Shown: one piece after another, positions 1-64,000 of the stretch
Numbering within the stretch: position 1 is the stretch's first letter
Layout: every line of letters begins with the position of its first letter
DNA from: Hymenobacter psoromatis
GTDB taxonomy: Bacteria > Bacteroidota > Bacteroidia > Cytophagales > Hymenobacteraceae
Assembly: GCA_001596155.1 (NCBI GenBank)
Contig: CP014771.1
Location: 3,286,001 to 3,350,000 of the forward strand
Direction: 5' to 3'
DNA: 64,000 bases
Program-made: the position numbers and the translations under genes
Notes under the pieces: generated by a model
Told to the model about the DNA's origin: nothing
Seen by the model: the letters and a program-made list of their open reading frames with translations, nothing else
Databases searched by the model: none

Positions 1-48
1 ATGACAGACGACGTTGCATAACTCCCTTCCCATTAACTCCCTACCCCC

Positions 49-1089
49 ATGTTTGACTTCACCGAACAGCCGCACCGCCGCTTCAACCCCTTGCAGGAGG
101 AGTGGGTGCTGGTATCGCCGCACCGCGCCAAGCGGCCCTGGCAGGGCCAGCAGGAAAAGCCCCAGCCCGACGAGCGCCCCGCCTACGACCCCACCTGCTA
201 CCTGTGCCCCGGCAACACCCGCACCAGCGGCGACGTGAACCCGAAATACGAACACCAGTTCGTGTTCCAAAACGACTTCTCGGCCCTGCTGCCCGATGGC
301 GAAACCGGCACCTACGAGGAAGGCGGCCTGCTGCGCGCCGAAGCCGAAACCGGCCGCTGCCGCGTCCTCTGCTTCTCGCCGCGCCACGACCTGACGCTGC
401 CGGAAATGGAAATCGCGGAAATCCGCCGCGTGGTGGACCTCTGGACCGAGCAGTACCGCGAGCTGGGCGCCGACCCGGCCATTAACTACGTGCAGATATT
501 TGAGAACAAGGGCTTTATGATGGGCTGCTCGAACCCGCACCCCCACGGCCAAATCTGGAGCGAACGCAGCATTCCCGACCTGCCCGCCAAGGAAAGCCGC
601 GCCCAAAAAGCGCATTTCGACAAAAACGGCCGCACGCTGCTCAGCGATTACCTCGCCATTGAGGAGAAGACCAAAACCCGCTTCGTGGTCGAAAACGACA
701 CCTGGGTGGTGCTCGTGCCCTTCTGGGCGGTGTGGCCCTTCGAAACGATGGTGCTGCCGCGCCGCGCCGTGCAGGACCTCACCCAGCTCACCGAGGCCGA
801 GCGCGACGGCTTGGCCGACATCCTGCGCCAGCTCACCATCAAGTACGATAACCTGTTCGAAATCAGCTTCCCGTACTCGGCCGGCTTCCACCAGCGCCCC
901 ACCGATGGCGCGGACTACCCCGAGTGGCACCTGCACATGCACTTCCTACCCCCCCTGTTGCGCTCGGCCACGGTCAAGAAGTTCATGGTGGGCTACGAGC
1001 TGCTGGCCAACGCCCAGCGCGACATCACCGCCGAGCAGGCCGCCGAGCGCCTGCGCACGCTACCCGCCGTGCATTACAAGAAGAAGTAG
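49..1089 (+). CDS. galT: UDP-glucose--hexose-1-phosphate uridylyltransferase
   Basis: The 346-residue protein has the usual length and layout of GalT, the Leloir-pathway enzyme that moves UMP from UDP-glucose to galactose-1-phosphate in the cytoplasm. The active-site His-Pro-His lies at about residues 164-166 in the context NPHPHGQIW, and the zinc-binding pair C50/C53 is seen in CYLCPGN. The C-terminal half carries the second HIT-like domain with FHQRP and WHLHMHF. The start follows the oligomer CCTACCCCC directly. No galK or other galactose gene is visible downstream; the operon partner, if any, lies before the window. The next gene is on the other strand. Confidence 0.96.
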
Positions 1090-1171
1090 CGTAGGCTTTA
1101 GCTTGCGAGTGAGCGCCAGCGAGCAGGCGGGGCCGCCCGGCACGCACGACCAGGCTAGCTACGCTCACGAA

Positions 1172-1212
1172 GGCAAGCGCCCTGTCGAAAAAATCCGAGT
1201 AGGGCGCTCGCC
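1172..1212. terminator. hairpin downstream of galT
   Basis: The arms GCGCCCT (1177-1183) and AGGGCGC (1201-1207) form a stem with weakly matched flanks, followed by TTATTTGT. It lies between the converging galT and STAS-like genes, so it may end transcription of galT. Confidence 0.4.
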
Positions 1213-1275
1213 TTATTTGTCAACAGTTAGCCAGACAATATACCGGCCGGCCTCAAGCGCCTCTGAGTCAGCTGG

Positions 1276-1698
1276 CTAGGAGGCAAACCTGCGGGTGTAC
1301 AGCGCCTGGGGCACCACGTCCTGGAGCAGCGCGGCGGGGCCGCGGTAGCCGGCGGCGGGCAGCAGGTCCAGCAGCAGGTGCAGGCCCGTGTCGGCCAGCT
1401 GGTGCTGCACGGCGGGCGTAAGGCCGCACCAATAGAGCCCGGCACCCTCCAGGCGCGCCTGCTGGTGGCCGTTGTAGATGGCCCGCTGGCCGTGCCAGCT
1501 CAGGGAGAGCAGGCGCTGGCAATCGACCCACACCATCGGCTGGCCGTAGCCGATTACCTCCCTAATGGCCTGCTCCAGCTGCTGGGCCGCCACCGGCGTG
1601 TCGCACTGGCCCCGCAGGCTGAGGCCAACCGTGGTTTTCAGGTTGCCAACGTGAGCGGTGAACCCGGCCGGGACGGAAGAAGTGGCGCGTTTGCTCAT
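1276..1698 (-). CDS. STAS-like small protein
   Basis: This 140-residue protein looks like a STAS-type fold (anti-anti-sigma family): beta segment TVGLSLRGQCDT, then a central VWVDCQRLLSLSWHGQRAIY segment resembling the D-x-S switch region of SpoIIAA, then a helix and beta strand. I infer a signalling or scaffold role in the cytoplasm. It lies just upstream, in the same orientation, of no obvious partner; the multi-PAS histidine kinase on the same strand ends 125 bases away on its upstream side. Two other small proteins in the window (8712-9131 and 13488-13901) have a similar layout. Family assignment is by pattern only. Confidence 0.6.
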   Translation of the reverse strand: MSKRATSSVPAGFTAHVGNLKTTVGLSLRGQCDTPVAAQQLEQAIREVIGYGQPMVWVDCQRLLSLSWHGQRAIYNGHQQARLEGAGLYWCGLTPAVQHQLADTGLHLLLDLLPAAGYRGPAALLQDVVPQALYTRRFAS

Positions 1699-1822
1699 AG
1701 AGGCGTAGGTAAATCAGCACGCTGACATATCTAGGCAAAACTACGACCCTACCCAACCAGAGCCAACGCGAAAAACCCTTATTTTTTCTCAAATAAATAC
1801 CGGTAATTATTTCCCAGGTTCC

Positions 1823-3775
1823 CTACCCCCCCGCCGGCACCGGCACCTGCAGAAAGAAGCTCGTGCCCCGGCCCGGCCGAGACTGGCTGCTGAAGGTGCC
1901 GCCCAGCAGCCCCACCCGCGTGCGAATGCCCGCCAGCCCGATGCCCGCCCGCGAAGCCAGCCCATCCGTGTCGAAGCCCACGCCGTCGTCTTCCACGCTC
2001 AGATGCACCTGGTCCTCTTCCCGCGCCACCTGCACGAATACTTCCCTGGCCTGGGCGTGCTTCATCACGTTGTTGAGCAGCTCCTGCACAATGCGGTACA
2101 CGGCCGTGGCCAGCAGGGGGGGTAGGGGCTGCTCCAGGCCGCGCAAGCTCAGGTCCACGGCCAGGCTGCCCGGAATGCGGCTCACCAGCTCTTGCAGCGC
2201 CACGGCCAAGCCAAAGTCTTCTAAAATGCTGGGTGTCAGTTCGAAGGAAATAGTGCGCGTGGCCCCAATGGCCTCGTTGAGCAGGTCCTGGCTGGCGCGC
2301 ACGGCCTCAGAGGGGGGTAGGCCGTCGAGGTGCAGGCGGGTGCCGTAGAGCAGCTGGCCCACGCCGTTGTGCAGGGCTTCGGCAATGCGGCGGCGCTCCT
2401 CTTCCTGGGTGTTGAGAATGGCCGAGAGCAGCTCCTGCTGCTGGCGCAGCTGCGAGCGGGTGGCCTCCTCCTTGAGGCGCTCCGAGTCGGTGATGTCGAG
2501 GGCAAACACTACGACTTCCTGCCGTTCGGCATCAAAAAAACCGAAGCACTGCATCGCCGCCTGCTGGCCGTCGCGCAGTAGCAGCGACACCTGGTAGTTG
2601 TCGCCGTGGCCGGCCCGCAGCCGCTCCAGATGGGGGGTAGTGGCCGGAAACACCTCCGTTACCAGCTGGCCTACCAGCTCGTTGTCGGCCAGGCCCATGC
2701 GGCGCAGGGCGCGGCCCACGTGCTCACGGTAGCGGCCATCGGAGCCAATGCGGGTGAGCAGCACGGGCATATTCTGAAGAATATCACGCAGCAGGCGATT
2801 TTTGTAGTGCAGCTCTTCCTCGGCCACGCGGCGGGCCGTGATGTCGCGCCAGGCCATGTGCAGCAGCGCCCGGCCATTCACCTGCACCGGGTTAAACGAA
2901 AGCTCGTCCCAGATTTCCGCGCCGGCCGGGCTGTGGCGCAGCCACTCCAGGCGGCCCCAGCCCTGCCCCTCGGCCGTGTGCAGGCATTGGGTCAGCATGT
3001 CGAGCGTGCGGCGGCCATTGGGCTGCTGCTCGGGCCAGAACTCGGTGAGGGAGCAGCCCAGCACGCGGGTTTTATCGGGGTGGCCCAGCAGGTGCAGCGC
3101 GGCCGTGTTGAGGTCCACAAACTGTTGGCCATCAAGCAGCACCATGCCATCGCGAGCCTGCTCGAAGGTGGCCCGGAGGCGGGCCTCGCTGGCACTCAGC
3201 GCGTCGGTGGCCCGGCGGCGGGCCGTCACGTCCAGCAGCACCAGGCGGCAGCCGGTGGGGGGTAGGCTTTCGTCGGGGCCCTCGGGGGCGGCCACGCCTT
3301 CGAGTTGGGCAAAGAAAGGCGTTTCGTCGGCGCGGCGCATGCTCAGCTCGCAGCTCTGGCGCTGGCCGGGGCGGGCCCACAGCCGGGCCATGAACTCGGC
3401 AAACCGGTCGCGCTCGGCGGGCACCACGAACAAGGCCAGGCGGCGGCCCCGCAGCTGCTGGCGCGCCTGCCCCAGCAGCTGCCCGGTGCGCAAGTTGAGC
3501 TGGCTGATGGTGCCCGCCAGCGAGAGCGTGCAGTAGCCCACCGGCGCAAAATCGTAGAGGTCAACGTACTGCAAGCGGCTGGCCTCGGCCTCGGCCTGGG
3601 CCAGCATCAGCTCCTCGTTCTGCATTTCCAGCTCTATCTGGTGCACCTGCAGTTCCTGCACCAGGCGCTGCACCTCGGGCGCGGCATCGGGGGGTAGGCT
3701 CTCTGACACCAGCCGCCGCCGCTCGGCGCGCTGGCGCAGGCTGTGCTGGGCCGCGTGCGGGTCGGGAGTTTTCAT
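1823..3775 (-). CDS. multi-PAS sensor histidine kinase (HisKA_3 type)
   Basis: The 650-residue protein begins with a coiled coil (about 20-60, rich in E, Q, L), followed by three PAS-like regions (about 65-175, 200-315 and 325-430), a dimerisation/phosphoacceptor segment EEERRRIAEALHNGVGQLL with the expected His, and a C-terminal HATPase with the N box QELLNNVMKHA and G box DDGVGFD. There is no signal peptide or membrane segment, so it is a soluble cytoplasmic sensor. HisKA_3 kinases normally pair with a LuxR/NarL-type response regulator, but none is encoded nearby, so it is an orphan here. The adjacent CheB-CheR-PAS gene on the same strand shares the PAS theme and may act in the same pathway (inference). 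Confidence 0.9.
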   Translation of the reverse strand: MKTPDPHAAQHSLRQRAERRRLVSESLPPDAAPEVQRLVQELQVHQIELEMQNEELMLAQAEAEASRLQYVDLYDFAPVGYCTLSLAGTISQLNLRTGQLLGQARQQLRGRRLALFVVPAERDRFAEFMARLWARPGQRQSCELSMRRADETPFFAQLEGVAAPEGPDESLPPTGCRLVLLDVTARRRATDALSASEARLRATFEQARDGMVLLDGQQFVDLNTAALHLLGHPDKTRVLGCSLTEFWPEQQPNGRRTLDMLTQCLHTAEGQGWGRLEWLRHSPAGAEIWDELSFNPVQVNGRALLHMAWRDITARRVAEEELHYKNRLLRDILQNMPVLLTRIGSDGRYREHVGRALRRMGLADNELVGQLVTEVFPATTPHLERLRAGHGDNYQVSLLLRDGQQAAMQCFGFFDAERQEVVVFALDITDSERLKEEATRSQLRQQQELLSAILNTQEEERRRIAEALHNGVGQLLYGTRLHLDGLPPSEAVRASQDLLNEAIGATRTISFELTPSILEDFGLAVALQELVSRIPGSLAVDLSLRGLEQPLPPLLATAVYRIVQELLNNVMKHAQAREVFVQVAREEDQVHLSVEDDGVGFDTDGLASRAGIGLAGIRTRVGLLGGTFSSQSRPGRGTSFFLQVPVPAGG

Positions 3776-3802
3776 AATAGCGCAATGATACTAGTGGATA
3801 AT

Positions 3803-3950
3803 AGGATAATTGCCTGTCCTTGCGAGCGCAACGAAGTGGCGCGCGGCAATCTTTCCTTATTGTTCGCGTCGTTGGATTTACTACCCCTAGCGGGAAGGAA
3901 AGATTGCCGCGCGCCACTTCGTTGCGCTCGCAAGGACAGGCGATTATCCT
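3803..3950. repeat. long REP-like palindrome
   Basis: Two arms of about 55 bases face each other almost perfectly around a 35-base loop. The arms contain TTGCGAGCGCAACGAAGTGG and its complement. The core TTGCGAGCGCA resembles the arms of the palindrome at 29613-29713. It fills the spacer between two same-strand signalling genes and could act as a transcription attenuator. A single TTATCCAC-type DnaA box overlaps its left edge (about 3793-3801). Confidence 0.85.
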
Positions 3951-3959
3951 ACCCCCCCT

Positions 3960-6900
3960 TTAGTCGCCCACGTCGCGCACGCCCAGCAGCACCTGGCCGG
4001 TGGGCTGGCCCTGGTGCAGCAGGCGGCGGCCGTAGAGGCTGGCGCGGCGGCGGCCCAGGCGCGGGAAGTCGGCCTCGAAGGGCAAGCCCTCAAACTCGGG
4101 GGCGGCGGCGGGGTCCAGCAGCTGGCGCAGGGCCGCGAGCAGGGCGGGCTGGCTCCAGGCCCCGCCGGCCAGCTCGACTAGCGGCTGGCCCACCAGCTCG
4201 GCCGGGGTCTCCTGGAAAGCCTCCGCGAAAGAGCGGTTGGCGGAATGCACCCGCAGGTCGGCGTCGAGGGCCAGCAGGGGCTCGCTCACCATGTCGGCAA
4301 TGCTCTCGCTGAAGCGGGCGGCCTGCTGCAAGCGGCCCTCCAGCTGCTTGAGCCGGGTGATGTCGGTGAAGGTGATGACCACGCCGTTGATGTAGTTGTC
4401 GAGCGAGCGGTAGGGCAGCACGCGCATCGTAAACCAATCGCCCTTCAGGGTCTGAATGCTGAGTTCGAGGCTGGTGAGGCGGTCCAGCACCTGGCGCACG
4501 TCGCGCAGCAAATGTTCGTGGCGCAGGCTGGAGGTGAAGTGCGCTAGCGGCCGGCCCACGTCGCCGGGCAGCAGGCTGATGATGCGCCCCACGGGCGGCG
4601 TAAACCGCTTGATGTTTAAGTCATTATCCAGAAAAATAATGGCTATTTCGGTGGCATCGAGCAGGTTTTTCATGTCGTTGGCACTCTGGCCCAGCTCGTC
4701 CGTCTTGGCCAGGTACTGCATGTTGAGGGTCATCAGCTCCTCGTTCAGGCTTTGCATCTCCTCCTTGTTGGTCATGGCCTCCTCGTTGGTGCTTTGCAGC
4801 TCCTCGTTAGCGCTCTGCAGCTCTTCGTTGGTGCTTTTCAGCTCTTCGAGGCTGCTCTCCATCTCCTCCACGGTGCTTTGGAGGCGGTGCTTGGTGTAGC
4901 GCAGCTCTTTGTCGAGGGCCTCCACCACGGCGTCGCGGTGGCGGCCGTCGGCGGCGGGGTCGCGCTTGGCCTGGCGCACCCGGCGGGGGGTAGGCTGGTC
5001 CTCAAACACCACCAGCAGCAGGCCGGCCAGCGCGTCGGGCTCGGTGAGGGGCCGCACCGTGAGGCGCAGCTGCTGCTCGCCGGCCTCGCCGCGCACCCGC
5101 ACGTCGTCCACCACTACCGGCCCCTGGGTCTGGGTGGCGCGCAGCACGGCCCCGCTGATTTCAAATTTCAGCCCCTCGTAGGCCATCTCAAACAGGTTCA
5201 TGCCGCTGAGGCCGGGGGCGGGCTCCAGGTACTTGCCGGTGCGCCCGTTCACGAACAGTATTTCGCCCTTGGGGTCGATGACCAAGGCGGGCGGGGCGTA
5301 GGCGAGCAGCAGGTTTTTTTGCACCAGCGCGGCAAACGAGCTGCTTTGGCGGTGGTTGATACCAGAAGGCGACATGAGGGCGGTGGTCGGGGGCGCGGCC
5401 GCAGGGTGCCGCGCCATTGCAAACGGAAACTTGATGAGGTGCGGCAGCGACGCCGCGCCGGCCGTGCGCCGCGAAATCTTCCACTTCACATCCAACGGCT
5501 GAAACAAGTCCTGGTAGCCGGTAATGTTTTCGCTCGGCCCCAAAAACAGCAAGCCGTTCGGGTTCAGGGCGTAGTGAAACACCGGCAGCAGGCTTTTTTG
5601 CAGCTCGCCGTTGAGATAGATGAGCAGGTTGCGGCACACCAGCAGGTCGAGCTTGATGAAGGGCGCGTCCTTGTTAATATTATGCAGGGCAAACACCACC
5701 ACGTCGCGGATTTCCTTGCGAATCTGGTAGTGGCCGTCGGTTTGCTGAAAAAAGCGCGCCAGCCGCTCGGGGCTCACGTCGGCCACGATGTTCTCGGCAT
5801 ACAGCCCGGTGCGGGCCACGGCAATGCCCTCGACCGAAATATCGGTGGCAAAAATCTGCACCTGGAGGTGGTGGCGGTTGGGCTCCAGCTCGTCGAGGCA
5901 CTCAAACAGGGTCATGGCCAGCGAGTAGGCCTCCTCGCCGGTCGAGCAGCCGGGCGCCCACACCCGCACGGTGCCGTCGGTGGGCTTGGCGGCCAGCAGC
6001 GGGCGCAGGTGGTCCTTGAGGCTGGCAAACGCCTCGGCATCGCGGAAAAACTTGGTAACCCCAATCAGCAGCTCGTGAAACAGCTGCTCCACCTCCTGGG
6101 GGTTTTCCTGCAAGTAGCGCACGTAGTGCGGAAACTCCAGGATTTGGTGCGCGTTCATGCGCCGCTCAATGCGCCGAAACACCGTGTTGCGCTTGTAAAA
6201 GCTGAAGTCGTGGCCCGTTTGGGTCCTGATGAGCAGAAATATTTTCTGGAGCGCGTGGCTGGGCTGGCTCGGCGAGCTGGCCGCGGGGTCGCGCGGGGGG
6301 CGCATGTCCAGGGGGCGCTCCACGTAATCAAGCAGCTGGGCCGGCATCTGGGCGGGGGGTAGCACAAAGTCCACAAACTCGGTAGCCAGCGCCGCGCGCG
6401 GCAGGGCGGCGTAGGTGGCCGTGGCGGGGTCCTGCACCATCACCATTCCAAAGCTTTCCATCACCAGCTTCAGGCCCACGGTGCCGTCGCTGCCCATGCC
6501 CGAAAAGAGGACGCACACCGCCCGTTCGCCCACGTCCTTGGCCAGGGTTTGCAGGAAAAAGTCGATGGGCTGGCGGCGGCTGGCGGGCTGCGTGGGCGGC
6601 AGCAAAAACAAGCTGCCGTGCAGCAGGCTCAGGTCGAAGTCGGGCGGAATCACGTACACGTGGTTGGGCCGCACGCGCAGGCCATCCTGGGCCTCCACCA
6701 CCGGCAGGGCCGTGAAGCGCTGAATAACCTGCGTGAGCTGGGTGCCATCCTCGGGGTCGGGCAGCCGGTGCAGCACCACCACGAAGGCCAGCCCGCTGCC
6801 GGGGGGTAGGGCGGCAAAAAAATGCTCCATCGCCTCCAGCGCGCCCGCCGAGCCGCACAGCGCCACCACCGGAAACCGCTCGGCCACCTCGGCCCGGCCC

Positions 6901-7022
6901 ATTTTGATGCGCCCCGCCCTGGCGCCGCGGGCCGGCCGGGGCGTCACCGACTCCGACGCGATGGGGGTGTCAGCTCTGGTGAGAGGGGCCGGCGCATGGC
7001 CCGGCTCAGATGAGGTTGTCAT
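3960..7022 (-). CDS. CheB-CheR-PAS fusion signalling protein
   Basis: This 1020-residue protein joins a CheB methylesterase domain (about 50-235; CGSAGALEAMEHF, FSGMGSDGTVGLK), a CheR methyltransferase domain (about 260-500; RRIERRMNAHQI, WAPGCSTGEEAYSLAM, LLVCRNLLIYL), a PAS-like region, a long heptad coiled coil (about 680-780, repeated S-L-E-E-L/ S-x-N-E-E-L-Q units) and two further PAS domains. Such fusions are known in Proteobacteria and Bacteroidota; they lack the kinase domain often found at the end. No receiver domain is fused to CheB. No methyl-accepting chemotaxis protein, CheA or CheW is in the window, so the target is unknown. A separate CheB gene starts about 560 bases away on the opposite strand. 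Confidence 0.93.
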   Translation of the reverse strand: MTTSSEPGHAPAPLTRADTPIASESVTPRPARGARAGRIKMGRAEVAERFPVVALCGSAGALEAMEHFFAALPPGSGLAFVVVLHRLPDPEDGTQLTQVIQRFTALPVVEAQDGLRVRPNHVYVIPPDFDLSLLHGSLFLLPPTQPASRRQPIDFFLQTLAKDVGERAVCVLFSGMGSDGTVGLKLVMESFGMVMVQDPATATYAALPRAALATEFVDFVLPPAQMPAQLLDYVERPLDMRPPRDPAASSPSQPSHALQKIFLLIRTQTGHDFSFYKRNTVFRRIERRMNAHQILEFPHYVRYLQENPQEVEQLFHELLIGVTKFFRDAEAFASLKDHLRPLLAAKPTDGTVRVWAPGCSTGEEAYSLAMTLFECLDELEPNRHHLQVQIFATDISVEGIAVARTGLYAENIVADVSPERLARFFQQTDGHYQIRKEIRDVVVFALHNINKDAPFIKLDLLVCRNLLIYLNGELQKSLLPVFHYALNPNGLLFLGPSENITGYQDLFQPLDVKWKISRRTAGAASLPHLIKFPFAMARHPAAAPPTTALMSPSGINHRQSSSFAALVQKNLLLAYAPPALVIDPKGEILFVNGRTGKYLEPAPGLSGMNLFEMAYEGLKFEISGAVLRATQTQGPVVVDDVRVRGEAGEQQLRLTVRPLTEPDALAGLLLVVFEDQPTPRRVRQAKRDPAADGRHRDAVVEALDKELRYTKHRLQSTVEEMESSLEELKSTNEELQSANEELQSTNEEAMTNKEEMQSLNEELMTLNMQYLAKTDELGQSANDMKNLLDATEIAIIFLDNDLNIKRFTPPVGRIISLLPGDVGRPLAHFTSSLRHEHLLRDVRQVLDRLTSLELSIQTLKGDWFTMRVLPYRSLDNYINGVVITFTDITRLKQLEGRLQQAARFSESIADMVSEPLLALDADLRVHSANRSFAEAFQETPAELVGQPLVELAGGAWSQPALLAALRQLLDPAAAPEFEGLPFEADFPRLGRRRASLYGRRLLHQGQPTGQVLLGVRDVGD

Positions 7023-7088
7023 GGGGGGTAGGGGGCAAAAAACGGCCGTTGCCGCCCCTGTCGCCCTTTTAGGAGTAATTATGAATTT

Positions 7089-7152
7089 AGGACTTACGCA
7101 AAATGGTTAACGCCCCGCTGGGGCTGAAAAAACAACTCTTTGCGTAAGTCCT
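7089..7152. repeat. 64-bp element with 14-bp perfect terminal repeats
   Basis: AGGACTTACGCAAA at 7089-7102 is exactly mirrored by TTTGCGTAAGTCCT at 7139-7152. The inner part is GC-rich (CCCCGCTGGGG). GGACTTACGCA-type ends occur at the tips of some insertion sequences, so this may be a tiny non-autonomous relic; that link is from memory and untested. Confidence 0.7.
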
Positions 7153-7223
7153 AGAATTATAAGTCTGAAAGTCAGCTCTTTGATTTATCGTTTTTAGAGC
7201 GGTTCCCATATGGGCGTATTTAA

Positions 7224-7258
7224 GTTAAGAGTTAAAATATATGCTTGAAACTCTTAAC
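7224..7258. repeat. GTTAAGAGTT inverted repeat
   Basis: GTTAAGAGTT (7224-7233) and AACTCTTAAC (7249-7258) form a stem around 15 bases. The same word family recurs inside the ileS gene (41686-41763) and as one arm inside the DUF4175 gene (about 17157-17186). Confidence 0.7.
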
Positions 7259-7330
7259 TCTATGCAGTCGCGGGGGGTAAGACCGGCGGCTGGGGCACAT
7301 TTGGCTTGCGCCATCTTTAAAACTAAGTTA

Positions 7331-7475
7331 CTGCTGTTACGCACTACCTTATTCGAGATGGCAACGGGGAGTAGTGCGAACTTTGTGGTTCGCGTCCCCG
7401 CGCCGTTAAAGCCATCATAACGGCGCGGGGACGCGAACTACAAAGTTCGCGCTACTCCCCGTTGCGTAACAGCAG
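7331..7475 (+). mobile_element. 145-bp MITE-like element, copy 1
   Basis: The element starts CTGCTGTTACGCA and ends with its complement TGCGTAACAGCAG. Its centre is a long palindrome around GCGCGGGGACGCGAACTAC. It has no coding capacity. The flanking heptamers taagtta (left) and tcagtta (right) differ at one base and look like an aged 7-bp target duplication. A second copy of exactly the same length, inverted, lies at 23531-23675. Confidence 0.85.
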
Positions 7476-7586
7476 TCAGTTACTACCGCGGAACGCTCAT
7501 CCATTTTGAGGCCGGCGCGTAAACCCAAAGTTACCGGCGGGCACCGTAGCAGCCCGCCGCTCCCCTCCGGGTTTATTTTATATCCC

Positions 7587-8603
7587 ATGCCTCTTCCTTC
7601 TTCCCTTATCGTTATTGGCACCTCGGCCGGTGGCATGCCCGCGCTCACCCGCCTGGTGGCCCAGCTGCCAGCTACGCTGCCCGCCGCCGTGCTGGTGGTG
7701 CAGCACCTGGCACCCGACTCGACCGGCGAGCCCCTGGTGGCGCGGCTGGCCAGCCACACGGCCCTGCGCTGCCAGCTGGCCACCGACCACGTGCCCCTGC
7801 AAGCCGGCCACCTCTACCTGGCCCCACCCAACCACCACCTGCTCGTGAAAGACGACCACCTGCGCGTGACCCAGGGCCCGCACGAAAACAGCTTCCGCCC
7901 CGCCGCCGACACCCTGTTCCGGTCGGCTGCCGTGGCCTTCGATTCGCACGTGATAGGCGTGGTGCTCACCGGCATGCTGCACGACGGCACCGCCGGCCTC
8001 GACTTTATCAAGCGCTGCGGGGGCGTGGCCGTGGTGCAGGACCCCGCCGAAGCCGAGTTTGCCAGCATGCCCGAGAGCGCCCTGCGCCACGTAGAAATCG
8101 ACCACGTGGTGGCGCTCGACGCAATGGGGCCGCTGCTGGTGAGCCTGGTCAGCCCTACCCCCCCTTCCACTGCCGAGGTCATGGAAATTCCCGCCGATTT
8201 GAAGCTGGAGGCAGCCATTGCGGAGCGCGTGGTGGGTGCCTCCGAGCAAATCGAGCAGCTGGGCCACCTGGTGCCCCTTTCCTGCCCCGGCTGCGGCGGC
8301 ACGCTCTGGGAGGTGAACGCGGGCCACGTGCTGCGCTACCGCTGCCACACCGGCCACGCCTACACCGCCGAGGCCCTGGCCGAACGCTCGCGCCAAACCC
8401 TCGAAGAAACCCTGTGGGTGGCCCTGCGCATGATGGAAGAGCGCAAAAACCTGCTCAGCAGCATGGCTAGCCAAGGCGACGCGCAATGGCACCGGCCGCA
8501 GCTGGAGCGCGTGGAAGAAATCAAGCGTCACATCAACCGCCTGCGCGAGTTTCTGCTCACCAGCGAGGCAAACGGCACCCTGGCGGCGGCGCCCGCCACC
8601 TAG
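7587..8603 (+). CDS. stand-alone CheB-type protein with C-terminal zinc-ribbon-like segment
   Basis: The CheB methylesterase domain fills about residues 1-190: IGTSAGGMPAL near the N-terminus carries the catalytic Ser, VLTGMLHDGTAGL carries the catalytic Asp region, and a His lies in VQHLAPDS. There is no N-terminal receiver domain, so it would not be switched by CheA in the classical way. The C-terminal part (about 225-290) has CPGCGG and RYRCHTGHAY, a likely zinc-binding segment seen in orphan CheB-like proteins, followed by helices. I chose the ATG at 7587; an upstream in-frame extension to 7506 lacks family similarity. Together with the CheB-CheR-PAS gene it suggests a non-chemotactic signalling system. 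Confidence 0.9.
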   Translation: MPLPSSLIVIGTSAGGMPALTRLVAQLPATLPAAVLVVQHLAPDSTGEPLVARLASHTALRCQLATDHVPLQAGHLYLAPPNHHLLVKDDHLRVTQGPHENSFRPAADTLFRSAAVAFDSHVIGVVLTGMLHDGTAGLDFIKRCGGVAVVQDPAEAEFASMPESALRHVEIDHVVALDAMGPLLVSLVSPTPPSTAEVMEIPADLKLEAAIAERVVGASEQIEQLGHLVPLSCPGCGGTLWEVNAGHVLRYRCHTGHAYTAEALAERSRQTLEETLWVALRMMEERKNLLSSMASQGDAQWHRPQLERVEEIKRHINRLREFLLTSEANGTLAAAPAT

Positions 8604-8711
8604 CGGCGCGGGGTGGCAGTTCGGAGTTCCTATACTTTTAGCGGCTTTCTTACCAGGCCCATGTTCGACGCGGGCGTCTATATTTGGTCAAATTCTTATT
8701 TATTAACGATT

Positions 8712-9131
8712 ATGCAAACCTTGTTCGAGCAACCCGGCTTCGCCATTCTGCACGACACCGACCATTGCTGGCTGTACGTGACGTGGCAGGGCAAGCGTAG
8801 CGGCCAGTCGTCGCAAGCCTGCTGCGAAGCGATACTGGAGCAGGTGCGCGCTACCCAAAGCCATAAAATTCTCAACGATGGCAGCCTGGACCTCGATGGC
8901 TGGGGCGACGTTGTGGCCTGGATAGGGCAGGATTTTTTCGACCTGCTGGCCGACGCGGGCGTGGTGGCCGTGGCCTGGGTGATGCCACGCAATTTGCGCG
9001 CCCTCACCGATGTGAACAAAGTAGTAACGGCCGTTACGCGCCCCGCCGTCAGCACCTTCGCCGATACGGAGGCCGCTTGTACCTGGCTGGACAAATCGCC
9101 GGGCCTCAGCCAAAATCCGGTGGCCTGCTAG
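8712..9131 (+). CDS. STAS/SpoIIAA-like small protein
   Basis: This 139-residue cytoplasmic protein has the pattern of the STAS/SEC14-like family found in Bacteroidota: a strand-turn WLYVTWQGKRSG, then an amphipathic helix, then KILNDGSLDLDGW where a conserved Asp usually sits, then a beta strand VVAVAWVMP and a final segment with FADTEAACTWL. I infer a signalling-related role. It follows the CheB gene by about 100 bases on the same strand and may be co-transcribed. The ATG at 8712 is preferred over the longer reading because the fold begins just after it. Exact function cannot be said. Confidence 0.65.
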   Translation: MQTLFEQPGFAILHDTDHCWLYVTWQGKRSGQSSQACCEAILEQVRATQSHKILNDGSLDLDGWGDVVAWIGQDFFDLLADAGVVAVAWVMPRNLRALTDVNKVVTAVTRPAVSTFADTEAACTWLDKSPGLSQNPVAC

Positions 9132-9167
9132 CCGCCCAGGCCCCAGTTGCAAACTCTCAGAAACGAG

Positions 9168-9200
9168 AAAAGGCCGTTTTCACTAGGAAAACGGCCTTTT
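9168..9200. terminator. bidirectional hairpin terminator
   Basis: AAAAGGCCGTTTT and AAAACGGCCTTTT form a perfect 13-base stem with a 7-base loop, with T runs on both strands. It serves the STAS-like gene on the plus strand and the tRNA on the minus strand. Confidence 0.85.
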
Positions 9201-9203
9201 TAG

Positions 9204-9276
<73 letters not shown>

Positions 9277-9508
9277 TTGTTTGGGAGTGCAAAGGTACGA
9301 AAAAAAGTTGTCGGCGCAAGAATATTCAACTAAAAATGGCCTGCCTGGGGCTGAGTGACTGATAGTCAGGCCCAAATATTTGGTAAGTTACCGCAGGTGC
9401 CTGCTTTTCCTACACGGGCGCTTCGCGAAAACGCAGGCGGCCGGGGGCTGGCAGCCAGCCCCCGGCGCGGGGCCGTAGCTTGCGAACTTATTCCTGCCTA
9501 CCCCCCGT

Positions 9509-10762
9509 ATGTCGCCCAAACGCCCCGCCGCCCTGGCTTTCATCTTTGTCACGATTCTTATCGACGTTATCGGGCTGGGCATTATCATTCCGGTGCTGCC
9601 GGCGCTCATTGAGCAGCTCACGGGCGAGGGCGTGAGCCGGGCTTCGCAGTACGCGGGCTGGCTGTCGTTTGCCTACGCGGCGGCGCAGTTTGCCTTCGCG
9701 CCGGTGGTGGGCGGGCTGTCTGACCGCTTTGGCCGGCGGCCGGTGCTGCTGGCTTCGCTGCTGGGGCTGGGCTGCGACTATGTGTTTCTGGCCCTGGCCC
9801 CCACTATTGCGTGGCTGTTCGTGGGGCGCGTTATCGCGGGCATTACGGGGGCCAGCTTCACCACGGCCACGGCCTACATCGCCGACGTGAGCCCGCCCGA
9901 AAAGCGCGCCCAGAACTTTGGGCTGGTGGGCGCGGCGTTTGGGCTGGGCTTCATTATCGGGCCGGTGCTGGGGGGGCTGTTCGCGCACTTCGGGGCGCGG
10001 GTGCCCTTCGTGGTGGCGGCCGGGCTGAGCTTGTGCAATTTCCTCTATGGCTTCTTCGTGGTGCCCGAGTCGCTGCCCGTCGAGCGCCGGCGGCCCTTCG
10101 AGTGGGCGCGGGCCAACGCCGTGGCCTCGCTACTGCGCCTGGGCAAGTACCCCAAAATTATTGGGCTGGTGGTGGCGCTGGTGCTGCTGTATCTGGCCGG
10201 CTCGGCCACGCAATCGGTCTGGACATTTTACACCATTCTGAAATTTGGCTGGACTGAAAAGCTCATTGGCTACTCGCTGGGCGCGGTGGGGGTAGGGGCG
10301 CTCATCGTGCAGGGCGGGCTGGTGCGGGTGGCCATCCCGAAGCTGGGCGCGGCGCGGTGCGTGGCGCTGGGCATCGTGTTCTATATTATTGGTTTCGTGC
10401 TGTTTGCGTTTGCCAGCAAGGGTTGGATGATGTTCGCCTTTACGGCCGTGTACGCGCTGGGCGGGCTGGCGGGGCCGGCCTTGCAGGGCAGCATTTCGGG
10501 CCAGGTGCCGCCCACCGAGCAGGGCGAGTTGCAGGGCGCGCTCACCTCGCTCATCAGCGCCACGGGGGTAGTGGGCCCGCTGCTGATGACCAGCCTCTTC
10601 GCCTGGTTTACGCGGCCCGCCGGCCCGGTTTACTTTCCGGGCGTGCCGTTTCTGGCGGGGGCCGTGCTCACGCTGGCGGCGCTGCTGGTGGCGGTTGGGC
10701 CGCTGCGCCGGCTGCCGCGGGTAGGCGTGGTGCCGACCATCGCGGAGGCGCACGGCGGGTAG
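9509..10762 (+). CDS. MFS exporter, TetA-like (TCR family)
   Basis: The 417-residue protein has twelve predicted membrane segments. Motif A of drug:proton antiporters is seen between helices 2 and 3 as GGLSDRFGRRPVLL, and the N-terminal segment LIDVIGLGIIIPVLP is typical of the TetA/TCR group. These proteins sit in the inner membrane and exchange a small molecule for protons. Many environmental members are annotated as tetracycline transporters without proof, so the substrate is open. No TetR regulator is adjacent. The start ATG follows CCTACCCCCC closely. Confidence 0.9.
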   Translation: MSPKRPAALAFIFVTILIDVIGLGIIIPVLPALIEQLTGEGVSRASQYAGWLSFAYAAAQFAFAPVVGGLSDRFGRRPVLLASLLGLGCDYVFLALAPTIAWLFVGRVIAGITGASFTTATAYIADVSPPEKRAQNFGLVGAAFGLGFIIGPVLGGLFAHFGARVPFVVAAGLSLCNFLYGFFVVPESLPVERRRPFEWARANAVASLLRLGKYPKIIGLVVALVLLYLAGSATQSVWTFYTILKFGWTEKLIGYSLGAVGVGALIVQGGLVRVAIPKLGAARCVALGIVFYIIGFVLFAFASKGWMMFAFTAVYALGGLAGPALQGSISGQVPPTEQGELQGALTSLISATGVVGPLLMTSLFAWFTRPAGPVYFPGVPFLAGAVLTLAALLVAVGPLRRLPRVGVVPTIAEAHGG

Positions 10763-10769
10763 AGTTCAC

Positions 10770-10889
10770 TTACCCGCGAACGGCTTTTACCGCGGAAGCC
10801 GCGGAAGTAAAGCGCGGAAGCCGCGGAGATTTAACTGAACGACTCCACGCACCTCCGCGGCTTCCGCGGTAAAAGCCGTTCGCGGGTAA
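10770..10889. repeat. 36-bp-arm palindrome
   Basis: TTACCCGCGAACGGCTTTTA and the following bases up to 10805 are mirrored at 10853-10888 with a 47-base loop. The left arm is followed by a partial internal repeat (GCGGAAGCCGCGGA). It directly follows the exporter gene and may end its transcript. Confidence 0.8.
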
Positions 10890-10925
10890 ACGAGCAAGAC
10901 TTTTTACAAAATATTTCATTCCAAG

Positions 10926-10956
10926 AAAGGCCCTTCTGAAAGTCAGAAGGGCCTTT
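10926..10956. terminator. hairpin terminator
   Basis: AAAGGCCCTTCTGA and TCAGAAGGGCCTTT pair perfectly around a 3-base loop, ending in TTTT. It separates the exporter from the BlaI operon. Confidence 0.8.
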
Positions 10957-11003
10957 TCAATGCGTAATACCAAGCAGGATAGGGGTAGGGCACAACCAAC
11001 ATT

Positions 11004-11037
11004 TACGAAAAATTCGTAGTATTACGAAAAATTCGTA
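11004..11037. promoter_or_regulatory. tandem BlaI-type operators
   Basis: The 15-mer TACGAAAAATTCGTA occurs twice, at 11004-11018 and 11023-11037, centre to centre 19 bases apart, immediately before the BlaI-like gene. The second copy extends to a longer dyad (11019-11041). Proteins of the BlaI/MecI family bind dyads with TAC/GTA arms, so autorepression of this operon is likely. Confidence 0.75.
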
Positions 11038-11046
11038 ATACTCAAA

Positions 11047-11412
11047 ATGGAACGCCTCACCCAACCCGAAGAAGACGCCCTGCGCGCCCTCTGGCACACC
11101 GGCCCGGCCTTCGTGAAGGACGTGCTGGCACGGCTGCCCGCCCCGCGCCCGCCCTACACGACCCTGGCCAGCACCCTGCGCAACCTGGAGCGCAAGCAGT
11201 ACCTGAGCGCCGAAAAGCTCGGCAATTCCTTCCGCTATGCGCCGCTGCTCAGCGCCGAGGACTACCAGCGCCGCTCGCTGGGCGCGCTGGTGCGCGAGCA
11301 TTTCCGCGACTCTTATAAGGAGTTGGTTTCCTTTTTCGCCAAGGAAGAAAAGGTGAGCGCCGCCGACTTGCAGGAGATTATCCGGCTCATCGAAACCCAG
11401 AAGCCCAAATAG
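11047..11412 (+). CDS. BlaI/MecI/CopY family transcriptional repressor
   Basis: The 121-residue protein starts with LTQPEEDALRALWHTGPAFVKDVLARL, the winged-helix pattern of penicillinase repressors, with the recognition helix region PPYTTLASTLRNLERKQYL. The C-terminal helix region serves for dimerisation and is where the partner protease usually cuts. It is followed two bases later by a BlaR1-like membrane protease gene, the classical pair. Two matching dyads sit just upstream. In Bacteroidota this pair often controls genes unrelated to beta-lactams, and no beta-lactamase is encoded here. Confidence 0.93.
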   Translation: MERLTQPEEDALRALWHTGPAFVKDVLARLPAPRPPYTTLASTLRNLERKQYLSAEKLGNSFRYAPLLSAEDYQRRSLGALVREHFRDSYKELVSFFAKEEKVSAADLQEIIRLIETQKPK

Positions 11413-11414
11413 TC

Positions 11415-12779
11415 ATGGCCCCTACCCTCCTGTATTTGCTCCAGGCCAATACCGTGCTGCTGCTCTTCGCGGCGGCCTATTATGGGCTGCTGCGCCGGCT
11501 CACGTTCTTCACCCTGAACCGGGCTTATCTGCTAGGCGCGCTCGTGTTTGCGGCGGTGTACCCGGCCCTGCCGGTGCCGGCACTGCTGCCGGCCAAAGCG
11601 CTGCTGCTGCCGGTTTCGTTGACGCTGACGGCCGGCCAAACGGCGGGCGGCGCGGCGGTCCCTACCCCCGGTTTCGACTGGCAAGCCGCCGCGCTTTGGC
11701 TGTATGCGGCGGGCGCGGGCCTGCTGCTGCTGCGCCTGCTGGGCCAGCTGCTGAGCCTGGCGTGGGTGCGGGCGCGGGCGCGGCCCACGTGGGTGCTGGG
11801 CCAGCCGGTGCGGGTGCGGGCGGGCGCGGGCGGGCCGTTCTCCTTCGGCCGCACCATCTACCTGAGCGAGAGCAGCCTGGCCGACACGGCCGCCCTATCC
11901 CCCGCCCTGCGCCACGAGCAGGCCCACGTGCGCCAGTGGCACACCCTGGATGTGCTATTGACCCAGCTGGCCACCGCCCTGACCTGGGCCAACCCGGCCG
12001 CCTGGCTGCTGCGTCGCGCCGTGCTCGACAACCTCGAATACCTGGCCGACCAGGCCGCCCTGCGCACTGGCCTCGACCGCCGCGCCTACCAGTATAGCCT
12101 GCTGCACCAGCAGCCGGGTGGCGTGCCGGCCCCGGCATTAGCCTTTCATTTCTCCTTTCTCACCCTCAAAAACCGCATTACCATGCTCAACCAGTCTGCT
12201 TCTACCACCGCCCAGCTCGGGCGTTATTTGGTGGCCGCGCCGCTCGTGGTGCTGCTGGCGCTGGGCTATTCCTGCGCGCAGAAAGTAGTGGCCCCCGTGC
12301 CCACCGCCACGGTCGCGGATAGTTTAGGTAAAAAAATGCCGCCGGCCATTATCTACATTGATGGCCAGCACCAGGATTCCACTGCCCTACGCAAGATTAA
12401 CCCTGATGATATTGTGAGTATCAACGTGTTGAAAGGGGAAGCTGCCCGTGCGTATGTTCCAGCTGCTGATAAGTACGGAGCTATTTTCATAACTACCAAG
12501 CAAAATCAGGACCGGGCCGACGTGGTTGCTTTTAATAAGAAACAGCAGCTGGGAAGCGCGAATAGCATTGAGGCGGTGGCCCTGAAAGCCATAGCCCGGC
12601 TGGCGCAGCTGCCCGCCAACGCTTCTTACTACTTGAATGGCCAGGTTTCTACCCGCGAAGCGGTTGCCCGGCTTGATTCGACAGCCATCCGCAAAGTCGA
12701 TGTGCTACAGGGCGCGCCGGCCGCCCGGTTAGCGCACGACGCCAAAGTGCAAACAGCCATAGTGGTTGAAACCAAGTAG
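11415..12779 (+). CDS. BlaR1-type M56 membrane metalloprotease with TonB-plug-like repeats
   Basis: The N-terminal half has four membrane segments (first LLYLLQANTVLLLFAAAYYGLL) and the M56 zinc motif HEQAH at residues 167-171, with a downstream Glu in DNLEYLADQAAL. After another membrane segment at about 270-288 (YLVAAPLVVLLALGYSCA) comes a C-terminal part that is not the penicillin-binding sensor of classical BlaR1. Instead it holds two copies of a plug-like module: IYIDGQHQDST...NPDDIVSINVLKGEAA...GAIFITTK and a weaker YYLNGQVSTRE...DVLQG. The same module recurs in the next genes. Presumably the protease inactivates the BlaI partner on a signal; the periplasmic module may be the sensor (inference). 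Confidence 0.9.
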   Translation: MAPTLLYLLQANTVLLLFAAAYYGLLRRLTFFTLNRAYLLGALVFAAVYPALPVPALLPAKALLLPVSLTLTAGQTAGGAAVPTPGFDWQAAALWLYAAGAGLLLLRLLGQLLSLAWVRARARPTWVLGQPVRVRAGAGGPFSFGRTIYLSESSLADTAALSPALRHEQAHVRQWHTLDVLLTQLATALTWANPAAWLLRRAVLDNLEYLADQAALRTGLDRRAYQYSLLHQQPGGVPAPALAFHFSFLTLKNRITMLNQSASTTAQLGRYLVAAPLVVLLALGYSCAQKVVAPVPTATVADSLGKKMPPAIIYIDGQHQDSTALRKINPDDIVSINVLKGEAARAYVPAADKYGAIFITTKQNQDRADVVAFNKKQQLGSANSIEAVALKAIARLAQLPANASYYLNGQVSTREAVARLDSTAIRKVDVLQGAPAARLAHDAKVQTAIVVETK

Positions 12780-12816
12780 CTTTTGCTCCTCTCACCCTTC
12801 ACAACCTTCGTTTTTT

Positions 12817-13380
12817 ATGTTCACCCAACCCACTTCGCCTACCCCCTCGCTGGGGCGCTACCTGCTGGCCACGCCCCTGGCCGCCCTGCTGCTATTCGGC
12901 ACCGCGCCGGCCCGCGCCCAGGTGGTGCCTAGCCCCGCGCCGCCCATGAAATCGGCACCGAGCAACCCCACGTACTACATTGATAGTAAGCTGTCTGACG
13001 CAACTGAGCTGACTAAAATCGAGCCTGATGCTATCAGCTACATACAGATTATCAAGGGGGATAAGCAGCGGAAGCTGTTTGGCAATACCACAACCGACGG
13101 CGTGGCCGTGATTACGACCAAGGCCAATGCCGGCTCGCCCGCCGTGCTGGCCTTCAACAAGCGCATCAACGACGTGGCGCCGCTGACGCCCGCCACGCCC
13201 GCGCAAAACAGCGCCGTGGCCGCCATCATGGCCTACATGACGAAAGCCTACCCCGCCGCCAAGCTCGAAATAGTGGGGCCGGTGGAGGGCCAGGCTGGCC
13301 GCTACCGCGCCATTTTCAAGCAAAACGGTCAGCGGCTGCAGCTGCTGTTCGACGGGCAGGGCCAGCCGGTGAAGGAGTAG
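12817..13380 (+). CDS. secreted protein with TonB-plug-like module
   Basis: The 187-residue protein has an N-terminal hydrophobic segment YLLATPLAALLLFGTAPARAQ ending in an A-R-A cleavage-like site, so it is probably exported. The middle carries YYIDSKLSDATELTKIEPDAISYIQIIKG...TDGVAVITTK, the same module as in the preceding BlaR1-like protein. The rest has no family I recognise. I use the ATG at 12817 because the earlier in-frame start overlaps the previous gene and adds no signal. Context puts it in the BlaI operon. Confidence 0.7.
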   Translation: MFTQPTSPTPSLGRYLLATPLAALLLFGTAPARAQVVPSPAPPMKSAPSNPTYYIDSKLSDATELTKIEPDAISYIQIIKGDKQRKLFGNTTTDGVAVITTKANAGSPAVLAFNKRINDVAPLTPATPAQNSAVAAIMAYMTKAYPAAKLEIVGPVEGQAGRYRAIFKQNGQRLQLLFDGQGQPVKE

Positions 13381-13487
13381 GCGGCCGGGTGGCCGGCTTA
13401 GCGCCGGGCGGACGGGTAGGGGCGGAGAGCGGCCCACCCATTCGTCCGGCGTTAAATTTGCTGGCTGCTACCGCCCTACCCCCCTCC

Positions 13488-13901
13488 ATGCCCACCGATT
13501 CCGCGCTGCCCGAGCTGCTTCACCTCACCTACCGCCCCGATTTGGCGGTGCTCATTGGCCGCTGGGGCTACCAGGCCGCCGAGGCCGAGCTGCCCGCCGA
13601 GTATGCCCGCCTGGAGGCCACCGCCCTGGCGCACGGGGCGCGGCACTGGCTTCAGGACATCCGCCGCCGCTCGCTCAACTACCCCAAAACCTCGCGCTGG
13701 CTGCTGACCGAGTTTTTCCCGGATATGGCCCGGCGGCTGGGCGGGCAGCTGCGCGTGGCCTACCTGGTGAGCCCGGCCTTGCAGGCCCACATCTATGCCG
13801 AGCCCACCTTCGTGCCGCTCGAAGCCTACGCGGGCCGGCCTTTCGCGGTGGGTTTTTTTGGGGATGAGGGCGCGGCCATTGAGTGGCTGCTGAGCCCGTA
13901 G
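13488..13901 (+). CDS. STAS-like hypothetical protein
   Basis: A 137-residue protein with alternating strands and helices: LTYRPDLAVLIGRWGYQ, a helix, HWLQDIRRRSLNYP with an Asp at the place of the STAS switch, RVAYLVSP and a final helix with EWLLSP. It resembles the small STAS-like proteins common in Hymenobacter genomes; no activity can be assigned. It lies between the plug-module genes on the same strand. Confidence 0.55.
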   Translation: MPTDSALPELLHLTYRPDLAVLIGRWGYQAAEAELPAEYARLEATALAHGARHWLQDIRRRSLNYPKTSRWLLTEFFPDMARRLGGQLRVAYLVSPALQAHIYAEPTFVPLEAYAGRPFAVGFFGDEGAAIEWLLSP

Positions 13902-13931
13902 TCAAGGCGGTTTGGGTTATTATATTTGAGC

Positions 13932-14021
13932 AGTAAGGTGCGGGGCTTGCCCCCGCCCATCGCTGAACAATTCGCACCTGTTTCGTTCAATGAAGGGCGG
14001 AGGCAAGCCCCACACCCTACT
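13932..14021. repeat. palindrome upstream of the interrupted gene
   Basis: Arms AGTAAGGTGCGGGGCTTGCC and its near complement (13992-14021) face each other around about 35 bases. A single related arm (GGACAAGCCCCGCACCCTAC) lies at about 46699-46718. Confidence 0.7.
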
Positions 14022-14044
14022 GCTTTTTCGATGACCAGTTACTC

Positions 14045-14119
14045 ATGTCACTTCGCCGATTTATCTCCGTGAGCAGAGTAGCAGGGAGCTGGCTGGCACT
14101 GTTGGTAACATTAGGCCTA
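14045..14119 (+). pseudogene. 5' fragment of plug-module gene, cut by IS630
   Basis: Twenty-five codons from ATG encode MSLRRFISVSRV followed by a hydrophobic stretch WLALLVTLGL, the first part of a signal peptide. The reading frame is cut at CTA by the IS630 element. Joining CTA to the GTG at 15347 restores one frame (signal peptide ending APAGARAQ). The intact protein would have had about 141 residues. Confidence 0.88.
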
Positions 14120-14123
14120 GTGC

Positions 14124-14918
14124 TTAGTCAGGCAAATAAGTTGCCCTAATTTTCTGATAGTGTCGGTCGAGTTTGACGCGCGCTTTTTCCAGGGTGAATT
14201 GCCATTTTACGGTGGCCCGCGCCGCATTACGCTCGGCCACGCAAACGGCAATATGGGCGGTGAGTTCGTCCTGGGTGGGGATGCGCTGGTGCAGGCACTG
14301 GCGGGCGATGGCCGAGAGTTCAAGTTCGACCATGTTGAGCCAGGAGGCGTTTTTCGGGGTGTAATGCCCTTCGAAGCGGGCGGCCAGGGCACGGGCCTGC
14401 ACCGCGGGCAAGTGTTGGTAAAAAACGGCGTCGGTATGCGTGTTGAGATTGTCTTGCACCAAGATAATTTTCTCGGCCTGCGGGTAGTAGGCGGCCAGTT
14501 GCTGCATGAAGCGGCAGTAGTCGGCCCCGGTGCGGCGGGCCGAGACCTCGACCAGGCGCTGACCGGTGCCCGGCTCAAAGGCGGCCAGCAGGCAGGCCGT
14601 GCCCTGGCGCACGTAGGTGCTGCTTTCCCGCCGGGGCCGCCCGGCTTTGGCCGGTTGCTCGTCTACGGCGGGCTGGGCGGGCACCGCCGGCAGCGGTTCG
14701 ACGGGCTGGGCGTGGAGCACGCAGGGCCGCTCATCGAAGCAGACGACGGGAAAACGCGGGTCATAGGCCCGCTCATACACGGCCAGCACGTCTTCCATGC
14801 GCGCCACGAAGGCCGCGTTCATCGCCCCCAGGCACCAGTGCTGCTGGCGGTGGGGCTGCAATTCGTTTTTTTGAGCACCTGGCTCACCGTCTCGTGCGAA
14901 ATGGCTTCCACCAGGCAC
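14124..14918 (-). CDS. IS630 transposase, C-terminal frame (DDE domain)
   Basis: This frame carries the DDE catalytic domain: VVCFDERP (first Asp), IILVQDNLNTHT (second Asp) and NASWLNMVELELSAI (Glu). It is in the -1 frame relative to the upstream frame at 14819-15289 and is probably expressed as a fusion by slippage on the A7 run (plus-strand T7 at 14866-14872). The frame enters at KNELQPH just after the slip. Confidence 0.92.
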   Translation of the reverse strand: MPGGSHFARDGEPGAQKNELQPHRQQHWCLGAMNAAFVARMEDVLAVYERAYDPRFPVVCFDERPCVLHAQPVEPLPAVPAQPAVDEQPAKAGRPRRESSTYVRQGTACLLAAFEPGTGQRLVEVSARRTGADYCRFMQQLAAYYPQAEKIILVQDNLNTHTDAVFYQHLPAVQARALAARFEGHYTPKNASWLNMVELELSAIARQCLHQRIPTQDELTAHIAVCVAERNAARATVKWQFTLEKARVKLDRHYQKIRATYLPD

Positions 14919-15289
14919 AATTCCACGGCTTTATCAGCCAGCAGACGCAGGGTCCAGCGGCTGTGGCCCACCGGGGCCGGCGTGCAGGCCAAGGCGGTGA
15001 GGGCGGCCCGCTGGGACCCGTCGAAGCGCGGGGGCGTACCGCTACGCGGGGCCTCGGCCAGCGCAAATTGCCAGCCGCCCGCTTCGTAGCGGCGGCGCAG
15101 TTCACTGATGGTCTGCCGGCTCAGGCCGACGGCCTTACCCGCCGCCTGTTGGCCGATGCCAGTAGCTAAGGCCAGCAGGGCCTGGGCGCGGCGCACGGCC
15201 CGCACTGAGCGGCAGCCCGTGCGGGTGAAGTTTTCCAGGGCGGCCTGGTCGGCGGCCGGTAAGGCGAAAGAAGTGATTGGTCGGGCCAT
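14819..15289 (-). CDS. IS630 transposase, N-terminal frame (HTH)
   Basis: The 156-residue frame holds the paired-like DNA-binding part of IS630 transposases: RRAQALLALATGIGQQAAGKAVGLSRQTISELRRRYEAGG. It ends after VLKKTN at a run of seven A, where the DDE frame overlaps it in the -1 register. This arrangement matches programmed frameshifting in IS630 elements, although a simple inactivating frameshift cannot be excluded. Confidence 0.9.
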   Translation of the reverse strand: MARPITSFALPAADQAALENFTRTGCRSVRAVRRAQALLALATGIGQQAAGKAVGLSRQTISELRRRYEAGGWQFALAEAPRSGTPPRFDGSQRAALTALACTPAPVGHSRWTLRLLADKAVELCLVEAISHETVSQVLKKTNCSPTASSTGAWGR

Positions 15290-15346
15290 ACTAGGCTAAC
15301 CTAAACTGCCTGCATTCTGTTAGTCAACTTCGCTGACTAAGCACTA

Positions 15347-15697
15347 GTGGCCCCGGCTGGGGCCCGCGCCCAGGCACCAGGGGTAGGGGTTCATATTGAA
15401 GACGCGCCGGCGCCGGGCACTATCTCAACCCACATTTTTCTGGATGGTCCTCCACAGAAAGGCCCGTTCCCAGTCTTTTACGTGGACGGGCAGCGTCTCG
15501 ACTCAGCGGCCGTTACCAAAGTCACTCCTGCTGATGTGAAGAGCATTTCAGTTTTAAAGGATTTTGACGCCCGCCTATTGGGGCCCGAGGAGGGCCGGCG
15601 CGGGGTACTATTTATCACTACCAAAGCCGGCCAGCACACGCGCGCCGTGCGCGCCTTCAACCGCCGGCTGAAACGGCTGAGCCGCCGCCAACCCTAA
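15347..15697 (+). pseudogene. 3' fragment of interrupted plug-module gene
   Basis: This frame continues the protein begun at 14045: end of the signal peptide (VAPAGARAQ), then FPVFYVDGQRLDSAAVTKVTPADVKSISVLKDFDAR...GVLFITTKAG, the plug-like module shared with the two upstream genes, and a basic tail. A GTG right at the junction could in principle restart translation, but the signal peptide would be lost. Confidence 0.85.
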
Positions 15698-15802
15698 CGC
15701 CCGCCGTCCCGGCCGAACTACCGGCCTACCCCCGGCGTTGGCCCAAGCGGACGTAACTTGTCTCGGCGCGGGCCGCAGCGGCGTCCGCTTTTTTCTTAGC
15801 CT

Positions 15803-18800
15803 ATGACGATGGTAGCGGACCGGCCGGCAGCCGGGGTTTCTTCGACTGACTTTCCGGCCCTGGCCCAGGTGCGGGCCGAACTGGAAGCCTACAAGCGCAA
15901 GTTTTATCTGAGCCTGCTGGTGCGCGGCGGCCTGGTGGCGGCGGCCCTGCTGCTGAGCTTGTTCGTGGTGTTCAACACGTTGGAGTATTTTCTGTACCTA
16001 CCCCCCGTGGTGCGGGCGGGGCTGCTGTTTGGCTTTCTGGCCCTGGTGGTGTACGCGGTGGGGCGCTGGCTGTGGCAGCCGCTGGCCGCGCTGGCCAACC
16101 TGCGCCGCCTGCTCAGCGACGAGCAGGCGGCCCGACAGGTGGGCGACTTGTTTCCGCAGGTGCAGGACCGCCTCCTCAACGCCTTGCAGCTGCAAGGCCA
16201 GGCGCGCGGCAACGAGCTGCTGCTGGCCAGCCTGGAGCAGCGCGCCGCGCAGCTGCAAGGCGTGTCGTTTGCGCAAGGCATTGACATTCAGCAGCAGAGC
16301 CGGCCGCTGTGGAAGTACGTGCTCCCCCCCCTGGCGGTGCTGCTGCTGGCGCTGGCGTTTTTCCCGAGCTTTATTACGCAGCCCACCAGCCGCATCTGGC
16401 ACTACCAGCGCCACTACTCGCGGCCCGCGCCGTTCGATTTTGTCATCAAGAATAAGAGCCTGACGGTCTTTAAAGGCGAGAGCTTTACGCTGGAGGTGGC
16501 CGTGGCGGGCAAGGCCGTGCCCGCCAGCCTGAGCCTGCTGGCGGCGGGCGGCCCCGACCGGCCGCTGGCCAAAGTGCCGGGCCGGGCCGGCGAGTTTCGC
16601 TACACCTTCGAGCAGCCCGCCGGCGACGTCACGTTTCAGCTCAGCGGCGCGGGCTTCGTGTCGGATGAGTATCACCTGACGGTGCTGGAGCGGCCCGATT
16701 TGCGCGACTTCACAATGCGGGTTTCCTACCCCCCCTACACCGGCCGGCCCGCCGAAACCATCCGCAACGGCGGCAACCTGACCGTGCCCGAGGGCAGCCA
16801 ACTGCGCTGGGAGTTCAGCACGGCCGCCACCGAGGCGCTGGCGCTACGCTTCGACAACCCCGCCGAACTAGTGCAGGCCAGCCACCAGGGCGACAGCTTC
16901 GTGGCCGAGCGCCGGGCGCTGCGCTCGCAGCCCTATCTGGTGCAGCTGCGCAACGCGGCCAGCGCTAATGCCAACCCCATCAGCTACCAGCTCACGGTGG
17001 TGCCCGACGCCTACCCCACCCTCACGGTGGAAGCCTTCGCCGACACCACCGCCCAGCGCTACCTGGCCGTGGGCGGCACCGCCACCGACGACTACGGCCT
17101 CACGGCCCTGCGCCTGCACTACGCCGTGCAGCGCGCCGGCACCAACCAGAACGCCAAACTCTTAACTTTTAACTCTAAACTCTTACCTCTCCCCACGGGC
17201 GCGGGCGGCACCTACGCCTACACTTGGAACCTGGCCGCGCTGAACTTGCAGCCCGGCGACCGGCTGGAATATTTTGTGGAAGCTACTGATAATGACGGCA
17301 TTCATGGGCCGAAGAGCACGCGCTCGCGGCCCCTGGAATACCGCCTGCCCAGCCGCCGCGAGCTGGATAAGCAGCTGGCTTCGCAGGCTACGTCGGTGGC
17401 CAGCCAGCTTAGCTCGGCGGCCAAGCAGAGCAAGCAGTTGGAGCGCGAGCTGGCCCAGAGCCAGGACAAGCTCAAGACCAAGCGCGACCTGAGCTTTCAG
17501 GACCGCAAGCAGCTCGAAGACATGCTCGACCAGAAGCAGCAGCTCGACCAGCAGATGCAGCAGATGCAGCAGAAATTCGAGCAATTGCAAAAGCAGCAGG
17601 ACCAGCAGAGCCCCAAAAGCGAGGAAATGGCCAAGAAGGCTGAGGAGCTGAAAAAGCTCATGAACGACCTGCTCGACCCCGAAACCAAGAAGCTCTACGA
17701 CAAGCTGCAAAAGCTGCTGGACCAGCAAAAGCAGCCCGACGCCGAGATGCAAAAGCTGCTGCAACAGCTCGAAAACAAGGAAAATACCTTGCAAAAAGAG
17801 CTGGACCGCGCGCTGGAAATGTTTAAGCAGATGCAATTTGAGCAAAAGGCCGAGCAAACCGCTGACCGCCTGGAGCAGCTGGCGAAAGAGGAAGAGAAAT
17901 TAGCCGAAAAAACCGCCGAGAATGACAAGGAAAACCCCGCCAACCAGCTCAACAACAAGGAGCAAGGAACCAAGAACCAGGGACTCCAAAAAGAGCAGGC
18001 CCAGAAGCGCCAGGAGTTTGAGGAGTTGAAAAAAGACCTCGCCGACCTCAAGCAGCAGGACAAGGAAATGGGCGACCAGAACGACTTGGACGAGCAGAAG
18101 CCCGACCAGCAGCAAACCGACCAGGACCTGCAGGACGGCGAGCAGCAGCTGAGCAAAAACCAGAACAAAAAAGCCAGCCAGAGCCAGAAAGCTGCCGCCG
18201 AGCGGATGAAGAAGATGGCCAAGAAGATGAAGGACCAGATGAGCGACGACGAGCAGCAGAAGGCCCAGCAAAACATCGATGACCTGCGCGACATCTTGGA
18301 TAACCTGGTGACGCTCAGCTTCGACCAGGAGAAACTGATGAAAGACTTCCGGGCCGTGGACCAGAGCGACCCGCGCTTCGTGCAGCTCGGCCAGACGCAG
18401 CGCAAGCTGCGCGACGACGCCAAAATCATTCAGGACTCCTTGTATGCGCTGGCCAAGCGCGAGCCGCGCATTCAGAGCTTCGTGACCCGCGAGGTGGGCG
18501 AGATGAACGGCCGCATGGACGAGTCATTGACCCACATCAAGCAGCGCGACGTGCCCCGCGCCACCGCCACCGAGCAGCAGGCCATGACCAGCATCAACAA
18601 CCTGGCCCTCATGCTTTCTGATGCGCTCAAGCAGATGCAGCAGGACTTGCAGCAGATGCAGGGCAAGGGCCAGGGGCCACCCCAGCCCGGCAGCGGCAAA
18701 GGCAAGAAAAAAGGCAAGGGCAGCTCGCCCGGCCCCGGCAGCCTGGGCAAGATGCAGCAGCAGCTCAACGACCAGATTCAGCAGCTGCAACAGAGCGGCA

Positions 18801-19297
18801 AAACCGGGCGCGCCCTCTCGCAGGAGCTGGCCCGCCTGGCCGGCCAGCAGCAGATGCTGCGCCAGGCCATGCAACAGATGGACCGCGGCCAGCCCGGCGG
18901 CAAGCCGGGGGGTAAGGACGGCCAGGGCGGCAAGGATGGCAAAAACGGCGAGAAGGACGGCCAGGGCGGCAGCGGCAACGCCGCCGAGATGAAGAAAATG
19001 ATGGAGCAGACCGAAACCGACCTCGTGAATAAGCGCCTCACCGAAGAAACCATTCAGCGCCAGCGCCAGATACTGACGCGGATGCTCGAAGCCGAAAAAT
19101 CGGCCCGCGAGCGCGACCAGGACACCAAGCGCGAGGCCCAGGCCGCCCAAAACCACCCGCCCGTTTTTCCGCCCGCATTCAACAAATACAAGCCCGCCGG
19201 CCAGGAGCAGCAAACCGAAATCTTGCGTCGGCAGCAACCCACGTTGACGCCTTACTATCAGCAGAAAGTAAGTGAATATTTCCAAAAAAACCAGTAA
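15803..19297 (+). CDS. DUF4175 family membrane protein
   Basis: The 1164-residue protein has membrane segments near residues 37-60, 70-90 and 172-190, a periplasmic beta-rich region (about 210-510; FVIKNKSLTVFKGESFTLEVAV, FTMRVSYPPYTGRPAE), and then about 600 residues of Gln/Lys/Glu-rich coiled coil ending in a Gly-rich linker (GKGKKKGKG, GGKPGGKDGQGGKDG). This is the layout of DUF4175 proteins, conserved in Bacteroidota with unknown function. An unusual short segment KLLTFNSKLLPLPTG at about residues 452-466 comes from an AACTCTTAACT-type repeat read in frame. The start ATG has a second in-frame ATG six bases later. Confidence 0.88.
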   Translation: MTMVADRPAAGVSSTDFPALAQVRAELEAYKRKFYLSLLVRGGLVAAALLLSLFVVFNTLEYFLYLPPVVRAGLLFGFLALVVYAVGRWLWQPLAALANLRRLLSDEQAARQVGDLFPQVQDRLLNALQLQGQARGNELLLASLEQRAAQLQGVSFAQGIDIQQQSRPLWKYVLPPLAVLLLALAFFPSFITQPTSRIWHYQRHYSRPAPFDFVIKNKSLTVFKGESFTLEVAVAGKAVPASLSLLAAGGPDRPLAKVPGRAGEFRYTFEQPAGDVTFQLSGAGFVSDEYHLTVLERPDLRDFTMRVSYPPYTGRPAETIRNGGNLTVPEGSQLRWEFSTAATEALALRFDNPAELVQASHQGDSFVAERRALRSQPYLVQLRNAASANANPISYQLTVVPDAYPTLTVEAFADTTAQRYLAVGGTATDDYGLTALRLHYAVQRAGTNQNAKLLTFNSKLLPLPTGAGGTYAYTWNLAALNLQPGDRLEYFVEATDNDGIHGPKSTRSRPLEYRLPSRRELDKQLASQATSVASQLSSAAKQSKQLERELAQSQDKLKTKRDLSFQDRKQLEDMLDQKQQLDQQMQQMQQKFEQLQKQQDQQSPKSEEMAKKAEELKKLMNDLLDPETKKLYDKLQKLLDQQKQPDAEMQKLLQQLENKENTLQKELDRALEMFKQMQFEQKAEQTADRLEQLAKEEEKLAEKTAENDKENPANQLNNKEQGTKNQGLQKEQAQKRQEFEELKKDLADLKQQDKEMGDQNDLDEQKPDQQQTDQDLQDGEQQLSKNQNKKASQSQKAAAERMKKMAKKMKDQMSDDEQQKAQQNIDDLRDILDNLVTLSFDQEKLMKDFRAVDQSDPRFVQLGQTQRKLRDDAKIIQDSLYALAKREPRIQSFVTREVGEMNGRMDESLTHIKQRDVPRATATEQQAMTSINNLALMLSDALKQMQQDLQQMQGKGQGPPQPGSGKGKKKGKGSSPGPGSLGKMQQQLNDQIQQLQQSGKTGRALSQELARLAGQQQMLRQAMQQMDRGQPGGKPGGKDGQGGKDGKNGEKDGQGGSGNAAEMKKMMEQTETDLVNKRLTEETIQRQRQILTRMLEAEKSARERDQDTKREAQAAQNHPPVFPPAFNKYKPAGQEQQTEILRRQQPTLTPYYQQKVSEYFQKNQ
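17157..17186. repeat. in-frame AACTCTTAAC-type repeat arm inside a gene
   Basis: AAACTCTTAACTTTTAACTC and the following CTAAACTCTTACC are much richer in A/T than the surrounding coding sequence and match the word family of the repeats at 7224-7258 and 41686-41763. Only one arm is present. Confidence 0.6.
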
Positions 19298-19481
19298 GTA
19301 AACCGTAACCTTACCTATACCCGTACGTAGAGGCGGGTTGCTACCCCCCGGTGCGCGGGCAAGGTGGGGCCAAGTGGCCGAAAACCACTGGCCTACGCGA
19401 TTACCCGCGTTTTTACCCCTCGTTCTATATTTCTGCCGCTCTGCTTGCTGCCCCGCTCCATTATTTACTCGCCCTTCCTGT

Positions 19482-19916
19482 ATGAAGCAAGTTAAAATTC
19501 AGATTCCATCGCTCGTGGAAAATATTCGCGTCGTGGAGAGCTTCATTGACAACTCCAAAGACACGTTTCAGATTGAGGATGACATCTATGGCAACATCAT
19601 GGTGGCGGTGACGGAAGCGGTAAATAATGCTATTCGCCACGGCAATAAGTTCGACAAAGACAAGAACGTGTACCTCTCGCTCTACGTGAACCTCAATCAG
19701 CTCAAATTTGAGATTGAGGACGAAGGCGCGGGTTTTGACTTCAATAATCTCGAAGACCCCACGGCTCCCGAAAACCTGGAGAACCCCGGCGGACGCGGTA
19801 TTTTTCTCATTCGCCACCTGGCCGATGAGGTCGAATTTAGCAAGGAAGGCCGCCGCCTGGAGCTGACCTTTGCCCTGCACCCCAGCACCGAAATCCCCGA
19901 GCAAGCCGCCGCATGA
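19482..19916 (+). CDS. RsbW-like ATP-binding protein (HATPase_c_2)
   Basis: The 144-residue protein is a single GHKL ATPase domain like anti-sigma factor kinases: VTEAVNNAIRHGNK is the N box, IEDEGAGFD the G1 box, and NPGGRGIFLIRHLADEVEF the G2 segment. It probably regulates a partner by binding or phosphorylation in the cytoplasm. It overlaps ybeY by four bases (ATGA), so translation of the two is coupled. No sigma factor or antagonist lies beside it. The ATG at 19482 starts exactly at the domain; the earlier frame is spurious. Confidence 0.9.
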   Translation: MKQVKIQIPSLVENIRVVESFIDNSKDTFQIEDDIYGNIMVAVTEAVNNAIRHGNKFDKDKNVYLSLYVNLNQLKFEIEDEGAGFDFNNLEDPTAPENLENPGGRGIFLIRHLADEVEFSKEGRRLELTFALHPSTEIPEQAAA

Positions 19917-20380
19917 GCGTAGCTACCACCGCCGGCGTGCGCTATTTTGAAGCGCCGGGCATCGAGTTTGTCGTGGAAGACGTGCCCGAGTTTGGCCTGC
20001 ACGACGCCGAGGACCTCGTGGCCTGGGTCGAGCGCATCGCGGTGGTGCATGACTACCGCATCGCGCAGCTCACCTTCATTTTTTGCTCGGATGACTACCT
20101 GCACAAGCTGAACGTGGAATACCTGGACCACGACACGCTCACCGACGTCATCACTTTTGACAACGCCGACGACGCGGAGGTGCTGGAGGGCGACATCTTC
20201 ATCAGCGTGGAGCGCGTGGCCGACAATGCCAAAGACCTGACTATCAGCTTTCGCGATGAGCTGCACCGCGTCATGATTCACGGCGTGCTGCACCTGCTGG
20301 GTTACCACGACAAGGACTTGCTGAGCCAGACGGCCATGCGCCGCAAGGAGGACTACTGCCTGTCGCTGCGCACTTTTTAG
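19913..20380 (+). CDS. ybeY: endoribonuclease YbeY, rRNA maturation
   Basis: YbeY is a zinc-dependent RNase involved in 16S rRNA 3'-end maturation and ribosome quality control. The 155-residue protein has the family signature HGVLHLLGYHDKD, giving the three zinc-binding His in H-x3-H-x5-H spacing, and the upstream block VEYLDHDTLTDVITFD. The start overlaps the stop of the RsbW-like gene. Length is normal. Confidence 0.96.
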   Translation: MSVATTAGVRYFEAPGIEFVVEDVPEFGLHDAEDLVAWVERIAVVHDYRIAQLTFIFCSDDYLHKLNVEYLDHDTLTDVITFDNADDAEVLEGDIFISVERVADNAKDLTISFRDELHRVMIHGVLHLLGYHDKDLLSQTAMRRKEDYCLSLRTF

Positions 20381-20403
20381 GGGGTAGGGCGCATAGTACT
20401 GGT

Positions 20404-21120
20404 ATGAGTATCGCGCTTTCCCGCCTGCCCGGCGATTTTCTGGATTATTACCTCGGGCAGGGCTATTACCGCATGGGGCAGAACCTGTTCACCTGCGAGT
20501 TCCTACCCCTCGATACGGGCCTATATACCACGCATTGGCTGCGCCTGGCGGTGGCCCACGTGGCCTACGGCCCCAAGCAGCGCCGCCTGTTTCGGCTCAA
20601 CGAGCGGTTTGGGGTGGCCGCCCGGCCTTTCCAGCTCACGCCCGAATACGAGGCGCTGTACGCGCGCTACTACGGGTCGATTGACTTCGACACCAACCCC
20701 TCGCTAGCCGACCTGCTGTTGGATGGCGGCACGCACAACGTGTTCGATACCAGCGTGCTGGAAGTGCGCGACGGCGAGCGGCTCATTGCGGCCGGCGTTT
20801 TCGACAGCGGCACCGACACCATTGCGGGCATCGTCAATTTTTACGACCCCAGCTACCACAAGCACAGCCTGGGCAAGTACCTGATGCTGCTCAAATTGGA
20901 GCACGCCCGCCGCCACCAGCTGGCGTATTACTACCCCGGCTACCTGGTGCATAACTATCCCAAGTTCGACTACAAGCTTTTTGCCTGCCCGGCCGCGACG
21001 GAGGTTTTCAATGCCCGCACTCACCAGTGGCGGCCTTTTAGCTGGGATGAGGTCAACCGGCAGGCCGCCGACCTGCTGGCCGAGCGGCAGGCGCGGGATT
21101 TAGCGGAAGAGGCGGAGTAG
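20404..21120 (+). CDS. Ate1/Bpt-like arginyl(leucyl)-tRNA-protein transferase domain protein
   Basis: The 238-residue protein resembles the C-terminal, GNAT-like domain of arginyl-tRNA-protein transferases: YYRMGQNLFTCEF near the start, then GVFDSGTDTIAGIVNFYDPSYHKHSLGKYLMLLKLEHARRHQLAYYYPGY, the most conserved block in this family. The cysteine-rich N-terminal domain of full-length Ate1/Bpt is absent, as in other Bacteroidota homologues I recall. It would tag N-termini of proteins for degradation, but this activity is inferred. It follows ybeY by 23 bases. Confidence 0.78.
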   Translation: MSIALSRLPGDFLDYYLGQGYYRMGQNLFTCEFLPLDTGLYTTHWLRLAVAHVAYGPKQRRLFRLNERFGVAARPFQLTPEYEALYARYYGSIDFDTNPSLADLLLDGGTHNVFDTSVLEVRDGERLIAAGVFDSGTDTIAGIVNFYDPSYHKHSLGKYLMLLKLEHARRHQLAYYYPGYLVHNYPKFDYKLFACPAATEVFNARTHQWRPFSWDEVNRQAADLLAERQARDLAEEAE

Positions 21121-21519
21121 GATAATAAAAGGCTGTTTTATCTTGCTCTTCGGGGTGCCTTGTCGCCCAGAGTTGTTACGTTCTGGCGGGTGCCTCACCC
21201 CCTGACCCCCTCTCCGAAAAGGAGAGGGGACACCGGAAATGCAAAAGAGGTTAAAATTTGGGCTTAATTCACTTCTATTCAAAGCATTAGAGCAGAACCC
21301 AATGCCGCCTTTTCTAAACCGGTGTCTCCTCTCCTCTTCGGAGAGGGGGTCAGGGGGTGAGGTGCCCGCCAGAACGACTCGCCTGCGGGGGCTTCCGTAA
21401 GTTGCTGAGCCAGTTGGAAGAGCGGGGGTAGGGAAGGTTTCGTGAGGCCCTGAGAATTATGTTGCGGCCGCCTGCGTTGCTACGGACTTAGGCCGCGGGC
21501 AGCTCCTTCCAGGCGGGCG
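21121..21519. other. non-coding spacer before mnmG
   Basis: About 440 bases without a gene. It holds the long palindrome at 21181-21375 and the mnmG promoter box at 21520-21527. Nothing else is recognised. Confidence 0.7.
21181..21375. repeat. long palindrome with CCTCACCCCCTGACCCCCTC core
   Basis: Arms of about 56 bases (21181-21236 and 21318-21375) match with few changes around an 80-base AT-richer loop. The core word CCTCACCCCCTGACCCCC is a widespread intergenic repeat in several bacterial groups. The loop contains no ORF of interest. Confidence 0.85.
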
Positions 21520-21527
21520 TATCTTTG
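21520..21527 (+). promoter_or_regulatory. TATCTTTG -7 box before mnmG
   Basis: TATCTTTG fits the Bacteroidota -7 consensus TAnnTTTG and lies 35 bases before the mnmG start. No clear -33 TTTG is seen at 19-21 bases upstream. Confidence 0.6.
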
Positions 21528-21562
21528 CGGAACCTGGTTTTAACCTTGCGAAACCTTGCGCT

Positions 21563-23431
21563 ATGTTCTCCGATACTGAATACGACCTGATTGTGGTGGG
21601 CGCGGGCCACGCCGGCTGCGAAGCCGCCGCCGCCGCCGCCAACCTGGGCTCGAAAGTGCTGCTGGTGACGATGAACATGAATACCATCGCCCAGATGTCG
21701 TGCAACCCCGCGATGGGGGGGGTAGCGAAAGGCCAGATTGTGCGCGAAATCGACGCGCTCGGCGGCCAGTCGGGCCTCATCACCGACCGCACCATGATTC
21801 AGTTTCGGATGCTGAACCGCTCCAAAGGCCCCGCCATGTGGAGCCCACGCGCCCAAAGCGACCGCATGCGCTTCGCCGAAGACTGGCGCATGACGCTGGA
21901 GCAGATTCCGAACGTCGATTTCTGGCAGGAAGCCGTGACTGGTTTGCTCGTTGAAAACGGTGCCTGCGTGGGCATTACCACCGCGCTGGGCATCGAGTTT
22001 CGGAGCAAAACGGTGGTGCTGACGAATGGTACCTTTCTCAACGGCCTCATTCACATTGGCGAGAAGAACTTTGGGGGGGGTAGGGCCGCGGAGAAGAACA
22101 GCCGCGGCCTCACGGAGCAGCTCGTGGAGCTGGGCTTCGAGGCCGGGCGCATGAAAACCGGCACGCCGCCCCGCGTGGACGGCCGCTCGCTCGACTACTC
22201 CAAGATGGAAGTGCAGGACGGCGACGCCAACCCGAGCCGCTTCTCGTACCTCGACACGCCGCCGCTCACCGGGCAGCGCCCGTGCTACATCACCTACACC
22301 AACGAGCGGGTACACAACATCCTGCGCGAAGGCTTTGAGAAATCGCCCATGTTTCAGGGGCGCATTAAGGGGCTGGGGCCGCGCTACTGCCCGAGCGTGG
22401 AGGACAAAATCAACCGCTTCGCCGACAAGGACCGCCACCAGATTTTTGTGGAGCCCGAAGGCTGGAGCACCGTGGAATGCTACGTGAACGGCTTTTCGAG
22501 CAGCTTGCCCGAAGATGTGCAGTACCGCGCTCTGCGCGAAATCGCGGGCTTTGAGAAGGCCAAGATGTTCCGGCCCGGCTACGCCATTGAGTACGACTTC
22601 TTCCCGCCGACGCAGCTCACTAATACGCTCGAAACCAAGCCGGTGCGCAACCTCTGGCTGGCGGGCCAGATAAACGGCACCACTGGCTACGAGGAGGCTG
22701 CCTGCCAGGGCCTGATGGCCGGCATCAACGCCCACCAGCGCGCCCACGACAAGCCTGCCTTCACGCTACGGCGCGACGAGGCCTACATCGGCGTGCTCAT
22801 CGACGACCTTATCAACAAAGGCACCGACGAGCCCTACCGCATGTTCACGAGCCGCGCCGAGCACCGCATTATGCTGCGCCAGGACAACGCCGACCTGCGC
22901 CTCACGCCGCTGGGCCACGCCTTGGGCCTGGCCAGCGACGAGCGCCTGGCGCGGGTGCGCCAGAAGGAAGCCGACACCGCCGCCGCGCTGGCCGTGCTGG
23001 CCAATTTCGGCATCGAGCCAGCCACGATTAATGGCTTTTTAACTGAAAAAGGCTCGGCCGAGATTCACGAGAAAACCCGCGCCCTCAACCTGCTGCGCCG
23101 GCCCAATATCGAGCTGCCCGAGCTGGCCGCCGCGCTGCCCGCGCTGGCCGCGAAGCTGGCCGCGTTCAGCGCCGATGCCCAGGAGCAAGCTATTATTCAG
23201 ACCAAGTACGAGACGTATTTGCAGAAGGAGCAGCAGCAGGCCCAGCGCATGCGTGAGCTGGAAGACTTCCGCATTCAGGGCCGCCTCAACTACGGGGCCA
23301 TGCCCGCGCTCAGCCACGAGGCCCGCGAAAAGCTGCTCAAGATTCAGCCCGAAACCCTGGGCCAGGCCAGCCGCATCAGCGGCGTGAGCCCGGCCGACGT
23401 ATCGGTGCTGATGGTGTACCTCAATAGATAA
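21563..23431 (+). CDS. mnmG: tRNA uridine-5-carboxymethylaminomethyl(34) synthesis enzyme MnmG
   Basis: MnmG (GidA) together with MnmE modifies the wobble uridine of certain tRNAs using FAD, NADH and methylene-tetrahydrofolate. The 622-residue length is normal. The FAD-binding motif VVGAGHAGCEAA lies at the N-terminus, followed by MSCNPAMGGVAKGQIVREIDALGG, GTFLNGLIHIGEKNFGGGRAAE and the C-terminal MnmE-binding helices with ISGVSPADVSVL. A run of eight G within codons for GGG(R) at about 22073-22080 is tolerated here. mnmG is a frequent neighbour of the chromosomal origin in other phyla, relevant to the DnaA-box cluster 3 kb downstream. Confidence 0.98.
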   Translation: MFSDTEYDLIVVGAGHAGCEAAAAAANLGSKVLLVTMNMNTIAQMSCNPAMGGVAKGQIVREIDALGGQSGLITDRTMIQFRMLNRSKGPAMWSPRAQSDRMRFAEDWRMTLEQIPNVDFWQEAVTGLLVENGACVGITTALGIEFRSKTVVLTNGTFLNGLIHIGEKNFGGGRAAEKNSRGLTEQLVELGFEAGRMKTGTPPRVDGRSLDYSKMEVQDGDANPSRFSYLDTPPLTGQRPCYITYTNERVHNILREGFEKSPMFQGRIKGLGPRYCPSVEDKINRFADKDRHQIFVEPEGWSTVECYVNGFSSSLPEDVQYRALREIAGFEKAKMFRPGYAIEYDFFPPTQLTNTLETKPVRNLWLAGQINGTTGYEEAACQGLMAGINAHQRAHDKPAFTLRRDEAYIGVLIDDLINKGTDEPYRMFTSRAEHRIMLRQDNADLRLTPLGHALGLASDERLARVRQKEADTAAALAVLANFGIEPATINGFLTEKGSAEIHEKTRALNLLRRPNIELPELAAALPALAAKLAAFSADAQEQAIIQTKYETYLQKEQQQAQRMRELEDFRIQGRLNYGAMPALSHEAREKLLKIQPETLGQASRISGVSPADVSVLMVYLNR

Positions 23432-23530
23432 TTATGAATTGTAAATTATGAATTATGAATTGGGTAAGAGCGTTTTAATATCCGCCGCAGCCCGGTTTTT
23501 AATTCATAATTTCTACTTCATAATTTATAA
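23432..23530. repeat. AATTATGAATT-type AT-rich repeats
   Basis: Repeated words TTATGAATTGTAAATTATGAA and the complementary TTCATAATTTCTACTTCATAA surround a short GC-richer piece, making a loose palindrome behind mnmG. The last seven bases, TTTATAA, are the left target duplication of the MITE copy. Confidence 0.7.
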
Positions 23531-23675
23531 CTGCTGTTACGCAACGGGGAGTAGCGCGAACGTTGTAGTTCGCGTTCCCGCGCCGTTAAAGCCATTGTAA
23601 CGGCGCAGGGACGCGAACTACAAAGTTCGCGCTACTCCCCGTTACCATCTCGAATAAGATAGTGCGTAACAGCAG
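23531..23675 (-). mobile_element. 145-bp MITE-like element, copy 2
   Basis: Same length and ends as the element at 7331-7475 but in inverted orientation: the complement of this copy aligns to copy 1 along its whole length with scattered changes. It is flanked by a perfect 7-bp duplication TTTATAA (23524-23530 and 23676-23682), showing that it moved as a unit. Its end lies 16 bases before the GTG start of the methyltransferase gene. Confidence 0.9.
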
Positions 23676-23691
23676 TTTATAATTCAACCGA

Positions 23692-24597
23692 GTGAACGAG
23701 TTACTAGAAAGTTGCCCGGTATGCGGCGGCACCGATTTGCCCGCCAGGCTGCAAGTGCAGGACAAGTCGGTGAGCCAGGAGACGTTTACCATTCAGCAGT
23801 GCGCGGGCTGCGGCTTGCAGTTCACCAACCCCCGGCCCGACGCAGCTAGCATTGGGCAATACTATGAGTCAGCGGCTTACGTATCGCACAACTCAGGGGC
23901 GCGGGGCCTGGTGAACCGCGTGTACCGGATGGCGCGCTTCTTCACCATGCGGCGCAAGGTGGCCCTCATCACGAAGCTGAATGGGGGTAGGGCGGGGAAC
24001 TTGCTCGACTACGGCTGCGGCACGGGCCACTTTTTGGCGCGGGCCAAACGCGCAAGCTGGCAGGTAACGGGCCTGGAGCCCAACCCCGGCGCGCGCCAGG
24101 CCGCCGCCGCCCGCGTGGGCCAGCCCATGCTGGAGGCGAACGCGCTGGCCGCCCTACCCCCCGCCAGCTTCGACATCGTGACGCTGTGGCACGTGCTGGA
24201 GCATGTGCATACTCTCAACGAAACCCTGGCCCAGCTGGTGGCGGCGCTAAAGCCAGCCGGCCGGCTGCTCATCGCGGTGCCCAACCCCGACAGCCTCGAC
24301 GCCCAGCACTACCGCCACGACTGGGCTGCCTATGACGTGCCGCGCCACCTCTACCATTTCGTGCCCGACACCATGCGACGGCTGCTGGCCCGCCACGGCC
24401 TGCGCATCGCTGAGTCCCTACCCCTGCCGCTCGATGCCTACTACGTGAGCATGCTGAGCGAGCAGCTGCGCGCGCCCGCCCAAGGCACCGCGCCGCTGGC
24501 CATGCTGCGGGCCGGCTGGCGCTCGAACCAGCACGCCGCTCAAAATGGCGGGCACTATTCGAGCGTGCTCTACGTAGCGGAACGGGCCGCCGGCTAG
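23692..24597 (+). CDS. class I SAM-dependent methyltransferase with N-terminal zinc ribbon
   Basis: The 301-residue protein begins with CPVCGG...CAGCGLQFTNPRP, a four-cysteine zinc ribbon, followed by the Rossmann-type methyltransferase core with LLDYGCGTGHFLARA (motif I), FDIVTLWHVLEHV (motif IV) and RLLIAVPNPDSLDA. This domain pair is common in methyltransferases of surface-sugar or small-molecule pathways, but the acceptor is not known. The start is GTG, seventeen bases after a MITE copy, so its promoter may have been altered by the insertion. The downstream gene follows by 60 bases. Confidence 0.88.
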   Translation: MNELLESCPVCGGTDLPARLQVQDKSVSQETFTIQQCAGCGLQFTNPRPDAASIGQYYESAAYVSHNSGARGLVNRVYRMARFFTMRRKVALITKLNGGRAGNLLDYGCGTGHFLARAKRASWQVTGLEPNPGARQAAAARVGQPMLEANALAALPPASFDIVTLWHVLEHVHTLNETLAQLVAALKPAGRLLIAVPNPDSLDAQHYRHDWAAYDVPRHLYHFVPDTMRRLLARHGLRIAESLPLPLDAYYVSMLSEQLRAPAQGTAPLAMLRAGWRSNQHAAQNGGHYSSVLYVAERAAG

Positions 24598-24657
24598 CTT
24601 GGGCCGCCGCAACGGCAGCGGTTATTTTTGCCCAGTTTTTCCGCCGCTTTTTTGCTG

Positions 24658-26343
24658 ATGAGTTTTCACGCTGCTTTTCGTTCGTTGTGGAGTAAGGGGG
24701 GGGGTAGGGCCTCCGGGCTAAGCGCGGGCGCGCTGGCGGCGCTGCTGGCGCTGGGCAGCTGCGCGGCCATCAGCTCGCCGCAGGGCGGCCCGCGCGATAA
24801 AACGCCGCCGCACCTCATTGCTACCTCGCCCGACAGCGCCGCCCGCAACGTGAAGCAGCAGTTTATCAAGCTCACGTTTTCGGAGGCTATTCAAGTGAAA
24901 GAGCTGCCTAAAAACCTGCTCATTACCCCGCAGCTGCCGCCCGACAACCCGTATTCGGTGCGCCCGGACCGCGACGCGGTGACGCTGCTCTTCAAAAAAC
25001 CACTGGAGCCGAACACGACCTACTCGTTCAACTTCCGCAAGGCTATCGTGGATGCCAACGAGAGCCTGCCGGCCAAGTATGAGGCCCTGAGTTTCAGCAC
25101 CGGCGCCACCCTCGACTCGGGCGTGGTGCGCGGCAGCGTGGTGGACCTGCTCACGAGCCGCCCCGCCAAAGACGCCGTGGTGGGCCTCTACCGCACCACC
25201 GACACGGTGGGCGTGCGCCGGGGCCAGCCCTACTACCTCACCCGCACCGACGACAAGGGCCAGTTTAAGCTCAATTTCGTGCGCACCGCGCCCTACGATA
25301 TCTACGCCTGGGTCGATAAGAACAACAACGGCCGCTTCGACGACGGCGAGAAAATCGCCTACCTGCCCGCGCCGCTGCTGGTCAGCGACACCACCGCGCC
25401 GCGCACCCTGGTGCTGGTGCGGCCCGACCGCCTACCCCCCCGCCGCACCAGCCTCGAAACCACCGCCCTCCAGGCCCGCCTGTCCTTCAACGAAGGCCTG
25501 CGCACCGCCACGCTTTCCTCCCTGGCACCCGCCGCCGATGCCCAGGCCCAGGCCGCCGTGCAGGCCGCCACCGAGCTCACCAACCAGGCCCACTCACTGC
25601 TTATCTATAAAACGCCGGCCCTCGGCGATGGCCGCTATTTGCTGGCCGTGAGCGACAGCGTGGGCAACGCGCGGAGCGACACGCTCAACCTGCGCTTCCC
25701 GGTGCCCACGGCGGCGGGCAAGAAAACGCCGCCGGCCGGCACTATTCTGGTGGGCGGCGCGCGCTCGGTGTACCGCGAGGGGCAGGTGAAATTCCGGTTT
25801 CCGGTGCCGGTGCTGCTGGTGTCGGGCAAGAGCCCCGGCACGCTTACCGAAGACTCCATCAAGACCCACGCCCTGCGCGTGCCGGCCGAAGCCAGCCTCA
25901 GCCCCGACCGCACCGTGCTGACGGTGAGCATCGATACCAAGGCGCTGAAAACGGTCGAAATCCGCCTCGACACCACGGCCATCGTGGCCGTGACGGGCCA
26001 GAGCCTGCTGCTGCGCCGGCCGGTGCGCCTGGCCGTGACCGACCAGGACCCGAGCGGTATTATTCTGGGCACTATCACGAGCAAGACGCCGCAATTCGAC
26101 CTGCAGCTGCTCAACGACCAGTTTCAGGTGATAGCGCAGCTGCGCTCGCCGCGCGGCACCTACCGCTTCGACCACCTTGCGCCCGGCAAATACCGCCTGC
26201 GCGCCCTCCTCGACCAGGATGGCGACGGCCACTGGCGCGGCGGCGACCCCAACCTGCGCCTGCCCGCCGAGCCCATTTACCTCTACCCCAAAACCCTGGA
26301 GGTGCGCGCCGGCTGGGAAGACGAGGAAAACCTGAGCTTTTAG
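24658..26343 (+). CDS. Ig-like domain lipoprotein
   Basis: The protein (561 residues from the ATG at 24658) has a hydrophobic segment LSAGALAALLALGSC ending in a lipobox, so it is a lipoprotein. The next part, PQGGPRDKTPPHLIATSPDSAARNV...KLTFSEAIQVKELPKNLLITPQ, is the bacterial Ig-like (Big_5) domain typical of a conserved Bacteroidota lipoprotein; a carboxypeptidase-like repeat follows (VRGSVVDLLTSRPAKDAVVGLY) and a C-terminal LRALLDQDGDGHWRGGDPN motif. Function is unknown. A run of nine G at 24696-24704 lies between the start codon and the lipobox; loss or gain of a base would switch the frame. A TTG at 24628 is a less likely start. Confidence 0.85.
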   Translation: MSFHAAFRSLWSKGGGRASGLSAGALAALLALGSCAAISSPQGGPRDKTPPHLIATSPDSAARNVKQQFIKLTFSEAIQVKELPKNLLITPQLPPDNPYSVRPDRDAVTLLFKKPLEPNTTYSFNFRKAIVDANESLPAKYEALSFSTGATLDSGVVRGSVVDLLTSRPAKDAVVGLYRTTDTVGVRRGQPYYLTRTDDKGQFKLNFVRTAPYDIYAWVDKNNNGRFDDGEKIAYLPAPLLVSDTTAPRTLVLVRPDRLPPRRTSLETTALQARLSFNEGLRTATLSSLAPAADAQAQAAVQAATELTNQAHSLLIYKTPALGDGRYLLAVSDSVGNARSDTLNLRFPVPTAAGKKTPPAGTILVGGARSVYREGQVKFRFPVPVLLVSGKSPGTLTEDSIKTHALRVPAEASLSPDRTVLTVSIDTKALKTVEIRLDTTAIVAVTGQSLLLRRPVRLAVTDQDPSGIILGTITSKTPQFDLQLLNDQFQVIAQLRSPRGTYRFDHLAPGKYRLRALLDQDGDGHWRGGDPNLRLPAEPIYLYPKTLEVRAGWEDEENLSF

Positions 26344-26691
26344 GCAATTCGCAGTGCCTTCCAGGTTCTGCGGGGGGTAGGGATGCAAAGTAGTTTCCGG
26401 GTTGATGCACGGGGCGGGCTGCCGGTTTTTCACCGGCTGTCCGCTCGCCGTGCGCGCCGCTCGTTCTGGCGAAGAGCGGACAGCCGGCGAAAAGCCGGCA
26501 GCCCGCCCTGTACACCGACTTGGCGACTGCTCTAAAAGCACTTTATCCCCTGAGTAGCAGCCCACAACTGGCCCAAATTGTATAACTACTACCTAACCGC
26601 GGCTTACTACGAAGCAATTTTGGGTGATTTCGGGGAATTACGTGCATAAACGGCCTCAACTTTCCGGTTGAGGCCGTTTCGCATTGGGAAT
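26344..26691. other. spacer before the DnaA-box cluster
   Basis: No gene is seen. The stretch contains the palindrome at 26412-26509 and a hairpin at 26651-26676 (CGGCCTCAAC/GTTGAGGCCG) followed by TTTC, which may terminate the lipoprotein transcript. Confidence 0.65.
26412..26509. repeat. palindrome with GGGCGGGCTGCCGG arms
   Basis: The arms (26412-26446 and 26474-26509) match almost fully around about 27 bases. Each arm itself contains CCGGCTG/CAGCCGG words so several stems are possible. It lies just left of the candidate origin. Confidence 0.75.
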
Positions 26692-27194
26692 GGTGGATAA
26701 CTCACCTGCATTTCCAGTTACTGAGGCCGGTTTTTACCCTTTATCCACTAGTTATCCACCAGGTTTCCCACAGCCGGCTCATCGGGCCGGCTTTTTTGTG
26801 GATAACCTTGGGGAAAGCCACTGCCGAACGGTGGATAAAATGCGGACAAGTTTTTTTGGTAATGTGGCTCGGCAAGCAGTTCGCCGGCGCTGTGGATAAC
26901 CGTGGATAACTCGGCCCGCCTACGAACACTATTCACACTGCCTACCCCCTGTGGATTGTGGAAACGTGGATAACCCCTGTGAATAGTGGAAAACTCAGTT
27001 AAGTTCTTAATCAACAGGCCAATGATATGCACATTGCCTGTGGAAAGCCGGTGCATAAGCCCGTAGTTGTGCACCTCTTATCCACGCTGTGGACAACTCG
27101 CCAATGTTATCCACTTATCCACTGCCCTGATGGATGGAAATAGAAAAGGGATTTTTAAAAAAGAAATTAATTCACAATTTAAGTTTGTGGAAAA
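26692..27194. other. oriC: candidate chromosomal origin (oriC): DnaA-box cluster plus AT-rich stretch
   Basis: Eleven copies of TTATCCAC on either strand lie in 432 bases: 26692, 26741, 26752, 26797, 26830, 26891, 26901, 26965, 27078, 27107 and 27115 (left ends of the 9-mers). Two of them (26797 and 26891) are the perfect box TTATCCACA on the minus strand. A variant TTGTCCACA lies at 27088 and TTTTCCACA at 27186. The cluster is followed by an AT-rich stretch at about 27135-27185 (AAAGGGATTTTTAAAAAAGA...), a possible unwinding element in this GC-rich genome. A terminator-like hairpin with T7 (26773-26797) sits inside. No gene of quality overlaps. parS, recF and dciA lie 27 kb to the right and mnmG 3 kb to the left. 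Confidence 0.72.
27180..27187 (+). promoter_or_regulatory. TAAGTTTG -7 box
   Basis: TAAGTTTG fits TAnnTTTG and lies 120 bases before the DUF4385 gene, at the right edge of the AT-rich stretch. No -33 element is obvious. Confidence 0.4.
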
Positions 27195-27306
27195 CTTCGG
27201 GCTGGCCGATTCCCTACCCCCCTCGGGCCAGGCCAACCCTGGGCGGCGGCCGGCCGTTGAAAAGTGCCCGCGGCTGCTCGCGGCCCGCTCGCCCCCGCCC
27301 CACCTA

Positions 27307-27801
27307 ATGCCCTTCGATTACGACCTGGATTTTGCCGCCACCGACTTTCGGGCGCACCCCGAGCTATACCGCGTGGGCAAGGGCGAGCAGGGCGTGCTGC
27401 TGGTGCAGCCCTACAAGGGCGAAATTCTGCCTCACTGGCGCTTCAAGGATGCGGCGGCGGCCCGCGAGTCGTCGGCGGCCATCTGGGCGCTCTTCGAGGC
27501 TTATTTGCAGGCCGGGGACTTTGTGGGGGCCGACATGGCGCGCAAGTTTTTGCAGATGGGCTTCACCCGCGCCCGGCGCTACGCCAACCACGCCGGCGGC
27601 AAGAAGTACGCCGGCCCCGTGCCCGCCGACAAAAAAGGCCAGAGCGGTGCCCACGGCCGCGCCGAATTGCCCCGTAATCCCCACCCCGATGTGGATAAAG
27701 TGGAAGCCGCCGCCATTTTCAAAGCCAAGTGGGACGAGGCCAAAGCCCTGCCCGACTACCAGCGCCAGAAAGCCTTATTTGAGGAAAAATATGGAAACTA
27801 A
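27307..27801 (+). CDS. DUF4385 family protein
   Basis: The 164-residue soluble protein carries the well-conserved blocks of DUF4385: DFRAHPELYRVGKGEQGVLLV, PYKGEILPHWRFKD and ADMARKFLQMGFTRARRYANHAGGKKY. The family is widespread in bacteria and has no established function. I chose the ATG at 27307; upstream in-frame sequence runs through the DnaA-box region and has no family match. A perfect DnaA box (complement of TTATCCACA) occurs inside the gene at 27690-27698. Confidence 0.9.
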   Translation: MPFDYDLDFAATDFRAHPELYRVGKGEQGVLLVQPYKGEILPHWRFKDAAAARESSAAIWALFEAYLQAGDFVGADMARKFLQMGFTRARRYANHAGGKKYAGPVPADKKGQSGAHGRAELPRNPHPDVDKVEAAAIFKAKWDEAKALPDYQRQKALFEEKYGN

Positions 27802-27892
27802 AAGACTATGGACTGTAAGTCCATAGGTTTAAGGGCGAATGAAATTCGGCGGTTTCGGCTAAAGCCGACTGAAAGCCAGCTACTAAAGTAGG

Positions 27893-28171
27893 TTATTCCA
27901 GAATGAAATTCTCGTCCCCGTTGGGCTGGTCTTTGTGATGGTTTAAATACGCCTCCAAGATGTCATCCGTGATATTTCCTACGCTCCACGCTCCGTAGCC
28001 AATACCCCAAAAATGCCCGCCCCAATACCGACGCTTGAGTTCGGGAAATTCCTGCAACAGGAGCTTGGCGCTTCGTCCTTTTAGCCGGCGCATGAGGTCA
28101 CTCACACTCAAGAAAGGCGGATACGACACATGTAGATGAATATGGTCTTTGCTCACCACCCCTTTGAGAAT
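27893..28171 (-). pseudogene. tnpA: IS200/IS605 TnpA, C-terminal part
   Basis: The fragment starts within LKGVVSKDHIHLHVSYPP, containing the HUH motif (HLH) that binds the metal, and ends with ITDDILEAYLNHHKDQ, where the catalytic Tyr is expected. It lost its first 53 codons to the ISAs1 insertion. An internal GTG/ATG could start a truncated product, but the enzyme would be incomplete. Confidence 0.88.
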
Positions 28172-29358
28172 CAGGGCAAAAGCACCAAAAGGTAAGTTAG
28201 CGACCTTTGGGGATGGAAGAAGAAGTAGCGGATTTCTTTTGGCAGGTAACGGACTATCGGGTGGAGGGGCGCTGTCTACACGAGCTAAGCGATATTATTT
28301 GGCTGGTGCTATGCGGCTTACTGGCTGATTGCGAAGATTTTGAGCAGATTTATGATTACGCCTGCGACAAACAGGCCGTGCTCGCTCAGTTTCTGAGCTT
28401 GCCCGCCGGCATCCCCTCGTCTTATACGTTGCAGCGCGTGTTCAGCCGCCTGAATCCCGTCGAACTTGAAGCCAGCCTCACCCACTGGGGGCAGGACATT
28501 ATGCGGGTCCTGGCTGGGCAGCAGCTGGCCATCGATGGCAAGCAGGTGCGCGGCACCTGCCTGCCCGGCCAGCGCCAGGCCAGCGTGCAGCTGGTCAGCG
28601 TCTGGGCGACCGAACAGCGCCTATGCCTGGCCCAGACCCAAGTGGCCAGCAAAGCCAACGAACTCGTGGCCATCCCCCAAGTGCTCGACCTGGTGGAGGT
28701 AGCCGGCAGCGTGGTGAGCATCGATGCCATCGGCTGTCAGCGCGCCATTGCCACGACGCTGGTCGAGCGCCGGGCTGATTATGTGCTGGCCCTCAAGCAG
28801 AACCAGCGGACCCTCTTCGAGCAAGTGCAGGCCCACCTTGCCCCGCTACTGCGGCAGGAGCCGGCCTTTGTGAGCCGCGAAAAAGACCACGGCCGCGGCG
28901 AGGAACGCCGGGTATGGGTGAGCCGGAACCTGAATCTGGTGGAGGAAGCTGCCGAGTGGGCGGGCCTGGCGGCGGTGGTCTGCGTGCAGACCCGGCGCTG
29001 GCAACAGGGGCGGGAGCAGCACAGTACGCGCTACTACCTGAGCTCGCTGGCGCAAGCGAGTGCGGGCGAGTTGGCGGGCTATGTGCGCGGGCACTGGGGC
29101 ATCGAAAACGACCTGCACTGGCACCTGGATGTCACCTTTGCCGAGGATGCCTGCCGGGTGCGCCAGGGCCACGCCCCGCGCAACCTCTCTACCCTACGCA
29201 AGCTGGCTCTCACCCTCTTACGACGTGAGCCAACGAAGATGAGTCTGCCACGCAAGCGCAAGAAAGCGGCTCGCGATGATGACTACCTCCGACAATTGCT
29301 CCGCCAGCTAGCTCCACAGCCCCCAGACGCTAACTAACCGTTTGGTGCTTTTGCCCTG
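28172..29358 (+). mobile_element. ISAs1-family insertion sequence
   Basis: The 1187-bp element has inverted ends that start CAGGGCAAAAGCACCAAA and match over about 31 bases with two differences. It is flanked by a perfect 10-bp duplication CTTTGAGAAT (28162-28171 and 29359-29368). Length, CAGGG ends and 8-10 bp duplication fit ISAs1. The duplication being perfect points to recent insertion. Confidence 0.93.
28213..29337 (+). CDS. ISAs1-family transposase
   Basis: The 374-residue protein has the family's N-terminal segment (HELSDIIWLVLCGLLADCEDFEQI) and a DDE domain with AIDGKQVRG (first Asp), VSIDAIGCQ (second Asp) and GHWGIENDLHWHLDVTF (Glu). The frame is open from end to end, so the enzyme may be active. 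ATG at 28213 is preferred to the TTG at 28207. Confidence 0.94.
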   Translation: MEEEVADFFWQVTDYRVEGRCLHELSDIIWLVLCGLLADCEDFEQIYDYACDKQAVLAQFLSLPAGIPSSYTLQRVFSRLNPVELEASLTHWGQDIMRVLAGQQLAIDGKQVRGTCLPGQRQASVQLVSVWATEQRLCLAQTQVASKANELVAIPQVLDLVEVAGSVVSIDAIGCQRAIATTLVERRADYVLALKQNQRTLFEQVQAHLAPLLRQEPAFVSREKDHGRGEERRVWVSRNLNLVEEAAEWAGLAAVVCVQTRRWQQGREQHSTRYYLSSLAQASAGELAGYVRGHWGIENDLHWHLDVTFAEDACRVRQGHAPRNLSTLRKLALTLLRREPTKMSLPRKRKKAARDDDYLRQLLRQLAPQPPDAN

Positions 29359-29368
29359 CTTTGAGAAT

Positions 29369-29518
29369 CTGCACATCCAACGTATTACAGGTTTGCCGCA
29401 ACAAGTCCCGACAACGCAGTTGCACCTCCCCCACCAAGACTTTGTAGCGGTACTTCGTGCTCCAGACCAAATGCACATCTAGCTTATGAACCGAGTGACT
29501 ACCTGTGCGCTGCTTCAT
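29369..29518 (-). pseudogene. tnpA: IS200/IS605 TnpA, N-terminal part
   Basis: The fragment begins MKQRTGSHSVHKLDVHLVWS, the standard N-terminus of IS200 transposases, and runs to VQILK where the 10-bp duplication of the ISAs1 element interrupts it. Beyond the junction the frame runs into the foreign element and stops soon. Joining to the piece at 27893-28171 gives about 141 residues, normal for TnpA. Confidence 0.88.
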
Positions 29519-29612
29519 GCCGCAAAGCTACCCAACTGCCAAAAGGGAGTAGCAACTAAAGTCTTGCCCTAAAGGGCATAGTTTTAACTAGCGTACCTGA
29601 AAAGTAAAAAAT

Positions 29613-29713
29613 CCGTCTGTCATTGCGAGCGCAGCGCGGCAATCGCACCAGAACGAAATCGTTCGGGTGTCGTTTTGGTGCGATTGCCGCGCTGCGCTCG
29701 CAATGACAGACGG
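29613..29713. repeat. perfect 38-bp-arm palindrome (REP-like)
   Basis: CCGTCTGTCATTGCGAGCGC (start of the left arm) and 18 more bases are matched exactly by the right arm at 29676-29713, with a 25-base loop. The word ATTGCGAGCGCAGCGCGGCAATC is a frequent repeat type in Bacteroidota spacers. Confidence 0.88.
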
Positions 29714-29725
29714 GTGTGGCCCGGC

Positions 29726-29733
29726 TACCTTTG
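29726..29733 (+). promoter_or_regulatory. TACCTTTG -7 box
   Basis: TACCTTTG matches TAnnTTTG and lies 27 bases before the ATG of the next gene, directly behind the REP-like palindrome. Confidence 0.6.
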
Positions 29734-29759
29734 CACCAACTTTAAACTCCCTATCCCCC

Positions 29760-30251
29760 ATGAGCACCCCGACGACGACCCCCAGCAGCATCGAGGAAAA
29801 CGAAATTATCCTGGGCACCGGCATGGGCCCGCTGCGCTTCGGCACCACGATGGACGAGGTGCGCACCCTGGTGGGTGAGCCCGAGGAAATCGACGAGTCG
29901 GAAGACGAGGACGAGTTTGAGCACCAGGCCTGGAACTACTACGAGGACGACCACCTGCTTTCGCTCTACTTCGACCGCGAAGATGACTTCCGTCTCAGCT
30001 GCATCGAAACCGATAACCCCGGACTGCGTCTCTTCGGCGAGGTTATTTACGGCCAGCCGCTGGATAAAATAAAGGACCTGATGAAGCGCCACCACCAGGC
30101 CGCCCCCGAAGTGGAAACGATGGAAGGCGGCGAGGTACGCCTCTCCTACGAGAAGTCGATGATTGACATGTACTTCGAAGAAGGTTTGCTGCAATTCGTG
30201 AACTTCGGCGTCTTCATCAACGACGACCTGGAGGTGCAGTGGCCCAAGTAG
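29760..30251 (+). CDS. hypothetical acidic protein
   Basis: The 163-residue protein is strongly acidic (EEIDESEDEDEFEHQ in the middle) and lacks a signal peptide or membrane segment. The segment GMGPLRFGTTMDEVRTLVGEP resembles the turn seen in small immunity-like or SmpA/OmlA-type folds, but I cannot place it in a family. The promoter box at 29726 supports expression. It ends shortly before the second DnaA-box group. Confidence 0.65.
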   Translation: MSTPTTTPSSIEENEIILGTGMGPLRFGTTMDEVRTLVGEPEEIDESEDEDEFEHQAWNYYEDDHLLSLYFDREDDFRLSCIETDNPGLRLFGEVIYGQPLDKIKDLMKRHHQAAPEVETMEGGEVRLSYEKSMIDMYFEEGLLQFVNFGVFINDDLEVQWPK

Positions 30252-30284
30252 GCCGTCTTGGCATTAGCCTGAAAGTTCCCCGGA

Positions 30285-30347
30285 TTATCCACGAGGGTCA
30301 AAAGTTATCCACAAAAAGGCCGTTTTTGGCTGTGGATAAGTGGATAA
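30285..30347. other. second DnaA-box group
   Basis: Four boxes lie within 63 bases: TTATCCACG (30285), TTATCCACA (30305, perfect), TTATCCACA on the minus strand (30331, perfect) and TTATCCACT on the minus strand (30339). The spacing suggests a DnaA-binding site, either the second half of a split origin or a DnaA-titration/regulation site. Confidence 0.7.
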
Positions 30348-30407
30348 CTCGGTGAAGCAGGGATTATTCACCCGTTATCACCGCTTCACCTGGCCAAGGA
30401 GCCTAGC

Positions 30408-30439
30408 AAAAAAGCCAACCCTAACCGGGTTGGCTTTTT
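30408..30439. terminator. bidirectional hairpin terminator
   Basis: AAAAAAGCCAACCC and GGGTTGGCTTTTT pair around a 5-base loop with A/T runs on both sides, placed between the acidic-protein gene and the convergent phosphate-transporter gene. Confidence 0.85.
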
Positions 30440-30474
30440 CGTGTCTGCTTATGGCTGGGGGAGGGGGGTAGGGG

Positions 30475-31878
30475 CTACCCCGCGAACGAGCGGAACAGCA
30501 GAAACAACAGCCCCGAGAGCACCATCGTGACGGGCAGCGTGAGCACCCAGGCCAGGGCAATGCTGCGCACCATTTCGGGGTTGATGTTCTTGACGCCGCG
30601 GCTGGCCACCATGCTGCCCGCGATGGACGAGGTGAGCACGTGCGTGGTGGAAGTGGGCAGGCCCGACTGCGTGCTAAGGCCAATCATGGCGGCCGCCACC
30701 AGCTCCGAGCTGGCGCCTTGGGCGTAGGTGAGGTGCTCCTTGCCGATGCGCTCGCCAATGGTTTTCACGATGCGCTGCCAGCCGATGGTGGTGCCGGCAG
30801 CCAGCGACAGCGACACCATGAGCAGCACCTGCCAGGGCGCGTAGTCGGTGAAGGTTTTCATCTCCTCGATGGCCTTGTTGTAGGCTTCGCGGTCGGCGGT
30901 GCTGATGCTTAGCTGGTCGGAGCCGAGCAACTGCTTGCCGCGGTTGGCGAGCAGCAGAATGTCGCGCCGAATCTCGAAGCGGGCCTGTTTGGGCAGGTCC
31001 GATACCTGGTTTTTGCCGGCGAATACGCGGTCGAGGTCGGCGGTTTGGGTGCGCACGGCGGCCAGCATCGCCTGGTCTTTGGCGCTGAGGCTATTGGCAT
31101 CCAAGCGATTAACCACGTACTCGACCTTGGTGAGCGAGGCGCGCAGGTCGAGCGGGTTTTTGTTGACATCGAGGGCAAAGTGAATGGGCACGATGCCGAT
31201 GAGAATCAGCATAATTAGCCCTACCCCCTTCTGGCCGTCATTGGAGCCGTGGAAGAAGCTCACCAGCGTGCAGGTGGTGATGAGCGTGAGGCGGATGAAC
31301 AAGGGCGGCGGCTTGCGCTTGTGGGGCTCCTTGAACAGCGCTTTGCTCGGGAAAAACCGCTTGAGCAAAAACATCATCAGAATGGTGAAGGTGAAGCCCA
31401 GGATGGGGCTCAGCAGCAGCGCCAGGCCGCTTTCGCCGGCCTTGCCCCAGTTCACGGCCGCGCCCTGGCCGCCGGGCAGCAGCGAAAACGCAATCCCTAC
31501 CCCCAGAATGGAGCCGATAAGCGCGTGCGACGACGACGACGGAATGCCGTAGTACCAGGTGCCCACGTTCCAGATGATGGCCGCCACGATGAGCGCGCCC
31601 ACCATCGCAATGCCGTGGTACACGTTCTGGTCCACGAGGCTCTCCACGGGCAGCAAATACACGATGCCCATCGCCACGCCAATGCCGCCCGAAAAGACCC
31701 CGATGAAGTTCCAGAACGCCGACCACACCACCGCCACCCAGGGCCGCAGCGTGTTGGTATAAATAACGGTGGCCACGGCGTTGGCCGTGTCGTGAAAGCC
31801 ATTCACGAATTCAAACGCGCAGGCTGCCAGCAAACAAGCAGCTAGCAGCAGCAACACGTGGGGTTCAAGTCCGAACAT
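30475..31878 (-). CDS. PiT-family inorganic phosphate transporter
   Basis: The roughly 467-residue membrane protein has the two duplicated PiT signatures: FVNGFHDTANAVATVIYTNTL near the N-terminus and FFHGSNDGQKGVGLIML in the middle, plus IPSSSSHALIGSILG and GLPTSTTHVLTSS. About ten membrane segments surround a soluble loop (about 230-330) rich in charged residues. PiT proteins take up phosphate with protons or sodium across the inner membrane. I take the ATG at 31878 rather than the longer in-frame start at 31911, because the protein then starts at the first membrane segment. No PhoU-like partner is next to it. Confidence 0.92.
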   Translation of the reverse strand: MFGLEPHVLLLLAACLLAACAFEFVNGFHDTANAVATVIYTNTLRPWVAVVWSAFWNFIGVFSGGIGVAMGIVYLLPVESLVDQNVYHGIAMVGALIVAAIIWNVGTWYYGIPSSSSHALIGSILGVGIAFSLLPGGQGAAVNWGKAGESGLALLLSPILGFTFTILMMFLLKRFFPSKALFKEPHKRKPPPLFIRLTLITTCTLVSFFHGSNDGQKGVGLIMLILIGIVPIHFALDVNKNPLDLRASLTKVEYVVNRLDANSLSAKDQAMLAAVRTQTADLDRVFAGKNQVSDLPKQARFEIRRDILLLANRGKQLLGSDQLSISTADREAYNKAIEEMKTFTDYAPWQVLLMVSLSLAAGTTIGWQRIVKTIGERIGKEHLTYAQGASSELVAAAMIGLSTQSGLPTSTTHVLTSSIAGSMVASRGVKNINPEMVRSIALAWVLTLPVTMVLSGLLFLLFRSFAG

Positions 31879-32038
31879 AAAGAGGAGCCAGAGTGGGTAG
31901 CCGGCCCGCAAAATTAGCTCCGTGTGAAGCTAGCGGCGTGTTACCGAATCATTACCGCAGATTTACCGGATTTAGCTTCGCTGTCCTTCGGTTCGTGGAT
32001 ACGCCCACTGCGCGGGCTGGCTCGCGTCTTCGCTGTTT

Positions 32039-33034
32039 TTATATCTTGATGCGCACTACTACGTCGGTGGCCCCGCCGAACAAGCCGTAGCCGCCCTGCA
32101 CGTTGGAGCGCAGCGGCGCGGGCTCGGCAAAGGGGTTGTCGTTGGCCTCGCGGTAGCGCTACACCGACTGGTAGAAATCGTAGGTGCTGGCCGGGACGCT
32201 GCTCACCGTGAGTTCGAGGTAGGCCGGTGGGGGCGGGGCGGGCTGGTTGGAGGCATAGCCACCGCCGTAGTACAGCCAGATGGCACTGCTATACAGCAGA
32301 CGCTGGCCCTGGCGGCCCGCGTCGCTCACGGGCATAACGGCGTTGGTGTTACTGGTCGAGGAAAGCGCGAAGCGGTTGAGGTTGATGGTGGGGCCATCCT
32401 TGCTGCGCAGGCTTTCATCCTCAAAAGCATAACCCCAGGGCCGGCCGGCCGCGTCGAGGGTCCTGGCGTAGGCCACGTAGTAATCGGTAGTGGCCGCCGG
32501 GTCGGGAATGGCGAACGATAACTGGCCGTAGTAAGGGGTAGAGAAGAAGTTATTATTGGCGGGTGGGGGCAGCGGCACGTAGCTGACCGCCTCCACGGCC
32601 GGCAGAGAGGGTAGGGTCATAGTCGCTTCCACGGCCTCCACGCCGGGCGCGCTGGCGCGCAGCAAGTACGCTTGGCCCGGCACGCCCACGTAGTTGCGCA
32701 CCGGGATGTAAGAGCCGTAGCGGTCGTAGGTGGGCTGGCGGGCGAAGCGGCTGGTATCGGGCCGAAACTCTTCCACTATCTGCCCGTCGGCATCACGCAG
32801 CTCGATGGTAGCGTCGGTGCGGCCCGCAAAGTTTTTGTTGACCAGAATAGCCTGGCTGGTGCTGGCAAACGCGCTGCGCTCGCTGAAATACTGCTGGTAG
32901 CCGGCCGTGGGCGCCTGGTTGCTGAGCGTGTAGGTGAGCGCCAGGCGCGGCGTGTAGGCCGGCGGCGTCACGGTCACCACGCTTTCGCAGCCGGCCAGGG
33001 CCGCCAGGGCGAGCAGGAGTAAAGCAGTTTTCAT
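32039..33034 (-). pseudogene. DUF4249 lipoprotein with premature stop
   Basis: The frame starts MKTALLLLALAALAGCES, a lipoprotein signal with lipobox, and continues with the DUF4249 pattern (TPRLALTYTLSNQAPTAG...IEEFRPD). DUF4249 proteins are the surface partners of certain TonB-dependent receptors. An in-frame TAG at 32159-32161 stops it after 291 codons; beyond the stop the same frame reads RYREANDNPFAEPAP...GGYGLFGGATDVVVRI, the usual C-terminal block of the family, up to TAA at 32039. The stop codon sits where related proteins have SVQRYREAND, so a single CAG-to-TAG change is likely. Confidence 0.82.
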
Positions 33035-34061
33035 GGGGCGGGTTGGGGCAAAATTATCGTAACCCCGGTAGGCGCTCAGGTAGAGCCAGTCGCGCGGGCT
33101 CACCTTCCAGTTGAGCTTGGCGTTGAGGTCGTAGAAATAATAGCCCAGCGAGCCGGCCTGATTTTCATTCTTGAGCTGCGCCTGAATGAGCGGCCGGGCC
33201 AGCACGTCGATATAAGTGCGCCGGGCCGAGACGATGAACGAGGCCACGTCTTTCTTAATCGGCCCTTCCAGCGTCAAGCGCGAGGCCACCAGGCTAATGG
33301 CACCTTCGCCATGCAGCGCCTGCATGTTGCCCTCCTTCATCGAAATATCGAGCACCGACGACAGCCTACCCCCATACCGCGCCGGAAAGCCGCCCTTTAT
33401 CAGCTCCACGTTGTTCAAAGCATCGGCATTAAACACCGAGAAGAAGCCAAATAAATGCGCCGCGTTATACACCGGCGTGCCATCGAGCAGAATCAGGTTT
33501 TGGTCCGGCGAGCCGCCGCGCACATACAGGCCGCTGCTGCCTTCGCCGCCGCTCTGCACGCCGGGCAGCAGTTGCAGCACCTTCAGCACGTCGGTTTCGC
33601 CCATGAATTTGGGCAGGCTCTTGATTTGGGCGATGGGCACGTTGATGGTGCCCATGCGGGTGCTGCGCGGGCCGCGTTCGTCGGCGGCCTGGCGGTCGCC
33701 CACCACCTCCACGCCGGCCAGCTCGTTGGTGGCGGCAGGCAGCCGGAAGGTATGCTGCGCGCTGCCGGTGGCCGGCGCGGCCCAGCGCCCGCGCTCGTAG
33801 CCCAGGTAGCGCGCCTCTAGCCGCACTGAGTCGAGGCCCGCCGTGGGCACCGTGAGCGAGTAGAAACCGTAAGTATTGGTGGCAGTGCCCAGCCCGGTGC
33901 CGGCCTGCACCACGGCCACGCCAATGAGATTTTCGCCCGTGGCCAGGTCGCGCACGTAGCCGCTAAGCGTGACGTGGGCCGGCGGCGGGGGGGGTAGGGG
34001 CCTGCGCCTGCGCCAGGCGCAGCCCGCCGCTCAGCAGCAGCAAGCAATAGCGTTGTTTCAC
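33035..34061 (-). pseudogene. TonB-dependent receptor remnant (barrel deleted, frameshifted)
   Basis: The frame from 33955 has a carboxypeptidase-like domain (YVRDLATGENLIGVAVV) and a complete plug domain (LPKFMGETDVLKVLQLLPGVQSGGEGSSGLYVRGGSPDQNLILLDG). It breaks off after the first barrel strands (WKVSPRDWLYLSAYRGYDNFAPTRP) and runs in frame straight into the DUF4249 start, so most of the barrel is missing. The signal peptide is encoded further upstream from a GTG at 34061 (KQRYCLLLLSGGLRLAQAQ) but in another frame: a run of eight G at 33987-33994 shifts it; seven would join the frames. Confidence 0.85.
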
Positions 34062-34241
34062 AGTAAAAAATATTAATATTTAAGTATTTATTAATAAAAT
34101 AGGGGTAGAACTTGCTAGTGTGTACTTCTAATGAGCCGCAGCCTACCAAATAGGTTGTGTGTCCTACCCTCTCCATCACCCAGCTAGCCCGCGCAGCGGG
34201 CGTATCTGCGAAATCCGTTTAATTCGTTATAATCTGCGGTC

Positions 34242-34249
34242 TAACTTTG
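34242..34249 (+). promoter_or_regulatory. TAACTTTG -7 box before glyS
   Basis: TAACTTTG fits TAnnTTTG and ends 6 bases before the ATG at 34256, which would give a nearly leaderless glyS transcript. Confidence 0.55.
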
Positions 34250-34255
34250 TTGCTT

Positions 34256-35767
34256 ATGAGCAAGCCCGCTACCCCCGCTGAAAACCCGCAATTAAAAGAT
34301 ATTGTCGCCCACGCCCAGGAATACGGTTTCGTATTTCAGTCCTCCGACATCTACGGCGGCCTGGCCGCCGTGTACGACTACGGCCCCAACGGCGTGGAGC
34401 TGAAAAACAACCTCAAGCGCCTCTGGTGGGAAGCCATGACCCAGCTCCACGGCAACGTGGTGGGCATCGACGCGGCCATTTTCATGGACCCCCGCACCTG
34501 GGAGGCCAGCGGCCACGTGGCCGGCTTCAATGACCCGCTCATCGATAACCTCGACAGCAAGAAACGCTACCGCGCTGATGTGCTCATCGAGGACCGAGCC
34601 GCCGAATACGAGAAAGCCGGCGACCCAGCCCGCGGCGCGGCGCTCACCGCCGAAATGGGCCGATTGCTGACGGCCGGCGACCTGGCCGGCGTGAAACAGC
34701 TCATTCTGGACGAGAAAATCACGGACCCGCTCTCCGGCTCCGGCAAGTGGACCGACGTGCGCCAGTTCAACCTGATGTTCTCCACGCAAGGCTCGGCCGT
34801 GGACTCGGACGCGCCGCCGGTGTACCTGCGGCCCGAAACGGCGCAGGGTATTTTCGTCAATTTTCTGAACGTGCAGAAGTCGGCGCGCCTGAAGATTCCG
34901 TTTGGTATCGCGCAGATTGGCAAGGCGTTCCGCAACGAGATTGTGGCCCGGCAATTCATCTTTCGGATGCGCGAGTTTGAGCAGATGGAGATGCAGTTCT
35001 TCGTGCGCCCCGGCACCGAGGGCGAGTGGTACGACACTTGGAAGGCCGCCCGCCGCCGCTTCCACGAGGCCATCGGCCTACCCCCCGAAAAGCTGCGCTT
35101 CCACGACCACGACAAGCTGGCCCACTACGCCAAGGCGGCCGTGGATATCGAGTATGAGTTTCCCTTCGGCTTTAAAGAGATGGAGGGCATCCACTCGCGC
35201 GGCGACTTCGACCTGACCCAGCACCAGAACCTGAGCCGCAAGAAGCAGCAGTATTTCGACAACGACATTGACGAAACCACCGGCAAGCCTTACGGCAACT
35301 ACGTGCCCTACGTGGTCGAAACCTCGGTGGGGGCCGACCGGCTGTTTCTCGCTACGCTCTGCCAAGCCTTTCAGGAAGAAGAGATTACCGAAGGCGACGG
35401 CGACGCGCAAACCACCAAAACCCGCACGTTCCTAAAGCTGCATCCGGCCCTCGCGCCCATCAAGGCCGCCATTTTCCCGCTGGTGCGCAAGGACGGAATG
35501 CCCGAAAAAGCCCAGCAGATTTTCGACGACCTACGCTTTGATTTCCGCTTGGTTATCGAGGATAAGGACGCCATCGGCAAGCGCTACACCCGCCAGGACC
35601 TCATTGGCACGCCTTTCTGCATTGTGGTGGATGGCCAGACCTTGGAAGACGATACCGTGACGGTGCGCGACCGCGACACCCGCCAGCAGGTGCGCCTACC
35701 CATCAGCGCGTTGCGCGGCTACATCGGCGAGGCCGTGAGCTTCAAGAACGTGCTGGCCAAGTTGTAG
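34256..35767 (+). CDS. glyS: glycine--tRNA ligase (single-chain type)
   Basis: This class II synthetase charges tRNA-Gly. The 503-residue chain is the alpha-2 type found in Bacteroidota, not the alpha-beta type of E. coli. Signatures are SSDIYGGLAAVYDYGPNGVELKNNLK, RPETAQGIFVNF (motif 2 region), GKAFRNEIVARQFIFRMREFEQMEMQFF, VETSVGADRLFLA (motif 3) and an anticodon-binding domain at the C-terminus. An ATG nine bases in front of the longer TTG start gives MSKPATPAENPQLKDIV, the preferred start. Confidence 0.97.
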   Translation: MSKPATPAENPQLKDIVAHAQEYGFVFQSSDIYGGLAAVYDYGPNGVELKNNLKRLWWEAMTQLHGNVVGIDAAIFMDPRTWEASGHVAGFNDPLIDNLDSKKRYRADVLIEDRAAEYEKAGDPARGAALTAEMGRLLTAGDLAGVKQLILDEKITDPLSGSGKWTDVRQFNLMFSTQGSAVDSDAPPVYLRPETAQGIFVNFLNVQKSARLKIPFGIAQIGKAFRNEIVARQFIFRMREFEQMEMQFFVRPGTEGEWYDTWKAARRRFHEAIGLPPEKLRFHDHDKLAHYAKAAVDIEYEFPFGFKEMEGIHSRGDFDLTQHQNLSRKKQQYFDNDIDETTGKPYGNYVPYVVETSVGADRLFLATLCQAFQEEEITEGDGDAQTTKTRTFLKLHPALAPIKAAIFPLVRKDGMPEKAQQIFDDLRFDFRLVIEDKDAIGKRYTRQDLIGTPFCIVVDGQTLEDDTVTVRDRDTRQQVRLPISALRGYIGEAVSFKNVLAKL

Positions 35768-35826
35768 GGGCGCACTTTTGCGCCTGGTTAGCCGTTCAGT
35801 TTCTCAACATTCTGTTTAATTCTACC

Positions 35827-36075
35827 ATGCTCCGCTACATCCACGACCGCATCACCGTTGACCCGGACCTGTGCAACGGCCGGCCGACTATTCGCGGCCA
35901 TCGGATTACCGTGCAGACGATATTGGAGTTTTTGGCCGCTGGTGATGAGCCGGAGGAAATTCTGGAGGACTATGATTTTCTGGAGCTTGCTGATATCAAA
36001 GCCTGCCAGCAATTTGCCCTGAAAACGGCCTTAGAAACGCTCAGTAATCGGGTGTATTTGCCAGAAGCAGCATAA
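35827..36075 (+). CDS. DUF433 antitoxin-like protein
   Basis: The 82-residue protein carries DPDLCNGRPTIRGHRITVQTILEFLAAGDEPEEILEDYDFLELADIKACQQFA, the whole DUF433 domain (a winged HTH related to VapB-type antitoxins). It is followed by a DUF5615 PIN-like protein, its usual partner. Such antitoxins bind and silence the nuclease and repress their own operon. Confidence 0.92.
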   Translation: MLRYIHDRITVDPDLCNGRPTIRGHRITVQTILEFLAAGDEPEEILEDYDFLELADIKACQQFALKTALETLSNRVYLPEAA

Positions 36076-36146
36076 TGTGTAAAGATTATGCTTATCGTCG
36101 CTACACTAGTTTCCGGCTCCGCCGAGCAGCGTTGTCTCTTTGACGC

Positions 36147-36482
36147 ATGAGCAAATTTTTGATTGATGCCAACCTGCCCCGCCGCTTGAAATTCTGGCAA
36201 GAAGATGATTGCGAATTTGTGCCAGATACGCAGTGGCCCGACCACGTTATTTGGCAGTATGCCAAAGAAAGACAGCTGATTATCATAACGAAGGACGCTG
36301 ATTTTGAGAAGCTGGCCCTTACTGTGGGGCCGCCCGTAGTCATTCACCTGCGCGCCGGCAAGCGGTCGCGCAAGGAGCTGTGGGAACTGCTGGCGCAATG
36401 GTGGCCCACCGCCCGCGAGGCCAGCCAACAGCCGGGCTGCCGGCTCGTGCGAATCTTTCCCGATTGCGTAGAGGTGGTCTGA
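36147..36482 (+). CDS. DUF5615 PIN-like toxin
   Basis: The 111-residue protein begins with FLIDANLPRRLKFW, where the first Asp of the PIN-like active site lies, and continues with DHVIWQYAKERQLIIITKDADFEKLA with two further acidic residues and VVIHLRAGKRSRKELWELL. This is the DUF5615 family of predicted nucleases paired with DUF433 proteins. The start is 71 bases after the antitoxin stop; the pair is one of the likely accessory cassettes of the window. Confidence 0.9.
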   Translation: MSKFLIDANLPRRLKFWQEDDCEFVPDTQWPDHVIWQYAKERQLIIITKDADFEKLALTVGPPVVIHLRAGKRSRKELWELLAQWWPTAREASQQPGCRLVRIFPDCVEVV

Positions 36483-36510
36483 TAGTTAATTAAGCTAAAA
36501 AACAAATTCT

Positions 36511-38946
36511 ATGTGGGGACATATCGCCCTCTTTATCATCAAGTTCCGCCGAATTTTGTTGATACTTATTGCCGTTTCGACCCTGGGTATGGCCTGGGTG
36601 GCGAAAGACGTGCAAATGACTTACGACTTTGCCCAGGTGGTAAGCCCGAAGGACCCGGACATGGTCTATTTCCAGCAGTTCAAAAAAACCTTCGGCGAGG
36701 ATGGAAATATTCTGGTGCTTGGGATGCAGGACAGCTCCGTTTATCGGCTCAAGAACTTTCGGCTGTATGACCAGCTCGCCAATGAGCTGGTGAAGGTGCC
36801 CGGCGTAGCCGGCGTGCTGGGCCTGCCCAAACTGATTCAGATTGAGAAGGATACGGTGAACAACAGTTTCGTGACCGCGCCCGTTTTTGCGAAGCCGCCC
36901 ACCAGCCAAGCCCAGCTCGACTCGCTGATGCGGGTGGTGAATAACATTGAGTTTTACCAGGGCCAGGTGATTGCGCCGCGCACCGGGGCCACGCTGCTGG
37001 CCGTGACGCTCGACCCCAAGTGGCTGAACTCGGACAAGCGCAAGGAGGTGATGGCTAACATCCTGAACCTGAGCGCGAAGTTTGAGAAGGAATCGGGCAT
37101 CAAGCTGCACTACGCGGGCCTGCCCTACGTGCGCTCCACGATGACGAGCAAGGTATCGGCCGAGATGAAGTTCTTCGCCGGGCTGATGGTGGTGGTGATG
37201 GCCATTATCCTCTACATCTTCTTCCGCACGTGGTCGGCGGTGGTGGTGCCGCTGCTGGTCGTCATTATCGTCATGATTTGGTGCATTGCCAGCATCGTGC
37301 TGCTCGGGTTTAAAATCAACCTGCTCACGGGCCTGATTCCGTCTATCCTGGTGGTTATCAGCGTGCCCAACTGCACGTACCTGCTCTCACGCTACCACTA
37401 CGACTACCGCAAATCGGGCAATCAGATACTGGCCATGACGCGGGTTATCCGCAAAATCGGCCTCATTACGCTGGTGAATAACACGACCACGGCCATCGGC
37501 TTTTTCGTGTTCACCTTCACTGATATTGCCATTCTGTTCCAGTTTGGGCTGGTGGCCACGATTAACATTTTCGTGGCCTTCATCATCAGCTTTATTATGA
37601 TTCCGGCGGTGTTTACCTACCTGCCCGGCCCCACCGCCAAGCAACTGGAGCACCTTGACTCGAAGCCGCTGGTGGGCATCATTCACTTCCTCGATTTCAT
37701 TGTGCTGCGGCGGCGGCGCACCATCTACCTCACGGCGGCGGTGCTGGTGGGGCTGGCCTCCATTGGCATTTCGCGCATCGAGGCCGTGTCTTTTATGGTA
37801 GATGACCTGCCCAAGCAAAGCTCTGTGAACGAAGACCTGAGCTTCTTCGAGGCCCGCTTTGGTGGGGTGATGCCGCTGGAGTTTGTGGTGGATACCAGGC
37901 AGCCCAAGGGCCTGCTGAAGCTGGCTAACTTACAGAAAATCGACCAGTTCGACAAATTCCTGCAAGCCCAGCCGGAGCTGTCCACGCCCATCAGCATGGT
38001 TACGTTTTTGAAGGCCGCCAAGCAGGCGTTCTACAACGGTGACCCGCAGTTTTATAAATTGCCGGATAACGACGACAAAAACTTCATCCTGAGTTACCTG
38101 GCCAATTCCCAGGGGCAGGGTAAAAACTCGACTGGCAAGCTACTCAAAACCTTCATGGACAGCACCCAGCAGCGCGCCCGCATCAGCGTAAAAATTGCTG
38201 ATATTGGCTCACATAAGCTGGATACGCTGGTGAATAAGCGGATTGAGCCGGCCATCAAGCGCATCTTCGCCGGCACCGATATGGTGGTGCGCCGCACGGG
38301 CACGACGGTCATTTTTACTAAGGGTAATGAGTACGTGATTGGTACGCTGGGCGAGAGCCTGATGTGGGCCTTCGGGCTGGTGGCCGTGGTGGTGCTGCTG
38401 CTGTTTCACTCGGTGCGCACCATCTTCTACGCCCTCACCCCCAATATCTTAACCCTGACCCTAACGGCCGGCGTGATGGGCTACTTCGGCATTGCGCTCA
38501 AGCCCAGCACGGCTCTTATTTACGTGATTGCCCTGGGCATCGACGGCGACAATTCGATTCACCTGCTGGCCAAGTTTAGGCAGGAAATGGCCATGCCCGG
38601 TAAGAACGTGAGCGAGGCTATTACCAACACGCTGAGCGAGGCCGGGTCGAGTATGTTCTACACCAGCATCGTGCTCTTTATCGGGTTCAGCATCTACAGT
38701 TTCAGCGAGTTTGGCGGCACCAAGGCATTGGGCGTGCTTATGGGGGCCTCGCTGCTCATTACTAACTTCTCGAACCTGGTTTTCCTGCCGGCGCTGTTGG
38801 TCACTTTCGAGCGCGGCGGCAGCTGGCACACGCCCAAAGCGGCCCTGGTGCATCACTACGACGAGGACTACCACGAGGAAGACGATGACATGGACCAGAA
38901 CCTGCAACGCCTGAGCGTGGAACGGACTAAAAAGGCTGTTAGCTAA
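36511..38946 (+). CDS. RND/MMPL-superfamily transporter
   Basis: The 811-residue inner-membrane protein has twelve predicted helices in two halves of similar design: a first helix (RILLILIAVSTLGMAWV), a periplasmic domain, five helices (AEMKFFAGLMVVVMAIILYIFF onwards), then a second helix at about 410-430, another periplasmic domain and five more helices. It is of the single-chain type related to hopanoid or lipid exporters and MmpL, with YVIALGIDGDNSIHLLAKF in the second half. The substrate is not known. The C-terminal tail is acidic (DEDYHEEDDDMDQ). No membrane-fusion protein is adjacent. Confidence 0.85.
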   Translation: MWGHIALFIIKFRRILLILIAVSTLGMAWVAKDVQMTYDFAQVVSPKDPDMVYFQQFKKTFGEDGNILVLGMQDSSVYRLKNFRLYDQLANELVKVPGVAGVLGLPKLIQIEKDTVNNSFVTAPVFAKPPTSQAQLDSLMRVVNNIEFYQGQVIAPRTGATLLAVTLDPKWLNSDKRKEVMANILNLSAKFEKESGIKLHYAGLPYVRSTMTSKVSAEMKFFAGLMVVVMAIILYIFFRTWSAVVVPLLVVIIVMIWCIASIVLLGFKINLLTGLIPSILVVISVPNCTYLLSRYHYDYRKSGNQILAMTRVIRKIGLITLVNNTTTAIGFFVFTFTDIAILFQFGLVATINIFVAFIISFIMIPAVFTYLPGPTAKQLEHLDSKPLVGIIHFLDFIVLRRRRTIYLTAAVLVGLASIGISRIEAVSFMVDDLPKQSSVNEDLSFFEARFGGVMPLEFVVDTRQPKGLLKLANLQKIDQFDKFLQAQPELSTPISMVTFLKAAKQAFYNGDPQFYKLPDNDDKNFILSYLANSQGQGKNSTGKLLKTFMDSTQQRARISVKIADIGSHKLDTLVNKRIEPAIKRIFAGTDMVVRRTGTTVIFTKGNEYVIGTLGESLMWAFGLVAVVVLLLFHSVRTIFYALTPNILTLTLTAGVMGYFGIALKPSTALIYVIALGIDGDNSIHLLAKFRQEMAMPGKNVSEAITNTLSEAGSSMFYTSIVLFIGFSIYSFSEFGGTKALGVLMGASLLITNFSNLVFLPALLVTFERGGSWHTPKAALVHHYDEDYHEEDDDMDQNLQRLSVERTKKAVS

Positions 38947-38973
38947 TGAACCTCGGTTTGAATTAAATAAGAA

Positions 38974-39063
38974 CGTCATGCTGAGCTTGCCGAAGCATCT
39001 CTGCCGCCTCGTTAAACGGTTCGGCTGAAGCGGTAGAGATGCTTCGACAAGCTCAGCATGACG
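38974..39063. repeat. palindrome CGTCATGCTGAGCTTG
   Basis: Arms of 34 bases (38974-39007, 39030-39063) differ at two positions. It stands between the transporter and ileS and may act as a terminator. A second simple repeat, AGCTAACAGCTAA, follows at about 39088-39122. Confidence 0.85.
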
Positions 39064-39131
39064 GACGGAACGGACGGAAAAAACGAAAAAAGCTAACAGC
39101 TAATAGCCATTAGCTAACAGCTAAAAAACCA

Positions 39132-42100
39132 ATGAACTACCCCGAATACAAGCAGCCGCTCGACTACGCCAAGCTCGCCACCGATGTGCGGGCCTACTGG
39201 GAGGCCAACGGCATTTTTGAGCAGAGCGTGCGCAGCCGCGAAGGCCAGCCCACGTTCGTGTTTTACGAAGGCCCGCCTTCGGCCAACGGCCAGCCCGGCA
39301 TTCACCACGTGATGGCGCGGGCGGTGAAGGATATTTTCTGCCGCTACCAGACGCAGCTGGGCAAGCAGGTGCCCCGCAAAGGCGGCTGGGACACCCACGG
39401 CCTACCCATCGAGCTGCAAGTGGAGAAGGAGCTGGGCATCACGAAGGAGGATATCGGCCACAAAATCAGCGTGGAGGAGTACAACCAGCGCTGCCGCGAA
39501 ACCGTGATGCGCTTCAAGGCGCAGTGGGACGAGCTGACCCAGCAAATGGGCTACTGGGTGGACCTCGACGACCCCTACATCACCTTCGAGCCGGAGTACA
39601 TCGAGAGCTGCTGGGCGCTGCTCAAGAAGCTCTACGACAAGGGTTTGCTCTACAAAGGCTACACCATTCAGCCCTACTCGCCGGCCGCCGGCACCGGCCT
39701 TTCGTCGCACGAGCTGAACCAGCCGGGCACGTACAAGGACGTGAAGGATACGACGGTGGTGGCGCAGTTTAAGGTGGTGCGCGATGCGGTTTCGGAGAAG
39801 CTGTTTGCTACGGAGGGGGTAGGGGAAATCTATATCCTAGCTTGGACGACTACGCCTTGGACATTACCTGCTAATACGGGGTTGGCAGTAGGGAAAAATA
39901 TTCCCTATATGTTAGTTTCGACATTCAACCCCTATACTGGCAAACCTATCCGTGTAGTGCTAGCTAAAGCATTAGTAGGTAAGTATTTCTCCTCGGCTTT
40001 TATTGACCAGGCATCTTTTGAGAATTATAAACTTGGCGATAAACTGATTCCTTGGATGGTCGAAGCCGAATTTACCGGTGCCGACCTAGTAGGTATTCAC
40101 TACGAACGCCTATTCAATACTGAAGCCGGTTTCCCTCATTTCGACGGCGAAGAAAACGCTTTCCGCGTCATCCCCGGCGACTTCGTGACGACCGAAGACG
40201 GCACCGGCATCGTGCATATTTCGCCCACGTTTGGCGCGGACGACTTCCGGGTGGCGCAGCTCAACGGCATTCCCGCGCTCATGGTGCCGGATGCCGAGGG
40301 CAAGCCCGGCCCTATTGTGGACCGCACGGGCCGTTACGTGGCCGAAATGGGCGAATTTGGCGGGCGCTGGGTGAAGAACTACGACGGCCACGACCAGAGC
40401 GGGGCTGACTATAAAACGCTGGATGAGAGCATCGCCATTCGGATGCGCACCAACGGCACGGCCTTCAAAACCGAGAAGTACGAGCACACCTACCCGCATT
40501 GCTGGCGCACCGACAAGCCGATACTCTACTACCCCCTCGACTCGTGGTTTATCAAGACCACGGCCGTGAAAGACCGCCTCATCGAGCTGAACAAAACCAT
40601 CAACTGGAAGCCCGAAAGCACCGGCACCGGCCGCTTCGGCAACTGGCTCGAAAACCTGGTGGACTGGAACCTCAGCCGCTCGCGCTACTGGGGCACGCCG
40701 CTGCCCATCTGGCGTACGCAGGACCGCACCGAGGAAATCTGCATCGGCAGCATTGCCGAGCTAACGGCGGAAATTGACAAGGCCGTAGCGGCCGAGGTGA
40801 TGACGCATAATCCCTACGCCAACGGCGAAAAAATCGACCTGCACCGGCCGTATGTGGACGACATCTTTCTGGTGAGCCCCACCGGGCAGCCCATGTACCG
40901 CGAGCCGGATTTGATTGACGTGTGGTTCGACAGCGGCGCGGTGCCCTACGCGCAGTGGCACTACCCCTTTGAAAACCAAGAGCTTTTCCGCAAGAATTTC
41001 CCGGCTGATTTCATCGCCGAAGGCGTGGACCAGACCCGCGGCTGGTTCTTCACGCTGCACGCGCTGGCCGTGATGCTGGAAGATTCGGTGGCCTTTAAGA
41101 ACGTGATTGCCAACGGCTTGGTGTTGGATAAGAACGGCAACAAGATGAGCAAGCGCCTCGGCAACGCCGTGGACCCGTTTGCGACCATCGCGCAGTACGG
41201 CCCCGATGCTACCCGCTGGTACATGATTGCCAACGCGCCGCCGTGGGACAACCTCAAGTTTGACCCAGCCGGCATCACGGAGGTGCAGCGCCGCTTCTTC
41301 GGCACGCTCTTCAACACGTACTCGTTCTTCGCGCTTTACGCGAATCTGGACGGTTTCCAGGTCAGCCCGCGTCCCCTGCCGGTGGCCGAGCGCACTGAGC
41401 TGGACCGCTGGATTCTGAGCAAGCTGCAAAGTCTGCTGGCCGAAACGCGCGGCCACTACGACAGCTACGACCCCACGAAAGCCGCCCGCGCCATCCAGGA
41501 TTTCGTGACCGACCAGCTCTCCAACTGGTACGTGCGCCTCTCGCGCCGCCGCTTCTGGAAAGGCGAGCTAACCACCGATAAGCAAGCCGCTTACGAAACG
41601 CTGCACGAGTGCCTGAGCACCGTAGCGCAACTCATGGCCCCGATTGCGCCGTTTTTCGCCGACTGGCTGTATGGCAACCTTATGGGAGTTAAGAGTTTAG
41701 AGTTAAGAGTTAAGAATGACAACGACCCGCAATTCTTAACTCTTAACTCTCAACTCTTAACTCAACCCGAATCCGTTCACCTCACCTACCTGGCCGAAGC
41801 TGATACCGCGCTCATTGACAAGGCGTTGGAGGAGCGCATGGAGCTGGCGCAGCGTATCAGCTCGCTCACGCACTCGCTGCGCAAGAAGTCGGTGCTGAAG
41901 GTGCGCCAGCCTTTGCAGCGCATCCTGGTGCCGGTGCTCAATGACTCTACCAAGGAGCAGGTTGGCCTAGTAGAAGACCTGATTTGCGCTGAGGTAAACG
42001 TGAAGCACATCGAGTTTCTGGACGACACTAGCGGCGTGCTGGTGAAGTCGGTGAAACCCAATTTCAAGCGCCTCGGCCAGGTTTATGGTCCGCGTCTCAA

Positions 42101-42575
42101 GGCCGTGGGTGCCCGCATCCAAACCCTGAGCCCCGACGAGCTAAGCCAGCTCGAAAAGCAAGGCGAGCTGGCCGTGGAAGTGGAGGGCGAAACTCTCACC
42201 CTACACCTCGACGAAGTTGAAATCCGCACCCAGGACCTGCCCGGCTGGCTGGTGGCCACCGACGGCCCGCTGACCGTGGCGCTCGACGTGACGCTCACCG
42301 ACGAGCTGCGCCAGGAGGGCCTGGCCCGCGAGCTGGTCAACCGCCTCCAGAATCTGCGCAAAGACTCGGGCCTGGACGTGCAGGACCGCATCCGGGTTGC
42401 ATTAGCTGCCAGCGCGCCGGCCGAGCTGCACGCCGCCGTGGCGGTTTTCGGCGACTACATCCGCGAAGAAGTGCAAGCCCTGCGCCTCGACTTCGTGCCC
42501 GAAATAGCCAGCGGTGCCGTGCTGGAATTTGACGACTTCTCGGTGCTCGCCAAAATAGAGGTAGTAACTGCCTGA
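39132..42575 (+). CDS. ileS: isoleucine--tRNA ligase
   Basis: The 1147-residue class I synthetase carries the HIGH-type motif in PPSANGQPGIHHVMAR (about residues 47-62), KMSKRLGNAVDPF near residue 671, the editing domain, and an anticodon-binding C-terminal part. It attaches isoleucine to tRNA-Ile. An unusual segment of 26 codons at about residues 852-877 (LELRVKNDNDPQFLTLNSQL within it) is encoded by a palindromic repeat that keeps the frame; the rest matches expectation. Codon use between about 39,830 and 40,130 is more AT-rich than its surroundings, suggesting a recombined patch. Confidence 0.97.
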   Translation: MNYPEYKQPLDYAKLATDVRAYWEANGIFEQSVRSREGQPTFVFYEGPPSANGQPGIHHVMARAVKDIFCRYQTQLGKQVPRKGGWDTHGLPIELQVEKELGITKEDIGHKISVEEYNQRCRETVMRFKAQWDELTQQMGYWVDLDDPYITFEPEYIESCWALLKKLYDKGLLYKGYTIQPYSPAAGTGLSSHELNQPGTYKDVKDTTVVAQFKVVRDAVSEKLFATEGVGEIYILAWTTTPWTLPANTGLAVGKNIPYMLVSTFNPYTGKPIRVVLAKALVGKYFSSAFIDQASFENYKLGDKLIPWMVEAEFTGADLVGIHYERLFNTEAGFPHFDGEENAFRVIPGDFVTTEDGTGIVHISPTFGADDFRVAQLNGIPALMVPDAEGKPGPIVDRTGRYVAEMGEFGGRWVKNYDGHDQSGADYKTLDESIAIRMRTNGTAFKTEKYEHTYPHCWRTDKPILYYPLDSWFIKTTAVKDRLIELNKTINWKPESTGTGRFGNWLENLVDWNLSRSRYWGTPLPIWRTQDRTEEICIGSIAELTAEIDKAVAAEVMTHNPYANGEKIDLHRPYVDDIFLVSPTGQPMYREPDLIDVWFDSGAVPYAQWHYPFENQELFRKNFPADFIAEGVDQTRGWFFTLHALAVMLEDSVAFKNVIANGLVLDKNGNKMSKRLGNAVDPFATIAQYGPDATRWYMIANAPPWDNLKFDPAGITEVQRRFFGTLFNTYSFFALYANLDGFQVSPRPLPVAERTELDRWILSKLQSLLAETRGHYDSYDPTKAARAIQDFVTDQLSNWYVRLSRRRFWKGELTTDKQAAYETLHECLSTVAQLMAPIAPFFADWLYGNLMGVKSLELRVKNDNDPQFLTLNSQLLTQPESVHLTYLAEADTALIDKALEERMELAQRISSLTHSLRKKSVLKVRQPLQRILVPVLNDSTKEQVGLVEDLICAEVNVKHIEFLDDTSGVLVKSVKPNFKRLGQVYGPRLKAVGARIQTLSPDELSQLEKQGELAVEVEGETLTLHLDEVEIRTQDLPGWLVATDGPLTVALDVTLTDELRQEGLARELVNRLQNLRKDSGLDVQDRIRVALAASAPAELHAAVAVFGDYIREEVQALRLDFVPEIASGAVLEFDDFSVLAKIEVVTA
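41686..41763. repeat. in-frame palindromic insertion within ileS
   Basis: The 78 bases consist of two 32-base arms with one mismatch (GAGTTAAGAGTTTAGAGTTA at the start) around a 14-base loop. Length is a multiple of three and no stop is introduced, so the gene stays open. It resembles the repeats at 7224-7258 and 17157-17186 in wording. Confidence 0.88.
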
Positions 42576-42585
42576 TTGTGAGAGG

Positions 42586-42617
42586 CCCGGCCGCGCCCGA
42601 AAACGCGGCCGGGTTTT
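42586..42617 (+). terminator. terminator after ileS
   Basis: CCCGGCCGCG and CGCGGCCGGG form a 10-base GC stem with an 8-base loop, followed by TTTT. Confidence 0.85.
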
Positions 42618-42709
42618 CCCGCGCACAACGCCTTTTCTCCGCTGTTTTTAAAGGTTCTGAAACCTCGTAATTCGGTATAAAACAGTACAAAGTAACCAGA
42701 GTTTCACCA

Positions 42710-43381
42710 GTGCAGCCAGATTCATCCGATACCGCTTCTGCTTCCTTGCCGCCCCGCCCGGCGCGTCGGGGTAGTGTGCTGCTTTTTTTCCTGTTGGCCC
42801 TCTTCGTTATTGCGCTTGACCAGCTCTCTAAATATCTGGTGCATAGCCACATGCGGATAGGGGAGGAGGTGCCGCTGCTCGGCAATGCTCTGAAGCTGCT
42901 GTACACTGAAAACCCCGGCATGGCCTTTGGCGTCGAGCTGCCAGCACCGTTTGGCAAGCTGCTGCTCACGGCTTTTCGGGTGCTGGCCGTGGGCGGCATC
43001 AGCTACTATATCGTGCGGTTGTGGCGGCAGCGAGCGCCTAACGGCCTGATTGCCTGCATCGCGCTCATCCTGGGCGGGGCGCTGGGCAACCTGCTCGACT
43101 CGGTTTTCTACGGCGTCGTTTACCACAACGCCCCGGCTGGCTCGCCTACCCCCTGGTTTTATGGCCAAGTCATCGACATGATTAATGTGCCTATCTACCA
43201 GGGGTTTTACCCGCATTGGGTACCTTTCGTGGGTGGGCAATACACGAGCGGTTTTCCAATTTTCAACCTAGCTGATTCGTCCATTTTTATCGGGGTAGCC
43301 TTAATTCTGCTGCTGCAAGGCCGGTTTTTCCAGCCAGAGGAAGCAGCCGCTCCTGCCGGGCAAGCTGCCGAGACTGTCTGA
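42710..43381 (+). CDS. lspA: lipoprotein signal peptidase (LspA), first copy
   Basis: LspA cuts signal peptides of lipoproteins in the inner membrane by an aspartyl mechanism. The 223-residue protein starts at GTG and has four membrane segments. The catalytic Asp residues are expected in GNLLDSVFYGVVYH and FNLADSSIFIG; other family features are DQLSKYLV and ENPGMAFG. The chain is longer than the E. coli form, with an extra loop (NVPIYQGFYPHWVPF) typical of Bacteroidota. A close paralogue follows 53 bases downstream. Confidence 0.95.
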   Translation: MQPDSSDTASASLPPRPARRGSVLLFFLLALFVIALDQLSKYLVHSHMRIGEEVPLLGNALKLLYTENPGMAFGVELPAPFGKLLLTAFRVLAVGGISYYIVRLWRQRAPNGLIACIALILGGALGNLLDSVFYGVVYHNAPAGSPTPWFYGQVIDMINVPIYQGFYPHWVPFVGGQYTSGFPIFNLADSSIFIGVALILLLQGRFFQPEEAAAPAGQAAETV

Positions 43382-43434
43382 TTTTTAACAGATTAATTGC
43401 CTTACCAATAGCTTACGCAGCACCTATTTCACCT

Positions 43435-44130
43435 GTGCCTACCGATTTGCCCACCGATACCTATTCTCAGCCCCTACGCCCGCCGGCGCGGCGCGGCAGT
43501 GTACTGCCTTTTTTTCTGCTGGCGCTGTTCGTTATTCTTATCGACCAGCTCTCTAAATATCTGGTAAATAAGCACATGCAGCCGGGGCTAAATGGGGAGA
43601 TTCTGCTCATTGGCCACTGGTTGAAGCTGCATTACACCGTGAACCCCGGCATGGCTTTCGGCGTGGAACTGCTGCCACCGCCCTATGGCAAGCTGTTGCT
43701 GACCGGCTTTCGGCTGCTGGCGGCGGGCGGCATCAGCTACTACATCGTGCGGCTGTGGCGGCAGCGGGCGGCGGCGGGCTTCATTGCCTGCATGGCGCTC
43801 ATCCTGGGCGGGGCCGTGGGCAACGTGATAGACTCGGTTTTCTACGGCGTCGTGTACCACAACGCGCCGTTTGGCTCGCCTACCCCCTGGTTTTTCGGGC
43901 AAGTCATTGATATGATTTACGTGGATATTTACGAAGGTTTTTTGCCCAGTGCCTGGCCTATTTTGGGTGGGAAATACGTGTCGTTGTGGCCAATTTTCAA
44001 CCTGGCTGACTCGTCCATCTTCATCGGCGTGGCGCTGATTCTGCTGCTGCAAGGGCGTTTTTTTAAGCAAACGGAAGAAAATACGGCGGCGACGCAGGAA
44101 TCTGACGCGGCGGAGGCATCCGTAGGATAG
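43435..44130 (+). CDS. lspA: lipoprotein signal peptidase (LspA), second copy
   Basis: The 231-residue protein repeats the features of the first copy: DQLSKYLVNKH, NPGMAFGVEL, VGNVIDSVFYGVVYHNAP and FNLADSSIFIGVALILLLQGRFF. Both catalytic Asp are kept, so it is probably active. The two genes share the GTG start, the N-terminal PPARRGSVLPFFLLALFVI segment and gene order, which points to tandem duplication followed by divergence. Whether the two serve different lipoprotein sets is not known. Confidence 0.94.
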   Translation: MPTDLPTDTYSQPLRPPARRGSVLPFFLLALFVILIDQLSKYLVNKHMQPGLNGEILLIGHWLKLHYTVNPGMAFGVELLPPPYGKLLLTGFRLLAAGGISYYIVRLWRQRAAAGFIACMALILGGAVGNVIDSVFYGVVYHNAPFGSPTPWFFGQVIDMIYVDIYEGFLPSAWPILGGKYVSLWPIFNLADSSIFIGVALILLLQGRFFKQTEENTAATQESDAAEASVG

Positions 44131-44146
44131 TACTATTGTTTATTCA

Positions 44147-44196
44147 ACAAGAAGCATCTTAGCAAAAGCAGAATTGCCAAGCTGAGATGCTTCTTG
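44147..44196 (+). terminator. hairpin after the lspA pair
   Basis: CAAGAAGCATCT and AGATGCTTCTTG pair with a long internal loop, then CTATTTTTG follows. It may end the lspA transcript. Confidence 0.7.
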
Positions 44197-44227
44197 CTAT
44201 TTTTGACCTTCTCGATTTTGTCAATTT

Positions 44228-44734
44228 ATGCGAAGTGACCGGCACATTCTGCGGCGTGAGTGGGAAGATGTAAGAGCCGATATTGAGCGCGTTATTCGAG
44301 AGGAAAATCTTCTTCCATCTGAGTTTCGTCCGCTAGGTATTCACGAGGACTGGAAGGCGATAGAGGAAAAAATTTACCATTCCTTTTGTCAACTGCATGA
44401 CCCAATTGCGCGGCCTACTTGGCTTTGGGCTCATTTTAAACAGCCTCATTACGCAGTGCTAGTTGACTACCCGGATGGTTTTCAGCTTCTGCTGAAGTTG
44501 GTTGAGCCAGCAGAAACAGTTTGGCTTTTCTTGGAAGGTGAAAACAACAAGTTCTGGTTTTACGAGGGAAAGATTGAGGCGATAGTAAAAGTTCTGGAAG
44601 AAAATATGTATGTTCAGGAACAATACATTGTATCAAAAAAGTATGAATGGCTGCTTTGTATCACACACCATGATGTGCTTTATGCCGCTGGTAATACCAT
44701 GCCTGACCGCTTGCGTCAACTGAAAGAAAGCTAG
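44228..44734 (+). CDS. hypothetical protein, possibly DUF6756-like
   Basis: A 168-residue soluble protein with HILRREWEDVRADIERVI, then EDWKAIEEKIYHSF, an aromatic core (WLWAHFKQPHYAVLVDYPDG, VWLFLEGENNKFWFYEG) and a C-terminal YEWLLCITHHDVLYAAG. It reminds me of DUF6756, but this is uncertain. Base composition is clearly more AT-rich than that of neighbouring genes, so it may have been acquired. The function is unknown; some proteins of this look are immunity-like. Confidence 0.6.
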   Translation: MRSDRHILRREWEDVRADIERVIREENLLPSEFRPLGIHEDWKAIEEKIYHSFCQLHDPIARPTWLWAHFKQPHYAVLVDYPDGFQLLLKLVEPAETVWLFLEGENNKFWFYEGKIEAIVKVLEENMYVQEQYIVSKKYEWLLCITHHDVLYAAGNTMPDRLRQLKES

Positions 44735-44773
44735 ACTAAAGCTCACTCAATAACCACTTGCATCTTTCAATAA

Positions 44774-46576
44774 ATGCCTTTACTCACCGTCGAAAACCTG
44801 ACCGTCGATTTTCACGCGCAGCGCGGCACTACCCGCGCCGTGGCCGACGTGTCGTTTGCGGTGGGTAGGGGCGAGGTGGTGGCGATTGTGGGCGAGTCGG
44901 GCTCGGGCAAGTCGGTGACGTCGCTGGCACTGCTGGGCTTGCTGCAAAAGCCCGCCGCGCACGTCGAGCGCGGCACAGCCACGTTTGTTTCTGAAAAGCT
45001 AGGGGAGGTGGACCTGCTCCAGCTCAGCGAAGCGCAGCTGCAACAGGTGCGGGGCAACGACATCAGCATGATTTTTCAGGAGCCCATGACTTCCCTGAAC
45101 CCCGTGCTGACCTGCGGCTACCAAGTGGTGGAGGCATTGCGGCTGCACACTTCACTCAGCAAAACTGAAGCCGAGGCCCGCACCATCGAGCTATTTACCG
45201 AAGCGCAGCTGCCGCGCCCGGCCGGTATTTTCAAGTCCTACCCCCACGAAATCAGCGGGGGTCAGAAGCAGCGGGTGATGATTGCGATGGCGATGGCCTG
45301 CCGCCCGGCCCTGCTCATCGCCGACGAGCCCACCACGGCCCTCGACGTGACGGTGCAGGCGCGCATTCTGGACCTCATCCGCGACCTGCGGCGCGACTAT
45401 GGCACGGCGGTGCTTTTTATCACGCACGACCTAGGCGTGGTGGCCGAGATTGCCGACCGCATCCTGGTCATGTATCGGGGTAGGGTGGTGGAGCAGGGCA
45501 CGGTACTCGACATCTTTACCAACCCGCAGCACCCTTATACCAAGGGGCTGCTGGCCTGCCGGCCGCAGCTGTCCATTGGCAAAACCCGCCTGCCGGTGGT
45601 GGCTGATTTTATGCAGGTTGACGCGGCCGGCAACCTCGTGGCGCGGGTGGCGGGGGTAGGAGCAGAGGCACTGCAAATCGACGCGGCCCAGTTACGAAGC
45701 AATTCTGACACTGCCAAAGCGTTCCCCGTGGAACAAAAAACGGGTTTGGTGCCGGCTCCTACCCCCCTGCTCCAGGTCGAAGACCTGCGGGTGTATTTCC
45801 CCATTCGCAAGGGCTTTTTTGCGCGCACCACCGAGTTTGTGCGGGCCGTGGACGAGGTGAGCTTTACCATTTACCCCGGCGAAACGGTGGGGCTGGTGGG
45901 CGAATCGGGCTGCGGCAAGACCACGCTGGGCCGGGCACTGCTGCGCCTCACGGAACCAACGGCCGGCCGCATCCTGTTTGAAGGCACTGACTTGGCCCGC
46001 CTGCTGACTGGGGAATTGCGCCACCGGCGGCGCGAGTTTCAGCTGGTGTTTCAGGACCCGTACGCGGCCCTGAACCCGATGCTGACGGTGGGCGAAGCTA
46101 TTCTGGAGCCGCTGCGGGTGCATGGGGTAGGCGGCAGCCGCGCCGAGCAAAAGGCTCGGGTGCGGGAGCTGTTGCGCACCGTGGGCATGAGCGACGACGC
46201 GGAGCAGCGCTACCCGCACGAGTTCAGCGGCGGGCAGCGGCAGCGCATCTGCATTGCGCGGGCACTGGCGCTGCGGCCCAAGCTCATCGTGTGCGACGAG
46301 TCGGTGTCGGCGCTCGACGTGAGCGTGCAGGCGCAGGTGCTCAACCTGCTCAACGACCTCAAGCGCGAGCTGGGCATTACTTACCTCTTCATTACCCACG
46401 ACTTGTCGGTGGCCCGGTTTATGAGCGACCGCCTGCTGGTGATGAGCCAGGGCAAAATCGTGGAAAGTGGCCCGGCCGCTGACGTATATGCCCATCCGCA
46501 GCACCCGTACACGCAGCAGCTGCTGGCCGCCATCCCGAGCGACGACCCGGCCCGCATCCGGGCGCGGGTGGGGTAG
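44774..46576 (+). CDS. peptide/dipeptide-type ABC transporter, fused double ATPase
   Basis: The 600-residue protein contains two ABC ATPase domains like fused DppD-DppF (as in YejF or GsiA). First: Walker A GESGSGKS (40-47), signature ISGGQKQR, Walker [14 protein letters not shown]; second: Walker A GESGCGKT (376-383), signature FSGGQRQR, Walker [14 protein letters not shown]. The oligopeptide-type C-terminal segments ([26 protein letters not shown]) follow each. It would power import of peptides or related solutes with separate permease and binding subunits, which are not in the window, so the cluster is incomplete here. Confidence 0.93.
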
Positions 46577-46774
46577 GAGCTGGGCTTGGCAGCTGCGGCC
46601 GGGCAGTCGAATTTGCTTTGGTAATCTCATCCTTGCGGGTGGGCTGAACCTCATTTAGTTATCATCGTTCAACAACAATACCACCCAACGGCGGGCGGGG
46701 ACAAGCCCCGCACCCTACTTGGTCGCCTTCGTCAATCTTACCTCAAGCTGTCCGGCGGCCGTCTTACCCACTCA

Positions 46775-49327
46775 ATGAAAAACCCCCAAGACCCCGCCGC
46801 CCCCCGCGCCGCTCGCGCGAAGGCAGCCCCCACCACCAAGACTGCTACAGTCCCTACCCCCCCCGCGCCGGCCGGCCTCAGCCAGGACCTCGTGTACCGG
46901 CAGTTTGCCGATAACCCCGGCAAGGTGCTTGGCTATCGCCAGCTCTCGCGCCGCCTCGGCATCACCACCAAAGCCCAGCGTGAGGACCTGTTTGCTTACC
47001 TCAAGGAGCTCAAGCAAACCGGCCGCCTGGAGCTGGTTCAGAACGACGAATACCGCCTGGCCAACCCCACCGACCTGCAAGTGGCGGCCAGCGCCGCCAA
47101 GAGCCGGAAACCAGCTAAAAAAGCCCCGGCGGCCGCTGCGCCCGAGCCGGTGCTGGAAGAGGAATTTGGCCAGGACCCTATCGTGCATCGTCGCCGCTCG
47201 GCGGGTTTCGACCACCCCGGCGACGGGCCGGAGCGCCGGCCACACCGCGACAGTAATACCGTGATTGGCACGGTGTCGCTCGCTACCCCCCGCTTTGCGT
47301 TCGTAGTGCGCGAGGACGGCGAGGGCGATGATATCCGCGTCTTTACCGACCAGCTGCGCTACGCCCTCGACGGCGACCTGGTGCGGGTGCGCCTGCGCGG
47401 CATCCGCGACGGCCGCCTCACCGGCGATGTGGTGGAGGTTATCAAGCGGCAGCGCGTGGAGGTGGTGGGCCGCCTGCAGCTGCACGGCTCTATTGGCTTC
47501 GTGAAGCCCGACAACCGCAAGTCGTACTTCGATGTGATGGTGCCGCCCGACGGGCTGGCCGACTCGCGCAACGGCGACAAAGTGCTGGTGCGCATCACCG
47601 AATTCCCGGACCACGAAGGGCAGGGCAAAAACCCGGTGGGCACCATCGTGCGCAATTTCGGGGCGGCCGGCGAAAATGAGGCCGAGATAAATGCCATCAT
47701 GGCCGAATTTGGCCTGCCCTTCGAATTTCCGAGCGCGGTGGAAGAAGAGGCCGAGGCCATCTCAACCAAAATTTCGAAGGAAGAAATTGCCAAGCGGCGC
47801 GACTTCCGCGACGTGCTCACCTTCACCATCGACCCGGCCGACGCCAAGGACTTTGACGATGCGCTGAGCCTGCGCACGCTGGAAAATGGCAACTACGAAG
47901 TCGGCGTGCACATTGCCGACGTGACGCACTACGTGCGCCTCGGCACCGAGCTGGAACGGGAGGGTAAGAGCCGCGCCACGTCCGTTTACCTCGTGGACCG
48001 CGTGATTCCGATGCTGCCCGAAAACCTCTCCAACGGCCTCTGCTCGCTGCGGCCCAATGAGGATAAGCTGACCTTCTCGGCCGTGTTTGAGCTCGATGAA
48101 AAGGGTAAGCTGGTGGACTCGTGGTTTGGCAAAACCGTCATTCACTCCGACCGCCGCTTCAGCTACGAGGACGCGCAGGACCGCATCGAAACTGGCGAGG
48201 GCGACCTGGCCGCGGAGGTGAACCTGCTGAACAGCCTGGCCAAAAAGCTCTCGGCCGAGCGCTTCCGCAAGGGTGCCATTTCGTTTGAAACGCAGGAGGT
48301 GAAATTCAAACTGGGGGAGGATGGCAAGCCGCTGGGCGTGTACGTGAAGGAGCGCAAGGACGCGCATAAGCTTATTGAGGAGTTCATGCTGCTCGCTAAT
48401 AAGCGGGTGGCCGAGTTCGTGTTTGGCCTCAAAAAGACCAAGCCGCGCTTCACGATGGTGTACCGCACCCACGACGCGCCCGACCCCGACCGCCTGGAAA
48501 ACTTCGCCCTGTTTGCCCAGAAATTCGGCCACAAGCTAAACCTGAGCAACCCGAAAAAAATCAGCACTGAGCTGAATAAGCTCAGCGAGGATGTCGTGGG
48601 CAAGCCCGAGCAGAACGTGATTCAGGGCCTGGCCATCCGGTCCATGTCGAAGGCCATTTACACTACCGAGCCGCTGGGGCACTTCGGCCTGGCCTTCGCG
48701 CACTACTCGCACTTCACCTCACCCATCCGCCGCTACCCCGACATGATGGCCCACCGCCTGCTGGAGTACTATCTTGAAGGGGGTAAGAACGCGGCCGTCG
48801 AGCCCGTGGAAGAGGCGTGCAAGCATTCGTCGGCCCGCGAGAAGCTGGCGGCCAATGCCGAGCGCGCCAGCATCAAATACAAGCAGGTCGAGTACATCGG
48901 CGCGCATATCGGCGAAGAGTTTACCGGCGTCGTGTCGGGCCTCACCGAGCGCGGCATCTACGTCGAGATTGAGGCCAACAAGTGCGAAGGCATGGTGCGC
49001 ATTTCCGACATTCCGGGCGACACCTTCGAGCTGGACAAGGAGAACTACCGCATCGTGGGCCGCGGCTCGAAGCGCATCATTCAGTTTGGCGACGAGCTGC
49101 AAGTCATCGTCACCTCCGCCAACCTGCTCGACCGCACCATCGACATGGAGTTGGTCGATAATCGCCCCGAAGGCGTGAAGCAGCGCGAGCGCGCCGAGCG
49201 CGAAGCTGGCCGTGGTGGCCGCCCCGCCCGCAACCGCGACGGCAACAGCAGCAAGAGCGGCGGCGGCCACAAGGGCGGCTCCGGCGGCGGCCGGGGGGGT
49301 AGGGACGGCGGCAAAAAGCGCCGGTAA
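46775..49327 (+). CDS. rnr: ribonuclease R
   Basis: The 850-residue 3'-5' exoribonuclease has an N-terminal winged-helix region (about 35-80), cold-shock domains, the RNB catalytic domain with DPADAKDFDDALSL near 353-366, SKAIYTTEPLGHFGLAF and YSHFTSPIRRYPDMMAH, then an S1 domain and a basic tail GGRGGRDGGKKRR. The first 30 residues are Ala/Lys-rich. RNase R degrades structured RNA and helps in rRNA quality control. A long palindrome follows the stop codon closely. Confidence 0.96.
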   Translation: MKNPQDPAAPRAARAKAAPTTKTATVPTPPAPAGLSQDLVYRQFADNPGKVLGYRQLSRRLGITTKAQREDLFAYLKELKQTGRLELVQNDEYRLANPTDLQVAASAAKSRKPAKKAPAAAAPEPVLEEEFGQDPIVHRRRSAGFDHPGDGPERRPHRDSNTVIGTVSLATPRFAFVVREDGEGDDIRVFTDQLRYALDGDLVRVRLRGIRDGRLTGDVVEVIKRQRVEVVGRLQLHGSIGFVKPDNRKSYFDVMVPPDGLADSRNGDKVLVRITEFPDHEGQGKNPVGTIVRNFGAAGENEAEINAIMAEFGLPFEFPSAVEEEAEAISTKISKEEIAKRRDFRDVLTFTIDPADAKDFDDALSLRTLENGNYEVGVHIADVTHYVRLGTELEREGKSRATSVYLVDRVIPMLPENLSNGLCSLRPNEDKLTFSAVFELDEKGKLVDSWFGKTVIHSDRRFSYEDAQDRIETGEGDLAAEVNLLNSLAKKLSAERFRKGAISFETQEVKFKLGEDGKPLGVYVKERKDAHKLIEEFMLLANKRVAEFVFGLKKTKPRFTMVYRTHDAPDPDRLENFALFAQKFGHKLNLSNPKKISTELNKLSEDVVGKPEQNVIQGLAIRSMSKAIYTTEPLGHFGLAFAHYSHFTSPIRRYPDMMAHRLLEYYLEGGKNAAVEPVEEACKHSSAREKLAANAERASIKYKQVEYIGAHIGEEFTGVVSGLTERGIYVEIEANKCEGMVRISDIPGDTFELDKENYRIVGRGSKRIIQFGDELQVIVTSANLLDRTIDMELVDNRPEGVKQRERAEREAGRGGRPARNRDGNSSKSGGGHKGGSGGGRGGRDGGKKRR

Positions 49328-49330
49328 AAA

Positions 49331-49441
49331 GTAGCGCGAAGTTTCCACTTCGTGCGTGAGCGTAGCGAGCAGGCGGAACCGGGCTACCCCGTCCGCGAGA
49401 TGCTCGCTGCGCTCACGCGCGAAGTGGAAACTTCGCGCTAC
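49331..49441. repeat. 41-bp-arm palindrome
   Basis: Arms starting GTAGCGCGAAGTTTCCACTT (49331-49371) and their complement (49401-49441) differ at two positions around 29 bases. It fills the gap between rnr and the polyprenyl synthase gene. Confidence 0.85.
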
Positions 49442-49444
49442 TGG

Positions 49445-49452
49445 TACCTTTG
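49445..49452 (+). promoter_or_regulatory. TACCTTTG -7 box
   Basis: TACCTTTG ends six bases before the GTG at 49458, directly behind the palindrome. It gives an almost leaderless transcript, as seen for glyS. Confidence 0.6.
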
Positions 49453-49457
49453 CCCCC

Positions 49458-50429
49458 GTGCAAACCGACCTCTCCGCCCTCCTCCAGCAAGCCCTGACAG
49501 CGCTTGATTACGGCCAGCAGCCCGCCACCCTCTACGACCCCATTCGCTACATTATGGGCCTGGGTGGCAAGCGCCTGCGGCCGCTGCTCACGCTGCTCGG
49601 CGGCCAGCTCTTTACCGATGACCTCGCGCCTCTGGTGAAGCCCGCGCTGGCCACCGAGGTCTTCCACAACTTCACCCTGGTGCACGACGACCTCATGGAC
49701 CAGGCCCCATTGCGGCGTGGCCAGCCCACGGTGCATGAGCGCTGGAACGCCAGTACGGCCATTCTTTCGGGCGATGTGATGCTGGTGCGCGCCTACGAGC
49801 TGCTGGTCGAAAACGTGGCCCTATCCCTGCTGCCGCCGGTGTTGCGCCGCTTCTCCCAAACCGCCGCCGAGGTGTGCGAGGGCCAGCAGTGGGACATGAA
49901 TTTTGAAACCGAGACCAGCGTCACCATCGCCCAATACCTGGACATGATTCGGCTGAAAACGGCCGTGCTGCTCGGCTTTGCCCTGGAGCTGGGGGCCGTG
50001 CTGGCCGGCGCCAGCGCCGCCGATGCCGAGCACTTGCGGCAGTTCGGCACCGACATCGGCCTGGCCTTCCAGCTGCGCGACGACCTACTCGACGTGTATG
50101 GCGACGCGGCCACCTTCGGCAAGCGGGTCGGCGGCGACATCATTTCCGACAAGAAAACCTTCCTCCTGCTCACCGCCCAGGCCCAGGCCAACGCCACCCA
50201 GCGCGCCGCTCTGGCCCGCCATATCGGCCAGCCCGTGCCCGATGCTGAGGCCAAGGTGCAGGCCGTGCGCGCCCTCTACGATGAGCTGGAAATTCGCCCC
50301 CAGACCGAGGCGCTCATCAACGATTACTTCCAGGCTGCCTTGCAGCATTTGGAGCGGGTAGGAGCGCTCGTAGCCCGCAAGCAGCCCCTGCATCAGCTGG
50401 CTTTGCAGCTGCTGGAGCGCGAGTCGTGA
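49458..50429 (+). CDS. polyprenyl (all-trans) diphosphate synthase
   Basis: The protein (323 residues from GTG) has both aspartate-rich motifs of trans-prenyl synthases: LVHDDLMDQAPLRRGQPT and FQLRDDLLDVYGD, plus GGKRLRPLL near the N-terminus. It extends isoprenoid chains from IPP, for quinone side chains or similar lipids; the product length cannot be read from sequence. The longer frame to 49356 runs through the palindrome and is not real. Confidence 0.93.
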   Translation: MQTDLSALLQQALTALDYGQQPATLYDPIRYIMGLGGKRLRPLLTLLGGQLFTDDLAPLVKPALATEVFHNFTLVHDDLMDQAPLRRGQPTVHERWNASTAILSGDVMLVRAYELLVENVALSLLPPVLRRFSQTAAEVCEGQQWDMNFETETSVTIAQYLDMIRLKTAVLLGFALELGAVLAGASAADAEHLRQFGTDIGLAFQLRDDLLDVYGDAATFGKRVGGDIISDKKTFLLLTAQAQANATQRAALARHIGQPVPDAEAKVQAVRALYDELEIRPQTEALINDYFQAALQHLERVGALVARKQPLHQLALQLLERES

Positions 50430-50431
50430 GA

Positions 50432-50541
50432 AATGTGCGGTAAGCTTAAGCTTGCCGCGACTCGCCTACTTCCACTTCTTAATTCCAGCAAGCTAAAGCT
50501 TGCCCTATGCTACCCCCAGCAAGCTAAAGCTTACCGCACAT
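50432..50541. repeat. AAGCTTAAGCTTGCC/ palindrome
   Basis: The outer arms ATGTGCGGTAAGCTTAAGCT and AGCTAAAGCTTACCGCACAT match, and a third copy of AGCAAGCTAAAGCTTGCC lies in between. It separates the prenyl synthase and rhomboid genes. Confidence 0.8.
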
Positions 50542-50551
50542 CCGCCTACTT

Positions 50552-51196
50552 ATGCAAATTAATCCCATTCTGATTCTCATCGGCCTCACGGTCGCCATCT
50601 CCGCCTACGCCTGGTCCAAGCCCGAGCTCGTGCGCGCCTGGATAATGGAGCCCTACGTCATGGCCCGCTCCGGCGGCCAGTGGTACCGCCTGCTCACCTC
50701 CGGCTTCCTACACGCCGACTGGGCGCACCTGCTCTTCAACATGTTTGCCTTTTACTCCTTCAGCCCGGTGGTCCTGTCCACGCTGGCCCAGGGCTACGGG
50801 CCGGGGGCGGGGGTAGGGCTGTTTTTGCTGCTCTATCTGGGCGGCATTATCCTATCCGATTTGCCTACCTACTTCCAGCACCGCGACGACCCCGGCTACC
50901 GCAGCCTGGGTGCGTCGGGGGGGGTAGCGTCGGTGCTGTTCGCCAGCATTCTGCTATTTCCCGTCAATAGGAATGGCGGCGGCATCATCATCTTCCCCAT
51001 TCCCTTCCCCATTCAGCCCTTCATTTTCGGCTTCCTCTACCTGGCGTATTCCTGGTACATGGGCCGCCGCCGAGGCGACAACGTTAACCACGATGCCCAC
51101 TTCTACGGCGCGCTTTTCGGCGTGCTGCTCATTATTGCCCTCATTCCGGGGGTAGTCCCGGAGTTTGTCCAACAAGTAGGAAGTTTTAGATTCTAA
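50552..51196 (+). CDS. rhomboid-family intramembrane serine protease
   Basis: The 214-residue protein has six membrane segments. The catalytic Ser lies in GASGGVASVLFA and the catalytic His in NHDAHFYGALFG; the WYRLLTSGFLHADWAHLLFNMFAFYSF segment is the conserved loop and second helix of the family. It cleaves membrane proteins within the bilayer; its target is not known. Length and layout are normal for the short bacterial type. Confidence 0.94.
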   Translation: MQINPILILIGLTVAISAYAWSKPELVRAWIMEPYVMARSGGQWYRLLTSGFLHADWAHLLFNMFAFYSFSPVVLSTLAQGYGPGAGVGLFLLLYLGGIILSDLPTYFQHRDDPGYRSLGASGGVASVLFASILLFPVNRNGGGIIIFPIPFPIQPFIFGFLYLAYSWYMGRRRGDNVNHDAHFYGALFGVLLIIALIPGVVPEFVQQVGSFRF

Positions 51197-51288
51197 GCTC
51201 TTGTTAATCAGGTTTTTAACTATAATTAACGACCATCCTTCGTTTATCTGCGTAAAGGCGTGAACACCTCACTCTTTCGCTCCTGCTT

Positions 51289-51561
51289 ATGCAACGCTTC
51301 TCCACCATCGCCCGCCGCTTATCGCCAGCTTCCTTGCTGCCGCTTTTGCTGATTTTTGCCACCAGCTGCAGCCGCTACAACAATAGCGGCTCGCTCAGCA
51401 TCGCGGGCATTGTTTACCTGGTTCTGGCTATCTACGCGGTTGTCAGCCTGCTCAAGCAAGACTGGTCGCTGGGCAAAAAGCTCCTTTGGGGCGCCATCAT
51501 TTGGTTCTTCCCCATTGTCGGTTCCATCATCTACCTGCTGTTCTCCGGCCGTAGCAACTAG
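51289..51561 (+). CDS. small membrane lipoprotein with PLDc_N-like segment
   Basis: The 90-residue protein has a lipobox-like LLLIFATSC, then two hydrophobic helices with WSLGKKLLWGAIIWFFPIVGSIIYLLF, the pattern of the PLDc_N domain found at the start of cardiolipin synthases. Here it stands alone. The function is unknown. Confidence 0.75.
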   Translation: MQRFSTIARRLSPASLLPLLLIFATSCSRYNNSGSLSIAGIVYLVLAIYAVVSLLKQDWSLGKKLLWGAIIWFFPIVGSIIYLLFSGRSN

Positions 51562-51572
51562 CTGGTTGTAAC

Positions 51573-51635
51573 CCCAGCTAGCCATTAAAAAACCCTTAGC
51601 TTATCGAGCTAAGGGTTTTTTAATGGCTAGCTGGG
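51573..51635. terminator. strong bidirectional terminator (29-bp perfect stem)
   Basis: The 29-base arms (CCCAGCTAGCCATTAAAAAA and the next nine bases; mirrored at 51607-51635) are perfect, with a 5-base loop TATCG. It lies between two convergent genes and has A/T runs on both strands. Confidence 0.9.
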
Positions 51636-51643
51636 ATGCGCTA

Positions 51644-52267
51644 CTACTTCACCAACCGTTGCTTTTCCAGGCGAGCCACGCCCTTAACCAGCTCACCAGT
51701 ATTCGTAATCTGTTTGGCCTGCCAGTGGCCATCCGCTTGCTTCAATAGCTGCACCTCCACCACCATTGTGGTATCGTAGCGCGGCTGCGAAAACTCCAGC
51801 CCTACCAGCGCCTCGTTACCCTTGTCAGTCGTGTATTTGATGCCTTTGAACTTGCTGTCCGGCCCCACCACCCGCCCCGCCAGGCCCAGGAAAGAGATAT
51901 TGACTAAGCGCTTTGGCGCGGCCGCCTGCGCCTCTTCCAGCGAGCCCGTTTCCACGTAGCGCTGCACCTCGTTGTGGGCCGCCCTGGCCAACTGAGGCTT
52001 CAACAGGCTCAGGCCGCCGCGCAGCGCCAGGCCACCACCAGGTACCAGCGCCGTCAGGATGGAGCTTTGGCCGGCTACATCATCCACCAGGTGGCTCGTC
52101 ACGCTATTGATATCTACGTAGCGCTCAAATGTGGCCAGGTCGTGGGTTTGCGTGGCCGCTACCGCTTGCAGCAGCGCGTAGTCTGGCCCTGTTTTGCGGC
52201 TGTTGAAATAGTAGTAGCCACCAGCTACGACCACCAGCACCAGGAGGAGTAAAAGTATTCGCTTCAT
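51644..52267 (-). CDS. DUF2939-like membrane-anchored protein
   Basis: The 207-residue protein starts MKRILLLLLVLVVVAGGYYYF, a single membrane anchor, followed by DYALLQAVAATQTHDLATFERYVDINSVTSHLVDDVAGQ, the core of DUF2939. The remaining part with GGGLALRGGLSLLKPQLARAAHNEVQ also fits. No function is known for the family. The longer frame to 52555 is spurious. Confidence 0.8.
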   Translation of the reverse strand: MKRILLLLLVLVVVAGGYYYFNSRKTGPDYALLQAVAATQTHDLATFERYVDINSVTSHLVDDVAGQSSILTALVPGGGLALRGGLSLLKPQLARAAHNEVQRYVETGSLEEAQAAAPKRLVNISFLGLAGRVVGPDSKFKGIKYTTDKGNEALVGLEFSQPRYDTTMVVEVQLLKQADGHWQAKQITNTGELVKGVARLEKQRLVK

Positions 52268-52369
52268 CGAAAAGGATTGAACAGAAAAAGGGGGGTAGGG
52301 CGACTTAGAATCAGCCACAAAGCTACTGGCCAGCCGTCTGCCCGCGCCCTTGCCCGCGTACAATGGCCT

Positions 52370-53242
52370 ATGCCAGCATTCCTTCCTACCCCCCCTTCGC
52401 AAGGCCATCGGCCCGAAGTACACGGCCATCGCGGCTGCCGCGGCTTGCGCCCCGAAAACACGTTGCCCGCCTTCCTGCACGCGTTGGAACTGGGCGTTGA
52501 TGTGCTGGAGCTGGACGTAGTAATATCCGGCGACCGGCAGGTAGTAGTAGCTCACGAGCCTTGGCTATCGGCCCGCCTGGGCACTGGCCCCAGCGGGGAG
52601 CCTATTAGCCCGCAGCAAGAGCGCGCCTATAATCTTTACCAGATGCCTTACGCCACTATCCGCCGGTGCGTGGTCGGCGAGCTACCGCTGGCGGCTTTCC
52701 CCAAGCAGCTACCCGTAGCCACCTACCGCCCCCTGCTGCGCGACGTATTGCAGGCCGTTGAAAGCGCCTGCCGTCTGGCTGGTCGCCCCAGCGTAGGCTA
52801 CGCCGTTGAGGTAAAAAGCAGCCCCGCCGGCGACAATATTTTCCACCCTACCCCCCTGCCTTTCGTCGAGCTGGTGCTGGCCGAGTTGCAAGCTGCCGGC
52901 GTGGCCGAGCGCACCACTTTGCTGAGTTTCGACCCGCGGATTCTCCAAGCGGCGCGGGCGCAGGCCCCCCACCAGGCGCTGTGCCTGCTCAATGAGAGCC
53001 TCACCCCAGCGGCCATCTTGTTTGAAGAGCTGGGCTTTGTGCCGGACACCTACGGCCCCGACTTCGAGCTACTGTCCACTGAGACAGTACAAGCGCTACA
53101 AGGCGCTTATCCTGGCCTACGGCTCGTGCCCTGGACGCTGAACAGCTCGGTAGATTTTGCCCTGGCCCTGGAATGGGGAATAACCGGCATCACCACCGAT
53201 TATCCCGACCAGCTACTCGCGTTGCTATCCAAAGAGGTGTAA
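52370..53242 (+). CDS. glycerophosphodiester phosphodiesterase
   Basis: The 290-residue TIM-barrel protein carries the GDPD signature HGHRGCRGLRPENTLPAF with catalytic His and Glu and DVLELDVVISGDRQVVVAHEP, and ends with WTLNSSVDFALALEWGITGITTDYPDQL. It hydrolyses glycerophosphodiesters to glycerol-3-phosphate and an alcohol. No signal peptide is seen, so it is likely cytoplasmic. The ATG at 52370 follows the divergent neighbour by 100 bases. Confidence 0.93.
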   Translation: MPAFLPTPPSQGHRPEVHGHRGCRGLRPENTLPAFLHALELGVDVLELDVVISGDRQVVVAHEPWLSARLGTGPSGEPISPQQERAYNLYQMPYATIRRCVVGELPLAAFPKQLPVATYRPLLRDVLQAVESACRLAGRPSVGYAVEVKSSPAGDNIFHPTPLPFVELVLAELQAAGVAERTTLLSFDPRILQAARAQAPHQALCLLNESLTPAAILFEELGFVPDTYGPDFELLSTETVQALQGAYPGLRLVPWTLNSSVDFALALEWGITGITTDYPDQLLALLSKEV

Positions 53243-53250
53243 TGCATTAA

Positions 53251-53308
53251 GCCCTTTACAATTAACAGTGTAACAATGCAGATTGTTACACTGTTAATTG
53301 CAAAGGGC
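53251..53308. repeat. 27-bp-arm palindrome with TGTAACA words
   Basis: GCCCTTTACAATTAACAGTG... (53251-53277) and its complement (53282-53308) differ at one position, with a 4-base loop. As a hairpin with flanking T-poor sequence it may be an operator rather than a terminator. The words TTTACAATTAAC and TGTAACA recur in the next gene. Confidence 0.8.
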
Positions 53309-53361
53309 TTGCATGTCACATTCTTTATGGGCATTAGTAACGCTTCTTATTTGTAAAACCA

Positions 53362-53393
53362 TTTGGTTTACACTATCGTCTGCGTCATCTTTG
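53362..53393 (+). promoter_or_regulatory. Bacteroidota-type promoter (TTTG-20-CATCTTTG)
   Basis: TTTG at 53362-53365 and CATCTTTG at 53386-53393 are separated by 20 bases, matching the -33/-7 spacing; the first base of the -7 box differs from TAnnTTTG. It lies 30 bases before the HTH gene. Confidence 0.6.
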
Positions 53394-53422
53394 TAGCATC
53401 ATCATAAACTGCTACCCCAACT

Positions 53423-53809
53423 ATGCCGCATCAAGGCGAAATACTGCAAGAAGCTATCAAAAACAGCGGTATTTCCATCACGCGCATCGTGGAGGAGCTC
53501 GGTATTACACGTCCGACTATCTACCGTAAATTCAAGGATGATACACTTGGCGCTAATTTTGTAAAAAACGTTGGTCTTATTATCGGACACGATTTTTCTC
53601 AAGATTTTACAATTAACGAACAATCAGTTCTGTCTTTTGTAACACAATCTGTCCGTTCTAATGTTACAAATACTGTAACACCACGTGTAACAGCCGCTGT
53701 TTCCTCCGATTCAGACCCCTCAAAGCAGCTTTTAGCCCTGCAAACGAAATACATTGCCCTGCTGGAAGCCTACAATGAGCTGTTGCTGACAGTGTATGGC
53801 CCGAAGTAA
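53423..53809 (+). CDS. HTH DNA-binding protein beside parS
   Basis: The 128-residue protein has an N-terminal HTH (LQEAIKNSGISITRIVEELGITRPTIYRKFKDD) of the Fis/XRE kind, a spacer rich in Ser/Thr/Val and a short C-terminal helix (LALQTKYIALLEAYNELLL) likely for dimerisation. Part of its own coding sequence (about 53604-53693) has several TGTAACA/TGTTACA words that also occur in the palindrome upstream, suggesting autoregulation (inference). Base composition is AT-richer than average. It sits directly before the parS-like site. Confidence 0.75.
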   Translation: MPHQGEILQEAIKNSGISITRIVEELGITRPTIYRKFKDDTLGANFVKNVGLIIGHDFSQDFTINEQSVLSFVTQSVRSNVTNTVTPRVTAAVSSDSDPSKQLLALQTKYIALLEAYNELLLTVYGPK

Positions 53810-53815
53810 CAAAAA

Positions 53816-53831
53816 TGTTCCACGTGAAACA
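53816..53831. other. parS: parS centromere-like site
   Basis: TGTTCCACGTGAAACA matches the consensus TGTTNCACGTGAAACA of ParB binding sites at all fixed positions. It is centred in a longer palindrome (AACAAAAATGTT...AACATTTTTGTT, 53808-53839) just behind the stop codon of the HTH gene. ParB-parS sites cluster near the origin in most bacteria. Confidence 0.85.
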
Positions 53832-54105
53832 TTTTTGTTCTGTCCAGAACCATCCTGTTCAGATAGCCGGGTTACAAACCCAAATACGACAAGGCTCTTT
53901 GCAAGCGAGCGCTAGCCAGAAATGACAGTTGGGTGGGGTTGCGAAATGGCTTCGCAGTTGGCTGACAATGTGCGCGCGATTGTTGACAAGGAAAAGACTA
54001 CGGGAAGCCTTAACCTTATTAAAGTGGGTAGGAAACAGAGTGAGGAGGTAACAGCCGCCAGAAAATCAGAGGCAGGAAATGGCTCGCGGTGGGGTTATCG
54101 GAGAG

Positions 54106-54423
54106 CTAGAGGAAAACTACCTCGCTTACTACTTGAGCACCTACTTCCTTGTTCAGCATTTCCAGCACGCGCGTCTTTGCCATCACCAGTTCATGCTTGA
54201 GCGGGGCTGACGAGAGCCGTACAAACAGCTTGCCTTTGGCCACGTATACCTCCTGCGTTTTGAGGGCCACCGCTTTTCCCATCACGCGCTCCCAGCTGGC
54301 AACTACGGTTACTTCGTTGAGCTTGCCGCCTAATCGGTAGGCCCGCACGAGAGCCTCCAGGCCTTCCTTCAGCGGGATAGTGTCGGCCCGGCGAGCGGTA
54401 GGGGAGAGGCTGGGTTTTTTCAC
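54106..54423 (-). CDS. dciA: DUF721 (DciA-like) protein
   Basis: The 105-residue protein matches the DUF721 family: LKEGLEALVRAYRLGGKLNEVTVVASWERVMGKAVA...KLFVRLSSAPLKHELVMAKTRVLEMLN. In other bacteria DciA loads the replicative helicase DnaB when DnaC is absent. It lies behind recF on the same strand (110 bases between them), a known arrangement, and near the parS site. Confidence 0.9.
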   Translation of the reverse strand: MKKPSLSPTARRADTIPLKEGLEALVRAYRLGGKLNEVTVVASWERVMGKAVALKTQEVYVAKGKLFVRLSSAPLKHELVMAKTRVLEMLNKEVGAQVVSEVVFL

Positions 54424-54533
54424 GGCTTATGGCTGCAAATATCCGCCGCCAGCCCTCAGAAAAAGTGCGTGGCAAAGCGGTATTGCGTACTCCAAAATTA
54501 CGGCTTGGCACCGGCGAAGCGGGTGCCCGAAAG

Positions 54534-55661
54534 TCAAATTGCCCGTACGTTTCCGGCCCGCACCTCGAACTGCCGAATGGCGCTACTCACCCCCGCTAGG
54601 GCGCGGTTGGTGCGCTCCAGGTTGGTGTCGGTGAGGAAGACTTGCCCAAACGTGTGGTCGGCTACCAGCTCTAGGAGCCGCGCGATGCGCTTGTCATCGA
54701 GGCGGTCAAAGATGTCGTCTAACAGCAGCAGTGGCTTGGTCTGTGCTGAACCCGCGTTCTGGGGGCGCTGGGCCAGCAGCTCAAATTGCGCAAGCTTGAG
54801 GGCAATGGCAAACGACTTCTGCTGGCCTTGCGAGGCGTAGCTCTTCACCGGCAGTCCATCCATCAGAAAAACGAAGTCGTCGCGGTGAGGGCCGGTAGTG
54901 CTGCGCTGCAAAGCCAGGTCGCGGCGCTCGTTGGCCAGCAGCAGATGGCGAAAGTTCTGGCCGGTCAACTGGCTCTTGTAATCCAGCGAAACTTCCTCGC
55001 GCCCATCGGCCAGCTGCAAATAGTGCCGCTGAAAAACGGGGACGAACTGCGTAGCGAACTCAGCCCGCAGCGCGGCCAGCCGCTCACCCAACGGCGCAAG
55101 CTGGTCGTCGAGCGACTGTAGGTAAAGAGCATCAAAACCCTGGCTGCTGCCACTTAGCTTGAGGGTGGCGTTGCGCTGGCGCAGCAGGCCGTTGTATTGG
55201 ATAAGAAGCTCCAGGAACTCGTGGTCTAACTGCGACTGGAGGCTGTCGAAATAACGTCGGCGCTCCTCGCTGCCCTGCCTGATGAGGTCGGTATCGTAGG
55301 GTGATATGAGCACGGCAGGGTAGCGGCCAATGTGGTCGGCCAGGCGCTCATAGGGCTGCTTATCGTGCGTAATAGTCTTCTTCTGCCCCACGCGCAGGCT
55401 AACCTGGATGGTTGCGGTCCGCTCGGCTGGCGGCGTAGAAAAGCTGCCTTTAACCACGAAAAAATCGGCACCCTGCTTAATGGCCTGCGCATCGGCGCTG
55501 GCAAAAGCGCTCTTAGTAAGTGCCAGGTAGTAAATGGCGTCGAGCAGGTTGGTTTTGCCGCTGCCATTATCCCCGATAAAGCAATTGATGCCGGGGCCGA
55601 AGGCCAGGCTGGCTTCTTCGTAATTCTTGAAAAAAAGCAGGTGGAGCTGGTCGAGCGTCAT
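54534..55661 (-). CDS. recF: DNA replication/repair protein RecF
   Basis: The 375-residue SMC-like ATPase has Walker A GDNGSGKT at residues 30-37 (with FIGDNGSGKTNLLDAIYYL around it), the signature YASQGQQKSFAIALKLAQ and Walker B LLLLDDIFDRLD. RecF binds gapped DNA and helps RecA loading at stalled forks. The gene often belongs to the dnaA-dnaN-recF-gyrB cluster; here dnaA, dnaN and gyrB are not in the window. It is followed by the dciA-like gene and precedes parS. Confidence 0.97.
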   Translation of the reverse strand: MTLDQLHLLFFKNYEEASLAFGPGINCFIGDNGSGKTNLLDAIYYLALTKSAFASADAQAIKQGADFFVVKGSFSTPPAERTATIQVSLRVGQKKTITHDKQPYERLADHIGRYPAVLISPYDTDLIRQGSEERRRYFDSLQSQLDHEFLELLIQYNGLLRQRNATLKLSGSSQGFDALYLQSLDDQLAPLGERLAALRAEFATQFVPVFQRHYLQLADGREEVSLDYKSQLTGQNFRHLLLANERRDLALQRSTTGPHRDDFVFLMDGLPVKSYASQGQQKSFAIALKLAQFELLAQRPQNAGSAQTKPLLLLDDIFDRLDDKRIARLLELVADHTFGQVFLTDTNLERTNRALAGVSSAIRQFEVRAGNVRAI

Positions 55662-55737
55662 TCGAGGCGATGGGGTGGGAGTACGGGCAGAATTACGTAA
55701 TTTCGCCCTCCCAACGCGAAATTATATACCCCGAATT

Positions 55738-56919
55738 ATGGCGGAGTCAAAAGTAAAGGATGCGCCGAAGGCTGGTGCCAACGGTAGTAAAAGTGCCAAA
55801 GGCCAGCCCTCGAAGGTAGTTGACGCCAGAACCGGCGTTGAAACCGCGACGCAACCGGCGGTCGAAGTATTGCCCGACGCGCACGCTGGTGACAATACTA
55901 ACAAGGAGCCCCTTGCTACCTCACCCGACCAACCGGAGTTTTCGAAAGAAGTTTACCTGGCGTGGTATGAGCAGATGCAGCTCATGCGCAAGTTTGAGGA
56001 GAAGGCCGGCCAACTTTATGGTCAGCAAAAAATTAAAGGATTCTGCCATCTATATATTGGCCAGGAAGCCTGCGTTGCCGGGGCCGTGTCGGCGTTGGAG
56101 AAAGGTGATAAGTACATCACCGCCTACCGCGACCACGCGCACCCGCTGGCCCTCGGCACATCGCCCAATGCCATCATGGCCGAGCTGTTTGCCAAAGCCA
56201 CGGGCTGCTCGAAAGGCAAAGGCGGCTCGATGCACATGTTCGACAAGGAGGTTGGGTTTATGGGCGGCCACGGCATCGTGGGCGGCCAGATTCCGATGGG
56301 GGCCGGCATCGCATTTGCCGAGAAGTATAACAAGACCGGCAAGCTGTGCATCTGCTACATGGGCGATGGCGCGGTGCGCCAGGGTGCCTTGCATGAGGCC
56401 TTCAACATGGCCATGCTGTGGAAGCTGCCCGTGATTTTTGTGGTGGAGAACAACGGGTACGCGATGGGCACTTCGGTGCAGCGGACCTCCAACGTGACCG
56501 ACCTGCACATCATCGCCGAAGGCTACCAGATGCCGAACGAGCCCGTGAATGCCATGAACGTGGAGGACGTGCACAACGCGGTGGCCCGCGCCGCCGAGCG
56601 CGCCCGTGGCGGCGAAGGCCCGACGTTCCTGGAATTCAAAACTTACCGCTACAAAGGCCACTCGATGAGTGACCCCGCCAAGTACCGCACCAAGGAGGAG
56701 GTAGAAGAATACCGCCACCGCGATTCTATCGAATCAGTTCGCCACACTATTCTCACGCACCACATGGCGACGGAGGAAGAACTGACGGCCATTGATGAGC
56801 GCATTAAAGGCCGGGTGCAGGAGTCGGTTGAATTCGCGGAGAATTCGCCCTACCCCGATGCGGCTGAGCTGTACCACGATGTGTACGTGCAGAGTGATTA
56901 TCCGTATATCCACGATTAA
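55738..56919 (+). CDS. pdhA: pyruvate dehydrogenase E1 component, alpha subunit
   Basis: The 393-residue protein has the thiamine-diphosphate fold of E1 alpha: QLYGQQKIKGFCHLYIGQEA, GCSKGKGGSMHMF, and the ThDP motif GDGAVRQGALHEAFNMAMLWKLPVIFVVENN, with the phosphorylation-loop-like YRYKGHSMSDPAKYRT. It decarboxylates pyruvate together with a beta subunit not encoded next to it. The first 70 residues are a charged low-complexity extension (MAESKVKDAPKAGANGSKS) that is not part of the fold. recF lies divergently upstream. Confidence 0.95.
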   Translation: MAESKVKDAPKAGANGSKSAKGQPSKVVDARTGVETATQPAVEVLPDAHAGDNTNKEPLATSPDQPEFSKEVYLAWYEQMQLMRKFEEKAGQLYGQQKIKGFCHLYIGQEACVAGAVSALEKGDKYITAYRDHAHPLALGTSPNAIMAELFAKATGCSKGKGGSMHMFDKEVGFMGGHGIVGGQIPMGAGIAFAEKYNKTGKLCICYMGDGAVRQGALHEAFNMAMLWKLPVIFVVENNGYAMGTSVQRTSNVTDLHIIAEGYQMPNEPVNAMNVEDVHNAVARAAERARGGEGPTFLEFKTYRYKGHSMSDPAKYRTKEEVEEYRHRDSIESVRHTILTHHMATEEELTAIDERIKGRVQESVEFAENSPYPDAAELYHDVYVQSDYPYIHD

Positions 56920-57012
56920 TTTTTATCAACCCGGCCCCTTGCTTGCGTAGCCGGGTGGCCTCCTGTGCGGCCAGGCTTGCAAAAGCCACGCGGCGCGGCG
57001 CTACCTACCCCC

Positions 57013-57777
57013 ATGTCTAAAATTCCATTTACCGGCAAAACGCCGGGAGCCCGTCAGCCCATTCGTCCGGTTTCGGCCGACCCGCTGGCTCCGGCCGAAG
57101 AAAGCTACGTGACCGAAAATCCGTTGCTTGAAGACCCCGATGCCCTGGCGGCGCGCCTGGTGGAATCGGAAGATTTTGTGCGGCGCAACCGGAACGTGCT
57201 GCTGGGTATTCTGGTGGTGGTAGTGGCGGCCATCGCGGGCGCGTTTGGCTACAACTACTGGCGCACGGAGCAAAATGCGCAGGCGCAAAACGCCATGTTC
57301 AAAGCGGTGGACTACTGGGAGGCTGACTCGCTTGGCAAGGCTACGAAGGGCGACGGCAAGCACCCCGGCCTCGACAAGGTAGCGACTGAGTATAGCGGCA
57401 CGAAAGCCGGCAACCTCGCCGACTTCTACGCCGGTGTAGCCGCGCTCAAGCAAAATAAATTTCAGGATGCCTACAACTATCTGAACAAGTTCAGCTCGGG
57501 TGATTACTTGGTGCAGTCGCGGGCTTACGCGCTGATGGGCGATGCCAAACTCGAGCTTAACCAACCCAAGGACGCCGCCGACCTCTATGCCAAGGCGGCC
57601 GACCACAATGCCAACGAGTATTTCTCGCCGGGCTATGTGCTCAAGCAGGGCATCGCGCTGGAAGCAGCCAAGGATAATGCCGGCGCCATCAAGGCGTACG
57701 ACCGCATTCTGAACGACTACCCGGCGGCCCAAGAAGCCGGCGAAGCGCGTCAGCGCAAAGCCGGCCTGAGCCAGTAA
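57013..57777 (+). CDS. membrane-anchored tetratricopeptide-repeat protein
   Basis: The 254-residue protein has a cytoplasmic Pro-rich start, one membrane segment (NVLLGILVVVVAAIAGAFGY, about 61-80) and a periplasmic TPR-like part with GNLADFYAGVAALKQNKFQDAYNYLNKF, LVQSRAYALMGDAKLEL and GAIKAYDRILNDYPAA. It resembles the YfgM/BamD-type helper proteins conserved in Bacteroidota; its role is not proven. The start ATG follows CCTACCCCC. Confidence 0.85.
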   Translation: MSKIPFTGKTPGARQPIRPVSADPLAPAEESYVTENPLLEDPDALAARLVESEDFVRRNRNVLLGILVVVVAAIAGAFGYNYWRTEQNAQAQNAMFKAVDYWEADSLGKATKGDGKHPGLDKVATEYSGTKAGNLADFYAGVAALKQNKFQDAYNYLNKFSSGDYLVQSRAYALMGDAKLELNQPKDAADLYAKAADHNANEYFSPGYVLKQGIALEAAKDNAGAIKAYDRILNDYPAAQEAGEARQRKAGLSQ

Positions 57778-57803
57778 GCACACGTTATAGAACGCTCGAA
57801 ACC

Positions 57804-57843
57804 GCAACGGCGCTTTCCTATCGTGGGAAGCGCCGTTGCTATT
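57804..57843 (+). terminator. terminator after the TPR gene
   Basis: GCAACGGCGCTTTCC and GGAAGCGCCGTTGC pair around a 7-base loop, followed by TATTT. Confidence 0.8.
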
Positions 57844-57958
57844 TAGCGAACCCTACCCCCCCCTTTTATACCCAACCCGGAGAATAGCGAAAAGGCGGGG
57901 CCCCGCTCGCGCCGGTCGCATCCGCGAAATCCGCTTCATCCGCAAAATCCGCGATTTT

Positions 57959-58435
57959 ATGGCTACTGCCCTCCAAAACCTGAGCACTTACGACAGCGCT
58001 GGCTTCATCGACATTAGTGAAAAGCGCTTTGGCCTGGTCGTGGCCGAGTGGAACCGCGAACTGACCGATACGCTCAGCAACGGTGCCTACGAGACGCTGC
58101 TGAAACACGGAGCCCAGCCGGAAAATATCTTCCGCAATACCGTGCCCGGCAGCTTCGAGCTGACGCTAGGGGCGCAATTGCTGGCGCAGCACGACGAGAT
58201 GGATGCGGTTATCTGCCTGGGGGTAGTAATCAAGGGCGACACCAAGCACGACGACTACATCTGCCACGCCGTGGCGCAGGGCCTGACTACGGTCGGGCTA
58301 AAGTATAATAAGCCGGTGATATTTGGCCTGGTAACTACCAACACGCTGGAGCAGGCCTGGGACCGGGCCGGCGGGCGGCACGGCAACAAGGGCGTGGATG
58401 CTGCGGTAGCGGCCATTCAAATGCTCGGATTCTGA
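57959..58435 (+). CDS. ribH: 6,7-dimethyl-8-ribityllumazine synthase
   Basis: RibH makes lumazine, the last precursor of riboflavin, in the cytoplasm. The 158-residue length is normal; conserved blocks are VPGSFELTLGAQLLA, CLGVVIKGDTKHDDYICHAVAQGL with the catalytic His, and GLVTTNTLEQAWDRAG. I use the ATG at 57959; the upstream in-frame part is repeat-derived. No other riboflavin genes are adjacent. Confidence 0.97.
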   Translation: MATALQNLSTYDSAGFIDISEKRFGLVVAEWNRELTDTLSNGAYETLLKHGAQPENIFRNTVPGSFELTLGAQLLAQHDEMDAVICLGVVIKGDTKHDDYICHAVAQGLTTVGLKYNKPVIFGLVTTNTLEQAWDRAGGRHGNKGVDAAVAAIQMLGF

Positions 58436-58476
58436 GGCCACGGTGTAGCTGGCGAAGCAAAGCCGCTGAAACTAAT

Positions 58477-58484
58477 TACCTTTG
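58477..58484 (+). promoter_or_regulatory. TACCTTTG -7 box
   Basis: TACCTTTG matches TAnnTTTG and lies about 140 bases before the DksA-like gene, giving a long leader if used. Confidence 0.5.
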
Positions 58485-58625
58485 CCCCCGCGAAATCAGT
58501 TCGGCGCGCTTCCTGGCGAAGTAAGCTCTACCGGTGCTGCTAAACTTTTTGGGTTAGCAGGGCGTTGGTTTTGCCAGGCTATTTGCCTGCTGCTCTTAAT
58601 TTATTACTTTATTACCTGCTTTTCG

Positions 58626-59009
58626 ATGTCCGAAGAAAACCTCCGCTATTCGCGGGAAGACTTAGCTGAGTTTGACCACATTATTCAGGATAAGCTAACG
58701 GCAGCTCGCAAGGAGCTGTCCTTCATCAAGGAGACGCTGACCCGTAACAACGAGTCGGGCACCGACACCACGGCGGCCTCGCTGAAGGTGCTCGAAGACG
58801 GTGCAGAAACTGCCGAGAAGGAGAGCCTAAACCAGTTGGCTTCGCGCCAGATGAAGTTCATTCAGCAGCTAGAGAATGCGCAGACGCGCATTAAAAATGG
58901 CACCTACGGCGTGTGCATTGGCACGGGCAAGCTCATCCCCAAGGAGCGCCTGCGCGCAGTGCCGCACACCCAGCACTCGATTGAGGCCAAGCTGGCCCGT
59001 CGCGACTAG
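58626..59009 (+). CDS. DksA/TraR-like protein without the full zinc finger
   Basis: The 127-residue protein follows the DksA pattern: an acidic coiled coil (about 10-75) with EFDHIIQDKLTAARKELSFIKETL, then NAQTRIKNGTYGVCIGTGKLIPKERLRAVPHTQHSIEAKL, the classical zinc-finger region. Only one Cys of the four is left (GVCIGTGKL), so metal binding in the usual way is not possible. Bacteroidota carry such forms next to other genes; it may still act in the secondary channel of RNA polymerase (inference). The ATG at 58626 starts the conserved part. Confidence 0.88.
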   Translation: MSEENLRYSREDLAEFDHIIQDKLTAARKELSFIKETLTRNNESGTDTTAASLKVLEDGAETAEKESLNQLASRQMKFIQQLENAQTRIKNGTYGVCIGTGKLIPKERLRAVPHTQHSIEAKLARRD

Positions 59010-59028
59010 GCACCACTACGTATATTGG

Positions 59029-59082
59029 TCCGGACCCGCACCCGGCGCTTCGGCGGCGGTCGGCGGGTCCGGCCCTTTTTTT
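59029..59082 (+). terminator. GC-rich hairpin with T run
   Basis: GGTCCGGACCCGC and GCGGGTCCGGCCC pair around a GC-rich loop and are followed by seven T, as expected for the end of the DksA-like transcript. Confidence 0.8.
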
Positions 59083-59169
59083 ACCGCTTGCCCATTGGGC
59101 AGGGGTAGCACTTACCAGCGCCGGCGGCGCGGGACTATAAGCCAGCATTAGATAACCCTATAAATTAAC

Positions 59170-61239
59170 ATGGGCAAGCAACATTCTTCGGAGGATAAAC
59201 CAGGCCGGCGCGGCGCGGCTGGTGGCACCGGTCGGCCAAGCGGCGATGCCCGCGGTGGCAACGCGCCCCGCGGCAACAGCAGCAACTATAAAGGCAGCCG
59301 GCCCGACGGCCGCGGCGAAGGCTACTCGCCCTCCCGGCCTACGTTTGGGCAAGGCGGCGGCAAGTTCGGCTCCCGGCCCAGTGGCGGCGGCGGCTTCAAC
59401 AAGCCCAACTTTGGCGAGAAGCGTAGCTTCGGCGGCGACCGGCCCGAGCGCGGCGGCTACGGGGAGAAGCGCAGCTTTGGTGGCGACCGGCCCAGTGGCG
59501 GTAGTGACCGACCAGCCCGCACCTTTGGTGGCGACCGGCCCGAGCGCGGTGGCTATGGCGAAAAGCGTAGTTTCGGTGGCGACCGTCCCGACCGCCCGGC
59601 CCGCACCTTTGGTGGCGCCCGGCCCAGTGGCGGTAGCGACCGTCCGGCTCGCAGCTTTGGCGGCGACCAGTCTGAGCGCGGCGGTCCCGGCGAGAAGCGC
59701 AGCTTTGGTGGCGACCGCGATGCCCGGCCTCGTCGTCCCGAGCAGAGCAGCGAAGGCGGCGAGCGCCGCGACAACCGCGAAGAGCGCAGCGAGCGCCCCG
59801 CCTACCCCCCCAAACCCATCTGGCAGGGCCAGCCGGTGCGCTACGAAGGCAAGCCGACCGTGCCGCGCGGTGGTCAGGGCGAGCGCAACCGCAAGTTTAT
59901 CAAAACCAATCCCGACGGCACGCCCGTAACGCCGGCCAGCGACCGCCCCGTGTACACGGGGCGCGACGAGCGCCGCTCGTTTGAGGAACGCGATACGACC
60001 CCGCGCCCGCGCCCCGAAGGTGGCTCGGACCGCCGCGACGACCGCGCGCCCCGCCGCGAAACCGGCGGCCGGCCCGGTGGCGACGACCGCCGCAGCAGCT
60101 ACGGCGACCGCCGGCCCGCAACCGGCGAAGGCAACGAGCGCCGCAGCTTCGGCGGCGAGCGGGGGGGTAGCGACCGCCGTGATAGCTACGGCAGCCGCGA
60201 CGCCCGCCCCGAGGCAGGCGGCCGTGACGACCGCCGCAGCTATGGCAACGACCGGGGCCCAGCTCGCGAACATACCGAAGGTGCCTTTGGCAAGCCGCGC
60301 AGCTACGGCGAGCGCCCAGCCAACACGAGCAGTGGCACGTTCCGCGAGCGTCGCGAGGCCATGCGCGAAGCCCAGAGCGGCCCACGCCGCGGCACTTCCT
60401 ACGGCAGCACCGATAAGAGCCGCACGGGCGACACCGTGGGTCAGGCACCCGATTATAAAAACCTCACGCACTACGACAAAGACAAAACGCGCGGCAACAA
60501 GCGCCGGGCCAGTGAGGAAGATTTTGGCAATGAAGAGCTGCGCCTGAACCGCTACATCGCCAACGCGGGCATTTGCTCGCGCCGCGAAGCTGATGCGCTT
60601 ATCGCTTCCGGCGAAATCCGGGTCAATGGCGAGGTGATTACCGAAATGGGCTACAAAGTGCAGACCACCGACACGGTGCAGTATGGCAAAACCAACCTCA
60701 ACCGCGAGAAGCTGGTGTACGTGCTGCTGAATAAGCCCAAGGATTTTATCACGACTACCGACGACCCCGAGGGCCGCAAAACGGTGATGTCGCTGATAGC
60801 TACGGCGTCGAAGGAGCGCATTTTTCCGGTGGGCCGGCTCGACCGCAACACCACGGGCCTGCTGCTCTTCACCAACGATGGCGAGGTGGCTCAAAAGCTG
60901 TCGCACCCTTCACACAAGAATAAGAAAATCTACCAGGCGGAGCTGGACAAGCCGCTCACGGCCGAGCACCTGGGCCAGATTGCCGCCGGGCTGGAGCTGG
61001 AAGACGGCAAGGCTGAAGTCGATGACGTGGCCGTAGTGGCCGGCAACCCGCACTTCGTGGGTATTGAGCTGCACGTGGGTCGCAACCGCATCGTGCGCCG
61101 CATTTTTGAGCACCTGGGCTACGATGTAGTTGCCCTGGACCGCGTGCAATACGCGGGCCTCACCAAGAAAGAGCTGTCGCGCGGCAAATGGCGCTTCCTG
61201 AGTGAGCAGGAGGTTATCCGCTTGAAGTATTTCATGTAA
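59170..61239 (+). CDS. RsuA/RluB-type pseudouridine synthase with long Gly/Arg-rich N-terminal repeats
   Basis: The C-terminal third is an S4 RNA-binding domain (LRLNRYIANAGICSRREADALI, from about residue 457) followed by the pseudouridine synthase core with the catalytic Asp at residue 558 in GRLDRNTTGLLLF. This part modifies rRNA uridines. In front lie about 450 disordered residues with repeating units such as RSFGGDRPERGGYGEK and GGSDRPARTFGGDRP, strongly basic and rich in Gly, Arg, Ser, Asp. Such tails occur in Bacteroidota homologues but this one is long. It may drive RNA binding or condensate formation (inference). Confidence 0.92.
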   Translation: MGKQHSSEDKPGRRGAAGGTGRPSGDARGGNAPRGNSSNYKGSRPDGRGEGYSPSRPTFGQGGGKFGSRPSGGGGFNKPNFGEKRSFGGDRPERGGYGEKRSFGGDRPSGGSDRPARTFGGDRPERGGYGEKRSFGGDRPDRPARTFGGARPSGGSDRPARSFGGDQSERGGPGEKRSFGGDRDARPRRPEQSSEGGERRDNREERSERPAYPPKPIWQGQPVRYEGKPTVPRGGQGERNRKFIKTNPDGTPVTPASDRPVYTGRDERRSFEERDTTPRPRPEGGSDRRDDRAPRRETGGRPGGDDRRSSYGDRRPATGEGNERRSFGGERGGSDRRDSYGSRDARPEAGGRDDRRSYGNDRGPAREHTEGAFGKPRSYGERPANTSSGTFRERREAMREAQSGPRRGTSYGSTDKSRTGDTVGQAPDYKNLTHYDKDKTRGNKRRASEEDFGNEELRLNRYIANAGICSRREADALIASGEIRVNGEVITEMGYKVQTTDTVQYGKTNLNREKLVYVLLNKPKDFITTTDDPEGRKTVMSLIATASKERIFPVGRLDRNTTGLLLFTNDGEVAQKLSHPSHKNKKIYQAELDKPLTAEHLGQIAAGLELEDGKAEVDDVAVVAGNPHFVGIELHVGRNRIVRRIFEHLGYDVVALDRVQYAGLTKKELSRGKWRFLSEQEVIRLKYFM

Positions 61240-61240
61240 G

Positions 61241-61310
61241 TTCCTGGTTCTTAGTTCCTGGTTTCTAGTTATTGTTCAGACCAGGAACCAGGAACCTAAA
61301 AACCAGGAAC
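61241..61310. repeat. CCAGGAACC-type repeat palindrome
   Basis: Words TTCCTGGTTC (twice) and CCAGGAACC (three times on the other arm) form alternative stems around TAGTTATTGTTCAG. It stands directly before coaX. Confidence 0.75.
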
Positions 61311-61316
61311 CAAAGA

Positions 61317-62075
61317 ATGACGACGCTTGCCCTCGACCTTGGCAATACCGCACTAAAATATGGGCTGTTTGGGCCGGAAGGTGCCCGCGAAAGCGGCGTG
61401 CTGACCACGCCGGCGCAGCTGGCGGCGCTATGGCAGCGGACGCAGCCGCGGCAGGCCATCCTGTCGTCGGTGGCTGAGGAGGCTGCTACCCAGCCCTGGC
61501 TGGCTGAGCTGGCAGCGCTTAATGGCTTGGCGCGGGTGCTGCCTTTTCGGTCGGGCTTCACGCCGGTGCCGTTGCGCAATGCCTACGCTACCCCCCACAC
61601 GCTGGGACCCGACCGGCTGGCCGGGGCCGTGGGAGCTGCCAGCCACTATCCCGACCAAAATCTGCTTGTTATCGATGCGGGCACGGCCCTGAAGCTAGAC
61701 CTCGTGACGGCCGATGGCACCTACCACGGCGGCAGTATCGCGCCGGGCTTGCGCATGCGCTTGCAGGCCCTGCACACGTTCACGGGCCGGCTGCCGCTGA
61801 TAGAGTTGCCGCCGGCCGCCGAGCCGGTGCAACTAATTGGCCGCTCCACGGCCTCTTCGCTGCTGAGTGGGGTAGTGGGCGGCACCGCCGCCGAGGTGCG
61901 CGGCCGGGTGGCCGAGTACCAGCAGCACTACCCCGATTTGACAGTAATCCTGACCGGCGGCGATGCTGCGTACCTGGCGGCGGCCCTCACGCCGCTGGCC
62001 GGCCGTATCTTTGCCATGCCAGAACTGGTGCTGCTGGGTCTGGATAAGATTTTACGCTATAATGTTGAAGACTAA
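61317..62075 (+). CDS. coaX: type III pantothenate kinase
   Basis: CoaX phosphorylates pantothenate in coenzyme A synthesis and, unlike CoaA, needs a monovalent cation. The 252-residue protein has LDLGNTALKYGLF (phosphate motif 1), GPDRLAGAVGA, VIDAGTALKLDLV and GGSIAPGLRMRLQALHTFTGRLP. The start ATG follows the repeat palindrome. The next gene overlaps the coaX end by 14 bases, so translation is likely coupled. Confidence 0.96.
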   Translation: MTTLALDLGNTALKYGLFGPEGARESGVLTTPAQLAALWQRTQPRQAILSSVAEEAATQPWLAELAALNGLARVLPFRSGFTPVPLRNAYATPHTLGPDRLAGAVGAASHYPDQNLLVIDAGTALKLDLVTADGTYHGGSIAPGLRMRLQALHTFTGRLPLIELPPAAEPVQLIGRSTASSLLSGVVGGTAAEVRGRVAEYQQHYPDLTVILTGGDAAYLAAALTPLAGRIFAMPELVLLGLDKILRYNVED

Positions 62076-63387
62076 AAAACTATCCGGGGCCCTGCTGACG
62101 GCCGTTGCTACCCTGTGCGCCGGCTCGGCGCTGGGGCAGGGGCTCGGCAACTCGCCTTACTCGCGCCTAGGCCTGGGCGACTACGCGGGCAACTACGGCG
62201 GCGTGCGCCAGCTAGGTATGGGCGGCGTCGGCCTGGCCGCGCCTAACACAGGTAACGTCAACGAGTTGAATCCCGCGCTGCTGGCTTACACGCCCCGCAC
62301 TACCTGGGAGGCAGCTTTCAGCGCCCAGGTGAAAACGGTGAGTAACGCGGCTACCTCGAACCATGCTAATTCGGGTACGCTGGGCTATCTGGCCCTGGCG
62401 GTGCCGCTCAACAAGCGCTGGGGTGCCGCTATCGGCCTCAAGCCCTACAGCGCCGTCGATTACCAGGCCACCAACACCGGCGTGGTCAACGGCGACCCCG
62501 GCGCCCTGGCCTACCGGCAGTACACGGGTACGGGCGGCCTTTCGGAAGCTTACTTTGCCCACGGCGTTCATGTGCTGCGCGACTTAAATATTGGCGCGAG
62601 CGCCTCGTATGTGTTTGGCACCATCGACCAAACGACGGCTACGGCCATTGCTACTCCCACCATCGCCGTCCAGCAGTTGGTGGCGGATGAAGAGTTGCTG
62701 CGCTACTCCGACTTCCTGTTTCGGGCATCGGCGCACTACCGCCACAAAGTGGGCAAAACCATGAATCTGAACGTGGGCGGCGTTCATACGTTCCAGGCCA
62801 ACCTGAAGGCTTCGCGGCAGCGCATTACGGAGCAGCGCGACCCCAAGAATGGCGCGGTTATCGGCCCTGTCACGCAGCTCTCAGACGACTCGGGCAACAC
62901 CATCGTGCCCGCGCTCTCGCAGGTGGGCCTGACCCTGGACAACGGCAGCAACTGGTCGGGCAGCCTCGATGGGTCGTATCAGCAGTGGTCCAAGTTCAAC
63001 TCCTTTAGCCTGCTCTCGACGGCGGGCCTCAGCAATACCTGGCGCGTGGCGGGCGGCGGCGAATTAACGCCCGACCCTGGCTCGGTGGAGCACTACTTCC
63101 AGCGCGTGACGTACCGCGTGGGCCTCAGCGTGGCCCAGATGCCGTATGCGCCGCTTGGCCAGCGCCTCTACGACCGGGCCGTGCACTGGGGCTTCGCGTT
63201 TCCGCTGCCCACGGCTACCCCCCTCGAATCGACGGTTATTAACCTGGCCTTCGTTTACGGCATCCGGGGCAATACAAGCTATCTCTATGGCGACAACGGC
63301 ACGAGCAACGTGCGCGAAAATTACTTGCGTGTGCAAGTGGGTGCCACCCTCAGCAACCGCTGGTTTATTAAGCGGCGCCTGCAATAG
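62062..63387 (+). CDS. outer-membrane beta-barrel protein (FadL/OmpP1-like)
   Basis: The 441-residue protein has a signal peptide (MLKTKKLSGALLTAVATLCAG ending SALGQG) and a barrel-like sequence with many alternating strands; GLGNSPYSRLGLGDYAGNYGGVRQLGMGGVGLA and NELNPALLAYTP resemble the N-terminal plug region of FadL-type porins. This gene is commonly found beside coaX and lptC in Bacteroidota. The transported compound is not known. It ends one base before the lptC start overlap. Confidence 0.85.
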   Translation: MLKTKKLSGALLTAVATLCAGSALGQGLGNSPYSRLGLGDYAGNYGGVRQLGMGGVGLAAPNTGNVNELNPALLAYTPRTTWEAAFSAQVKTVSNAATSNHANSGTLGYLALAVPLNKRWGAAIGLKPYSAVDYQATNTGVVNGDPGALAYRQYTGTGGLSEAYFAHGVHVLRDLNIGASASYVFGTIDQTTATAIATPTIAVQQLVADEELLRYSDFLFRASAHYRHKVGKTMNLNVGGVHTFQANLKASRQRITEQRDPKNGAVIGPVTQLSDDSGNTIVPALSQVGLTLDNGSNWSGSLDGSYQQWSKFNSFSLLSTAGLSNTWRVAGGGELTPDPGSVEHYFQRVTYRVGLSVAQMPYAPLGQRLYDRAVHWGFAFPLPTATPLESTVINLAFVYGIRGNTSYLYGDNGTSNVRENYLRVQVGATLSNRWFIKRRLQ

Positions 63388-63965
63388 TGAGCCGCTTGGG
63401 TGCCAGGTGGGGGGGTAGGGGCGTGGCCGGCCTGCTGCTGGCGGGCCTGCTGACCGCGGGCTGCCACCAGAAAGATGATGTGGTGAAGCGCATTATCTAC
63501 AATGGCCCGCAACTCGAAACGGAAAACGTGGTGACGCTGCTCAGCGACTCGGCGCGGCTGCACATTCGGCTGACCGCGCCGCTGGAACAGGTTTTTGAGA
63601 ACAGCGACCGACTATATCCCAAGGGTGCCATCGTCACGGTGTATGACAAGCCGGGTAAAATCGTCGTGAATACTATTAAGGCCAGGTGGGCGAAGTTTGA
63701 TAATGCCAAGCAGCTCTATATTCTGCGCGGCGCGGTGAAGGTAGCCAACGTGCCCGAGAAGCAGCAGCTCAATACCGAAGAGCTGTTTTATAACGTCAGC
63801 CAGCAGAAAATATATACGGACAGCGATATGTTCGTGCGCGTGCAAACGCCCACCGAAGTGCTCACCGGCTACGGCCTCACCGCCAACCAGAATTTCTCGC
63901 GCTACGGCATTCACCGGCCCAAAGGAGTTTTCACCCTGGCCGAAGCCCAGCGGCTGGGAAAATAG
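63387..63965 (+). CDS. lptC: LptC-like periplasmic LPS export protein
   Basis: The 192-residue lipoprotein-like protein has a signal with AGLLLAGLLTAGC lipobox and then the LptC jelly-roll pattern: SDSARLHIRLTAPLEQVFENSDRLYPKGAIVTVYD, IVVNTIKARWAKFDNAKQLYILRGAVKVAN and FYNVSQQKIYTDSDMFVRVQTPTEVLTGYGLTANQNF. LptC links LptFG in the inner membrane with LptA in lipopolysaccharide export. The start is GTG overlapping the previous stop by one base. The gene is complete in the window. Confidence 0.92.
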   Translation: MSRLGARWGGRGVAGLLLAGLLTAGCHQKDDVVKRIIYNGPQLETENVVTLLSDSARLHIRLTAPLEQVFENSDRLYPKGAIVTVYDKPGKIVVNTIKARWAKFDNAKQLYILRGAVKVANVPEKQQLNTEELFYNVSQQKIYTDSDMFVRVQTPTEVLTGYGLTANQNFSRYGIHRPKGVFTLAEAQRLGK

Positions 63966-64000
63966 CCAGGAGTGAAAAGGAACATCATGCTGCACACAGC

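Follow-up and report, generated by a model that had tools for sequence, protein, structure and literature searches.

A predicted chromosomal replication origin, probably bipartite and with a spacer other than dnaA, in Hymenobacter psoromatis

Introduction

Does a dense group of DnaA boxes, located in Hymenobacter psoromatis far from the dnaA gene, mark the chromosomal replication origin (oriC), and is this origin continuous or split? The group lies in a 64,000-nucleotide stretch of DNA (hereafter the window, positions 3286001-3350000 of the 5.24 Mb chromosome C3; the genome counts 5.45 Mb in three contigs), where an earlier note based on the letters alone had proposed a candidate chromosomal origin. 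From the sequence comparisons reported below, we propose that the locus 26692-30347 of the window is a DnaA-dependent chromosomal oriC, with a probability of about 0.93, and that it is probably bipartite.

Escherichia coli typifies the continuous oriC, which combines TTATCCACA-type boxes with an A/T-rich element and is not next to dnaA. Within the Cytophagales, the order that comprises Hymenobacter, a functional origin is that of Cytophaga hutchinsonii, which Xu et al. 2012 reportedly used in replicative plasmids. According to PMC4285127 (sections 4 and 5), dnaA usually adjoins oriC, although many bacteria are exceptions, and the genes that surround the origin are conserved in each group; a length of up to about 2000 bp is given for bipartite origins, whose spacer is usually, but not strictly required to be, dnaA, and why some origins are split is not known (section 5). 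In the excerpts of PMC8235120 on Bacillus subtilis and Helicobacter pylori, DnaA binds to both subregions while the spacer is looped out, there are fused boxes proximal to the DNA unwinding element (DUE), and the DnaA-trios come after a GC-rich stretch. We found no study of a Hymenobacter origin among the open papers; predicted DoriC entries may exist for this genus.

Results

A Dense Cluster of DnaA Boxes Adjoins an A/T-Rich Stretch

The earlier note had counted eleven box cores in about 430 bases on both strands, at a density far above chance and followed by an A/T-rich run. The eleven exact TTATCCAC cores were indeed found on both strands (26693-27122, 430 bp), and the run corresponds to the 60-bp stretch that we presume from its sequence to be the DUE (Table 1). 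The window contains 17 copies of TTATCCAC, as compared to a mean of 0.66 and a maximum of four in shuffled sequences, and the Poisson probability of eleven copies in 430 bp is about 3e-29 when the genome's own rate of this 8-mer (173 in 5.45 Mb) is used as the background. The 9-mer sites with at most one mismatch to TTATCCACA include TTGTCCACA (27088-27096) and TTTTCCACA (27186-27194).

Table 1. Position of the features in and around the predicted origin (window coordinates; a dot stands for no strand).
Feature	Position	Strand	Remarks
mnmG	21563..23431	+	PF01134
Big_5 (Ig-like) protein gene, left border	24628..26343	+	PF13205
Origin subregion 1 (predicted)	26692..27194	.	13 DnaA-box-like 9-mers (TTATCCACA, at most one mismatch), 11 with exact TTATCCAC
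Fused tandem boxes TTATCCACTTATCCAC	27107..27122	+	face the A/T-rich stretch; block aligned in 33 loci, often with 1-2 bases changed
Presumed DNA unwinding element	27138..27197	.	60 bp, 80% A/T
DUF4385 gene, first spacer gene	27310..27801	+	PF14328, E 5e-64
Partial IS200-like (Y1) transposase gene	27893..28159	-	PF01797, profile positions 48-120 of 121; interrupted by the ISAs1-like element
ISAs1-like element	28172..29358	+	transposase 28207-29337; 18-bp perfect terminal inverted repeats
Conserved gene without Pfam match, second spacer gene	29757..30251	+	kept in the genus loci
Origin subregion 2 (proposed)	30285..30347	.	four boxes (++--) flanked by convergent genes
PiT-type phosphate permease gene, right border	30475..31911	-	PF01384
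parS, exact	53816..53831	+	sole site in the genome at one mismatch or less
dciA	54106..54426	-	PF05258, E 3e-14
recF-like gene (open frame)	54534..55721	-	PF02463, E 3e-18

The fused tandem boxes are separated by a CCCTGA stretch from the presumed DUE, and a stability lower than that of the latter is found in only 0.07% of the 60-bp segments in the window. In B. subtilis and H. pylori as well, the boxes next to the DUE are reported to be fused and to precede a short C-rich stretch (excerpts of PMC8235120). This end of subregion 1 was recognizable in an alignment of 33 loci as fused boxes, CCCTA/GA, an A/T-rich stretch and a last box (the set left out L149 and L154, apparent duplicates of G014 and G001, and L171, whose contig ends before DUF4385; G, L and C numbers are our labels for genomes, loci and contigs). 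In 32 of these 33 loci, the 40 bp with the highest A/T content between Big5 and PiT are on the side of subregion 1, the exception being L100, where they fall between the second box cluster (see below) and PiT. The cluster 2-PiT interval of L100 (genome G012) measures 1986 bp, far more than its counterparts in the genus, and a transposase-like insertion seems to be present in it.

No DnaA-trio array of a basal unwinding system (BUS) was found in the 32 scored loci (L114 was left out, and the anchors of L111 and L113 look wrong): boxes and a C/G-rich gap are present, and only the first triplet fits YTD, in 32/32 cases. An Rfam search of the window returned one tRNA and no match at the origin locus, and the promoter and terminator scan gave counts close to the shuffled mean.

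The Box Cluster Keeps Its Genomic Neighborhood

The genes cited as supporting context in the earlier note, namely mnmG, recF and dciA, along with parS, were all recovered (Table 1; the recF gene is better described as recF-like). Among named sequences, the best matches to mnmG come from Hymenobacter, with identities of up to 97%. The order mnmG-methyltransferase-Big5-boxes-DUF4385-second spacer gene-boxes-PiT was observed in all 24 genus genomes examined, i.e., the window, 19 others and four added ones (G003, G006, G010 and G022). G011, the one left out of the 25, has, on its contig C207, box pairs separated by 1.5 kb, and L116 is another place in G006, not the origin locus of that genome. We also scanned 80 mnmG loci for boxes with at most one mismatch, excluding 12 because of their insufficient length. 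In 57 of the 68 scored loci, as compared to 7.9 expected, the 500 bp with the highest density of boxes is found 2.0-4.5 kb past mnmG, and the 11 misses include three Pontibacter loci along with Chitinophagales, Saprospiraceae and Flavobacteriales loci. Hence the cluster stays beside mnmG-methyltransferase-Big5 across the genus and much of the order.

A Second Box Cluster Lies beyond Two Genes

Four more TTATCCAC cores, absent from the earlier note, occur at 30285-30347, where four sites also match TTATCCACA with at most one mismatch. Being located between convergent genes, this second cluster is not an obvious promoter. The alignment recovered its core in 31 of the 33 loci (L151 ends before the core, and L107 has the tandem pair only), and the distance that separates it from the last core of subregion 1 is 1084-1601 bp in 31 relatives, versus 3170 bp in the present genome.

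The locus shares with the bipartite oriC of B. subtilis and H. pylori (excerpts of PMC8235120 and PMC4285127) its two box clusters, placed in different intergenic regions, and the presence in one of them of what looks by sequence like an unwinding element. Unlike in these bacteria, the spacer consists of DUF4385 and the second gene rather than dnaA, which is 2.44 Mb away, and the two clusters together span 3.7 kb, in contrast to the upper value of about 2 kb given for known bipartite origins in the consulted part of PMC4285127. The locus resembles the E. coli-type continuous oriC in its TTATCCACA-type boxes beside an A/T-rich element and in its location away from dnaA (same sections of PMC4285127), and differs from the E. 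coli oriC by its gene context and by the second conserved cluster beyond two genes. As neither of the two genes that precede this conserved cluster is related to replication, the origin looks bipartite with a spacer other than dnaA.

Subregion 1, with its many boxes and its A/T-rich stretch, may nevertheless suffice as a continuous oriC, the second cluster then being a separate nearby DnaA site for titration, reactivation or regulation, like datA or DARS. Two observations give this alternative real weight: a second group of at least three boxes within about 4 kb was found in only three of the 34 other loci of the order that have at least five boxes in subregion 1, and an inter-cluster distance of 3.2 kb is tolerated in the present genome. 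They are opposed by the retention of the subregion 2 core in 31/33 genus loci and by the narrow range of its distance, 1.08-1.60 kb, in the 31 relatives. We regard the continuous origin as quite possible, and we incline to the view that subregion 2 contributes to origin function, which makes the locus probably bipartite.

The second cluster seems to characterize Hymenobacter and its nearest relatives (one of these loci, L158, is named Solirubrum). Its core is missing from 8/8 Rufibacter, Adhaeribacter and Pontibacter loci, in which subregion 1 also has few boxes of this consensus. This absence, to be taken with caution in view of these few boxes, and the 3/34 count given above suggest such a restricted distribution. 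In three loci from other Cytophagales (L168, L184 and L194), a candidate second group of boxes is found 4.9-5.4 kb past mnmG, and these loci could possibly be independent bipartite origins.

The Locus Is Opposite dif and Close to parS

To locate dif, a first, looser pattern was derived from the dif sites of E. coli and B. subtilis; it matched C3:830536 (two mismatches) and C3:2339434 (three mismatches, right arm broken). The C3:830536 site was reused as the pattern on 39 genomes. At zero or one mismatch, it occurs once per genome in 25/25 genus genomes; additional matches with three mismatches were found in six of them (G001, G003, G008, G013, G022 and G023), and the backwards pattern, used as a control, matched once each in the present genome (G000) and in G007. 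Taking each chromosome-size contig as a whole circle, the distance between the box cluster and the best dif-like site is 47.3% of the chromosome in the present genome, and 49.2% of the contig in both G002 and G003, 48.4% in G005, 47.3% in G006, 49.8% in G010, 49.4% in G012 and 47.4% in G020. The homologous site is thus opposite dif in 8/8 genus chromosomes (47.3-49.8%), and the same distance is 49.9% of the contig in G028, which belongs to another family. The chance of eight such values is about 8e-11 if they are independent; this is an upper estimate of the strength of the evidence, because relatives are not independent.

Similarly, parS is 27 kb away from the box cluster here and 21-29 kb away in 8/8 genus chromosomes, and it occurs at one mismatch or less at least once in 25/25 genus genomes (G004 and G016 have two each). 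The three rRNA operons all follow the shorter arms from the site towards dif, co-directional with the forks, an outcome that by itself has a chance of 1 in 8. The GC skew was sampled in 60 spaced stretches totaling 720 kb. The difference between the right and left means (+0.010 and -0.007) is weak (p 0.068, and p 0.068 for the first 40 stretches alone), and the best single split falls at 2.74 Mb rather than 3.31 Mb. Two-parameter fits place the origin anywhere from 2.7 to 3.75 Mb, with a terminus at about 0.1 Mb; the fourfold-site skew gives p 0.72, and the crude gene-strand fraction goes in the wrong direction (p 0.11).

The sampled skew is too weak to place an origin; as to the skew minimum elsewhere that the earlier note had named as a refutation, it speaks neither for nor against this locus. 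A different reading, namely that the clusters serve in DnaA titration or gene regulation and that the true origin is elsewhere, can draw on the lack of independent support from the skew, on the remoteness of dnaA and on the boxes that precede a presumed nrdB in relatives (see below). We judge this reading very improbable in view of the location opposite dif in the eight chromosomes, the proximity of parS, the A/T-rich stretch adjoining the boxes, the order-wide conservation, and the lack of any other pair cluster in the genome by the patterns used. Regarding the latter, box density elsewhere was judged from same-strand pairs (gap of at most 30 bp) and inward-facing pairs of the 8-mer. There are seven same-strand pairs genome-wide, and all seven are in the origin locus; inward-facing pairs occur at two places, the second cluster and a single pair at C3:2512582. 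By these patterns, the equally dense clusters that the earlier note had named as a possible refutation were not encountered.

Nested Insertion Sequences Widen the Spacer

The gap between DUF4385 and the next gene is 1958 bp here versus 48-245 bp in relatives. It is occupied by an ISAs1-like element (named from annotated plasmid matches) inserted in an IS200-like element, which widens the inter-cluster distance to 3.2 kb. The ISAs1-like element is flanked by 10-bp direct repeats (28162-28171 and 29359-29368) that represent a target duplication. The two nested insertion sequences are present in this genome alone among the loci compared, and the L152 locus of Hymenobacter sp. UV11, which aligns with both flanks of the insertion, lacks it. 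Beside the insertion, a 44-bp inverted repeat (29613-29713, 98% complementary) has the look of a repetitive element.

Two insertion sequences between the clusters might call to mind the origin of an integrated plasmid or mobile element, an idea to which we give practically no credence, since 31 relatives carry the clusters without these insertions and the surrounding genes are ordinary chromosomal ones. A distant search of a plasmid collection matched only DUF4385, the transposase and unannotated pieces, each covering 2-7% of the query.

The dnaA Gene Is Distant from the Predicted Origin and, in Three Genomes, Close to dif

As stated in the earlier note, the window is devoid of dnaA; the PF00308 match is found at C3:875524-876009, 2.44 Mb from oriC and 45 kb from dif. 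The gene has an intact frame encoding 602 amino acids with RDHATV, which we take to be the DnaA signature motif, so that the genome possesses a cognate DnaA. The absence of dnaA, which the earlier note had held against an origin, loses its weight, as the gene is distant from the site in all chromosomes measured: it is 0.93-1.19 Mb from the origin in G002, G003, G006, G010 and G012, and 1.00 Mb in Hymenobacter sp. BT18. The dnaA-dif distance is 208 kb in G005 and 203 kb in G020. Because G005 and G020 have some of the mnmG sequences closest to that of the present genome, the near-dif location of dnaA in these three genomes likely results from a single move. No DnaA boxes that could form an autoregulation site were found near dnaA with two patterns in the 3.5 kb of L001.

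Discussion

By its sequence, the locus presents a box cluster far above chance and an adjoining A/T-rich element, and comparison places it opposite dif and near parS. The candidate chromosomal origin of the earlier note is well supported by this location in 8/8 chromosomes and by the constant place of the cluster in the genus and much of the order. We propose that ATP-DnaA, produced from the distant dnaA gene near dif, would fill subregion 1 and would melt the A/T-rich stretch 27138-27197, starting from the fused boxes. DnaA bound to subregion 2 would contact the DnaA of subregion 1, with the spacer looped out as in B. subtilis and H. pylori; DciA would help in loading the helicase, and ParB, bound at parS 27 kb away, would segregate the new origins.

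An origin away from dnaA is already known, because the consulted sections of PMC4285127 report many such bacteria. Less usual are a bipartite layout that lacks dnaA, the wider spacing and the proximity of dnaA to dif, none of which we found in open papers. Tentatively, these features can be combined in one scenario, to which we are not firmly attached: a continuous Cytophagales origin would have turned bipartite in Hymenobacter through a second box cluster beyond two genes unrelated to replication, with no dnaA between the clusters; the nested insertion would show that the origin works at a 3.2 kb spacing; and dnaA would have moved beside the terminus in one sub-lineage.

If this scenario is true, the nested transposon insertion of this strain is a natural spacing variant, and thereby a test, of a split origin, and new dnaA copies arise only as replication ends. 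The dnaA gene near the terminus allows one to ask whether its dosage near oriC matters for the timing of initiation. A bipartite origin with a non-dnaA spacer would be at hand, with both near and more remote relatives that let one date the second part and ask for its role. Furthermore, the present analysis places oriC in a much sequenced environmental genus in which the skew is too weak for this purpose.

Some boxes outside the two clusters deserve mention. A TTATCCAC core (27691-27698) lies within the DUF4385 gene, 381 bp past its start, and recurs at an equal offset in L106, L108, L109 and L235, which may reflect protein-coding constraint. The lone inward-facing pair of perfect boxes at C3:2512582-2512606, distant from the origin, is possibly a DnaA regulatory or titration site. 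A three-site motif, TTATCCAC(A)...TGTGGA(C/T)AA...TTATCCAC, is common to nine genus genomes, namely G016 (L051), G017 (L062) and, by place, G001, G004, G006, G008, G013, G015 and G018. In both loci read (L051 and L062), it is located directly upstream of a putative nrdB, presumably encoding the small subunit of ribonucleotide reductase.
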